From positions 1 to 33,466 of IMG/VR virus record IMGVR_UViG_3300032134_000134: DNA of 33,466 nucleotides. The stretch is one strand, 5' to 3'. The notes under the pieces are model-generated. The model was not told the DNA's origin. It searched no databases and saw only the letters and a program-made list of their open reading frames with translations. Position numbers and translations under genes: made by a program. This DNA comes from a virus. This document shows positions 1-33,466 of the stretch, piece by piece (within the stretch, counting starts at the first letter, position 1; each line of letters begins with the position of its first letter).

Positions 1-81
1 TCCATGTCGAGTCACCCGGGGCCGGGCTTTGGGGACAGGCGCGATCGGGATGGTGACATCCAGCAGGAGAGAGCGGGTCAT
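1..81 (-). CDS. rusA: rusA, 5' part only (copy of the end of the window)
   Basis: These bases are the first 27 codons of the RusA resolvase gene read on the minus strand. The start codon CAT is at 79-81, overlapping the TGA of the upstream gene (78-80). The gene runs off the left edge and is seen whole at 32986-33420. It is a partial copy caused by the terminal overlap, not a second gene. Confidence 0.9.
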   Translation of the reverse strand, partial: MTRSLLLDVTIPIAPVPKARPRVTRHG

Positions 82-127
82 TCCTCGGCCAGGCCGCGGC
101 AGGTCCGGCAGACCCGATAGGCCGGCC
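1..127. repeat. Direct terminal repeat, left copy (circular overlap)
   Basis: Bases 1-127 are identical to 33340-33466. No gene boundary coincides with the repeat edges; it cuts through rusA and the gene upstream of it. A length of 127 matches a common maximum k-mer of de Bruijn assemblers, so the repeat most likely marks a circular contig rather than a biological terminal redundancy. The unit genome would then be 33,339 bp. Confidence 0.95.
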
Positions 128-455
128 TATCGGGTCTGCCGGTATCGGTGATCACCTCCTCAACTAGGAAGGTCATTCCACAGCAGGTATTGATCAGCCC
201 GCGGAACGCCGGCCCCTGCTGGAGGTGGACCTGTCTCTCTCCGACGATTGATATCCAGCCCATAGTCACCTCAGAACCGACCCGGCCACCGGGAAGATCC
301 CCGGTTTGGACGGCATCCGACACGACCGCAAAGGGAATGCGATAGCCGGGCCGGATCGGTAATAAATCCGAGACTGCCACCGGGCTGGCCGCTGAACTCA
401 CAAGAGCGACAGAAACCCAATCCGGGCCGGCCCGGTGGTGTCTCGGGTGTTTCAT
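78..455 (-). CDS. Hypothetical protein, 125 aa, C-terminal CxxC
   Basis: Function not recognised. The ATG at 455 overlaps the stop of the repressor-like gene (ATGA) and the TGA at 78 overlaps the rusA ATG, so three genes appear to be translated in series. The protein has a CC pair near residue 92 and a C-terminal VCRTCR sequence. The latter resembles the VCQTCR in the 137-aa protein at 24670-25083, where it is the first half of a likely zinc ribbon; here the second CxxC is absent, so it may be a degenerate or half zinc site. Codons 105-117 lie inside the perfect palindrome at 105-142, so part of the C-terminus may be shaped by a DNA site rather than by protein function. The last 50 bp are repeated at 33417-33466. 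Confidence 0.65.
   Translation of the reverse strand: MKHPRHHRAGPDWVSVALVSSAASPVAVSDLLPIRPGYRIPFAVVSDAVQTGDLPGGRVGSEVTMGWISIVGERQVHLQQGPAFRGLINTCCGMTFLVEEVITDTGRPDRPAYRVCRTCRGLAEE
105..142. repeat. Perfect 38-bp palindrome
   Basis: Every one of 19 base pairs around the centre between 123 and 124 is complementary, from CCGGCAGACC at 105 outward-in to GGTCTGCCGG ending at 142; pairing stops at 104/143. There is no loop, so it is a cruciform-type dyad rather than a simple hairpin gene end. It lies inside the 125-aa gene, 24 bp from the rusA start. The right end of the window stops inside this palindrome (33444-33466 carry 23 of the 38 bases). Its role is unknown: candidates are a replication or resolution site, or an assembly artefact. 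Confidence 0.9.
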
Positions 456-655
456 TGTGCGGCCAGTCTCAGCAGAGTAGCCGCGGGTATGTCGAGGAGC
501 TCGGAGAGCCGGAGCATGTTTCCGTATCCGGGCCTCCGGGTTCCCAGCTCCCAGTTGGAGAGGGCCTGTTTAGTCACGCCGATGTGAGCGGCCAGCATCA
601 CCCGGGAGAGGCCGAGGCTCTCTCTCTTGGCGCGAATTGTATCTCCGAGGCTCAC
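452..655 (-). CDS. XRE-family helix-turn-helix repressor-like protein, 67 aa
   Basis: A small DNA-binding protein that is almost entirely one HTH domain of the Cro/C1 (XRE) family. The region around residues 17-43 shows the classic pattern: LSRVMLAAHIGVTKQALSNW then E.G.RRP. The start is GTG at 653-655, with AGGAG at 662-666 read on the minus strand a few bases upstream. It is divergent from the early operon at 797 and separated from it by a 141-bp region with GTCAAC/GTTGAC operator half-sites, so it probably controls both directions. The stop overlaps the next gene by ATGA. There is no oligomerisation or RecA-cleavage domain, so it is closer to Cro or a small plasmid-type regulator than to lambda CI. 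Confidence 0.88.
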   Translation of the reverse strand: MSLGDTIRAKRESLGLSRVMLAAHIGVTKQALSNWELGTRRPGYGNMLRLSELLDIPAATLLRLAAQ

Positions 656-670
656 CGTTCTCTCCTGTAT

Positions 671-680
671 CTGTCAACAG
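671..680. promoter_or_regulatory. Distal operator half-site CTGTCAACAG
   Basis: CTGTCAACAG at 671-680 carries the same GTCAACAG half-site as 728-735. It sits just upstream of the repressor-like gene (start 655). Its spacing from the main operator is about 55 bp. It is a plausible autoregulatory site for the XRE protein; no clean leftward -10 could be identified. Confidence 0.5.
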
Positions 681-727
681 TTAGGAGACTACTACCTCCA
701 GGGTGAAGGCGCAAGCACGGGTATTCC

Positions 728-744
728 GTCAACAGATGGTTGAC
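728..744. promoter_or_regulatory. 17-bp operator: GTCAAC-N5-GTTGAC
   Basis: A 6-bp inverted repeat, GTCAAC (728-733) and GTTGAC (739-744), with a 5-bp spacer. This is the size expected for a small HTH dimer. The right arm contains the -35 box of the rightward early promoter, so binding would block it. The half-site recurs at 673-680. Confidence 0.7.
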
Positions 745-768
745 AGTAGCAGAGTAGAATTGTAGAGT
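740..768 (+). promoter_or_regulatory. Early rightward sigma70-type promoter
   Basis: TTGACA (740-745), 17-bp spacer, TAGAGT (763-768). Transcription would start near 775, giving a leader of roughly 20 nt before the GTG at 797. The -35 box is embedded in the 728-744 operator, so the promoter is expected to be repressed by the XRE protein. Confidence 0.7.
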
Positions 769-796
769 AGGGATACCCAATCAACGGAGCAACCCA

Positions 797-991
797 GTGA
801 CCAACGAGCAGAAAAGAACCGCCATCCTGCTGAACATGGCCGAGGCCGCTCAGCGGTACGCCGCAGAGATGGACCTTGCCGCGCGCCTCAACTTCACGGC
901 CTGCTACATGGCCGCATGTCGGGCCGGGCTGTCAGTCGATGAGATCAACGGTGCCATCAAGCAGGGCGCCGGCCCCTCGGATCTGGGATGA
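797..991 (+). CDS. Hypothetical protein, 64 aa (first gene of early operon)
   Basis: Not recognised. Start GTG at 797 with GGAG at 786-789, seven bases upstream. The sequence is mostly helical: EQKRTAILLNMAEAAQRY, then a segment containing LSVDEINGAIKQ that has the feel of a helix-turn-helix-like repeat but is too short to assign. It is the first gene after the operator-controlled promoter, a position often taken by Cro-like or anti-repressor functions, though nothing in the sequence proves this. The stop overlaps the next start by ATGA. Confidence 0.65.
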   Translation: MTNEQKRTAILLNMAEAAQRYAAEMDLAARLNFTACYMAACRAGLSVDEINGAIKQGAGPSDLG

Positions 992-1626
992 GTGACTTCG
1001 GCACCTTCATCTCTACGATGGCGATTCGGAGGGCCGAGGCTCTCCGACACGTCCGCGAGCTCGACAACGCAAAGCGGTGGGGCCGGGTTCTCCTGGCCTC
1101 CCGCCTCGGGCTCTGGGATCATGGCTGGATCCCCTCCACTGTGATCAGGGCCAACGGCCGACCGTTCCCTAAATTCGTTGATGCGGCCCCGGGTAGCCGG
1201 TGGCATCGATGCGAGGACATCCCCGAGTATCTGGAGCAGGCCGAGGCGCTGTCCAGGCTCACCGAGCGGCCAGACAACCGGGCCAGGCGCATGGAGGCCC
1301 TCGGGCTGGAGACTGACACCGGCAACAAAGCGGCCAAGATCATCGGCCGGGAAATTCGCGGTGTCATGCGCTGCCTGTGGTTGTTCCATCTCTGGAGCGG
1401 AGATGATGTGCGTCTACTCCGAGAGAACGGCCGCTACTACCATCCTGATGACGTGTCTCACTATTGGGCCATCGGGTGGGCAATGCACCGGGATGGCACT
1501 GTCCATGCTGATGCGTGCGCCTGGCTACATCTGCTGTGCTCTGAATACCAGCGAAGAACCGGCAAGGTCCACGCCGGCATGGTCGCTTTCAATCAAATCC
1601 AGACATTCCTCGAGGAGGCCGCATGA
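988..1626 (+). CDS. Hypothetical protein, 212 aa
   Basis: Not recognised. Start ATG at 988 overlaps the previous stop. The protein is rich in Trp, Arg and His, has no signal peptide or membrane segment, and reads as a soluble alpha/beta protein. Residues 22-50 (LRHVRELDNAKRWGRVLLAS) and 118-150 look helical. Its stop overlaps the methyltransferase start (ATGA at 1623-1626), so it is translationally coupled to the methyltransferase and helicase. An accessory role with them is possible but only inferred from position. Confidence 0.65.
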   Translation: MSDFGTFISTMAIRRAEALRHVRELDNAKRWGRVLLASRLGLWDHGWIPSTVIRANGRPFPKFVDAAPGSRWHRCEDIPEYLEQAEALSRLTERPDNRARRMEALGLETDTGNKAAKIIGREIRGVMRCLWLFHLWSGDDVRLLRENGRYYHPDDVSHYWAIGWAMHRDGTVHADACAWLHLLCSEYQRRTGKVHAGMVAFNQIQTFLEEAA

Positions 1627-2594
1627 GCTGGTTTACCAATGACGACTATCGAATCACCAACGGCGACTGCATCGATATGCTCCGGGATATCGACCGCCAC
1701 AGCATCGATCTGGCCGTGTTCTCCCCCCCGTTCTCATCGCTGTATGCCTACACTGATGCTGATGCTGACATGGGGAATAGCAGAGAGAGCGACGATGAAT
1801 TCCTCCTGCACTATGAATTCTTCTCCGATGCTCTGTTCCCGACGATCAAGCCGGGCCGGAATGTGATCGTCCACCTCCAGCAGGTGAGCCGTTTCAAGAC
1901 CCATCATGGATACATCGGGCTCTACGATATCCGCGGCGCTGTCATTCGGATCATGGAGAAGTCTGGATTCCGATTCTACGGAGAAGTCACGATCGACAAA
2001 TGCCCACAGGCGCAAGCCATCAGAACCAAGACAGCATGTCTCACGTTCGCACAGAAAGAGCGCGATGCCTCGGTGAGCAGGCCGGCCCTCTCCGATCACC
2101 TTGTCATCTTCAAGGCACCGGGAAAGAACGCAGAGCCGATCCGCAATGACGTATCCCGGGAAGAATGGATCTCATGGGCTCGGCCGCTCTGGCAAGAAGA
2201 TCCCAATGTCCGCGCGATCGATGGGTTGATGGAGATGATCGATGCAGCCCGGGCTGCTGGCATGACAGCGCCATTCTGGAGGGGAATCAAGGAGACAGAC
2301 ACGCTAAATACCCGGAGCTCCAAGAGCCCGAATGATGAGAGGCACGTCTGCCCGCTCCAGCTCCCCCTCATCGAGCGGTGTATCCGCATGTGGAGCAATA
2401 AGGGCGATCGTGTGCTCTCCCCATTCATGGGGGTTGGCTCCGAGGGAGTGAAGGCGATCGAGCTCCATCGTCGATTCACCGGTATCGAATTGAACCCGCG
2501 GTATTTCGGAGTCGCAAAGAGGAACCTCGATAAAGAGCTCCGCGCTCGCGACAAGCAGACAGGCCTCTTTGGCATTCTCGGAGGTGGCAAGTGA
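1623..2594 (+). CDS. DNA N4-cytosine/N6-adenine methyltransferase, beta-class order
   Basis: A 323-aa SAM-dependent DNA methyltransferase. The catalytic motif IV is SPPF at residues 34-37, and the SAM-binding motif I is FMGVGSEG at 268-275, followed by FTGIEL. Motif IV before motif I, with a long target-recognition stretch between, is the beta-class order. SPPF is compatible with N4-cytosine or N6-adenine methylation. A strong GAGGAGG lies just upstream of ATG 1623. The stop overlaps the helicase start, so the two are made together. It probably protects phage DNA from host restriction or marks it for replication or packaging. No cognate restriction nuclease is visible. Confidence 0.9.
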   Translation: MSWFTNDDYRITNGDCIDMLRDIDRHSIDLAVFSPPFSSLYAYTDADADMGNSRESDDEFLLHYEFFSDALFPTIKPGRNVIVHLQQVSRFKTHHGYIGLYDIRGAVIRIMEKSGFRFYGEVTIDKCPQAQAIRTKTACLTFAQKERDASVSRPALSDHLVIFKAPGKNAEPIRNDVSREEWISWARPLWQEDPNVRAIDGLMEMIDAARAAGMTAPFWRGIKETDTLNTRSSKSPNDERHVCPLQLPLIERCIRMWSNKGDRVLSPFMGVGSEGVKAIELHRRFTGIELNPRYFGVAKRNLDKELRARDKQTGLFGILGGGK

Positions 2595-3982
2595 GCAGTA
2601 TCCGTATCGACATACCGAAGACAATGGCGGGCTATCGCCGTTTCATCCAGTGCAAGAAGCTACCGAGCTATCGCGTCGAGGGTCGCACGGTCATCACCGA
2701 TGAATGCAGCTACCGCGCTGTCTTCGGGGGAGAGAAAGAGGAGATCACGATCACCGGATCCGCTCCTCACCTGATGCCGTTCCAGGCGGCCCTGGTAGAG
2801 CGTGCGCTGGATCGTCGGCACTTCGCTATATTCGCTGACTGTGGCCTCGGAAAGACTCCGATGGGCCTGGCATGGGCTCATCACGTCGCAGCAAAGGGGA
2901 AGGTGTTGATCCTCGTCCCGTTGGCTGTCTTCGAGCAATGGAAACGGGAATGCAAGCGATTCCACGGAACGACGATGATCGATCTCCGAGCTGGTGAGCA
3001 GTGGGATGATGGAATCGCAATTCTGAATTGGGAGAGCCGGAAGGATGTGGACATGGCCGGCGTTGTCGGGATCGTCCTCGATGAGAGCAGCATCCTCAAG
3101 AATGCAGACGGAGAGACATCTCGATGGCTGTGTGATCTGGTGGCCGGCCTCCCCTATCGGCTGGCGATCTCTGCTACCCCGGCTCCAAACAGCCACTATG
3201 AATATGCGACCCATGCCCGGTTTCTGGGTAGAGCCTCCACCGTCAAGGAATACGCGGCGCGCTACTTCAAGAAGGATGGAACAAGGTGGGTTCTGAGAGG
3301 ACATGCGATTGCACCTTTCTACAACAATTTATCCATGTGGGCATCCTACATCTACTCACCGAGGGCGCTCGGATACGACCAGTCCACCGAGATGCCGACC
3401 GAGCCGGATTATCGCTATCAGCGGCTCGGGGTTCACCCGGGGTTTGTATCGGGCAGTGGTGAGCTATTCGCCACAGCATCGATGGGAGCAGACCGATCCA
3501 AGGTGTTCGGAGAGCTCCGCTGGAGCGCCGGCCCTCGGCTGGATTCAATATGCGAGTATGCCAGAGGGAAGCGCCTGATCGTCTGGGTAAAGCGGAACAA
3601 AGAGGAAACCGTAATATCCAAGGCGCTCCCCGGTAGAGTCGGAGTAGTGAACGGATCCATGTCGATAGAGGCCAGGATCGGCATCATCGATCGATACCGC
3701 TCTGGAGAGCTCGACCACCTCGTATCCAAGCCATCGGTCATGGGATGGGGAGTGAACCTGCCAGAGTGCAATCACATGGTCTATAGCGGGTTTGATTACA
3801 GCTTTGAGTCGTTCTATCAGGCCATCCGTAGAGCCCACAGATACGGCCGTGAGGGCCGGCTGGAGGTCATGATCCCGTATACCGACCCAGAGGCCGCTAT
3901 CCTCACCGGGCTCCAGGACAAAGCCGCCCGGTTCAGGGTTGACTGTATCGAGATGCAGAATCGGTTCTGGAGGCAGGTATGA
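2591..3982 (+). CDS. SF2 (SNF2/DEAD-like) helicase
   Basis: A 463-aa DNA helicase or translocase. Walker A is ADCGLGKT at residues 82-89, the DExx box is LDESS at 163-167, motif III is SATPAPN at 194-200, and the C-terminal RecA lobe ends with a motif VI-like QAIRRAHRYGREGR. This pattern resembles SNF2-type translocases. There is no nuclease motif. Start GTG at 2591 has GGAGGTGG upstream and overlaps the methyltransferase stop. A phage helicase beside a methyltransferase could act in replication, recombination or anti-restriction. The pair resembles the Mod/Res arrangement of type III R-M, but the C-terminal nuclease domain of Res is absent. Confidence 0.88.
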   Translation: MSSIRIDIPKTMAGYRRFIQCKKLPSYRVEGRTVITDECSYRAVFGGEKEEITITGSAPHLMPFQAALVERALDRRHFAIFADCGLGKTPMGLAWAHHVAAKGKVLILVPLAVFEQWKRECKRFHGTTMIDLRAGEQWDDGIAILNWESRKDVDMAGVVGIVLDESSILKNADGETSRWLCDLVAGLPYRLAISATPAPNSHYEYATHARFLGRASTVKEYAARYFKKDGTRWVLRGHAIAPFYNNLSMWASYIYSPRALGYDQSTEMPTEPDYRYQRLGVHPGFVSGSGELFATASMGADRSKVFGELRWSAGPRLDSICEYARGKRLIVWVKRNKEETVISKALPGRVGVVNGSMSIEARIGIIDRYRSGELDHLVSKPSVMGWGVNLPECNHMVYSGFDYSFESFYQAIRRAHRYGREGRLEVMIPYTDPEAAILTGLQDKAARFRVDCIEMQNRFWRQV

Positions 3983-4113
3983 GCATCCAATTGGGAGAGC
4001 TGATCTCCATTCTCTATAAACAGTTCATGGATCTCTACGGCGATGAGGACCTGGCCTGTATGGCCACAGCATCCCTGATCAATGTGCTACTCAGCATCGA
4101 GGAGACACGATGA
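3979..4113 (+). CDS. Small hypothetical protein, 44 aa
   Basis: An ATG-started ORF, MSIQLGELISILYKQFMDLY... to IEETR. The start overlaps the helicase stop (ATGA at 3979-3982) and its own stop overlaps the next start (ATGA at 4110-4113). The perfect coupling at both ends supports it as real. The sequence is helical and acidic with no membrane segment. Function unknown. Confidence 0.65.
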   Translation: MSIQLGELISILYKQFMDLYGDEDLACMATASLINVLLSIEETR

Positions 4114-4298
4114 GCACCAATCAAAAGAGGGCCTCGGCCCTGCCTCCCGGCCTGTGGATCGTCGCCGGCTCCCTCATCGAGGATCTCGACCAGACCCTCC
4201 AGGAGCTCCAGCACGCCAGGCGTGAGGGCGCGCTGTTTGCCGAGGAGCAGGCAATCGAGACACTCGTGGCGCTGGTCGCTGAGCTGGGTAGACAGTGA
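4110..4298 (+). CDS. Small hypothetical helical protein, 62 aa
   Basis: Not recognised. Residues 20-60 form an amphipathic helix (SLIEDLDQTLQELQHARREG...ETLVALVAELG) that could be a coiled-coil oligomerisation element. ATG at 4110 overlaps the previous stop and the stop overlaps the following GTG (GTGA at 4295-4298). It is one of a run of tiny coupled ORFs. Confidence 0.6.
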   Translation: MSTNQKRASALPPGLWIVAGSLIEDLDQTLQELQHARREGALFAEEQAIETLVALVAELGRQ

Positions 4299-4609
4299 GC
4301 GCCTCACCCGAGGCCATCCGAGCGGCCCTCGATGAGAGCCGGAGACAGGTCCAGCAGCTCCTCGATGAGAGGCACGCGGCCGCGGCCATGCACCTCCGAG
4401 CCACCCGGGCTCTCCTGCTGGCTACCCTGCTGGAGCACCTCGAAGACTCCGGCATGGATGTGACTGTGGGCTGGATGGCCGGTATCGGTGCAGCTGTTGA
4501 GGTTCACGACCCAGACACAGGCGGCCGCTGGGAATACGAGGCCCCGAAACTACACATGGCTGTCGAGGCGGCCCGATCCGAATGGATGAAGGAGAAGATC
4601 AATGGATGA
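4295..4609 (+). CDS. Hypothetical protein, 104 aa
   Basis: Not recognised. GTG start overlapping the previous stop. The N-terminal half (residues 5-50) is strongly helical and charged (SRRQVQQLLDERHAAAAMHL), the middle holds SGMDVTVGWMAGIGAAVEVHD, and the C-terminus ends in WMKEKING. No signal peptide. Its stop overlaps the next start by 8 bp. Confidence 0.6.
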   Translation: MSASPEAIRAALDESRRQVQQLLDERHAAAAMHLRATRALLLATLLEHLEDSGMDVTVGWMAGIGAAVEVHDPDTGGRWEYEAPKLHMAVEAARSEWMKEKING

Positions 4610-4820
4610 TGTAATGGCGAATATCGAACGACTAACCACTGAGGGTCATCTCATCGTCTTGATAAAGACCCTGGCCTCTCAGCAGGAGATGTTCTGGAAA
4701 GCCTACCAGCTACAAAAACAGATGATCGATGGCCAACAACAGATGATCGATGGCCAACAGATGGATATCGATCTCCTGATCAAACAGATGAACATGCTGA
4801 CCGGTGGTGGTCAGACATGA
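4602..4820 (+). CDS. Small coiled-coil protein with heptad repeat, 72 aa
   Basis: Not recognised. Residues 40-53 are two copies of the heptad QMIDGQQ, encoded by a perfect 21-bp tandem repeat (differing in the last base), followed by QMDIDLLIKQMNMLT. The heptad periodicity suggests a coiled coil. ATG at 4602 overlaps the previous gene by 8 bp; the stop overlaps the next start by ATGA. Confidence 0.6.
   Translation: MDDVMANIERLTTEGHLIVLIKTLASQQEMFWKAYQLQKQMIDGQQQMIDGQQMDIDLLIKQMNMLTGGGQT
4719..4760 (+). repeat. 21-bp in-frame tandem repeat (two units)
   Basis: CAGATGATCGATGGCCAACA(A/G) occurs at 4719-4739 and 4740-4760. It encodes QMIDGQQ twice inside the 72-aa coiled-coil gene. In-frame expansion or contraction would change coiled-coil length by whole heptads. 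Confidence 0.85.
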
Positions 4821-5365
4821 AGAACAATAACGATGATGGAACCGTCCAGCTCGGCGGCAAAACCTACTACACGGTGGCCCGGAGGGTGGCCGACTTCCGA
4901 GCCCTGCATCCAATCTCCGAGGGATGGGGAATCATCACCTCGATCGTAGAGTGCAACCCGGAGATCGTGATCTTCAGGGCCGCGGTATCTTCCATCTCCG
5001 GCCGCGAGGTTGCGGTCGGCTATGCCGAGGAGAAGCGCGGATCCAGTCAGGTCAACCGGACCTCGGCCCTGGAGAACTGTGAAACCAGCGCGATAGGCCG
5101 GGCTCTGGCCGCGGCCGGGTTCGGTGGCACTCAGTACGCCTCGGCCAATGAGGTGGAGCAGGCCATCCACCTCCAGCGCCTCCCTCCACAGGGATTCCTC
5201 GATGCGCTGAGCCGCCTCGGGCTGGAGCTCCAGGCGGTAGATATCCACTGTCTGGAGCTGGGCTGGGGATCTCCGGCCAGCTGGAACTCGGATCAACGGC
5301 GCCGGTTTATCGGTGATCTGGAGAGCGGAGCCATCCCGGCGCTGTATCTCCCGGAGGAATCATGA
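4817..5365 (+). CDS. Phage recombination/ssDNA-annealing-type protein (LENCETSAIGRAL family)
   Basis: A 182-aa protein. Residues 20-45 carry the ARRVADFRALHP...I pattern, residues 61-72 hold GREVAVGYAEEK, and residues 83-96 the conserved ALENCETSAIGRAL followed by YASANEVEQA. This signature is widespread in phage proteins beside SSB, RusA and recombination genes, and is thought to have an annealing-type (Rad52-like) role; that assignment is from memory of the family and moderately sure. Residues 125-175 form a second helical domain (FLDALSRLGLELQAV... RRRFIGDLESG). It may work with RusA. ATG at 4817 overlaps the preceding stop. Confidence 0.65.
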   Translation: MKNNNDDGTVQLGGKTYYTVARRVADFRALHPISEGWGIITSIVECNPEIVIFRAAVSSISGREVAVGYAEEKRGSSQVNRTSALENCETSAIGRALAAAGFGGTQYASANEVEQAIHLQRLPPQGFLDALSRLGLELQAVDIHCLELGWGSPASWNSDQRRRFIGDLESGAIPALYLPEES

Positions 5366-5475
5366 GAATAATCCTGCTCATCCTCGGAGGCGTATCGGTG
5401 GCCATGTGCCTGCTCTGGCCAGCGGAGATGTGGCCCGCGGTGGTGTTGGTCGGGGCCGTGCTCCTCGATGCTTGA
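5362..5475 (+). CDS. Tiny membrane protein, 37 aa
   Basis: MRIILLILGGVSVAMCLLWP... is a single hydrophobic N-terminal helix followed by a second hydrophobic stretch (WPAVVLVGAVLLDA). ATG at 5362 overlaps the previous stop by ATGA, and its stop overlaps the next ORF. Size and hydrophobicity resemble small phage membrane proteins with holin-like, superinfection or leader functions, but none can be assigned. Confidence 0.5.
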   Translation: MRIILLILGGVSVAMCLLWPAEMWPAVVLVGAVLLDA

Positions 5476-5536
5476 GCTCCTGCTCCAGGCTCTCTACGCG
5501 GTAGCCATCCTGATCCTCATGAAGTCGATTCTCTGA
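5468..5536 (+). CDS. Tiny hydrophobic peptide, 22 aa
   Basis: MLELLLQALYAVAILILMKSIL is a single hydrophobic helix with a C-terminal Lys. ATG at 5468 overlaps the preceding ORF by 8 bp. It is the last plausible ORF of the early operon, just before the hairpin at 5550. It overlaps the end of the converging minus-strand gene by 20 bp. At this length it could be chance. Confidence 0.35.
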   Translation: MLELLLQALYAVAILILMKSIL

Positions 5537-6077
5537 GGCTCCGCCAATGACCCGCTCCGAATCCCCGGGGCGGGTTCTCTATTGCCAGCACGTAGCCCCG
5601 CCTCATCGCTGGATGATCCTTGCCGGCCAGGTGTATGGCCCGCCATTCTCCATCTGGGTATCGGCGCTCGTCCAGCCAATACAGATCGGCGGGGAGCAGC
5701 TCCACCATTGCCCACACTACAGACTCGGTGTTTCTGGCTACTCCAGCGATACGCTCGGGCCAGTCGCCGCCTCCATAGGGGAGGTGGAACAGGGCGGCCA
5801 GGGGCTTCTGTTTCTGACGCCTGGGCCGCTCGTTACTGAATCCCGGGATCGGTCTGACAGTGCCATCCTCGGCCTGCTCCAGGATCTCACCCTCTCTCAG
5901 CGGCCGGTCTGGCTGAGGGATTGGCTTGCGCTTCCGGCGCCTGTCTGAGCCGCCTCGGGGCATGGAGCCGCTCCGATTGCCAGAGCCGACGAGGCCCTTG
6001 AGACGCTCCCGAGCGGCCTCCCTTGATGGTGGCTGCTTTGTACGCCTGAACCTGCTGGATAGGGCTCCGAACATCAT
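5517..6077 (-). CDS. Hypothetical basic protein, 186 aa (end of late operon)
   Basis: Not recognised. The N-terminal half is very rich in Arg, Lys and Pro (PRGGSDRRRKRKPIPQP at about 40-56), suggesting a disordered or nucleic-acid-binding region. The C-terminal half is a compact Trp-rich segment (VVWAMVELLPADLYWLDER at about 120-138). ATG at 6077 overlaps the stop of the preceding gene. It is the last gene of the minus-strand operon, after the lysis-region genes. No signal peptide. Confidence 0.55.
   Translation of the reverse strand: MMFGALSSRFRRTKQPPSREAARERLKGLVGSGNRSGSMPRGGSDRRRKRKPIPQPDRPLREGEILEQAEDGTVRPIPGFSNERPRRQKQKPLAALFHLPYGGGDWPERIAGVARNTESVVWAMVELLPADLYWLDERRYPDGEWRAIHLAGKDHPAMRRGYVLAIENPPRGFGAGHWRSLRESTS
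5550..5582 (+). terminator. Rho-independent-like terminator at the end of the early operon
   Basis: Stem 5550-5559 (ACCCGCTCCG) pairs with 5566-5575 (CGGGGCGGGT), one T-G pair included, with a 6-nt loop AATCCC. It is followed by TCTCTAT, which is only moderately T-rich. It lies where the plus-strand operon meets the converging minus-strand operon, inside the last minus-strand gene. Confidence 0.6.
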
Positions 6078-6562
6078 CAGCCTCCAGTGATCAGATCGCG
6101 GCCGAGGGATCTCACCCGCTCCACGTCCTCATCGGGGCCGGGCTGGCCTCTCCGGGCCTCGGCCTCCATCAGGGCCAGCTTGCGCTGTAGTGCCGACCGG
6201 TCATTGAGCAGGAGCAGATACCGACCGCGCTCCTCCTCGAGGGTGCTCCTCGATGCCTCCGCCTCCTGACGATAGCCGACCATCCGCTCCGCGATCTCTA
6301 CGCTCTCCCCGGCTCCACCGTCCAGTCCATCGAGGTACAGGCGGATTCTACGCCAGCCGATCAGCACGGCCCCGAAAAATGAGAGAGCGGCCAGGACCTC
6401 ATCGGCCATGCGCTCATAGAACGGAACGCCGTATCCGGGAGGCGGGAGGCACTCGACCAGGATCGGAGCCTGAACAGGAGCCTCCTCGAGGAGGATGAGC
6501 TCCTCGGTGGCCTCCTGTGCATTGGCGGCCAGGGTGAGCAGGAGCAGGGTGATGAGCATCAC
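6077..6562 (-). CDS. Signal-peptide/TM/coiled-coil protein, possible lysis (spanin-like) protein
   Basis: A 161-aa protein. Residues 1-15 (MMLITLLLLTLAANA) form a signal peptide with an ANA-Q cleavage site. Residues about 57-73 (VLAALSFFGAVLIGWRR) are a short membrane segment, and residues 85-140 (EIAERMVGYRQEAEASRS...LEEERGRYLLLLNDR) are a coiled coil. It lies next to the endolysin and overlaps it by ATGA. Membrane anchor plus coiled coil beside an endolysin is what an inner-membrane spanin or holin-associated protein would look like, but no family was recognised. No Rz1-type lipoprotein is nested in it. Confidence 0.55.
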   Translation of the reverse strand: MMLITLLLLTLAANAQEATEELILLEEAPVQAPILVECLPPPGYGVPFYERMADEVLAALSFFGAVLIGWRRIRLYLDGLDGGAGESVEIAERMVGYRQEAEASRSTLEEERGRYLLLLNDRSALQRKLALMEAEARRGQPGPDEDVERVRSLGRDLITGG

Positions 6563-8055
6563 TCACCGCCAGGGCCGGCGATACTCGGCCAGCCCGGGGG
6601 AGCCGTTCGGGATCGGGGGAGATTCGCAGCCTCGGAGACTACCGGGATGTCATCGATCACCGGGCCGGCATCGATCACCATTGGCTCTCTGCGGATCTCG
6701 GTCGGCCGCTCCGACGGCTCCTCGATGATCTCCGGGGCCTCCTCGATCGCGGTGCTCATCAGCTCCGAGAACGCATCGAAGAACGCGGCCATGCCATCGT
6801 GCTCGGCTTTGTGTGCTCGGTCGGAGAGCAGGCCAGCCACCGGAGAGCGTACCGCGCTGATTACCCTGAGTGCTCCCTTGAGGATGGCCATGAAGGCGCC
6901 GCCATCGTACTTCTCGAATGCTGCCCTCACCTCCTCGTTCCTGATGAATTTCCAGCGGGCTCGCTTGTCGAGCTGCATGGCCAGGGAGGACAGCGCCCAG
7001 TCCTGAAAGTCCTCTCGGACCTCCTCGAATGCCTCCTCACTGTCCATCCCGCTGTCCAGGTAGGACTGATACTGACCCACCCAAAAGTCTTTTTTGAGGC
7101 GGAACATCTTGCGGATAGCGCGCTTGCGTTTCTTGCTGAGGTCGAGAGGCATGGAGGGCTCGGGGGGGAGGGTTGCGGAGGGGGGAGGGTGAGCCTCGGG
7201 GGGAGAGGGGAGAGGCTCGGGGGGGATTAGAACTGCTGGGGCTGGCTCCTCGGTGGCCGTCGCTCGGGGAGGGGCCGGCGACTCGGTGAGCCCGGCCCCG
7301 AGTCTAAAAAGAGAATTAGCCCTGTCCAGCCACTCCTCGCGGTCGGCCAGGCCGTTGGTTCCACCGTTGATCGCTCGGGTGAGGCCGAGGAAGTCGCCGA
7401 GCTGGCCATCGGCAGGGGAGAACCGGTTGAGGTTGTTCTGGAGCCAGAACCAGGCCGCGCACTGCCAGCCGATCCAGGGGTTGAGGACGAGCTCGGGCTC
7501 ATCGGCCAGCGGTAGCCCGAGGAATGCGCCGGCCTGCTCGTAGTTAGACCGGTGAGTCAGCTGGATCGGCCCGCGGCCGTAGAAGGGCGCGTAGGGTCTG
7601 ATGTCGCCACCGATCTCCGCACTGGAGCGGAACCGGTTGGATTCATGGGCCAATTGCGCAATCCAGAACGGGAACCGGGCCTCGGTGATGTGGGCTGTGA
7701 CGGTGGCCGCATTGAGCGGGGCCAGCCAGGATGCTCGGAAAGATGGCGCGTATGCCACCATCTCGGAGAGGGTGAGGACCGGGATCTGTGACCGCTCGGC
7801 CTGTATCAGCGCGGAGAGGGTCCTGGCCGCGATGTCTGGATCTCCATCGAGGTTGGCCAGGCCGGCCGCGTGGATCGCTCTGGTCGTCTTTGGGCCCCAG
7901 GCGCCATCGATCGGCCCGGGAGAGTAGCCGAGGCGGGAGAGGTGGGCCTGTACCTGGACGGTGGCCAGGGAGGGCTCGGTGGGCTCGGTGGGCTCGGTGG
8001 GCTCAACCCGAGCTGGCCGGCCTCTGATTCCCCGTCGCTGTCTGGCGTTGCTCAC
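6559..8055 (-). CDS. Endolysin: peptidoglycan-binding domain + GH19 lysozyme + C-terminal extension
   Basis: A 498-aa cell-wall lytic enzyme. After an EPT-repeat linker (18-29), residues 30-88 match PG_binding_1 (HLSRLGYSPGPIDGAWGPKT). Residues about 95-255 match a GH19 chitinase/lysozyme fold: candidate catalytic Glu138 in LAHESNRF, Glu147 in SSAEIGGD, then YGRGPIQLT at 159-167 and TRAINGGTN near 226. Residues 258-305 are a Pro-rich linker. Residues 306-498 are an unidentified, mostly helical C-terminal region (KKRKRAIRKMFRLKKD, then MDSEEAFEEVREDFQDW). GTG start at 8055 overlaps the preceding stop. Typical GH19 endolysins lack this extension. Confidence 0.85.
   Translation of the reverse strand: MSNARQRRGIRGRPARVEPTEPTEPTEPSLATVQVQAHLSRLGYSPGPIDGAWGPKTTRAIHAAGLANLDGDPDIAARTLSALIQAERSQIPVLTLSEMVAYAPSFRASWLAPLNAATVTAHITEARFPFWIAQLAHESNRFRSSAEIGGDIRPYAPFYGRGPIQLTHRSNYEQAGAFLGLPLADEPELVLNPWIGWQCAAWFWLQNNLNRFSPADGQLGDFLGLTRAINGGTNGLADREEWLDRANSLFRLGAGLTESPAPPRATATEEPAPAVLIPPEPLPSPPEAHPPPSATLPPEPSMPLDLSKKRKRAIRKMFRLKKDFWVGQYQSYLDSGMDSEEAFEEVREDFQDWALSSLAMQLDKRARWKFIRNEEVRAAFEKYDGGAFMAILKGALRVISAVRSPVAGLLSDRAHKAEHDGMAAFFDAFSELMSTAIEEAPEIIEEPSERPTEIRREPMVIDAGPVIDDIPVVSEAANLPRSRTAPPGWPSIAGPGGE
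7972..8004 (-). repeat. 9-bp tandem repeat encoding the EPT linker
   Basis: GGGCTCGGT repeats at 7972, 7981 and 7990 with a partial fourth unit to 8004. On the minus strand it encodes EPTEPTEPTEP in the endolysin N-terminus. It is a slippage-prone linker whose length could vary between strains. Confidence 0.85.
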
Positions 8056-8744
8056 TGGAGGAATTCCCCCTGTAGCTTGATGCTGATCGTCTCATCGGTA
8101 GTGGCCGCGGATACGGCTTTGCCCCACAGCAGCGCGAGATAGAAGTTTCCGCTGCCGGTAAATACGGTGGTGAGAGTCTTGGTTTTGCTGGTGCCGTCAC
8201 CATCGTGGCGGCTCAGCGACCCGCCCCATCCGTCAGCATCGCAGCCGACCGTATAGCTGCAGCTCACCGACCCTTCCAGAGCATTGCTATTGAGGCTGCC
8301 GAGCGCGGCCGTTGCGGTCTTCAGATAGGGGCTCGTGGAGGGAGTAGCGGAGCGGGTCAGCAGCTGCAGCCAATGTGCGCTCGCGGCCTTGATGTCCGCC
8401 AGCGATGTTGGCGCGCTCCCGGCCCTCCACACCGCGATCACCACAGAGGTGTTGTTGACGATTGACACCCACTCCAGGAGGCAGGAAATATTCCCCTCGG
8501 AGGTCGCCCCGAGATCCCAGTATACAGCACCGACCAGAGCGCCCAGGTCGGTCGTTGCGCCGGTCGTATCGGCAATCTCCAGGTTGATCTGGTCGCTCCC
8601 CACATCGGAGACAGCGCCGCTACTGCCGAGCTCGGTGGCATCAGCGAATCGGAGATACTCCGAGCCGGCCGCGGCTGCAGCTGGAGCTCCGGCGTAGGTG
8701 ACCGATGGCCGGGTGAGCGAGGTGCTCGGTCTGGTGAGGGCCAT
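8052..8744 (-). CDS. Hypothetical virion-type beta protein, 230 aa
   Basis: Not recognised by family. Composition is rich in Thr, Ser, Ala and Gly with alternating hydrophobic beta strands and no signal peptide, typical of virion surface or fibre proteins. Residues 165-230 (GCDADGWGGSLSRHDGDG... GNFYLALLWGKAVSAAT) resemble the tail end of a jelly-roll or phage adhesin. ATG at 8744 follows the 124-aa gene by a single base. It lies between the tail genes and the endolysin. Confidence 0.55.
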   Translation of the reverse strand: MALTRPSTSLTRPSVTYAGAPAAAAAGSEYLRFADATELGSSGAVSDVGSDQINLEIADTTGATTDLGALVGAVYWDLGATSEGNISCLLEWVSIVNNTSVVIAVWRAGSAPTSLADIKAASAHWLQLLTRSATPSTSPYLKTATAALGSLNSNALEGSVSCSYTVGCDADGWGGSLSRHDGDGTSKTKTLTTVFTGSGNFYLALLWGKAVSAATTDETISIKLQGEFLQ

Positions 8745-8745
8745 C

Positions 8746-9120
8746 CTACCGGCCCCAGCCGACCAGGATCAGATACTCACTGGTGATGGAGTTGTCGCTG
8801 GCCGAGTCAGGCACCGAGCGGTGATAGAGAATGCCGGTGCTCGTGTAGAACGGAACGCCTCCAGTGACCAGGTTGTCGATGCTGGCGGCTGCAGTGTCGT
8901 TCTGCATCACCACAGTGGCCCCGCTGGGATTGGCGGCCGTTCCGATGATGGGATCGACTGTGGAGCCGGCTCCGGCCGTCTTCACACAGACCTGTCGGAG
9001 TATCCGGCCCTTGGTGAATCCGAGGTTGATGGTGGCCTCGGTAGCCGCTGCAATGGAGGTTCCAGTGATTGAAACAACCACCTCGGAGCCCTCTCGGAGA
9101 ACTGTTGCTGTTGATGCCAT
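8746..9120 (-). CDS. Hypothetical small virion-type protein, 124 aa
   Basis: Not recognised by family. Ala/Thr/Val/Gly-rich beta protein beginning MASTATVLREGSEVVVSI, without a signal peptide; it may be a virion decoration, fibre or assembly protein. ATG at 9120 has GAGAGGAAC upstream. A candidate promoter with a perfect TATAAT lies 40 bp upstream, so this and the downstream genes may have extra expression independent of the long late message. Confidence 0.55.
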   Translation of the reverse strand: MASTATVLREGSEVVVSITGTSIAAATEATINLGFTKGRILRQVCVKTAGAGSTVDPIIGTAANPSGATVVMQNDTAAASIDNLVTGGVPFYTSTGILYHRSVPDSASDNSITSEYLILVGWGR

Positions 9121-9153
9121 GTGTTCCTCTCGTTCGATCAGTCAGTCTGAGGA

Positions 9154-9188
9154 GGCCTCATTATAGGCCAGATCATTCGGATTGTAGT
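9154..9188 (-). promoter_or_regulatory. Internal late promoter with consensus -10 TATAAT
   Basis: On the minus strand ACTACA (9183-9188, 3 of 6 matches to -35) is followed by a 17-bp spacer and TATAAT (9160-9165). The -10 overlaps a small inverted repeat, GGCCT (9154-9158) and AGGCC (9165-9169). It would transcribe the gene at 8746-9120 and the genes beyond it. The position right after the lipoprotein stop supports a transcription start in a 69-bp gap. Confidence 0.55.
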
Positions 9189-9189
9189 C

Positions 9190-9516
9190 CTATGGTGGGC
9201 AATCCGGGCCGATGTCTGGATCGGTGTCGTCGCAGTCCATCTCTGGACAGGGCTCCAGATCCCAGGTGAGGCCGAGACAGTCTACCCAGCCATCTCCAGG
9301 GTGCTCACAGGCTCCGATTGCCCCATCCCATACCCCATAGCCGTCCATGTCCTCGTCTGGGTAGTAGCGGTCGGGTGCTCCGATATCTGGATCGGTGTCG
9401 TCGCAGTCCCATAGACCGATGATGCCATCACAGTCCACATCTGCTGAGCGGTCACAGTCCACAGCGGAGGTGATGAGCTCGGGAGAGAGACAGGCCAACA
9501 GGAGAAGGGTGATCAT
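9190..9516 (-). CDS. Secreted MopE-like Cys/Asp-rich protein, likely lipoprotein
   Basis: A 108-aa protein with a very short hydrophobic N-terminus, MITLLLLAC, a candidate lipobox (L6-L7-A8-C9). The rest is Asp- and Cys-rich. DCDDTDPDIG occurs at 37-46 and 94-103, with YYPDEDMDGYG at 51-61. This is the pattern of MopE-type putative metal-binding repeats found in large secreted proteins of Myxococcota and relatives; family matching is from motif recognition. Nine Cys residues are spread through it. It overlaps the preceding tail gene by ATGA. Metal binding, an outer-membrane spanin or superinfection exclusion are possible but unproven. A single Lys/Arg-poor signal is unusual. Confidence 0.65.
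   Translation of the reverse strand: MITLLLLACLSPELITSAVDCDRSADVDCDGIIGLWDCDDTDPDIGAPDRYYPDEDMDGYGVWDGAIGACEHPGDGWVDCLGLTWDLEPCPEMDCDDTDPDIGPDCPP
9210..9410 (-). repeat. Two near-identical repeats encoding DCDDTDPDIG
   Basis: The segment CGATGTCTGGATCGGTGTCG onward (9210-9239) recurs almost unchanged at 9381-9410 (about 28 of 30 bases identical). The units encode DCDDTDPDIG twice, which suggests recent internal duplication of the motif in this gene rather than distant divergence. Confidence 0.75.
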
Positions 9517-11120
9517 CCGGCCTCCTCACGGAATGGGTCTTCATCAAATACGACAGTGAACAGCCAGGCGTTCCCGGTCCACTGCCGGCCGATGATCTCC
9601 ACAATGCGATCAGTCAGGGACAGGTCGGCCTCAGTGAGTGCGATAGCATGGCCGATGTCCAGCCAGCCCCACCTCGGAGCGGCCAGGTAGGTTCTGGTTC
9701 TGGTGCTGTAGCAGCCAGCCCGGAGGGCCTGCTGGATGATCGCTCCTGCACTCCCCGAGTCATAGACAATCGAGGAGGTGATGGTTTTCTGCCTCAGCCC
9801 ATACCGGCTCTGGGAAAAGATGGCGTGTGGGCTGGAGAAGGTGTCTGGATCGGCACTGTCAACCCTGGCCTGTGCGGTGAGTCGTCGCCGGTATGTGTTC
9901 TCGGCCAGGTCCAGAGCCCATCGGAGAGACACCTCATTCACCAGATCGATCCGCTCCGAGATCGTCTGGACCTGGCCAGCTGGCGTAAAATCAGCCCCGG
10001 CATCGACAAAGGCCACAACATCAGAGATGCGCCGGTCCAGGAATCGGGGGAGGGGGAACACACCACCCGGCCCCTGTCTCACCTCGAGGGGGATGAGCCG
10101 GAGGACGGTATCAATGAGCCAGGACCATGGAGTAAGGTCGGGATCATCGATGAACCCGGCCAGCTTGATCCCATTGAGGAGGGGAGCCGCTGCTCTCCAT
10201 TTCCCGATATCGGCCCCGATGGTTGATTGTGTCAGCGCCCACACACACAGATCCCCGAGCCGGGTGAGCAGGCCACCGATCAGCGGATCGATCATGCCTC
10301 CGCTGTTGGAGGGCCAGGCCACATAGAATTTGCTGGATGTCTTGTCGAACGGAGAGCCGGCCCCGGAGATGTCCACCGTGCTCACCAGCCGGGCCAGGCC
10401 ATCCCGAGCCGGTGTTGGTGTTGCTGTGGTGGTGTTGCCGTCTGCATCGAAGATCGTAACGGCCGCGGCCCCGACTACCTCATGGCCAGCGATGAGCAGC
10501 ACATCCGTTGATACCAGATAGGCCGGTGTTGCTGGCTTGGTGTTGGCTGTACCTGCTGAATTTACAAATGTTCCAGGAGAGCCGAACACGAAAGGATAGA
10601 CCGCTCCGAGGGTATCGGCCGCATTGGGAAAAGTCGTCTTGGTGATTACCGCGGCCTCGGGAATGATTCGCGCCCCATCATCGCTGGCCGGCTGCTCCAG
10701 GGTGAATGAGGCCAGGCCAGGATCGGCCCCGGGGAATGCGTAGCCGGGCATCTCCACATATCCACTGGAGAGGATGAACCGGTTCTCATAGGTCTGGTTG
10801 ATGGTGCCGTCGGGCTGGACGAACACGAGGGAGAGCTCCCCGGTGGCCTCATCAAGGGGATGCTGGTCGGCGTACTCCTTGGCCACATCCACCGGGAACA
10901 CCACATCGAGGGAGATGGACGGGCCGCTATCCGATACGCCTGATCGATTCGCTGAATCGGAATAGTCCACGTCCTCGAGCTCACCGAGGAACGGGATGGA
11001 GTCGCCCCCCTCTGTGGTGAGATGGACCGGGAATGTCGAGAACCTGTAGGTTCTGCCCGCCCAGAGGATCTCCAGCAGGTAGATCGGGATTGCCCCCCTC
11101 AGATCGCTCTCAGTCCACAT
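9513..11120 (-). CDS. Tail hub/tip-like protein, 535 aa
   Basis: A large protein directly downstream of the 1082-aa tail protein, starting by TGATG overlap. Residues 1-60 (IPIYLLEILWAGRTYRFST) resemble the N-terminal beta domain of siphophage tail hub or baseplate proteins, and residues 385-470 (ISERIDLVNEVSLRWALDLAE) and the C-terminus (DLSLTDRIVEIIGRQWTGNAW) look like the metal-free hub fold of phage tail tips. No enzyme motif was seen. Its stop overlaps the lipoprotein start. The tail-hub call rests on position and general resemblance. Confidence 0.55.
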   Translation of the reverse strand: MWTESDLRGAIPIYLLEILWAGRTYRFSTFPVHLTTEGGDSIPFLGELEDVDYSDSANRSGVSDSGPSISLDVVFPVDVAKEYADQHPLDEATGELSLVFVQPDGTINQTYENRFILSSGYVEMPGYAFPGADPGLASFTLEQPASDDGARIIPEAAVITKTTFPNAADTLGAVYPFVFGSPGTFVNSAGTANTKPATPAYLVSTDVLLIAGHEVVGAAAVTIFDADGNTTTATPTPARDGLARLVSTVDISGAGSPFDKTSSKFYVAWPSNSGGMIDPLIGGLLTRLGDLCVWALTQSTIGADIGKWRAAAPLLNGIKLAGFIDDPDLTPWSWLIDTVLRLIPLEVRQGPGGVFPLPRFLDRRISDVVAFVDAGADFTPAGQVQTISERIDLVNEVSLRWALDLAENTYRRRLTAQARVDSADPDTFSSPHAIFSQSRYGLRQKTITSSIVYDSGSAGAIIQQALRAGCYSTRTRTYLAAPRWGWLDIGHAIALTEADLSLTDRIVEIIGRQWTGNAWLFTVVFDEDPFREEAG

Positions 11121-14100
11121 CAGCGGATCTCCCGGGCTGTGATCGATGCCACCCGGAGCGCCTCGGTCTGGTCTTCATCTCCGAGGACGTGCTCCACCTC
11201 GACCGGGGTTGTCAGGGTGGCGGCCAGGTGCTGGTGGCGCCTGTTCAGGGTGATGATGTCCGTCGGTCCCGAGGTGCTCCGAGGAATCCGAGGCAGATAG
11301 ATGAACGGGTTGTTCTGGCCGATCTCTCGGAACATCCCCTGTAGCGATCCGGGCACATCCTGACGTACTCCGACCGGTAGCGCTCCGCTGGAGGTGGAGC
11401 CGGTGATGTAGTTGGGATCGGTGGTGGTTCCAAACAGGGTCGTTCCATCCACCATATCAGTCCAGGCAAACCGGAGGATTCTCCCACCCGGGCCGAGCTG
11501 GCGGCCGCGCAACACCCCATCGGGGGAGATGGTGGTTGGAGTGTTGGGCTCATAGGTGAGCACTCGGCCCCGGGCGTACTGGTAGCCGGTGAAATAGCCG
11601 CGGCCGAGGAGCAGCTGGCCAATCCGATAGTCATTGTCGACGGTATGCTCCGCAGCAATGCGGACACCCCAGGCGCTCCCCTGCACTCCGAGGAGGTTGA
11701 TCGCAACAGTGACCGTATCGGGCCAGAGCTCCAGGGCTCCTGATTCGGTTCCTCCAGCGGTTCCCTCCACCTCCACCTCAAGCCGCTTATGCGCGGCCCC
11801 AGCGGCCAGCAGGCCCTCACTGTTGCGGGTGATTCGGTAGAGAGAGGATCCGATCTTCGCTGTTCCCCCCTTCAGTTCATTCTGGAAAAGGTGAACCTTG
11901 GAGGTGTTTGAGCCCGAGGCCGGGAGGGTGATTGTGTTGTTTGCCCTTACCGCGTTCCAGGTTCCACCCGTCAGGGCCAGGTCTATGGTGGCCGCTACGT
12001 TCCAGGCCGCGGATGAGTAGTATTCGATGGTGAAATTGGCGAAGTTGATCCCGCTCATGTGGAGGATCAGGATGTCTCCGAGGATGTGCTGGCTGTTGGT
12101 TCCCGGGGTTCCCTCATCGGGGTTCATCAGCAACGGGATCAGGGTCGCGGTGTTGTCCGCTGTAGATCGCCAGCCAACCCGAGGAGTGGTGCTCTCCGAC
12201 CAGAAGATCCTGTCGATAGGATACCGATACCGAGTGTCGATGTGGTAGCTCTCCCCCTCTCGGCCAGCTCCATCGGTAGCAGTGATGCGGACACCATCAT
12301 CAACCCATGTGGCCCGGCCCCGGCCAGCATAATCCCGACCGAATAGATCATCTGGGTTGGTAAACCCTGCACCGAGATCAGGGCTCAATGACTGGCCCGC
12401 GATGTAGTGGAGCTCGGTCCAGTCGCTCTCTGATGTGGAGGTTCCCACATGGCCGAATTGAACCAGATTATTGGTGAGGGTTGAGCTGTCGGTGAGACTG
12501 TGGTTGGTAAGGGCCGCGGTCCATTCCCGATCCGATGCGCTGCTCTTGACTCGGAACCAACAGGAGAATTTCCCCGAGGCAATCGCTACGATTACCTCAA
12601 TGCCGGCGTTGGGAGGAGCCGCTGATTTGTCCGTTCCGATCTGGGATCCATTGGCATCAATCATGCGGAATGAGCCAGCCGCGAAGTTCAGATGGGCCTC
12701 ATAGTCATTGGTGCTGTCGGCCGTTCGGATGGCCAGCGATATCTGCTTGGTGCCGACCGCTCCCCCACCAGCAACCGTGAGGGAGGCCCTGACGATAATC
12801 CCCTGTGCGATCGTCGTTGTCGGATTCGCCTCATAGTAGATCGTGTTCGATGAGGTCGAGAGGTTGAGCGCGCCGGAGGCCAGGGAATCGGTTCCTGCTC
12901 CTGTGGCTGTCCACGGTCCAGATGAGATGTGATCAGGAACATCGAACGGGAGCCAGGTGTGACTCCAGGCCGTTCTCTCATGGCTGCTGGCGTATGTCTT
13001 GAGGCCAGGCAGGGTGATGGTGCTGTATCCGCCAAGGTAGATAATCCCAACGCTGTTGGCTCCCTCGGTGGCGGTATCAGAATCCCAGGAGCAGGCAATC
13101 ACCTGTCGGCCCGCGCTGGATGTGCCCACAAAGTCAACCGGGTGAACGTCTGAGTCTCCGCTATTGAACCATTCCGAGCCCGCGGCCGATGAAGATGATC
13201 CGGCCCCGACAAATCGGAACGAGTCCCCATCATCAACGCTCTGGATCATGAACATCGACTGACCTGATGATGTCTCCTCACCGATAAACCAGATCGTTCC
13301 ATCATCATCAACCCATGCCGAGCCCTCGTCTTCTTGAAGGTCGAATGACTGGGCAATGTCGATAAACCCGGCCGTCCGGGCTGTGGTGATCTTCTCAAAG
13401 CCGCTGGAGAGCCGCATACCGGAGAGGGTGGCCCCGGCTGTTACAACCATCAAATAGAACTGGCCGGAGACAGTTACCACGCTGTGAGCTCCCCAGATGT
13501 AGGCGGTCGGTGTGTCGTCTTCGACAGTTACAAACCGACCGCCACCATCTACGCTCACCGCTTGGATGTATCCGTACCGCTTACTCAAGGATGAATTGTT
13601 GGCCTTATGTCTCGCGACGATGAGGATCTGCCCGTTGGCCTCACTCATTCTGAGGCGCATGGCCTCAAATCCGGCGTTCCCAGCTCCTGACGTGCTCTGG
13701 ATATCCAGCGGGGTATCGAGTGCGAACGATGAGACTGTTGACCACGTTACGCCATCGTCTGTGGATCGCATGGTTTTGATCTGGGCCTCATCGGCCTTGG
13801 CATCGTACACCCAGAATGCCAGCAGGATGGAGGCATCAGGGAGCAGGGTCATCGCTGGATGATACCCGTCCGTGGGTACGCTGGTCTGAGTGTGAGCATC
13901 TACCGTTGTCCAGCTGGTAGCCGATGGGGCTTTATAGGTAACCCTCACCTTATACGCACCTCCGATCAGCTTCTGACGTGCTACCAGCACCGTTCCATCA
14001 GCCAGGGTGATGGCGTCAGGGTCGGAGGCTTTCAGGGCCGCTGAGGTGGTGAACTCCAGCGTCTCAAACCCGCTTATCTGCTGGATATCTCGGCCCCGAT

Positions 14101-14368
14101 AGTTGGTATCGGTGCTCTCTTTCCAGACAAAGGAGGCCCCATCAGGGCCAGGATTGCCGGCCCGCTGGGTGAGAATGCGGAGGGCCTTGGATGCGCTCTG
14201 TTCACCCGAGGAGCTCAACCGGAGATCATAGGTTCCCTGTGGAACGGGCACACCGGGCTGAGGGCCGGCCTGTGTGTAGATCGACTCCGCATCCCAGAGA
14301 TGCGAGGGAGTAAATCCAACGGGGAGCCCGAATCCTCGGAGGTTGGAGGGGGAGGAATCAGTAGCCAT
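11120..14368 (-). CDS. Large tail protein with sialidase-like Asp-box beta-propeller
   Basis: A 1082-aa protein immediately after the tape measure gene. Residues about 100-460 carry Asp-box (BNR) repeats: STDDGVTW at 202-209, SVDGGGRF at 272-279 and SVDDGDSF at 377-384. That is the sialidase-like six-bladed propeller signature, usually glycan binding or cleaving. Catalytic Arg triad and Tyr/Glu residues of true sialidases were not identified, so it may bind rather than cut. The remaining 600 residues are Thr/Ser-rich beta structure with repeated short domains. Likely a central tail fibre or receptor-binding protein; it may recognise surface polysaccharide. Confidence 0.7.
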   Translation of the reverse strand: MATDSSPSNLRGFGLPVGFTPSHLWDAESIYTQAGPQPGVPVPQGTYDLRLSSSGEQSASKALRILTQRAGNPGPDGASFVWKESTDTNYRGRDIQQISGFETLEFTTSAALKASDPDAITLADGTVLVARQKLIGGAYKVRVTYKAPSATSWTTVDAHTQTSVPTDGYHPAMTLLPDASILLAFWVYDAKADEAQIKTMRSTDDGVTWSTVSSFALDTPLDIQSTSGAGNAGFEAMRLRMSEANGQILIVARHKANNSSLSKRYGYIQAVSVDGGGRFVTVEDDTPTAYIWGAHSVVTVSGQFYLMVVTAGATLSGMRLSSGFEKITTARTAGFIDIAQSFDLQEDEGSAWVDDDGTIWFIGEETSSGQSMFMIQSVDDGDSFRFVGAGSSSSAAGSEWFNSGDSDVHPVDFVGTSSAGRQVIACSWDSDTATEGANSVGIIYLGGYSTITLPGLKTYASSHERTAWSHTWLPFDVPDHISSGPWTATGAGTDSLASGALNLSTSSNTIYYEANPTTTIAQGIIVRASLTVAGGGAVGTKQISLAIRTADSTNDYEAHLNFAAGSFRMIDANGSQIGTDKSAAPPNAGIEVIVAIASGKFSCWFRVKSSASDREWTAALTNHSLTDSSTLTNNLVQFGHVGTSTSESDWTELHYIAGQSLSPDLGAGFTNPDDLFGRDYAGRGRATWVDDGVRITATDGAGREGESYHIDTRYRYPIDRIFWSESTTPRVGWRSTADNTATLIPLLMNPDEGTPGTNSQHILGDILILHMSGINFANFTIEYYSSAAWNVAATIDLALTGGTWNAVRANNTITLPASGSNTSKVHLFQNELKGGTAKIGSSLYRITRNSEGLLAAGAAHKRLEVEVEGTAGGTESGALELWPDTVTVAINLLGVQGSAWGVRIAAEHTVDNDYRIGQLLLGRGYFTGYQYARGRVLTYEPNTPTTISPDGVLRGRQLGPGGRILRFAWTDMVDGTTLFGTTTDPNYITGSTSSGALPVGVRQDVPGSLQGMFREIGQNNPFIYLPRIPRSTSGPTDIITLNRRHQHLAATLTTPVEVEHVLGDEDQTEALRVASITAREIR

Positions 14369-14369
14369 A

Positions 14370-15770
14370 TCAGGCCCTCACGATGCGACGGGTGCGACTG
14401 TCGGATCGCATCAGGCGCGCGATCTCCCGGTCAAGGTTCTTATACGAGAGGCTCACCGTTATGTCTTGGGATCCACCTCCGCCCCTCATCTGCTCTCGGA
14501 TGCCATCCTCTCCACCCATGGCCCGGGTAGTTGCACTGTCCAGAACCGCCTCGGTTGCCAGAATTCGACGACCAGACACCCGGCGCTCGTCTGGAGCCAG
14601 GGGATCGCCCATGTGCGCTGGAGGGCTCTGGGCTGCGATGCTGGCCGCCTGTGCGGCTCCGAGGGTGCCGATACCGATGGCGGCTACAGGACCAGCGATG
14701 GGGCCGAGCTGGGCCAGAGCCTTGGTGATCGCGATTGCGGTATTGATGGCCACATCGGCCAGGCCCGCGGCCTGGGAGGTCCTGAAAAGAGCCATGGCAG
14801 CTTTGCTGTTGTCCTCTGCAATCTGCTCAGCCAATGTGGCTGAGAGCTGGGAGACTCCGGTGAGGGTGTTGGATATCCCCTGCTCAATGGCCTCCTGATC
14901 TCGGACCATGAACGATTCAATCTCGGCCAGTGCTCCCTCCAGATTCCCCACCAGCTCATTGATGCCCTGATCAATCTCAGAGTTGAGGATGGCCGCGTTG
15001 GTCTGCATGTCGGCCATGCCGGCATTGATGGCAGCAATTCGGGCTGTCTCGGCTGCGGCTCGCTCGGAGGCGGCTGCAGCTGCAGCCCGGTTGGCCTTCG
15101 CGCTGTCTTTGGCCGCCTCGGCAGAGTCCCGTTCGGCCTGTTCCGACCGCTTCATCTCAGCGAATTGTGCTTTGGCCGAGCGGGTCCGCTCATCGAGGGC
15201 CTTTATTTGACTGAGCGCGGTGTTGTTGCTGTCTTGTCGGGCGAAGATCTCCCGCTTGAGGGCCAGCACGTTCTCATTGAGGGCCGCGTTGTATGCCGTG
15301 ATCTCCTGCTCAGCCCGGGTGGTTGCGCCGGAGAAGACATCGAACTCCGCGCTGGTTTTATCCAGGATCGCGGTGAATCCCTCGTGAGCAGTGGCCATCG
15401 CGGAGCTCACCTCCGCGGCCTGTGCTGCTACTGCATTGGCCCGCTCTACATCGTCGGCATATTCACGCCAGACCAGGGCCAGGCCAGCCACCGCGGCCGC
15501 TACCACTGCCACCGGAGCAGCCAGGGCTACAAGGGACGTTCCCAGGCCGGTGGCCGCCACTCTGGCACCAATGAAGGCCCGCTTCATTCCCACTGCGGCC
15601 CGGATGGCCTTGGAGGCGTTGGGGGAGATCGTGCTGATGGCCGTGGCCAGGCCGGACATTCCCACGGTGGTTCCGCGGAGGGTGTCCTGGGTTCTGTTCA
15701 GCTCATCCTCAAGCTGAGAGGCATCTCCGCGGATGGTAAAGACGATATCGCCAGCATCGATGTCAGCCAT
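14370..15770 (-). CDS. Tail tape measure protein, 466 aa
   Basis: The N-terminus (DIVFTIRGDASQLEDELNRT) is typical of tape measure proteins. A hydrophobic segment lies at about 81-101 (VALAAPVAVVAAAVAGLALV), a long helical/coiled region at 160-280 with Ala-rich stretches, and a second hydrophobic region at about 346-380. At roughly 1.5 A per residue, 466 aa would set a tail of about 70 nm. The ATG at 15770 lies inside the end of the small chaperone-like ORF. Position between chaperone-like genes and tail-tip genes agrees. Confidence 0.85.
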   Translation of the reverse strand: MADIDAGDIVFTIRGDASQLEDELNRTQDTLRGTTVGMSGLATAISTISPNASKAIRAAVGMKRAFIGARVAATGLGTSLVALAAPVAVVAAAVAGLALVWREYADDVERANAVAAQAAEVSSAMATAHEGFTAILDKTSAEFDVFSGATTRAEQEITAYNAALNENVLALKREIFARQDSNNTALSQIKALDERTRSAKAQFAEMKRSEQAERDSAEAAKDSAKANRAAAAAASERAAAETARIAAINAGMADMQTNAAILNSEIDQGINELVGNLEGALAEIESFMVRDQEAIEQGISNTLTGVSQLSATLAEQIAEDNSKAAMALFRTSQAAGLADVAINTAIAITKALAQLGPIAGPVAAIGIGTLGAAQAASIAAQSPPAHMGDPLAPDERRVSGRRILATEAVLDSATTRAMGGEDGIREQMRGGGGSQDITVSLSYKNLDREIARLMRSDSRTRRIVRA

Positions 15771-15903
15771 GGAATTGCTCCAGTCGTCTGTTCAGTTCTT
15801 TCCGCTTGGCTTTGGCATTGGCTTTCTTGCGCTGCGATGGTGTCTCAGAGATGAGCCGATATTCCGCCAGAACCCGAACCTGTGAGGCCCGGGAGAGCGT
15901 CAT
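15763..15903 (-). CDS. Small basic protein before the tape measure, 46 aa (possible chaperone G-T partner)
   Basis: MTLSRASQVRVLAEYRLISE... to LNRRLEQFHG, strongly basic in the C-terminal half (KKANAKAKRKELNRR). Its ATG at 15903 overlaps the stop of the 154-aa gene (ATGA), and its stop lies 8 bp inside the tape measure gene. In siphophages the gene here is often the T part of a G/GT tail-assembly chaperone made by frameshift; no classical slippery heptamer was seen at the end of the upstream gene, so coupling by ATGA is more likely. Confidence 0.55.
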   Translation of the reverse strand: MTLSRASQVRVLAEYRLISETPSQRKKANAKAKRKELNRRLEQFHG

Positions 15904-16364
15904 AAACCAATCGGGATGCTCTCCCCAGAGCCGTGCGATTCGGAGGCATACAAGGTCGCCGGCTCCTCGGCCTCGGTAAAATCCACAGTCTCAACCACCT
16001 CCTGCTCGGTCGGTAGTGCCCCGGTCAGCCATTCGCCAGCCAGCCGACCGGCCCGCACGATCTCGGCCAGGGGAACCCCCTTGTGTAGGAGCTCGTCCAG
16101 ACAGACCGACCCATAGCGGAGCACGTCCATGCGCTCGGGCCGGTAATCCGGCAGTCCCAGAGCCGGAGGGAGGGCCATACCCAGAGAAGCGGCCGCGCAT
16201 CGAATGATACGGGGCCGGAAGTCGTCCGCAGCGGGCTCGGTGGGCCAGGATACCGTGAGGTCTGCCAGGCCCGTCCAAAGCGAGGGGCGGGTGATGGCGT
16301 ATTCGCCAAGGGGGGAGAGCGTGATGGTTTTCATCCTATGTCGGTCCGGTGGCAGTGTATCCAC
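15900..16364 (-). CDS. Tail assembly chaperone-like protein
   Basis: Position between tail tube and tape measure is that of the tail assembly chaperone. The longest reading starts with GTG at 16364 inside the previous gene; an internal ATG at 16334 (MKTITLSPLGEY) just after the upstream stop gives 144 aa and avoids the overlap, and neither has a strong ribosome site. The protein is helical and acidic at the C-terminus (EQEVVETVDFTEAEEPATLY). No motif proves the function. Confidence 0.6.
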   Translation of the reverse strand: MDTLPPDRHRMKTITLSPLGEYAITRPSLWTGLADLTVSWPTEPAADDFRPRIIRCAAASLGMALPPALGLPDYRPERMDVLRYGSVCLDELLHKGVPLAEIVRAGRLAGEWLTGALPTEQEVVETVDFTEAEEPATLYASESHGSGESIPIGL

Positions 16365-16839
16365 CCATGCACTCGGCTGAGACTGAGATGGTGTTCGGGT
16401 CCCCTTCGGAGAAGCTCCACGTCATGATGCAGTCAGAGAATTTGGCGACATAATCGGCCCCGTCGCCGTGGTCGCTTCCCTCGATGGTGATGAAGATGTC
16501 GAGGTTCCATTCCTCATGAGCGGTGTTGGCCTTGACCCATGGGATGGTGGCCACGTTGCCGGTCTTATCGATGATATCGACCAGACAGAGATCGGTGGCC
16601 GTCGTTGTTGTGAGCATCCTCATGTGGACATCGAACGAGATCGAGAGGACGGGATCATCCCCCTTCCGACTGGCGACGATGACACCCCGATCGCGGACCA
16701 CGATCCGCTCGGCCTTGTCTCTGGAGAATGAGGCATTGCCGTTCTCATAGGAGACTGTGTAGGTGAGGGGGGAGCCGGTGCCATCGGAGAATTTGATCTC
16801 TCCATCGCGCCGGACCTTGGGGACTGTTGAGGCGGCCAT
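16336..16839 (-). CDS. Major tail (tube) protein
   Basis: A 167-aa beta-rich protein beginning MAASTVPKVRRDGEIKFSDG. The region 30-110 (LTYTVSYENGNASFSRDKAERIV...LSISFDVHMRML) reads as a tail-tube fold, and the C-terminus ends in VSAECMGGYTATGPT. Size, position between neck and chaperone genes and the alternating beta pattern support the call. GGAGAT lies seven bases upstream of ATG 16839. An enriched late message would be expected because many copies are needed. Confidence 0.75.
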   Translation of the reverse strand: MAASTVPKVRRDGEIKFSDGTGSPLTYTVSYENGNASFSRDKAERIVVRDRGVIVASRKGDDPVLSISFDVHMRMLTTTTATDLCLVDIIDKTGNVATIPWVKANTAHEEWNLDIFITIEGSDHGDGADYVAKFSDCIMTWSFSEGDPNTISVSAECMGGYTATGPT

Positions 16840-16842
16840 TGG

Positions 16843-17217
16843 TTATCTCCGAATTTCCTCAGCCAACGTCAGAGCGATGTCAGCCTGGAGTGAGGGGATG
16901 AGATTGAGGGTGAGGCGCTCCAGCACCTCGGTCCAGGTCAGCTGACGAGTGCCAGCGCGGTGGATGTACACGGAATAGCCGCGGCCCCGGAGCCGGGCAT
17001 TGTTGAACAGGCCAACCACCAGAGCATCCTGATCGATGGACACATCGGCCTCCCAGGCGGCCCGGGAGGTTCCCGTATCCACCGGCCAGTCGTTCTGAGC
17101 ATCATCGACAATGACGGCCGCGTGCTGCTCCAGGATCGGGCGGAGCACCTCCAGATCGATCCGGCCTGTCTCGAAGACGGCGGAGAGCTGTCTGGAGGAT
17201 GTCAGTCCGATGTCCAT
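16843..17217 (-). CDS. HK97 gp10-like neck/tail-completion protein (copy A), 124 aa
   Basis: Residues 37-60 (VDDAQNDWPVDTGTSRAAWE) and 68-88 (LFNNARLRGRGYSVYIHRAG) match the pattern of HK97 gp10-type neck proteins, in which PVDTG-R-W is followed by a Y..Y.HRAG segment. It resembles its neighbour at 17217-17705, with which it shares DTG/VTG.SR..W and YxxYxHRAG, so the two look like tandem paralogues. ATG at 17217 overlaps the upstream stop by TGATG. Likely sits at the head-tail interface. Confidence 0.65.
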   Translation of the reverse strand: MDIGLTSSRQLSAVFETGRIDLEVLRPILEQHAAVIVDDAQNDWPVDTGTSRAAWEADVSIDQDALVVGLFNNARLRGRGYSVYIHRAGTRQLTWTEVLERLTLNLIPSLQADIALTLAEEIRR

Positions 17218-17705
17218 CAGCGCCTCCTCACCAGTCGCCGGAGTCGGCGGGCCTGTGAGAATGCACGGCCGAGGGCTGCCTGTGAGGGCGCGCTGGAGAA
17301 CAGGGTGGGCTGGACTGGCTCGGGCTCAGCCATCCGCTCTGTCTCGGTGATCGTGCGCTTGAGTCGATCGATGATCCGGGGGAGGATGTCATCGCGGATG
17401 ATGAGGACCTGCTTTGTCCACAGGGGATCGGGGCCTTCTCCGGCTCGGTGGACGTACTCGGCATAATCCACACCGTTGGTCACTCGGTAGCCGAGGAACG
17501 GGCGGAACATCGGCGCCACTTGCCAGCCCGATCGGGAGCGGCCAGTCACCACAGGCCAGCCAGACCGGAGCTGTATGAGGACATCCTGAGCCCCAGCGAT
17601 CAGAACGATCTGCTCTCCAGCGGTGAGGAGGCGGGCCGACCCATGCCGGCGCTGCAGATGGCGCTCCACGCTGGCCAGGCGGATATCGAAGTCGAGCGAG
17701 CTCAT
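17217..17705 (-). CDS. HK97 gp10-like neck/tail-completion protein (copy B), 162 aa
   Basis: Shows SGWPVVTGRSRSGWQVAP (about 48-65) followed by YRVTNGVDYAEYVHRAGEG (about 73-91), the same core as the neighbouring 124-aa protein. It has an extra C-terminal region of about 60 residues with basic Arg-rich tail (QARRLRRLVRRR). ATG at 17705 overlaps the upstream stop by ATGA. Two gp10-like proteins side by side is unusual: one may be the head completion and the other the tail terminator, or it is a recent duplication. Confidence 0.6.
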   Translation of the reverse strand: MSSLDFDIRLASVERHLQRRHGSARLLTAGEQIVLIAGAQDVLIQLRSGWPVVTGRSRSGWQVAPMFRPFLGYRVTNGVDYAEYVHRAGEGPDPLWTKQVLIIRDDILPRIIDRLKRTITETERMAEPEPVQPTLFSSAPSQAALGRAFSQARRLRRLVRRR

Positions 17706-18136
17706 GGCGCGCTCATGTCGAGGTTGAATGTCACAGCCACCTCGAACGACTGCACCATGTAGGAGCCTCCACCGAGCCGGGTGGTGGTCACTGCTCCGAA
17801 GGTGACAGCCCCCTCGGTGGTGAGGGTGGTCGCCGGCTGGATGAGGTACCGCTGAGCGGAGTGCAGGGCGGCCAGGCCGACACTGGGCGCCTCGAGGCCG
17901 AGGGAGGGCTTGAGCTCATGGCCGAGCTGGACAGTGAACCGGGCCGCTACTCGGAGGCCATCGGTTCGGGCCGCTCCTCGGGATTTCTCCTTGCGATCAC
18001 CGATCGGGAGAACCGAGAACGCCTGCTGTCCCCGTGGAGCCCCTGCACCGAGTAGACCAGCAGGCGCTCGGCATTCCACCAGTGAGGCCGCATTGAGGCG
18101 CGCGATCACCGCTGTGAGAGCTGTGGCGTAGGTCAT
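17702..18136 (-). CDS. Tail terminator/tail-completion-like protein, 144 aa
   Basis: The in-frame ORF extends further upstream to 18370, but that extension lies inside the coding region of the neighbouring gene on the same strand. ATG at 18136, beginning MTYATALTAVIARLNAASLV, overlaps the stop of the upstream gene (TGATG), which is the usual junction here, so it is chosen as start. The product is beta-rich with a helix at the N-terminus and ends in SFEVAVTFNLDMSAP, typical of small tail terminator proteins. No motif is diagnostic. Confidence 0.6.
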   Translation of the reverse strand: MTYATALTAVIARLNAASLVECRAPAGLLGAGAPRGQQAFSVLPIGDRKEKSRGAARTDGLRVAARFTVQLGHELKPSLGLEAPSVGLAALHSAQRYLIQPATTLTTEGAVTFGAVTTTRLGGGSYMVQSFEVAVTFNLDMSAP

Positions 18137-18879
18137 CAGCCAGACCAGCTGGAGATCCGGCCCGAGGAGAGCAGGAGAACGGCCCCGGCTGACTGCTGAT
18201 CCTGGCTGACCTGATTGTCCTCGTCGGCGTCCATCAGGGATCGGATCTGGCCGAACATGCCCGGTAGTTTCTTCTCCAGTCGATTGGCCTCCTCGAGGTA
18301 CGCGGCCCCGGTTCCCAGCTGGAATCCCAGATCCCTTAGTGCGAATACCAGGGCTCGGGTGAGGAGCCATTCCCGGAGAGCGGAGGGGGTCCTCATACGC
18401 CAGAACGGGAGGGAATCGGAGTAGAGCTTATTGGTGAGCTCCGTCCATGCGTCGGTCACAAACTTCTGGAGGTCACTGGCCCCGGTGGCCTGGAGGGTGG
18501 CCAGCCGGCTGTATCGGTTTGTCAGGTCGGAGGTGCCGATCGGGGGATACAGGCGGGCCAGACACAGGGCCGCGTCGTTGTAGAACGGGTGAACGTCTCC
18601 GCCGATCGTTGCCTTGAACCGGACCAGATAGCCAGGGCCGAGCGTCTTGTCGGTGGTGATCGCCGTGAGGATGGTGTAGCTCAGCACTCCACCGCTCTCC
18701 GAGCCCGTCACATCATCGAGGAGGGTGGTGCCCGATGAGTCGAACAAGGAGAAGGTCACTGCAGAAACCGTAGGAGCCGATCCACCGTGTTCGATGGAGA
18801 CAGACAGCGTTTGATCGGCTCCCCGATGCAGGAGGACAGGCCCCGTCCAGCGTGCGCTGTATGGTGTCAGGTCAGCCAT
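18136..18879 (-). CDS. Head-tail adaptor/neck-type protein, 247 aa
   Basis: The first 90 residues are beta-rich (SVSIEHGGSAPTVSAVTFSL) and the last 120 are helical (RYSRLATLQATGASDLQKFV, then REWLLTRALVFALRDLGFQL). An adaptor of the HK97 gp6 type usually has only the helical part, so this may be a fusion of a decoration-like beta domain and a neck adaptor. ATG at 18879 overlaps the stop of the upstream gene. Confidence 0.5.
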   Translation of the reverse strand: MADLTPYSARWTGPVLLHRGADQTLSVSIEHGGSAPTVSAVTFSLFDSSGTTLLDDVTGSESGGVLSYTILTAITTDKTLGPGYLVRFKATIGGDVHPFYNDAALCLARLYPPIGTSDLTNRYSRLATLQATGASDLQKFVTDAWTELTNKLYSDSLPFWRMRTPSALREWLLTRALVFALRDLGFQLGTGAAYLEEANRLEKKLPGMFGQIRSLMDADEDNQVSQDQQSAGAVLLLSSGRISSWSG

Positions 18880-19232
18880 CAGGCGGTAGAGAGGGCCACG
18901 CCATCATTGCACACTTCGCGCCAGAGCAGCGCGCCGGCCTTGATGACTCCTCGGAGGGTGATCTCGTCGCCTGCATCCTCGAAGGTCAGCGTATTCCGGC
19001 CGGTCTGGTTGACCGTCGCAGCGGCCGTCAGGACGATGTTCCCCCCATCAACATCGAAGGAGAGGGTCACCATCTGGCCGGAGAACTGCGGACTGCCGAG
19101 AGTGCGTGTCTCTGCTCCGGCGGAGGTCATGGCACAGATGGCGTGATGGTGAGCGGGAAGCTGAAACGCTATCCCGTTGCCTGGATCTTTCATGTCAACG
19201 ATTCCAGGGAGGCGGACTGCCTTGATGGCCAT
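18879..19232 (-). CDS. Small capsid-associated beta protein, 117 aa
   Basis: Begins MAIKAVRLPGIVDMKDPGNG. It has beta-strand alternation and the C-terminal pattern FEDAGDEITLRGVIKAGALLW followed by NDGVALSTA, seen in small phage capsid or decoration proteins. A strong ribosome site, AGGAG, lies upstream of ATG 19232. It is near the head genes. The exact role (decoration, head completion) cannot be fixed from sequence. Confidence 0.55.
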   Translation of the reverse strand: MAIKAVRLPGIVDMKDPGNGIAFQLPAHHHAICAMTSAGAETRTLGSPQFSGQMVTLSFDVDGGNIVLTAAATVNQTGRNTLTFEDAGDEITLRGVIKAGALLWREVCNDGVALSTA

Positions 19233-19289
19233 GGTGGCTCCTGTCAGAGGTTGATGCGCCCCAGCTCCGCAGAGCTGAGGGGTGAGCGG

Positions 19290-19436
19290 TTATCGGTTCT
19301 TCTTCTTGTCGTGTCGGATGGCTGCTTCCCGGGCTGTTTTCTTGGCCTCGGAGGGGCTGATCTTCCCCTGGTTGTTCTGGATGATCTGCTTTGTCATGCG
19401 GTCGATTGCATCACGGTGGCCAGGTGTCTCACCCAT
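19290..19436 (-). CDS. Small charged hypothetical protein, 48 aa
   Basis: MGETPGHRDAIDRMTKQIIQ... to RHDKKKNR, with a C-terminal run of Lys/Arg. The ATG at 19436 overlaps the end of the upstream 235-aa gene by 8 bp, in the habit of this operon; a longer in-frame reading starts at 19493 inside that gene and is less likely. Function unknown; charged small proteins near the capsid genes are often head-related. Confidence 0.5.
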   Translation of the reverse strand: MGETPGHRDAIDRMTKQIIQNNQGKISPSEAKKTAREAAIRHDKKKNR

Positions 19437-20136
19437 CGGTCGGGCTCTTTCGCCGGGCCTTACCGATCTTGCGGCCGGCCTTGGGATCGGCACTGGCTAC
19501 GGGCGTCTGCATGGCATCGAGGAGGGCGAGAGCCCTGTCGAGCTTCCCCTGGAGGTGCGGGTTGAGGGCCACGCTCCGCTGGAGTGACTCGATGCTCTGC
19601 TGCTGGTTTGAGACTTTCTCAGCAATGACGAGGGGATGAATGGGCTCGACAATGCCGGTGTCTCGGATGTGCGCTCGCATCCGGGCGATCGTGCGCTCGG
19701 CCTCGGTGGCATTCCAGATGATGCGGCCGGCCGGGGTGATGGTGGGCTCCATGCCCGGCTCTACCCACCAACGATCACCGTTCACGCAGTCGTAATAGCG
19801 ACCATAGCGATAGAACTCTGCCTCCTCTGGATCCTCACCATCTCTGAGGAGGCGCTTGTCGAGGGGCTGGATGATGATCCCACCCTTGGCCGTTGCTCCG
19901 TTGATCGCGCGCTGCAGGTTGCCATCCTCTCCAACACCGTTCACTCCCGGCACTGCGGCCAGGCGGCTGAGCTTCGGGAGCCAGCCGAGCTCGGCATCGA
20001 AACGCCAGGAGCTCTCATAGTGGACATATATAAAGCGGCGGCCGACCTTGGTACGCGGGCCGACTGGTAGCAAGTCGGGATCGCGCGCCTCAACCGGGGC
20101 ACGGCGCTTCGGAGCGCGGAGAGTGTGTGCTGGCAT
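19429..20136 (-). CDS. Hypothetical head-region protein, 235 aa
   Basis: Not recognised. Begins MPAHTLRAPKRRAPVEARDP and is basic at both ends (C-terminal DPKAGRKIGKARRKSPTDG). The middle (YVHYESSWRFDAELGWLPKL, then KRLLRDGEDPEEAEFYRYGR) is Trp/Tyr-rich and the C-terminal third is a helix (EAERTIARMRAHI... ESLQRSVALN). GAGG-TAGG lies just upstream of ATG 20136. It lies directly downstream of the capsid gene, so it may be a virion or assembly protein. Confidence 0.6.
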   Translation of the reverse strand: MPAHTLRAPKRRAPVEARDPDLLPVGPRTKVGRRFIYVHYESSWRFDAELGWLPKLSRLAAVPGVNGVGEDGNLQRAINGATAKGGIIIQPLDKRLLRDGEDPEEAEFYRYGRYYDCVNGDRWWVEPGMEPTITPAGRIIWNATEAERTIARMRAHIRDTGIVEPIHPLVIAEKVSNQQQSIESLQRSVALNPHLQGKLDRALALLDAMQTPVASADPKAGRKIGKARRKSPTDG

Positions 20137-20150
20137 CCTACCTCGTTGGT

Positions 20151-21080
20151 CTATCGGTCAGAGATGATCTCAACACCGCGGAGATCCTCGGCCTCCACAA
20201 CGGAGGGGAAGATGCTTGCGATGAGTGCGGTCATGAAGTTGGCTTGATCGCGGTTTATCTCGATCACCATGGCGGCATTGCTCATGTAGCGCAGGCTCTC
20301 CGGGATGATGCCAGCGGCCAGCTGGGCATTGGCCAGGGTGTAGGCAAAGCAGCCCGCGCCAAACATCGCGCCCGAGCTGTCAGCTCCACCACCTACCGCG
20401 GTCACAGAGTCGCTCTGCCAAAGTTGGACACCGTTCCAGGTGCCTTTAAATCCCGGGCCTCGGAGGGCCAGCAGATCAGCGGTGGCCGGCTGGAACTGTG
20501 CGGCTCCGGCCTCACTGCGGAGGGAGGACTGGAAGTCGTTGAACTGGGTGGGGTACAGAACGGATGCGAACGGTCCAGGAACAGACTGGCTGTTGAGCTG
20601 GAAGATCGCGTCATACATCGAGGAGACATCGAGATCAACGCCGGTTCCCGGTCCAACGTCGTTGGCCAGTGCAGGGAACAGGGCACACAGGAGATCGGTG
20701 AGGGTGAGGCCAACACCCTGAACCAGCTTTGCAGCCACTGCCTCAAGCTGCACCGGGCCTCCCGAGATGGGGATCAGGTCCGTGATCTGGTAGCGCCGGG
20801 AGTAGCCAGCAGGCGTCAGAGAGAAGCGGAGGGAATCCCAGTCGCTGTTGACGATGGCACTGCCAAGGATCTCTGTATTCCGAGCGGTGTAGGCTCCAGG
20901 AGTAGCGTCCAGTGTGACGTCCATCGTTCCCGAGCCTTGCGGGCTCCAGGGGACAAAGCGCATCAGCGCGGAGAGGTCCGTCGGATCGTAGAGCTGATCC
21001 AAGACCATATCGGAGAGTACAGCAGGAACCAGACCGCCCTTCGGAGAGAGTAGGTCTGATTTTTGGATTTCTTCGGCCAT
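20151..21080 (-). CDS. Major capsid protein
   Basis: A 309-aa protein beginning MAEEIQKSDLLSPKGGLVPA, with an N-terminal arm and a beta/helix pattern consistent with an HK97-fold capsid (for example MRFVPWSPQGSGTMDVTL and the C-terminal VIEINRDQANFMTALIASIF). It lies next to a scaffold-like gene and after portal and terminase. The 5' leader (21081-21201) contains two identical-loop hairpins. The ribosome site (GAG) is weak. It is the expected most abundant phage product. Confidence 0.75.
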   Translation of the reverse strand: MAEEIQKSDLLSPKGGLVPAVLSDMVLDQLYDPTDLSALMRFVPWSPQGSGTMDVTLDATPGAYTARNTEILGSAIVNSDWDSLRFSLTPAGYSRRYQITDLIPISGGPVQLEAVAAKLVQGVGLTLTDLLCALFPALANDVGPGTGVDLDVSSMYDAIFQLNSQSVPGPFASVLYPTQFNDFQSSLRSEAGAAQFQPATADLLALRGPGFKGTWNGVQLWQSDSVTAVGGGADSSGAMFGAGCFAYTLANAQLAAGIIPESLRYMSNAAMVIEINRDQANFMTALIASIFPSVVEAEDLRGVEIISDR

Positions 21081-21085
21081 CGTTT

Positions 21086-21183
21086 ATCTCGGTTTTTTGG
21101 TTGGTTGCCCGTGCCGCTGGACTGCGAGGAGCTGATACCGGACAGCCAACCGAGGGGCTGATACCGGACAGCCCAACCGAGAT
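21086..21183. repeat. Inverted repeat ATCTCGGTT / AACCGAGAT flanking the capsid leader
   Basis: ATCTCGGTT at 21086-21094 is a perfect inverted copy of AACCGAGAT at 21175-21183, with 80 bp between. The interior contains both stem-loop repeats. Their arms could bring the leader ends together in the capsid message. Confidence 0.7.
21128..21181 (-). promoter_or_regulatory. Capsid leader: two tandem stem-loops with identical loops
   Basis: Two copies of GCTGATACCGGACAGCC (21131-21147 and 21157-21173, 26-nt period), each followed by AACCGAG. Read as RNA from the minus strand, copy 2 folds as GGGCTG-(TCCGGTAT)-CAGCCC, a perfect 6-bp stem with an 8-nt loop, and copy 1 has the same loop with a shorter stem. 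The pair lies in the 121-nt gap upstream of the capsid start and downstream of the scaffold stop. A capsid-protein or regulator binding site, or a translation control element, is plausible. Confidence 0.7.
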
Positions 21184-21189
21184 GGCCCG

Positions 21190-21198
21190 ACTATATCA
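21190..21198 (-). promoter_or_regulatory. Extended -10 promoter candidate upstream of capsid
   Basis: Minus-strand TGATATAGT (21190-21198) matches an extended -10 (TG-n-TATAGT). No convincing -35 hexamer lies 17 bp upstream. It would transcribe the tandem-hairpin leader and capsid gene. Confidence 0.35.
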
Positions 21199-21201
21199 GG
21201 A

Positions 21202-21765
21202 TCAGACAATGATACCCTCTTTTTTCAGGCGCTCCAGTCCTGCCTGGATTGCCATCTTGCGCCCCACCTTGGTTCGACGGGCCTGATAGGTTTTCAGGTC
21301 CAGCGGGCTGTCCGGTGGCTGAGGGGGTGAAATGCCAGCGTTGGGATCGCTGGCTGGGCGCCTCTTTGTGGTGGTCGGTATCTCCGGCGTAGCCTGTGCT
21401 GGCGTGAACCAGCGGCCGTAGAGCTGATCATCTTTGAGCTCCTCACAGAACTCGGAGAATGGGGGAGCCTCATCATTCTCACCGAGCTCCGAGAGCGCAT
21501 CGTTGTACTCCCGGCGAATGGCCCGGCGGCCCCTGCTGGAGGAGATTCCGAGGCCGGAGAGGTGGAGGTCCTGATCGTGTCGGGTGCCCTGGGCCTTGAG
21601 CTGGCCCTGTAGGGTTGCTCCGCGCTCCGTGGCTGTCTTGAGCTCAGCAGAGAGCCGAGAGCGATCAGCAGATAGGGCGCGGATCTGGGATCGGAGGTCT
21701 GCACCGTCGCTCGGTGTCGGTGTCGGTGTCGGTGTCGTTGTCGGTGTCGTTGTTTCATCAGACAT
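21202..21765 (-). CDS. Scaffold-like protein, 187 aa
   Basis: Position between portal and capsid is that of the head scaffold. Residues 1-20 are Thr/Pro-rich (TTTPTTTPTPTPTPSDG) and encoded by GGTGTC-type hexanucleotide repeats. Residues 24-62 are a coiled coil (LRSQIRALSADRSRLSAELK). The C-terminal 60 residues are basic and may bind capsid (YQARRTKVGRKMAIQAGLER). A strong AGGAG lies upstream of ATG 21765. No protease motif was seen. Confidence 0.6.
   Translation of the reverse strand: MSDETTTPTTTPTPTPTPSDGADLRSQIRALSADRSRLSAELKTATERGATLQGQLKAQGTRHDQDLHLSGLGISSSRGRRAIRREYNDALSELGENDEAPPFSEFCEELKDDQLYGRWFTPAQATPEIPTTTKRRPASDPNAGISPPQPPDSPLDLKTYQARRTKVGRKMAIQAGLERLKKEGIIV
21711..21757 (-). repeat. 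Hexanucleotide repeat (GGTGTC) encoding the scaffold TP-rich N-terminus
   Basis: GGTGTC and GTTGTC units follow each other between 21711 and 21757. On the minus strand they encode TPTPTPTP and similar residues near the start of the scaffold protein. The array is a slippage-prone site, so its length could differ between related phages. Confidence 0.75.
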
Positions 21766-21776
21766 GGGGGGGGCTC

Positions 21777-23213
21777 CTATTCTTCACTGGGGAGGATGGA
21801 TGCCAGGACACGGCCGAGCTCGGCCTCCTGCTCCTGCTGGCGTACCAGAAAGGCGAGGGCCTCCTGGTCTGTCTCGATGTCAGGGTTGAGTCGCCGGGCC
21901 ATCGTGACTCGGGACACCAGCCCGAGGGCCTGCTCCCCGCTCAAGTTCTCGATGAGTAGCTTTCGTTCCTGCTGGGATAGGCCGAGGATCGCGTACTGGA
22001 TCTGATAGGCCCGCTCATCGACAGGGAGAGCAACGCCTCCATAGCTGTTGGCCAGGCGGGCCGCTGTGGCGAGGAGCTGCTGGTCGCCAGTCCGATTGGA
22101 GGGTTCTGCAGATCGTTGGGCTCTACGCTGGCCATCCCTGGAGACGATGATGGAGATTCCAGACTGCACTCCTGATGCCTGGAGGTCGCCGGGGTTGAGG
22201 CCGGCAAACACGGCCAGGCGCTCGGCATACGATCGGAGCGCCTCCACTCCCTCCATCGGAGCCATTCCAGGCGGGTAGGTGTCGATGCGGCCGGAGCTGT
22301 CCCGGGTGGACTGGAACTGCAGGATGGTTTTCTTGGAGACAGTGATCGTCTCCATGTTCCGACTCCCCTGCAATGTCCGGGTTGTTCCTGCTGGTAGCTG
22401 GAGGTCGATAGCCACCCGCTGTGGATTGGCCAGGTCATTGAACGCATCCCACCATGAGGTCCATCCGACGGCCAGCCGGAGGGTTCCCGCTACGATCTCA
22501 ATGCCCCGGCTCCAGTCGTAGAGCCGGTCCTGGAGGCGTGCATGGTAGAGGACATAGGGGAAGATCGGAGCGCCCGAGTCATCGATATACGGGTAGTCGG
22601 TGCTCCCCGCGTAGAATGCCGTCATGTCCTGACGTTGCCTGTCCTCATCGATCTCCTCGATGCGGAATACTGGATTCAACGGATCGGTGATATCCCATGT
22701 CTCAAACGTCTGGACGGTGATCGTGTTGCCCGAGTCGTCGGGCCGGGTTCTCTCCCGGAGCTCCTCGACCATGACAGCGCGGTCACTGTGGACCTTGGAT
22801 GCCTCGGTCTGGAGGATGTAGCCGGGCGATACGACCCGATAGCCAACCTCCTGAGAGGCAGACTCATTCACCGGCCAGTCCAGGCGTACAAAGCACTCCC
22901 GAATCCCTCGGGTGAACAGATCCCTCTCCTGCATTTTCGGCCACAGGAGGGGAGTGATGATGGATGCCAGATCCTCCTCACCCTCGATGAGCACGGTAGG
23001 AGGCTCATCGTATGAGACGGCCAGCTGCATCAGGGTGAGGAGGAATGTGTTCTCGGAGAGGTCGGGATTGATCTGGAGCTCGGCCGCCACCTCGGGCGCG
23101 TAGTCTCGGAGGATCTCAGCCCGGATATCGATCTCCTGATGGCCTCTCAGCAGGCGCTCTCTCCGGCGCTGCTCCTTGAGTCGGGAGGACTGGTCATCGA
23201 GGGAGTGTGGCAT
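21777..23213 (-). CDS. Portal protein
   Basis: A 478-aa protein between large terminase and scaffold. It has long alpha-helical and wing-like regions and portal-typical segments such as YGGVALPVDERAYQIQYAIL and a helical C-terminus (QEALAFLVRQQEQEAELGRV). Residues 75-110 (VLIEGEEDLASIITPLLWPK) and the Ser/Arg-rich QASGVQSGISIIVSRDG region fit a stem/crown layout. It forms the dodecameric DNA-entry ring. ATG at 23213 is 7 bp downstream of the terminase stop, with GGTGA upstream. Confidence 0.8.
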   Translation of the reverse strand: MPHSLDDQSSRLKEQRRRERLLRGHQEIDIRAEILRDYAPEVAAELQINPDLSENTFLLTLMQLAVSYDEPPTVLIEGEEDLASIITPLLWPKMQERDLFTRGIRECFVRLDWPVNESASQEVGYRVVSPGYILQTEASKVHSDRAVMVEELRERTRPDDSGNTITVQTFETWDITDPLNPVFRIEEIDEDRQRQDMTAFYAGSTDYPYIDDSGAPIFPYVLYHARLQDRLYDWSRGIEIVAGTLRLAVGWTSWWDAFNDLANPQRVAIDLQLPAGTTRTLQGSRNMETITVSKKTILQFQSTRDSSGRIDTYPPGMAPMEGVEALRSYAERLAVFAGLNPGDLQASGVQSGISIIVSRDGQRRAQRSAEPSNRTGDQQLLATAARLANSYGGVALPVDERAYQIQYAILGLSQQERKLLIENLSGEQALGLVSRVTMARRLNPDIETDQEALAFLVRQQEQEAELGRVLASILPSEE

Positions 23214-23219
23214 CGGTGT

Positions 23220-24617
23220 TCACCTTACGAGAGTCATGGAGGCGCCGGATCGGACGACCGGCGATAGCCAATGCTCCCCGATATAGCCCGCGGCGTCGAA
23301 TGGGTGCTTGAGGGAGTCATTCGCTCCCATCCAGTGACGATAGCTGTGGATGAGTCGAGTACAGTCCTGATGCACGTAGATCCGCTTCTCGACACAGGCC
23401 GAGGAGATGATCCGGGCTCGGGCCTTCACCGAGCCGGGCCCCTTGTATGGCGGCTTCATCTCGAATGGAGGCCGAGGCCGGCCGATCTCCCCAGCGATGG
23501 CCCGGTTGATGAGCTGATTGACGGTGGCTGCTATGCCTCTCCGGCCAGAGCTGTTGGAGTCTCCGCGGCCGATTGTGATCTGGTCGAAGTCCACTCCCCA
23601 AGGCTTGAGCACCTCATTGCGGAGTGCCTTGACCTCCTCGGCTTCCGTCATTCTCTCCGATGGGCTCCACTCGGCCAGGTAGTAGACAGCCACATCATCC
23701 CATCCCACCAGATACCAGACCGTGTTCCCGACCACCTCTCCCCAGTCGGCTCCGAGGCCGAGCTCGGAGAACTGAACATCGTTCAGGAACTCATCGTCCA
23801 CAATGTTCCCATCGGTGAACCCGGGAACCCTCCGGCCAATTGTGTAGCCCGTCCATTCAGCGAGAACCCGCTGGCCACGTTCCCAGCTCGGGGTATCCGC
23901 GATCATCTCCTCCACCCTGGCCTCGGAGAGGTGGGGAGCGTTCTCATGGCTGAGGATCGCCTTGAAGATGATCCAGCCCGGAGACTCGGGGCCGTTGCCT
24001 GTGACGGGATCTCCCTCCACCGTGTTCCGCAGCCAGGTGCAGGGCCGGCCAATCGGGGTGAGGGTTCCCCAGATGGGCGCGGACTTGACTCCCCCCCGCT
24101 TGATGAACTCTCCCCAGTGCGATCGCTTGGGCGGCTCGTCGAACCACTGCCAGGCGATGGTACCCGAGGACAGGGCCGTTACAGACTGGTCGCTCCCCTT
24201 GCCGATCATCAGGCTACCGTTGGCCAGGCCGACCGCTCGGATTCCCCGGTAGTAGTAGCCGCGGGCCTCATCGTAGGTGCAGCCCTCGGCCAGCACTCCA
24301 GGCGGTTCGATCTCCCGGAGCTTCTGACTGATCTTCGGCCATCCGTTCTTCAGGTCACTGGCCAGTATCCATCCCTCATTGGGGACATCGAGGGGAGGCC
24401 GGTATGGGTGCGTGCCTGTGGCGTGCCACCATGCCTCAGCGGCTCCAGCGCGTGTCTTCCCCATCTGGTTGCCAGCCAACAGGAGGCGCTTCCGGCTCTG
24501 GGATTGGTGGAATCGGGACTGTGGAGGGCTCTGGCCTCCCCATCCGGGCCAGTCCTCGATGTATCTGCGGAGGGGATTGACGCTGGCCTGCTGGCCTCCG
24601 GTGATCAGTGCGACCAA
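23220..24617 (-). CDS. terL: Terminase large subunit (ATPase/nuclease)
   Basis: A 465-aa packaging motor protein. Walker A is AGNQMGKT at residues 48-55, Walker B with the catalytic Glu is WQWFDEPP at 156-163. The nuclease domain shows Asp291 in LGADWGEVVG, Asp353 in GRGDSNSSG and Asp441 in KHPFDAAGYIGEH, the usual RNase H-like acidic triad layout. Start TTG at 24617 (MVALITGG) was used because no ATG or GTG occurs earlier and it is preceded by GGGGA; a TTG start is somewhat unusual here. It works with the small subunit and portal to pump DNA. Confidence 0.9.
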   Translation of the reverse strand: MVALITGGQQASVNPLRRYIEDWPGWGGQSPPQSRFHQSQSRKRLLLAGNQMGKTRAGAAEAWWHATGTHPYRPPLDVPNEGWILASDLKNGWPKISQKLREIEPPGVLAEGCTYDEARGYYYRGIRAVGLANGSLMIGKGSDQSVTALSSGTIAWQWFDEPPKRSHWGEFIKRGGVKSAPIWGTLTPIGRPCTWLRNTVEGDPVTGNGPESPGWIIFKAILSHENAPHLSEARVEEMIADTPSWERGQRVLAEWTGYTIGRRVPGFTDGNIVDDEFLNDVQFSELGLGADWGEVVGNTVWYLVGWDDVAVYYLAEWSPSERMTEAEEVKALRNEVLKPWGVDFDQITIGRGDSNSSGRRGIAATVNQLINRAIAGEIGRPRPPFEMKPPYKGPGSVKARARIISSACVEKRIYVHQDCTRLIHSYRHWMGANDSLKHPFDAAGYIGEHWLSPVVRSGASMTLVR

Positions 24618-24669
24618 TTCTATATCCCCGACAAAACGGCTATAAAACCGACGTTGGACCGTGGGGAGA

Positions 24670-25083
24670 TCAAGTGGTCGGAACCATCATGGCAGGGGGG
24701 GCGGGCTGGCACTGTGAGCAGGGGTAGAGCTGTGGCACTGATTCACGCCCGGTGTCCCGGCAGGTCTGGCAGACGTAGTCCGGCTCATCGATAGACGGAG
24801 GCTCGTTTACAACGTCGTAGGTGGCCGAGAAGATACTGTCTTGGCATGGGTAAAACTCGCCTTCTATGCCCCGGAGTACCCAACCTGTGGCGGTAACTAC
24901 ATACAGATTGTCATCAGCACCAGCCAGCCCGCTGATCTTGTCGCAAAAGGTTCCCATGGAGGTCTTGACTTTCGCCAGCGATCCGCCGTTGTGGTGAACC
25001 CATGCGATGATCTGATCGGCGCTCTCCTCTGAGCCGTCGAACTGCATCGCCTCGATCTCGATGGGCTTCTTTCTGTATTTCAT
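24670..25083 (-). CDS. Small phage protein (MKYRKKPIEIEAMQF family) with C-terminal zinc ribbon
   Basis: The N-terminus MKYRKKPIEIEAMQFDGS and GWVLRGIEGEFYPCQDSIFS (about 67-86) match a widespread phage family of unknown role. Added at the C-terminus is YVCQTCRDTGRE followed by YPCSQCQ, a CxxC...CxxC candidate zinc ribbon. The same CxTCR wording occurs at the end of the protein at 78-455. It overlaps the terminase small subunit by ATGA. The usual family members are this long without the ribbon, so the extension is unusual. Confidence 0.6.
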   Translation of the reverse strand: MKYRKKPIEIEAMQFDGSEESADQIIAWVHHNGGSLAKVKTSMGTFCDKISGLAGADDNLYVVTATGWVLRGIEGEFYPCQDSIFSATYDVVNEPPSIDEPDYVCQTCRDTGRESVPQLYPCSQCQPAPPAMMVPTT

Positions 25084-25754
25084 GCTTGTTTCCTCACAGC
25101 ATCGTTGACAGCCGCCTCAGCCACCCGGAGGGCGCTCCGGTTGGTCTGGAGCGCCTCGGAGAGCAGGCGCGGGCCGAGGTCGGTGATGGCCTGTGCAATG
25201 GCGGCCCTCCCCTCGGGCGAGGTGTAGTCGATCTCCGCGGTCCCCTCGGCATCGGAGAGCCGATCCTCCAGCTCCAGCGACTTGCCGATGGTATCGAGGT
25301 GCTGGGTGTATGCCTTGGTGTAGGTGCCGAACTGGCTGGCCGTCAGGGGCTCAGCGTTCTCCGGCTCACAGATCGGACACTGGAGGCCGGTGTCAAGCAT
25401 GGCCACGATGCGCCGGGTGATTCGCCGGAGTGCAGGCCGGTCAACAGGGCCGATCGCGCGGGCGCGCCGGGAGCTCCTCCTCTCCTCCATCTCTACCCGA
25501 TGCGCTTCTCGTTTCTTGCGCTTCTCGTCGGGGTCGTGGGTTCTACCCCCAGGCCGGCGCATCGGCAACACGTTGGTGTCGGCTGCTTTCTGTGTAACAG
25601 GGCGTTGCAGGAGGCCCCGAGCACGCCATCGGGAGAGCCATACACGCATGGTTGGCCAGGACACATCGAGCCTATCTGCTGTCGCTCTGGGATCGTTCCC
25701 GGCTTGGATAGCAGCGAGGGCAAGGGCCTTCTGAGGATGCGGAGCGCGGGCCAT
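25080..25754 (-). CDS. terS: Terminase small subunit-like protein
   Basis: A 224-aa protein. Residues 12-46 (LAAIQAGNDPRATADRLDVS then WPTMRVWLSRWRARG) form an HTH of the kind used by small terminases to bind DNA. A basic linker (about 75-110, PDEKRKKREAHRVEMEERR) is followed by a CPIC site near residue 127 and a helical C-terminus. The gene is directly upstream of the large subunit with one gene between. The promoter upstream carries GCAACAATG inverted repeats. No ribosome-binding site precedes ATG 25754. Symbol based on position and HTH; family identity is moderately sure. Confidence 0.65.
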   Translation of the reverse strand: MARAPHPQKALALAAIQAGNDPRATADRLDVSWPTMRVWLSRWRARGLLQRPVTQKAADTNVLPMRRPGGRTHDPDEKRKKREAHRVEMEERRSSRRARAIGPVDRPALRRITRRIVAMLDTGLQCPICEPENAEPLTASQFGTYTKAYTQHLDTIGKSLELEDRLSDAEGTAEIDYTSPEGRAAIAQAITDLGPRLLSEALQTNRSALRVAEAAVNDAVRKQA

Positions 25755-25762
25755 GTGGGGAC

Positions 25763-25790
25763 ATCATACCGGATTGTCTACAGGGTGCAA
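25763..25790 (-). promoter_or_regulatory. Promoter just upstream of terS
   Basis: On the minus strand TTGCAC (25785-25790), a 16-bp spacer and TATGAT (25763-25768, 5 of 6 matches to TATAAT). Transcription would begin within about 3 nt of the terS ATG (25754), so the message would be almost leaderless. The -35 sits inside the inverted repeat. Confidence 0.6.
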
Positions 25791-25831
25791 CAATGGCATT
25801 GTTGCGGGGCTCATTGTTGCAGGCGTTGCAA
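25787..25831. promoter_or_regulatory. GCAACAATG/CATTGTTGC operator cluster (possible pac or regulator site)
   Basis: GCAACAATG (25787-25795) and CATTGTTGC (25797-25805) form a perfect 9-bp inverted repeat around one base. A third copy, CATTGTTGC, is at 25812-25820, and GTTGCAAC follows at 25824-25831. The cluster overlaps the terS promoter. It may bind a late regulator, or be the DNA site of the small terminase (pac/cos). Confidence 0.7.
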
Positions 25832-25834
25832 CGG

Positions 25835-26041
25835 CTATCCAGGCGGGCTCTCCAGTGCGGCCTGTGCGGTCTGAGCCAGCCAGGTGCAGATGTGCTGAGC
25901 CGGATCGGGGAGCTCCTCATGGAGGCGGTACTCGGTATCGGAGATGAGCTGTCCTGATGGCGATCGGCTGATGGTGATTGTGATGGTGGCGATCGGCTCG
26001 GTGGTTGGCTCTCGGTGAGCATCGAGGTGGACGATGTTCAT
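25835..26041 (-). CDS. Hypothetical protein, 68 aa
   Basis: Not recognised. MNIVHLDAHREPTTEPIATI..., acidic to neutral, with one predicted strand-rich middle (ATITITISRSPSGQLISD) and a helical C-terminus. ATG at 26041 overlaps the upstream stop (ATGA). It is part of a run of small genes between the ParB-like gene and terminase. Confidence 0.5.
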   Translation of the reverse strand: MNIVHLDAHREPTTEPIATITITISRSPSGQLISDTEYRLHEELPDPAQHICTWLAQTAQAALESPPG

Positions 26042-26337
26042 TGGTGGGGCTCAATGTCGAGGGAGGGATGGTGCAGGGCCGAGGCTACCCACAGATCAGA
26101 TAGGCCAGGGAGCACCCCAGCAGGATCAGGGCCAGGCCCTCCACCCGGGAGAGGCTCGGGCTGTGGAGGTATCGGCGGAGCCGGCTCATAGAGCGACGGC
26201 CGGATGATGGGGTCCAGCCATCCCCAGAGGGCCAGCAGGGTGAGGGAGGCCGCGCAACCCGGGGGAGTCACCAGCCAGCAGGCCAGGCAGTAGCCGAGGA
26301 GCAGGGGGAGCTCGTCGCTGGCTCTGTGGTCGGGCAT
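26038..26337 (-). CDS. Small membrane protein, 99 aa
   Basis: Residues 10-24 (LPLLLGYCLACWLVT) and 27-46 (GCAASLTLLALWGWLDPII) are two hydrophobic segments, followed by a Pro/Gly-rich tail (PPIPPQPEPLPGGGPGPDPA). Two membrane segments plus a soluble tail resemble a holin or antiholin, but it lies far from the endolysin, so this is only one reading. The stop overlaps the next start. Confidence 0.5.
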   Translation of the reverse strand: MPDHRASDELPLLLGYCLACWLVTPPGCAASLTLLALWGWLDPIIRPSLYEPAPPIPPQPEPLPGGGPGPDPAGVLPGLSDLWVASALHHPSLDIEPHQ

Positions 26338-26340
26338 GGC

Positions 26341-26601
26341 TCATTGAACAGTTTTCTGCAGCGCTGCAGAAGACAGTGAGAGGGGGAAGTTCTCCCGGTA
26401 TCGATTGAACCGCTCGGGGTAGATCATGGCCGCGGTGGAGAGCTCACATCTAATCACCTGTACATCGAGGCCGATCTGGCGGAGGCCCTCCGCGATGAGG
26501 AGGCCAATGCCGAGCGGGTAGAGGGCGCCGCCATCAAACCGGCTGAGGTCGTCGCCGGGCATGGGGCTCCAGCGGAGGTGAGCCAACATCAGGCAACCCA
26601 T
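26341..26601 (-). CDS. Hypothetical protein, 86 aa
   Basis: Not recognised. Residues 20-55 read as beta/alpha (FDGGALYPLGIGLLIAEGLR then IGLDVQVIRCELST). The longest reading starts at 26601; an internal ATG at 26589 (MLAHLRW) gives TGATG overlap with the upstream stop, which is the habit here, and would remove four residues. No ribosome site supports either. Confidence 0.5.
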   Translation of the reverse strand: MGCLMLAHLRWSPMPGDDLSRFDGGALYPLGIGLLIAEGLRQIGLDVQVIRCELSTAAMIYPERFNRYRENFPLSLSSAALQKTVQ

Positions 26602-26783
26602 CCCGGGGGGAGCATGTCGAGGAGATCCCGCCCGAGGGTATCGGTGATGGCCTCGGTATCCGCGGCCTCATGGATGGCCCGGATCAGGAGCCGGATGGCT
26701 GCTCTCTGCTGAGACTGGACGACCAGGGCCGGGGTATCGTCCAGCTGGCCGGAGGGAGGACTGGCGAGGCGCGAACGGCTCAT
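26589..26783 (-). CDS. Hypothetical protein, 64 aa
   Basis: Not recognised. Residues 25-60 (SQQRAAIRLLIRAIHEAADT then DTLGRDLLDMLP) are helical and probably amphipathic. ATG at 26783 overlaps the upstream stop (ATGA at 26780). Likely part of the same translationally coupled chain. Confidence 0.5.
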   Translation of the reverse strand: MSRSRLASPPSGQLDDTPALVVQSQQRAAIRLLIRAIHEAADTEAITDTLGRDLLDMLPPGWVA

Positions 26784-27046
26784 CCCTGCTCCTCCCTGCT
26801 CACCAGCTGGAGGACGTTGTCCGGCTCATCGTCCAGCTCGGCCTCCATGTCCATGCGCTGAGGTGGGGAGCCGAGGGAGGCGGACAGGCCAAATTCGCTG
26901 CTGTAGACACCGCTCAGTGTCTCTCCTGTCTGGCCCTCTGCGGCGACATACAGAGCGCCGGATCTTCGGTCATATCGAAGCACCGTATCCCCGATGATCT
27001 CGATGGTGGCGATCTGTCCGGCGCTGTCTCGGTTGATCCTGATCAT
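26780..27046 (-). CDS. Hypothetical acidic protein, 88 aa
   Basis: Not recognised. N-terminus is beta-rich (MIRINRDSAGQIATIEIIGD) and the C-terminus is acidic (MEAELDDEPDNVLQLVSREE). ATG at 27046 overlaps the upstream stop (ATGA) and has GAGGAGGA directly before it. No membrane segment or signal peptide. Confidence 0.5.
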   Translation of the reverse strand: MIRINRDSAGQIATIEIIGDTVLRYDRRSGALYVAAEGQTGETLSGVYSSEFGLSASLGSPPQRMDMEAELDDEPDNVLQLVSREEQG

Positions 27047-27165
27047 TCCTCCTCCTCATCGTCCAGGTATGCCTGATAGGCGCGGTCGAGGAGCATCACC
27101 GGGAACACCCAGGCCATGGCCAGGACAATGGATATGGACAGCAGGGTGACAGTGATACCGCTCAC
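27043..27165 (-). CDS. Small membrane protein, 40 aa
   Basis: MSGITVTLLSISIVLAMAWV... with one hydrophobic helix (about 4-26) followed by an acidic tail, LDDEEEE. GTG at 27165 overlaps the upstream stop (GTGA) and the TGA at 27043 overlaps the next ATG. The shared overlaps at both ends support a real gene. Function unknown. Confidence 0.5.
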   Translation of the reverse strand: MSGITVTLLSISIVLAMAWVFPVMLLDRAYQAYLDDEEEE

Positions 27166-27338
27166 TCCTCAGACTCCACAACGACGGGAGAACGCCGGTA
27201 GTCCGGCCAGAGTGTGATCATGGCCCGGAGGGTCTGAGAGTAGGTAGAATCCCCCCTGCTGGCCCGGATACGCTCCAGCTTGGCCAGGAGCATAGCCGGA
27301 GCTCGGAACTGGAGCCGGGTGGATTTGACCTCTGGCAT
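27162..27338 (-). CDS. Ribbon-helix-helix/CopG-like small DNA-binding protein, 58 aa
   Basis: The ATG at 27338 has AGGAGA upstream and is preferred over a GTG at 27365. MPEVKSTRLQFRAPAMLLAK then LERIRASRGDSTYSQTLRAM fits an Arc/CopG ribbon-helix-helix: an N-terminal strand followed by two helices. It may be a transcription regulator or replication accessory, one of three such candidates in this phage. Confidence 0.55.
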   Translation of the reverse strand: MPEVKSTRLQFRAPAMLLAKLERIRASRGDSTYSQTLRAMITLWPDYRRSPVVVESEE

Positions 27339-27385
27339 CGGGGATCTCCTGTCATACAATGTCACACAAACAGGATCGGCTCCCC

Positions 27386-28297
27386 CTAATTATCAGGCGT
27401 CGGTATCGGATTGCAGTCGAGGGTAGCCCGGAGCAGATCCCGGGCCTCCACCTCCACCGGGCTCATCATCGCCCCGATGGCATCGAGGATGTCCAGCAGG
27501 GCCTCGGCCAGATTGCGGTTCAGGTAGATGTCTCCCCGATCGGGCCTGTCTCGGATGGGAACCACCGGATCGACTGGAGGGGGGGGAGGTGGAGCCGTGT
27601 GAGCCCGGAGCTGCTGGCGTGCTACCGAGCGGGCCTCCTTGTCAGTAGGAGCGGCCTCGATGGCTCGGGTGATGTGCTCCTGGTCGGCCCGGGGTAGTCT
27701 CGCGATTCTGGCCGCGGTGGTCACAGCCGATCGGCCCTGCTCCACTGCATTGGCCAGGCCGTCCACGCCATCCCTCCGAACCACCCGAGCCTGATAGACT
27801 GAGGAGCCGGATACGTTGAATTGCTCCCCGGCCATGTCTCGGGACTGTGGCGCTGGTTTTGTCGCATAAGTTTTTTTTACCTTAAGCGATAGCTCCTCGT
27901 GGTCATCGGCATTATCGGCGTTTTCTCCCCAGCGTAATTCGTTGGTTTTTTTCGCGGCCTCCTGCTGTCTGGTTCGGGCTCTGGCCGTCCACAGCTCCTC
28001 GAAACGCTCGGCAGCCATGGCCCGCTGAGAGGTGGTGAGGTGGCGCCGTTTCAGGTTGAGGCTCATCACCCACTGGAGGGGATCGACCTCCGGGCTGAGA
28101 TCCTCCAGGCGGACATATCGGGGCTCCACCCGGGCCAGGTCACAGGCCATGTATCGATTGCGGCCGTCGATGATCTGCTCCTGGTAGAGCACGATGTCCT
28201 GCAGCAGGCCGTTCGATGAGATGTCCTCCGCGAGCTCCTCAAGCCGCGGCCGGGAGAGCATGGGGAAGATTGCGGCGAATGGATGAAAGGCGGTCAT
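27386..28297 (-). CDS. ParB-like nuclease-domain protein
   Basis: A 303-aa protein. Residues 14-60 (LSRPRLEELAEDISSNGLLQ followed by DGRNRYMACDL at 44-54) match the ParB/Srx domain, with the GRNR motif that binds nucleotide in CTP-dependent ParB proteins and is found in many phage ParB-like nucleases. A helical region (about 75-235) and a Pro-rich linker (PPPPPPVDPVVP) follow. No ParA ATPase is encoded. Plausible roles are regulation of DNA or partition-like binding; it is common in phages without being a true partition system. ATG at 28297 overlaps the upstream stop. Confidence 0.7.
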   Translation of the reverse strand: MTAFHPFAAIFPMLSRPRLEELAEDISSNGLLQDIVLYQEQIIDGRNRYMACDLARVEPRYVRLEDLSPEVDPLQWVMSLNLKRRHLTTSQRAMAAERFEELWTARARTRQQEAAKKTNELRWGENADNADDHEELSLKVKKTYATKPAPQSRDMAGEQFNVSGSSVYQARVVRRDGVDGLANAVEQGRSAVTTAARIARLPRADQEHITRAIEAAPTDKEARSVARQQLRAHTAPPPPPPVDPVVPIRDRPDRGDIYLNRNLAEALLDILDAIGAMMSPVEVEARDLLRATLDCNPIPTPDN

Positions 28298-28704
28298 TGT
28301 TTGGCCGGGGTGGTGAGGGAGTCGAGAAGGATGCTGATCTCATGGCGGATACGGTCATGTGTCCATCGTGCGGATCCGTCAGAGAAGTAGCCGCGCCGAT
28401 GCTGGCCGCTTACGGTCTTCACCCTGTAAGCAACGATCTCGCCTGTTCTCCACCACCAGACCGCACCAATGCGCCAGTTTGGTTTGGATCTAAAAATGGC
28501 GCGATCACAGCCGCGCCGTGTCTTTCTATCGGTGGTGTCGTGCCATCCCTGATTCTGGACGATCTCACCCTTGCTGGCGATCCAGGCATCGGGCGGGGAT
28601 TCAAGGGGTGAGATCGTAAAATCGAGAGCTTCTCCTGAAATGGTCAGCTCTCCCATGGCATCGGAAATGGTGACGGTTCCATATCGGCCTTTGATCGCGG
28701 TCAT
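28294..28704 (-). CDS. Hypothetical protein, 136 aa
   Basis: Not recognised. N-terminal half is beta-rich (GRYGTVTISDAMGELTISGE), the middle contains a Trp-rich stretch (SKPNWRIGAVWWWRTGEIVA) and the C-terminus is helical (RIRHEISILLDSLTTPAKQ). Position upstream of the ParB-domain gene, with ATGA overlap. The WW-containing strand may be a nucleic-acid or glycan-binding surface, though this is guesswork. Confidence 0.55.
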   Translation of the reverse strand: MTAIKGRYGTVTISDAMGELTISGEALDFTISPLESPPDAWIASKGEIVQNQGWHDTTDRKTRRGCDRAIFRSKPNWRIGAVWWWRTGEIVAYRVKTVSGQHRRGYFSDGSARWTHDRIRHEISILLDSLTTPAKQ

Positions 28705-28722
28705 TGTTGGTTGTCCATAGGT

Positions 28723-29340
28723 TTACTCACAGGTTGTGGAGAAGGTTGGAGGGGGGAGAGGTGAGGCCATACGCGCCCCACTGGACAGGGGATCGGAGGT
28801 GTATGGCCCTGGCCATGCGGGATCTGGATCGTCCGTCAGTGCGATGGGACAGTGGATAGGCGTGGCAATCGGAGGCCCTATTGTTCTATGTGCGCATCGT
28901 TTGAGCCCGGCCTTGATAGCTGACCAACGACGGTCGATATCCCTCTTTGCTCGCTTGATGGCCTCGAGGGGGATGAGCCGGAGTGGTACGACGTGCATTC
29001 GGATACGCCTCGGGGTGTGTCGATCTCCCCGATAGGCAACGTGGATGTGTCCGAGCTCCTCCAGCCACAGGATGAGGCGGTCTGCAGTGCGACGGCTCAC
29101 TCCCCACCTCATCGCACCGTAGATCCCCGCCATGGGGAACACACCGACCTCTCGGGACTGACGCCAGAACAGATCACAGATCGCCGCTGCCTCACGGTGG
29201 TTGGCACCGATGGAGGTGGCCAGATCCCGGAGGCTGGAGCCGGCCCATTGCCAGGCGCGTTGTAGCTGGCCAGTGAGCACCACAGGACAGTCGTTGTCCG
29301 GGTGGGATGACACATGGGGCTGCGATGGGTTATTGTTCAT
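28723..29340 (-). CDS. Winged-helix DNA-binding protein (replication-initiator-like)
   Basis: A 205-aa protein. Residues about 35-58 (SLRDLATSIGANHREAAAIC) and 73-100 (YGAMRWGVSRRTADRLILWL then EELGHIHV) form a helix-turn-helix and wing, as in phage replication or transcription initiators. The C-terminal part is basic then Pro/Ser-rich. It follows the hairpin at 29354-29387. A DNA-binding role in replication is inferred from neighbours (primase, RHH proteins), not proven. Confidence 0.55.
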   Translation of the reverse strand: MNNNPSQPHVSSHPDNDCPVVLTGQLQRAWQWAGSSLRDLATSIGANHREAAAICDLFWRQSREVGVFPMAGIYGAMRWGVSRRTADRLILWLEELGHIHVAYRGDRHTPRRIRMHVVPLRLIPLEAIKRAKRDIDRRWSAIKAGLKRCAHRTIGPPIATPIHCPIALTDDPDPAWPGPYTSDPLSSGARMASPLPPPTFSTTCE

Positions 29341-29353
29341 TTGGTGATCTGTT

Positions 29354-29396
29354 GAGGCGCCGGTTTCTTTGTGGAGTCCGGCGCCTCTTTATTTAT
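29354..29396 (+). terminator. Strong hairpin with T-run, oriented against the minus-strand operon
   Basis: GAGGCGCCGG (29354-29363) pairs perfectly with CCGGCGCCTC (29378-29387), a 10-bp stem with a 14-nt loop, followed by TTTATTTAT. It is a good rho-independent terminator for plus-strand transcription. On the minus strand the sequence after the hairpin is AACAG, so it is not a terminator for the operon it lies in. Confidence 0.8.
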
Positions 29397-29397
29397 A

Positions 29398-29571
29398 TCA
29401 GGAGCAGGGTCGGGCCGTCGCAAGCAATGCGCGAACGGCCCACCTCACCGCTTCGGATCGGCTGGTCTTGAGAAGGCGGGCCAGCTCATCGATCTCCGCC
29501 TTTTCATCAGCAGAGAGGGAGATCGGCACAGGTCGCCGTTGGCGGTTGGTGGGTAGTGTGGGGCGTCCCAT
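29398..29571 (-). CDS. Ribbon-helix-helix protein, 57 aa
   Basis: MGRPTLPTNRQRRPVPISLS then ADEKAEIDELARLLKTSRSE fits a CopG/Arc RHH: an N-terminal strand, helix A (EKAEIDELARLL), turn TSRSE, helix B (AVRWAVRALLAT). The ORF has an ATG at 29571 and TGA at 29398-29400. Function probably a DNA-binding regulator. Small regulators of this type are frequent in phage replication regions. Confidence 0.65.
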   Translation of the reverse strand: MGRPTLPTNRQRRPVPISLSADEKAEIDELARLLKTSRSEAVRWAVRALLATARPCS

Positions 29572-29585
29572 TATTCAAGCGCCTA

Positions 29586-30038
29586 CTAATAGGATTCAGT
29601 GATGCAGTAGAGGGCCTCAGATCCCCGTACGTCAGCAGCGGATACCCGCTTCAGATTGTCTTCCTTTCCCGTGAACCGGGCAGCATTGACGCACCGCATA
29701 CCTCCGCGCTTGCCGATCACCAGCCGTCTGCGCACCGGCCACATGTGTCCGTAGGTTCCCGGGGTGCTCAGCCGAACTTCGCTGTAGATCGTCACGGGCG
29801 GGTTTTCGTACAGATGGATCCGACCCTCGAACGAAGATCCGAAGAGCACCGTCACGGTGAATTCGCTAATTTCGTAGTCGTCGCCGTATCCGTCATTTCG
29901 GATAGCGTTATCGGCTACGTGCTTGATGTTGCTTTTCTGAGACTTGCTAAGGGTCGGAAGCCTGTCGATCAGCGCATTCCAGCAGGATCGCGGGGTTCCA
30001 GTGAGGTTGATGGTGAGTTTGAGGGCGTCTGTTGTCAT
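29586..30038 (-). CDS. Hypothetical protein, 150 aa, with regulated leader
   Basis: Not recognised. ATG at 30038 has GGGAG upstream and is preferred over a start further up. It is a mixed alpha/beta protein (MTTDALKLTINLTGTPRSCW, later YEISEFTVTVLFGSSFEGRI). Its 5' leader shares a 25-nt element with that of the gene at 32433-32681, and a promoter lies upstream (30078-30105). Both genes may therefore be controlled together. Confidence 0.55.
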   Translation of the reverse strand: MTTDALKLTINLTGTPRSCWNALIDRLPTLSKSQKSNIKHVADNAIRNDGYGDDYEISEFTVTVLFGSSFEGRIHLYENPPVTIYSEVRLSTPGTYGHMWPVRRRLVIGKRGGMRCVNAARFTGKEDNLKRVSAADVRGSEALYCITESY

Positions 30039-30050
30039 GTTGTGCTCCCG

Positions 30051-30075
30051 GTGGGGTGTTTCGCTTCCCACACTC
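30051..30075 (-). promoter_or_regulatory. Shared 25-nt leader element, copy 1
   Basis: GTGGGGTGTTT(C)GCTTCCCACACTC at 30051-30075 matches 32698-32722 at 24 of 25 bases. It begins two bases downstream of the -10 in both places. On the transcript GTG(T)GGG pairs with CCCCAC, one bulge, with a 10-nt loop, so it is a 5' stem-loop. Confidence 0.75.
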
Positions 30076-30077
30076 AT

Positions 30078-30105
30078 ACTTTAGCCTTATATAAGAGAAG
30101 TGCAA
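30078..30105 (-). promoter_or_regulatory. Promoter upstream of 29586-30038
   Basis: On the minus strand TTGCAC (30100-30105), 16-bp spacer, TAAAGT (30078-30083). TTATATAA cores lie at 30087-30094 and 30111-30118, in CTTATATAAG/CTTATATAAA, and could be operators. The -10 aligns exactly with the stronger promoter at 32725-32754 in front of the same leader element. Confidence 0.55.
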
Positions 30106-30136
30106 TAGGCTTATATAAATAAACCCTCATCCCTCA

Positions 30137-31198
30137 TCAGTGACTCCGGTATGAACATCGTGAGAGCGGGTTGAGCTCCAACAGCATCCTGGCCTGGAGT
30201 CGATCGTTCTCATCGGCCTCCAGCCCATCCTCCAGCTGATAGAGGGTGGTCCGGCCCTGAAGTGATCGCCGGATCTTGGCCGCGTATTTCTGCCCTGCTG
30301 GATCTTGGTGAGTGCGGAGGGCGATCACCGCTCCTCGGGGAATGCAGTCGGCCAGGTGCTCAACCCATGCGCCGCTCCAGATCCCCAGCACTCCCCATCC
30401 TCTCGGGTTGAGGGTGCTCCATGTCAGCCAGTCCGGCTCACCCTCGGTGATGACCAGCTGGACATCAGAACGGGAGCCATTGAGCATCTGCCGAGCGGTT
30501 TCATCGGCGTATACCAGACCGCTTGCGCTCCCGGGCCCCATGGCCACCGATGCCGACTTGGAGCCGGGTGGAACATCGGCCAGGATATTTCTCGCTCGGA
30601 GCGACCATTCCCAGCCATCTCTACCCGGGCCAACGGCGCGAACGATCAAACGATGCCCCGAGAGGTTCCACCGCTGGCCCTGGAATGATGCCCATCGAGG
30701 ACACCAATACCGAGGGGGGAGAGCCCTGGCCAGGTCGTGGAGGGCTACCTGATGCGGCCTGAGGCCGCGGCTACACAGCCACATGGCCACCTCATCATCA
30801 TCTGTGACTGGAGCGCAGTCGTTCCAGAGCTGTCGAACCTCATCGATCGGAGGCCGGGCCGATATCACCCGAGCTGGAGCCGGGGGAATGTAGACTCGGT
30901 GGCCGAGTTCTCCCACCCGTGCTCGCCATGCCTCTCGGAGAGCGACACGTTCATACTCACGGCCGAGGAGCAGCCAGGAGGCCAGCTGTAGTCTCCCGCC
31001 TCCAACACCGCATCGATGACAACGCCAGCCATACCGACCGAACCCGATCGGCCCTTTGTCTCGGCTGGAGGATGATCGGGCCTCCTCACCACAGGCCGGG
31101 CATGGCCAGAGCCGGTTTCTCCGAGTCTCGCGGCCGAGCTCGCGGAGCAGGCCAGCGATGGTGAATGCGTTGATGTGGTCGTTCCACTTCATGAGCAC
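30137..31198 (-). CDS. DnaG-type primase (zinc-finger + TOPRIM)
   Basis: A 353-aa primase-like protein. Cys33-x2-Cys36 and Cys60-x2-Cys63 (WPCPACG ... WRCHRCG) form the N-terminal zinc finger. A TOPRIM domain follows: LVITEGEPDW at 249-257 (catalytic Glu) and ALRTHQDPAGQKY at 293-305. In standard TOPRIM the last motif is DxDxAG; here it is HQDPAG, so the first Asp is His. A separate helicase domain is absent. Starts are GTG 31198 or ATG 31192, the latter placed behind GGTAGGTG. It would make primers for host polymerase. Confidence 0.8.
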   Translation of the reverse strand: MLMKWNDHINAFTIAGLLRELGRETRRNRLWPCPACGEEARSSSSRDKGPIGFGRYGWRCHRCGVGGGRLQLASWLLLGREYERVALREAWRARVGELGHRVYIPPAPARVISARPPIDEVRQLWNDCAPVTDDDEVAMWLCSRGLRPHQVALHDLARALPPRYWCPRWASFQGQRWNLSGHRLIVRAVGPGRDGWEWSLRARNILADVPPGSKSASVAMGPGSASGLVYADETARQMLNGSRSDVQLVITEGEPDWLTWSTLNPRGWGVLGIWSGAWVEHLADCIPRGAVIALRTHQDPAGQKYAAKIRRSLQGRTTLYQLEDGLEADENDRLQARMLLELNPLSRCSYRSH

Positions 31199-31582
31199 CT
31201 ACCAGGGAGTGAGGGGAATCGGCCTGTGCGGGTGGAGTCCATGGGAGAACATCCAGACTCGATCGGCAATGGCCACAATGCTATCGGGGAATCCCGCCTG
31301 TAGGTGACAGAACGCGACGGCCCGGTATCGGAGCTCTCGGTAGTCCAGCAGGCCCTCGTCCTCGGTGGCGTTGATGTGCTCGGTGATCCACCGGGAGAGC
31401 ATCGAGGGAGAGCGGTGATCGCTGTAGGGAGAGGTCAGCTCGTATGCTGTGATCTCAGGGTTCTGCCGACAGATCCGATCGAGGGTGGCCACCAGACACG
31501 TCAGGATGTGCTGGTCGATAGACCGGTGGAGGGTGAGGGGAGCGACGGCCTCGAGGAGGCCGGCCAGGCGCGGATGTGTCAC
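31199..31582 (-). CDS. Hypothetical protein, 127 aa
   Basis: Not recognised. Mostly helical (AVAPLTLHRSIDQHILTCLV, then RYRAVAFCHLQAGFPDSIVA). No membrane segment or signal peptide. GTG at 31582 overlaps the upstream stop (GTGA). It sits directly before the primase and may be an accessory protein, by position only. Confidence 0.55.
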   Translation of the reverse strand: MTHPRLAGLLEAVAPLTLHRSIDQHILTCLVATLDRICRQNPEITAYELTSPYSDHRSPSMLSRWITEHINATEDEGLLDYRELRYRAVAFCHLQAGFPDSIVAIADRVWMFSHGLHPHRPIPLTPW

Positions 31583-31767
31583 TTGGTAGCCTCGGCCAGA
31601 ACCCGCTCCGCCTCATCTCTCAGCACTGTCCAGGCCCACAGGCTCACTGTGTTGAAACCAGCGGCCCGGGCTGCATCGATGATCCGCTGTTTGCCGTCCG
31701 CTGAGAACATGACGTACTGCCGAATGGTGCGGCGCTCCTGGGGGGGGAGCGGTTTTCTACCGGCCAT
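31579..31767 (-). CDS. RHH-like small regulator, 62 aa
   Basis: MAGRKPLPPQERRTIRQYVM then FSADGKQRIIDAARAAGFNT suggests a ribbon-helix-helix or MobC-like DNA-binding domain. ATG at 31767 has AGGAGG six bases upstream. A longer ORF starts at 31866 but would run through the hairpin leader at 31774-31831, so it is rejected as start. The leader is repeated in front of the next gene. Confidence 0.6.
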   Translation of the reverse strand: MAGRKPLPPQERRTIRQYVMFSADGKQRIIDAARAAGFNTVSLWAWTVLRDEAERVLAEATK

Positions 31768-31773
31768 CTTGGC

Positions 31774-31831
31774 CTCCTGTAGTCGCCGGAATGGCGCAAC
31801 AAAGGCGGGGTGTCCCGCCCTTCCTGAGCCA
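31774..31831 (-). promoter_or_regulatory. Hairpin plus 29-nt leader module, copy A
   Basis: CTCCTGTAGTCGCCGGAATG and the following 9 bases (31774-31802) are identical to 32367-32395. Next comes a stem-loop, GGCGGG/CCCGCC (31804-31809 / 31814-31819), then CGCCCTTCCTGAGCCA (31816-31831), also shared with the second copy. On the minus strand the hairpin is followed by TTTGTT, so it may end the previous transcript, and the leader carries AGGAGG for the 62-aa gene. Confidence 0.75.
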
Positions 31832-31838
31832 GCCCGAT

Positions 31839-32360
31839 CTACAGTCCGGGGATACGCCAGGTCCAACCAAGGGGGGAGCCGTCCAGGTCACACACGGCGA
31901 ACATCTCGCTGTTGCTGTCGATGAACTCGCCGTCTTCGATCTGGATGATGTCCCAGTAGTTGTCCGTCACAGCGATGTAGGAGCCGTCGCTGAACTTGAA
32001 GATGATGCAGCCATCCTTGGTGTATTTCTCGATCGCAGCATCGTCGCAGACGGTGAGGAACTCGATTCCATCATCATCCTCGAAGGTCTGGCCATCGTCA
32101 TCGAATCGGTCGGAGATCTCGGCTGCGATCGTTGTCTCAGTCCACCGGTAGATCCCCTCGGAGAACTGGGGATGATCTCCACTGTCCACGAATTCGATTC
32201 GATCGATCTGGCGACCGAGCTCGGCCTCAAGGCGCGCCTTGACCTCGGCATCCTCCGGCCAGTTCAGGCCACATTCATCGGTCCAGTCGGAGGTCAGGGA
32301 GAACACTCTATCGTCGGTGTCGTCGGAGAGGACGGTAAGATCGAGGATGGTGGCGGTCAT
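31839..32360 (-). CDS. Highly acidic hypothetical protein, 173 aa
   Basis: By hand count about 43 of 173 residues are Asp or Glu, and about 11 are Lys or Arg, giving a strong net negative charge. Runs include SDDTDD, RFDDDG and EDDDGIEF. This charge pattern resembles DNA-mimic anti-restriction proteins, though no family (Ocr, ArdA) was recognised. Cys residues occur singly. ATG at 32360 has AGGAG upstream in the repeated leader copy B. Could alternatively be a structural or metal-binding acidic protein. Confidence 0.6.
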   Translation of the reverse strand: MTATILDLTVLSDDTDDRVFSLTSDWTDECGLNWPEDAEVKARLEAELGRQIDRIEFVDSGDHPQFSEGIYRWTETTIAAEISDRFDDDGQTFEDDDGIEFLTVCDDAAIEKYTKDGCIIFKFSDGSYIAVTDNYWDIIQIEDGEFIDSNSEMFAVCDLDGSPLGWTWRIPGL

Positions 32361-32366
32361 TGGGGG

Positions 32367-32426
32367 CTCCTGTAGTCGCCGGAATGGCGCAACAAGGGCG
32401 GGGGAGTCTCCGCCCTTCCTGAGCCA
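32367..32426 (-). promoter_or_regulatory. Hairpin plus 29-nt leader module, copy B
   Basis: The same module as at 31774-31831. Here the stem is 8 bp and perfect: AAGGGCGG (32394-32401) with CCGCCCTT (32410-32417), loop GGGAGTCT. It is followed on the minus strand by GTTGCGCC. It lies between the 83-aa gene (stop at 32433) and the 173-aa acidic gene (start 32360), whose AGGAG site is inside the leader. Confidence 0.75.
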
Positions 32427-32432
32427 TACCGA

Positions 32433-32681
32433 CTAAGCAGCCTGATTCACGCTTCCATCACTGAAAACCATGTAGGTACATCCATTATCGCCAGCCCACA
32501 GACGAACAGAGCATCCATTCGGAGCGCGTGTTCGTTTCTTCAGGTTGGTAGCGAAGGCGATGTGGATGTATCCGAGGCCGTTGCCTGTGTAGCGATCATC
32601 GTTGGTATCCATCAGGTAGTGACCTGAGAACCCGTCACGATTGGGATGAAAGACGATAGCCATCGTTTTGGTATTGGTCAT
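32433..32681 (-). CDS. Hypothetical protein, 82 aa, with strong regulated promoter
   Basis: Not recognised. The ATG at 32681 (MTNTKTMAIVFHPNRDGF) with AGGAG upstream is chosen over 32720, which lies inside the promoter and leader element. It is a compact beta-rich protein with two Cys (NGCSVRLWAGDNGCTYMVFS). The promoter and the 25-nt leader element upstream are the best in the phage and suggest high or early expression. DNA mimicry or inhibitor roles cannot be judged. Confidence 0.55.
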   Translation of the reverse strand: MTNTKTMAIVFHPNRDGFSGHYLMDTNDDRYTGNGLGYIHIAFATNLKKRTRAPNGCSVRLWAGDNGCTYMVFSDGSVNQAA

Positions 32682-32697
32682 TGGGGGCTCCTGTTCC

Positions 32698-32722
32698 GTG
32701 GGGTGTTTTGCTTCCCACACTC
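32698..32722 (-). promoter_or_regulatory. Shared 25-nt leader element, copy 2
   Basis: GTGGGGTGTTT(T)GCTTCCCACACTC at 32698-32722 differs from 30051-30075 at one base (T for C). It starts two bases after the -10 in both. Same 5' stem-loop on the transcript. Confidence 0.75.
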
Positions 32723-32724
32723 TA

Positions 32725-32769
32725 TTTATAGGGTGATATCAATGTACCTGTCAATAAATATCACCCTAT
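32725..32769 (-). promoter_or_regulatory. Strong promoter flanked by a 12-bp operator inverted repeat
   Basis: Minus-strand TTGACA (32749-32754), 18-bp spacer, TATAAA (32725-32730). ATAGGGTGATAT (32728-32739) and ATATCACCCTAT (32758-32769) are perfect 12-bp inverted repeats separated by 18 bp. One arm covers the -10 edge and spacer, and the other lies just upstream of the -35, so a dimer or looping repressor would block the promoter. Confidence 0.75.
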
Positions 32770-32783
32770 TTTTCTACACACCC

Positions 32784-32999
32784 CTAACGACCGCCATCCC
32801 CTCGGGGAGCCGTTCGGCCGAGGAGAGCCCTGGCCAACGGGAACACAATCACATTGGCCGGGAGCTCCTCGAGGAGCGGCCGGGAGAAAAGAGGCCGAGG
32901 CCGAGCCCGGGAGGACACAGCCACGGCCAGGGAGCCGGCGGAGATACCGGCGTACAGAATGGCCAGGAGGGAAGGCCAGGAGGGATCAAATTGAAACAC
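32784..32999 (-). CDS. Small membrane protein, 71 aa
   Basis: The GTG at 32999 (MFQFDPSWPSLLAILYAGIS) is preferred, with GGAG seven bases upstream and a 14-bp overlap with rusA; a longer ORF starts at 33023. Residues about 9-28 (PSLLAILYAGISAGSLAVAV) form one membrane helix, followed by a basic, Pro-rich tail (SSRARPRPLFSRPLLEELPA). Function unknown. Confidence 0.5.
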   Translation of the reverse strand: MFQFDPSWPSLLAILYAGISAGSLAVAVSSRARPRPLFSRPLLEELPANVIVFPLARALLGRTAPRGDGGR

Positions 33000-33420
33000 G
33001 GCACCACTCCGATAGCCGGACAATGATCGAAGGATTTTCCTCGGATGAGGCGTACCACTTCTCAGCGGTGAGGCTCACGATCTGTGAGTCATCCTCCATC
33101 ACAACTTTATCCATCGCATCCTTGAGGGCCTTGAGGAGGTTGTCCAGGTCAGGCCGGACACCATGCCAGCAACGGTGGCCGTTCTTGGGGAGCCGTTGAG
33201 GCCTGGCCAGGATGAACACGGCCTCCAGCTGGAGGAGCCGGGGCCGATCAACTCTGGCCAGTCCAGCTGTCCCCATTGCAGCGCGGAGATACCAGCCCGC
33301 CAATGACTCAAAATTGCGTGTTCGATCTGGAGTGTGGGTTCCATGTCGAGTCACCCGGGGCCGGGCTTTGGGGACAGGCGCGATCGGGATGGTGACATCC
33401 AGCAGGAGAGAGCGGGTCAT
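32986..33420 (-). CDS. rusA: RusA-family Holliday junction resolvase
   Basis: A 144-aa RusA-type endonuclease that cuts four-way DNA junctions. The family signature RPDLDNLLKALKDAMDK at 89-105 and EDDSQIVSLTAEK at 109-121 is present, including Asp91, Asp93, Lys97 and Asp110/111, the catalytic acids and lysine. The N-terminus (PIAPVPKARPR) also fits. It spans the circle junction; a partial copy is at 1-81. ATG at 33420 overlaps the upstream stop by ATGA. It lies 24 bp from the perfect 38-bp palindrome. It may resolve recombination intermediates from the annealing-type protein. Confidence 0.92.
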   Translation of the reverse strand: MTRSLLLDVTIPIAPVPKARPRVTRHGTHTPDRTRNFESLAGWYLRAAMGTAGLARVDRPRLLQLEAVFILARPQRLPKNGHRCWHGVRPDLDNLLKALKDAMDKVVMEDDSQIVSLTAEKWYASSEENPSIIVRLSEWCRVSI

Positions 33421-33466
33421 TCCTCGGCCAGGCCGCGGCAGGTCCGGCAGACCCGATAGGCCGGCC
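33340..33466. repeat. Direct terminal repeat, right copy
   Basis: Identical to 1-127; see the left copy. It ends inside the palindrome (33444-33466 = 105-127). Confidence 0.95.
33417..33466 (-). CDS. 3' end of the 125-aa hypothetical gene (copy)
   Basis: These bases repeat 78-127 and are the last codons of the gene seen whole at 78-455. It is cut by the window edge, not a truncated gene. Confidence 0.9.
   Translation of the reverse strand, partial: PAYRVCRTCRGLAEE

Follow-up and report, generated by a model that had tools for sequence, protein, structure and literature searches.

The capsid locus and its relatives

The window analyzed here, which is the whole stretch of a 33,466-base virus record, carries its capsid-region genes and the capsid leader on the minus strand (Table 1). 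The product of the capsid gene is 29% identical to the annotated major capsid protein of Phage DSL-LC06, and its AlphaFold model, obtained with an alignment of 42 sequences, had a pLDDT of 79.7 (a model with 8 sequences gave 31.8; the 42-sequence model is the one used). In a Foldseek search of this model against the PDB, the 50 matches listed were all tailed-virus capsid, head or vertex entries or encapsulin entries. The portal and scaffold names were assigned because of the gene order and because the same order is annotated in DSL-LC06, in which the gene at the position matching ORF 21202-21765 is annotated as scaffold. This ORF is kept together with the capsid gene in the relatives; it had no match in PHROGs and, in Pfam, only a sub-cutoff match to DUF4164. 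Elsewhere in the window, positions 6559-8055 (minus strand) hold an endolysin-like ORF with GH19 chitinase-class and peptidoglycan-binding domains.

Table 1. Genes and leader features of the capsid region in the window, with the basis of each assignment.
Feature	Positions	Strand	Basis or remark
Terminase	23220-24617	-	PHROGs and Pfam
Portal-like gene	21777-23213	-	Gene order, as also annotated in DSL-LC06
Upstream ORF, probable scaffold protein	21202-21765	-	By position, between portal and capsid
Capsid leader	21081-21201	-	Between the stop of ORF 21202-21765 and the capsid ATG
Extended -10-like element TGATATAGT	21190-21198	-	Conserved TATAGT in 12 of the 21 close leaders
P1 5' strand AUCUCGGUU	21175-21183	-	Inverted repeat arm; contains S1a of unit 1 (CGG, 21177-21179)
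Pseudoknot unit 1, UCGG-UU-GGGCUG-U-CCGG-UAU-CAGCCC	21155-21180	-	Comparative
Pseudoknot unit 2, copy of unit 1, UCGG-UU-GGCUG-U-CCGG-UAU-CAGCU	21130-21153	-	Direct repeat and comparative
Pseudoknot unit 3 (B type), UCGC-A-GUCC-A-GCGG-CAC-GGGC	21107-21127	-	Comparative; B unit also in the other 20 close leaders
P1 3' strand AACCGAGAU	21086-21094	-	Inverted repeat arm; holds SD-like GAG (21088-21090), 7 nt before ATG
Major capsid protein gene (HK97-type fold)	20151-21080	-	DSL-LC06 identity and AlphaFold model

Relatives were collected with the terminase (14 loci), with a portal alignment (29 loci) and with capsid alignments (46 and 69 loci, many of them on shared contigs), and all these loci lie on viral contigs. 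Merging identical leaders left 61 distinct capsid leaders, the window included, from one family of uncultivated phages; in the alignment of 42 sequences, capsid identity to the window is between 26 and 77%. One leader whose match begins at residue 79 (L080) was dropped, and L189 and L190 were excluded as partial copies of contigs already covered. The leaders were assigned by eye to a close group and to groups C and D, and the leader counts given below are not phylogenetically independent. When genome contigs were searched with the portal and capsid alignments, no host or prophage relative was found. In DSL-LC06, which is the nearest named phage, the 350 nt that surround and precede the capsid start lack an NCGRYA site.

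Promoter-like sequences lie at the upstream end of these leaders. TATAGT is found 19 nt before the first strand of the structure described below in the window and in 11 of the 20 other close leaders (12/21), and the other 9 of the 21 have ACAAT variants. A TTGACA-type promoter with a loose -10 lies just upstream in all 13 leaders of group C and all 15 of group D. Because a simple consensus scan of the window gave no two-box promoter, we infer the transcription start. In most of L049, L053-L057 and L170, an inverted repeat, GATTGT-N12/13-ACAATC, lies about -110 to -130 from the ATG; its right arm contains the -10-like ACAAT, a near copy is present in L051 and L052, and the repeat resembles a repressor operator overlapping the capsid promoter.

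Tandem pseudoknot units in the capsid leader

The original prediction for this locus, made from the letters of the window, described twin stem-loops with the same loop directly upstream of the capsid gene, bracketed by a 9-bp inverted repeat, and suggested that they could serve as an operator for coat or scaffold protein or protect the mRNA. Both repeats are real. Two 23-nt copies in direct orientation, at 21125-21147 and 21151-21173 in the leader, are 96% identical at a spacing of 26 nt, and the two hairpins have the same transcript loop, UCCGGUAU. Its single inverted repeat has two 9-nt arms that are 100% complementary and 80 nt apart. The 33,466-base record has exactly two copies of CTGTCCGGTATCAG, and the capsid leader holds them both. 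The 113-nt leader folds at -46.8 kcal/mol (z -3.29), which beats 200 of 200 dinucleotide shuffles; the nested minimum free energy fold does not show the hairpin of unit 3. Three of the 4 leaders tested in this way folded better than their shuffles, and the sequence of L041 was no better (z -0.15). What had been overlooked is a third unit, the pairing of each loop with the CGG or CGC just 5' of its own stem, and the ribosome-binding GAG that the 3' arm of the inverted repeat contains.

In the close relatives there is a single hairpin of A type, mostly with the loop UCCGRYAU, and one of B type, mostly with the loop AGCGRYAC. On 20 close leaders, RNAalifold paired the UCGG located 5' of hairpin A with the CCGR in the hairpin-A loop; on the plain alignment it gave 8 pairs, one of them with a double change. 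The corresponding sequences of the B unit are UCGC, 5' of the hairpin, and GCGR, in its loop. The unit thus reads CGN, 1-3 nt, a 4-6 bp stem, 1 nt, N'CG, R-Y-A plus 1-2 nt, and the stem's other strand, with the upstream CGN (S1a) pairing with the N'CG (S1b) in the loop of the next 4-6 bp hairpin (S2). Read as an H-type pseudoknot, it has natural lengths: 3-4 bp for S1, 1-3 nt for L1, 4-6 bp for S2, 1 nt for L2, and 4-5 nt for L3 (counted after a 3-bp S1). In the window, the leader consists of three such units in tandem, A, A again and B. Each of the other 20 close leaders, in contrast, has exactly two units and no second A copy, and the twin of the window is, as judged from the alignment with its relatives and their single A copy, a local 26-nt tandem duplication of the first unit. 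This duplication could also be an assembly error. Of the twin hairpins originally put forward as the element, the repeats therefore stand, the plain stem-loops give way to units that fit pseudoknots, and the twin is a feature of this genome only. A kissing pair between the twin loops, whose CCGG is self-complementary, was set aside, since relatives have one A copy and its loop pairs with its own upstream CGG.

We wrote the unit as a search grammar after reading the leaders, and its weight rests on the controls, on a loop A that the grammar does not ask for, and on covariation counts. The loose form was found in 54 of the 61 leaders. In 20 dinucleotide-shuffled sets it turned up in 1.4 of 61 on average (range 0-5), and among other 150-nt segments of the same loci it was present in 100 of 1587. 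Allowing a wobble S1 pair gave 55 leaders with 78 units, 49 of them distinct. Because the leaders are related, they were also clustered: the strict form is present in 52 of the 61 leaders and in 17 of 20 clusters at 70% identity, and absent from the remaining 9 leaders. When the test was anchored on NCGRYA, S1 and S2 were both found at 73 of 95 leader sites; outside the leaders, on the same strand of these loci, 8 of 1459 sites have both. Across both strands of the window, only three NCGRYA sites have both helices (21167, 21141 and 21117), and all three are in the leader. The third position of L3 is A in 48 of the 49 distinct units.

Covariation was examined separately for the A-type and D-type units. 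Stems broken without compensation in relatives had been named in advance as evidence against the element; in the nine distinct A-type units compared, S2 is paired in 45 of 45 cells, and double changes occur at 4 of its 5 pairs. In 13 distinct D-type units, the third S1 pair is C-G in 6, U-A in 3, G-C in 2 and U-G in 2, and all 91 cells of S1 and S2 are paired. Sliding the partner by 1-3 columns lowers the pairing to 20-50%, and the covariation score was reached by none of 500 shuffles and by none of the slides. The C and G of S1 are invariant in the counted set, so that two of the three S1 pairs are uninformative on pairing and covariation is confined to the third. In S2, the 49 distinct units contain 27 G-T pairs (wobble) that pair only on coding-strand RNA, which indicates that the coding strand acts as RNA; read on the reverse strand, 12 of the 61 leaders satisfy the grammar. 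Every close, C and D leader that has a unit carries it downstream of the promoter-like sequence and ahead of the capsid ATG. The comparison thus supports S1 and S2, the conservation of loop A, reading on the sense strand and this location, and the leader very probably consists of tandem H-type pseudoknots. The broader proposal of an RNA control element in the capsid leader is likewise supported by the comparative structure.

Several leaders depart from this pattern. L179 has a separate tandem array, two units of quite different sequence from -91 to about -45 relative to the capsid ATG. The leaders of L171, L173, L182 and L184 share TGCGATAGGCT and have no pseudoknot fit; a different fold is possible for them. 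L106 (identical in L120), which has no capsid-family gene, fits a unit and was rejected as a chance match, because it lies inside an ORF of the other strand.

Masking of the ribosome-binding site

In 19 of the 21 close leaders, S1a can alternatively take part in a helix of 8-13 bp, P1, with the region just before the ATG; P1 is missing in L051 and L052. In 17 of the 21, at most 5 of 100 shuffles of the pre-ATG region do as well. P1 changes on both sides between subgroups, from AUCUCGG/CCGAGAU to UCCUUCGG/CCGAAGGA. In the subgroup of the window, the alternative partner of the S1a CGG is the CCG next to the ribosome-binding GAG(A) or AAGGA. The ribosome-binding sequence of the close group is weak (GAG), and at the position of the window GAG the relatives have GAGAG or AAGGA.

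In group C it is S1b that pairs over the ribosome-binding region, through a helix of 9-14 bp that passes the 5/100 cut in 5 of 12 leaders (L141, L144, L164, L168 and L186; L143, with a longer L1 and no unit, was left out of this count). The remaining leaders of the group have no passing contiguous helix over the ribosome-binding region, and in group D a mask passes in 1 of 15 leaders only. Some group D leaders have an enclosing helix without the SD, seen by eye and uncounted. Masking is thus patchy over the groups, which makes the pseudoknot the general feature and strand masking a feature of some lineages only. On comparison of the leaders, the mask is built from opposite pseudoknot strands in two lineages, S1a in the close group and S1b in part of group C. 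In the 10 leaders examined, P1 adds -7.5 to -16.6 kcal/mol, compared with about -3 kcal/mol for S1, and unbound RNA at equilibrium should therefore be masked. In L064 and L066 the unit abuts the capsid ATG (S1a at -25), with no room for a separate ribosome-binding sequence.

Proposed function and comparison with known systems

Capsid protein is needed in large, balanced amounts, and RNA control of the capsid genes of dsDNA tailed phages is little described. From its place, the leader is likely to have a role in capsid translation. We propose that it is a cis-acting translation control element in which tandem H-type pseudoknots form a gated switch, a reading to which we give a probability of about one half. 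The mechanism, which we offer tentatively, would start with the pseudoknots forming first as the RNA emerges. RNA left alone would then drift to P1, and translation would fall; a factor that recognizes the pseudoknots (a phage structural protein, a host protein or a metabolite) would hold S1a and keep the ribosome-binding site open, and tandem units would make the response of the switch steeper. The lower 4-5 bp of P1 could coexist with the pseudoknot, and binding might lock the site instead of freeing it. More speculatively, an uncultivated and widespread tailed-phage lineage might meter capsid synthesis by a ligand-gated switch of 1-3 pseudoknots with one common architecture. Different sublineages would then have made use of pseudoknot strands from opposite sides, each on its own, to cover the ribosome-binding site, and the switch would sense a specific factor, perhaps the free capsid protein or an intermediate of assembly. 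If true, the pseudoknot array would be a riboswitch-like sensor of virion assembly.

The gated switch is slightly favored over autogenous repression, which we regard as a possible though less probable explanation. In this alternative, excess capsid (or scaffold) protein would bind the pseudoknots and stop capsid translation, with P1 merely an enclosing helix, as the SD-free enclosing helices of group D would suggest. Repeated units suit a multivalent coat, and in the window the element is found only at the capsid gene. A pattern scan for A followed by B returned 27 stretches, 14 of them on capsid-family contigs that the set already included; among the 13 that were inspected, 2 with capsid-family genes and 11 without, the structure lies outside a coding ORF only in the 2 with capsid-family genes. 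A second pattern scan, for two copies of GTCCGGTATC, gave 20 loci, none of which had the capsid, the portal or the upstream ORF by tblastn. The operator of T4 gene 32, with a pseudoknot 67 nt upstream of the start as described in PMC3014915, is a precedent for repression of this kind. Against this alternative, HK97-fold coat proteins are not known to act as mRNA repressors.

It is unlikely that the leader is simply a 5' stabilizer and translation enhancer, in which compact folds at the 5' end would protect the capsid mRNA from decay with no ligand. The T7 gene 10 leader is a precedent for such an element; the first S1a begins 19 nt downstream of the first nucleotide of the -10-like element in the 12 members with TATAGT, and the better-than-shuffled folds of 3 of the 4 tested leaders would suit it. 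However, a stabilizer has no need for an invariant loop A, an RYA loop, or the pairing of CGG with the SD region. A DNA-level element (a recombination, replication or repressor site) is already disfavored and very improbable: inverted repeats can be read on the other strand too, as the reverse-strand fits illustrate, but the S2 wobble pairs and the location between promoter-like sequence and start codon speak against it.

In the literature searched (search listings) and in Rfam 15, we found no description of a capsid-leader pseudoknot unit. None of the 4227 models of Rfam 15 matched the window at gathering, and at E<=5 the matches in the leader and in seven relatives were to lncRNA and miRNA models, all of them below gathering and taken as chance. 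The nearest kinds are the gene 32 operator and STAXI. In gene 32 of T4, T2 and RB69, as here by comparative evidence, the phage mRNA has a leader pseudoknot ahead of the ribosome-binding site (PMC3014915). The gene 32 operator precedes a single-strand DNA-binding protein gene, whereas a capsid gene lies downstream here, and the T4 gene 32 class does not fit because of this gene context. Moreover, the units described here are in tandem and have an NCGRYA loop, a pseudoknot strand also pairs with the SD in one subgroup, and no gp32-type nucleation stretch was seen. A 2010 review describes the T4 gene 32 pseudoknot as perhaps the only viral example in translational autoregulation (PMC3014915); if our reading is true, this family would be a second lineage, with a unit of about 24 nt and natural variants that have one, two and three copies.

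STAXI elements, as presented in PMC2864571, share the tandem arrangement of two or three pseudoknots, which here are three in the window and two in the other 20 close leaders and in L179. They are described there near genes of DNA-handling proteins and often with UUCG tetraloops. The leader lies at a capsid gene, and the STAXI covariance model gave no match at gathering in the window and none at E<=5 in the leader and 7 relatives; because of the model and the context, STAXI does not fit. The SAM/SAH riboswitch is likewise a small H-type pseudoknot in the account of PMC7367207, whereas the units here are in tandem and at a phage capsid gene. The known riboswitch classes in Rfam 15, SAM/SAH included, gave no match. 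The coat operators of ssRNA phages (MS2 type) are capsid-linked simple hairpins near the start codon with an unpaired loop. In the leaders analyzed here, in contrast to these plain hairpins, the loop pairs with the upstream CGN with covariation, in the mRNA of a dsDNA tailed phage.
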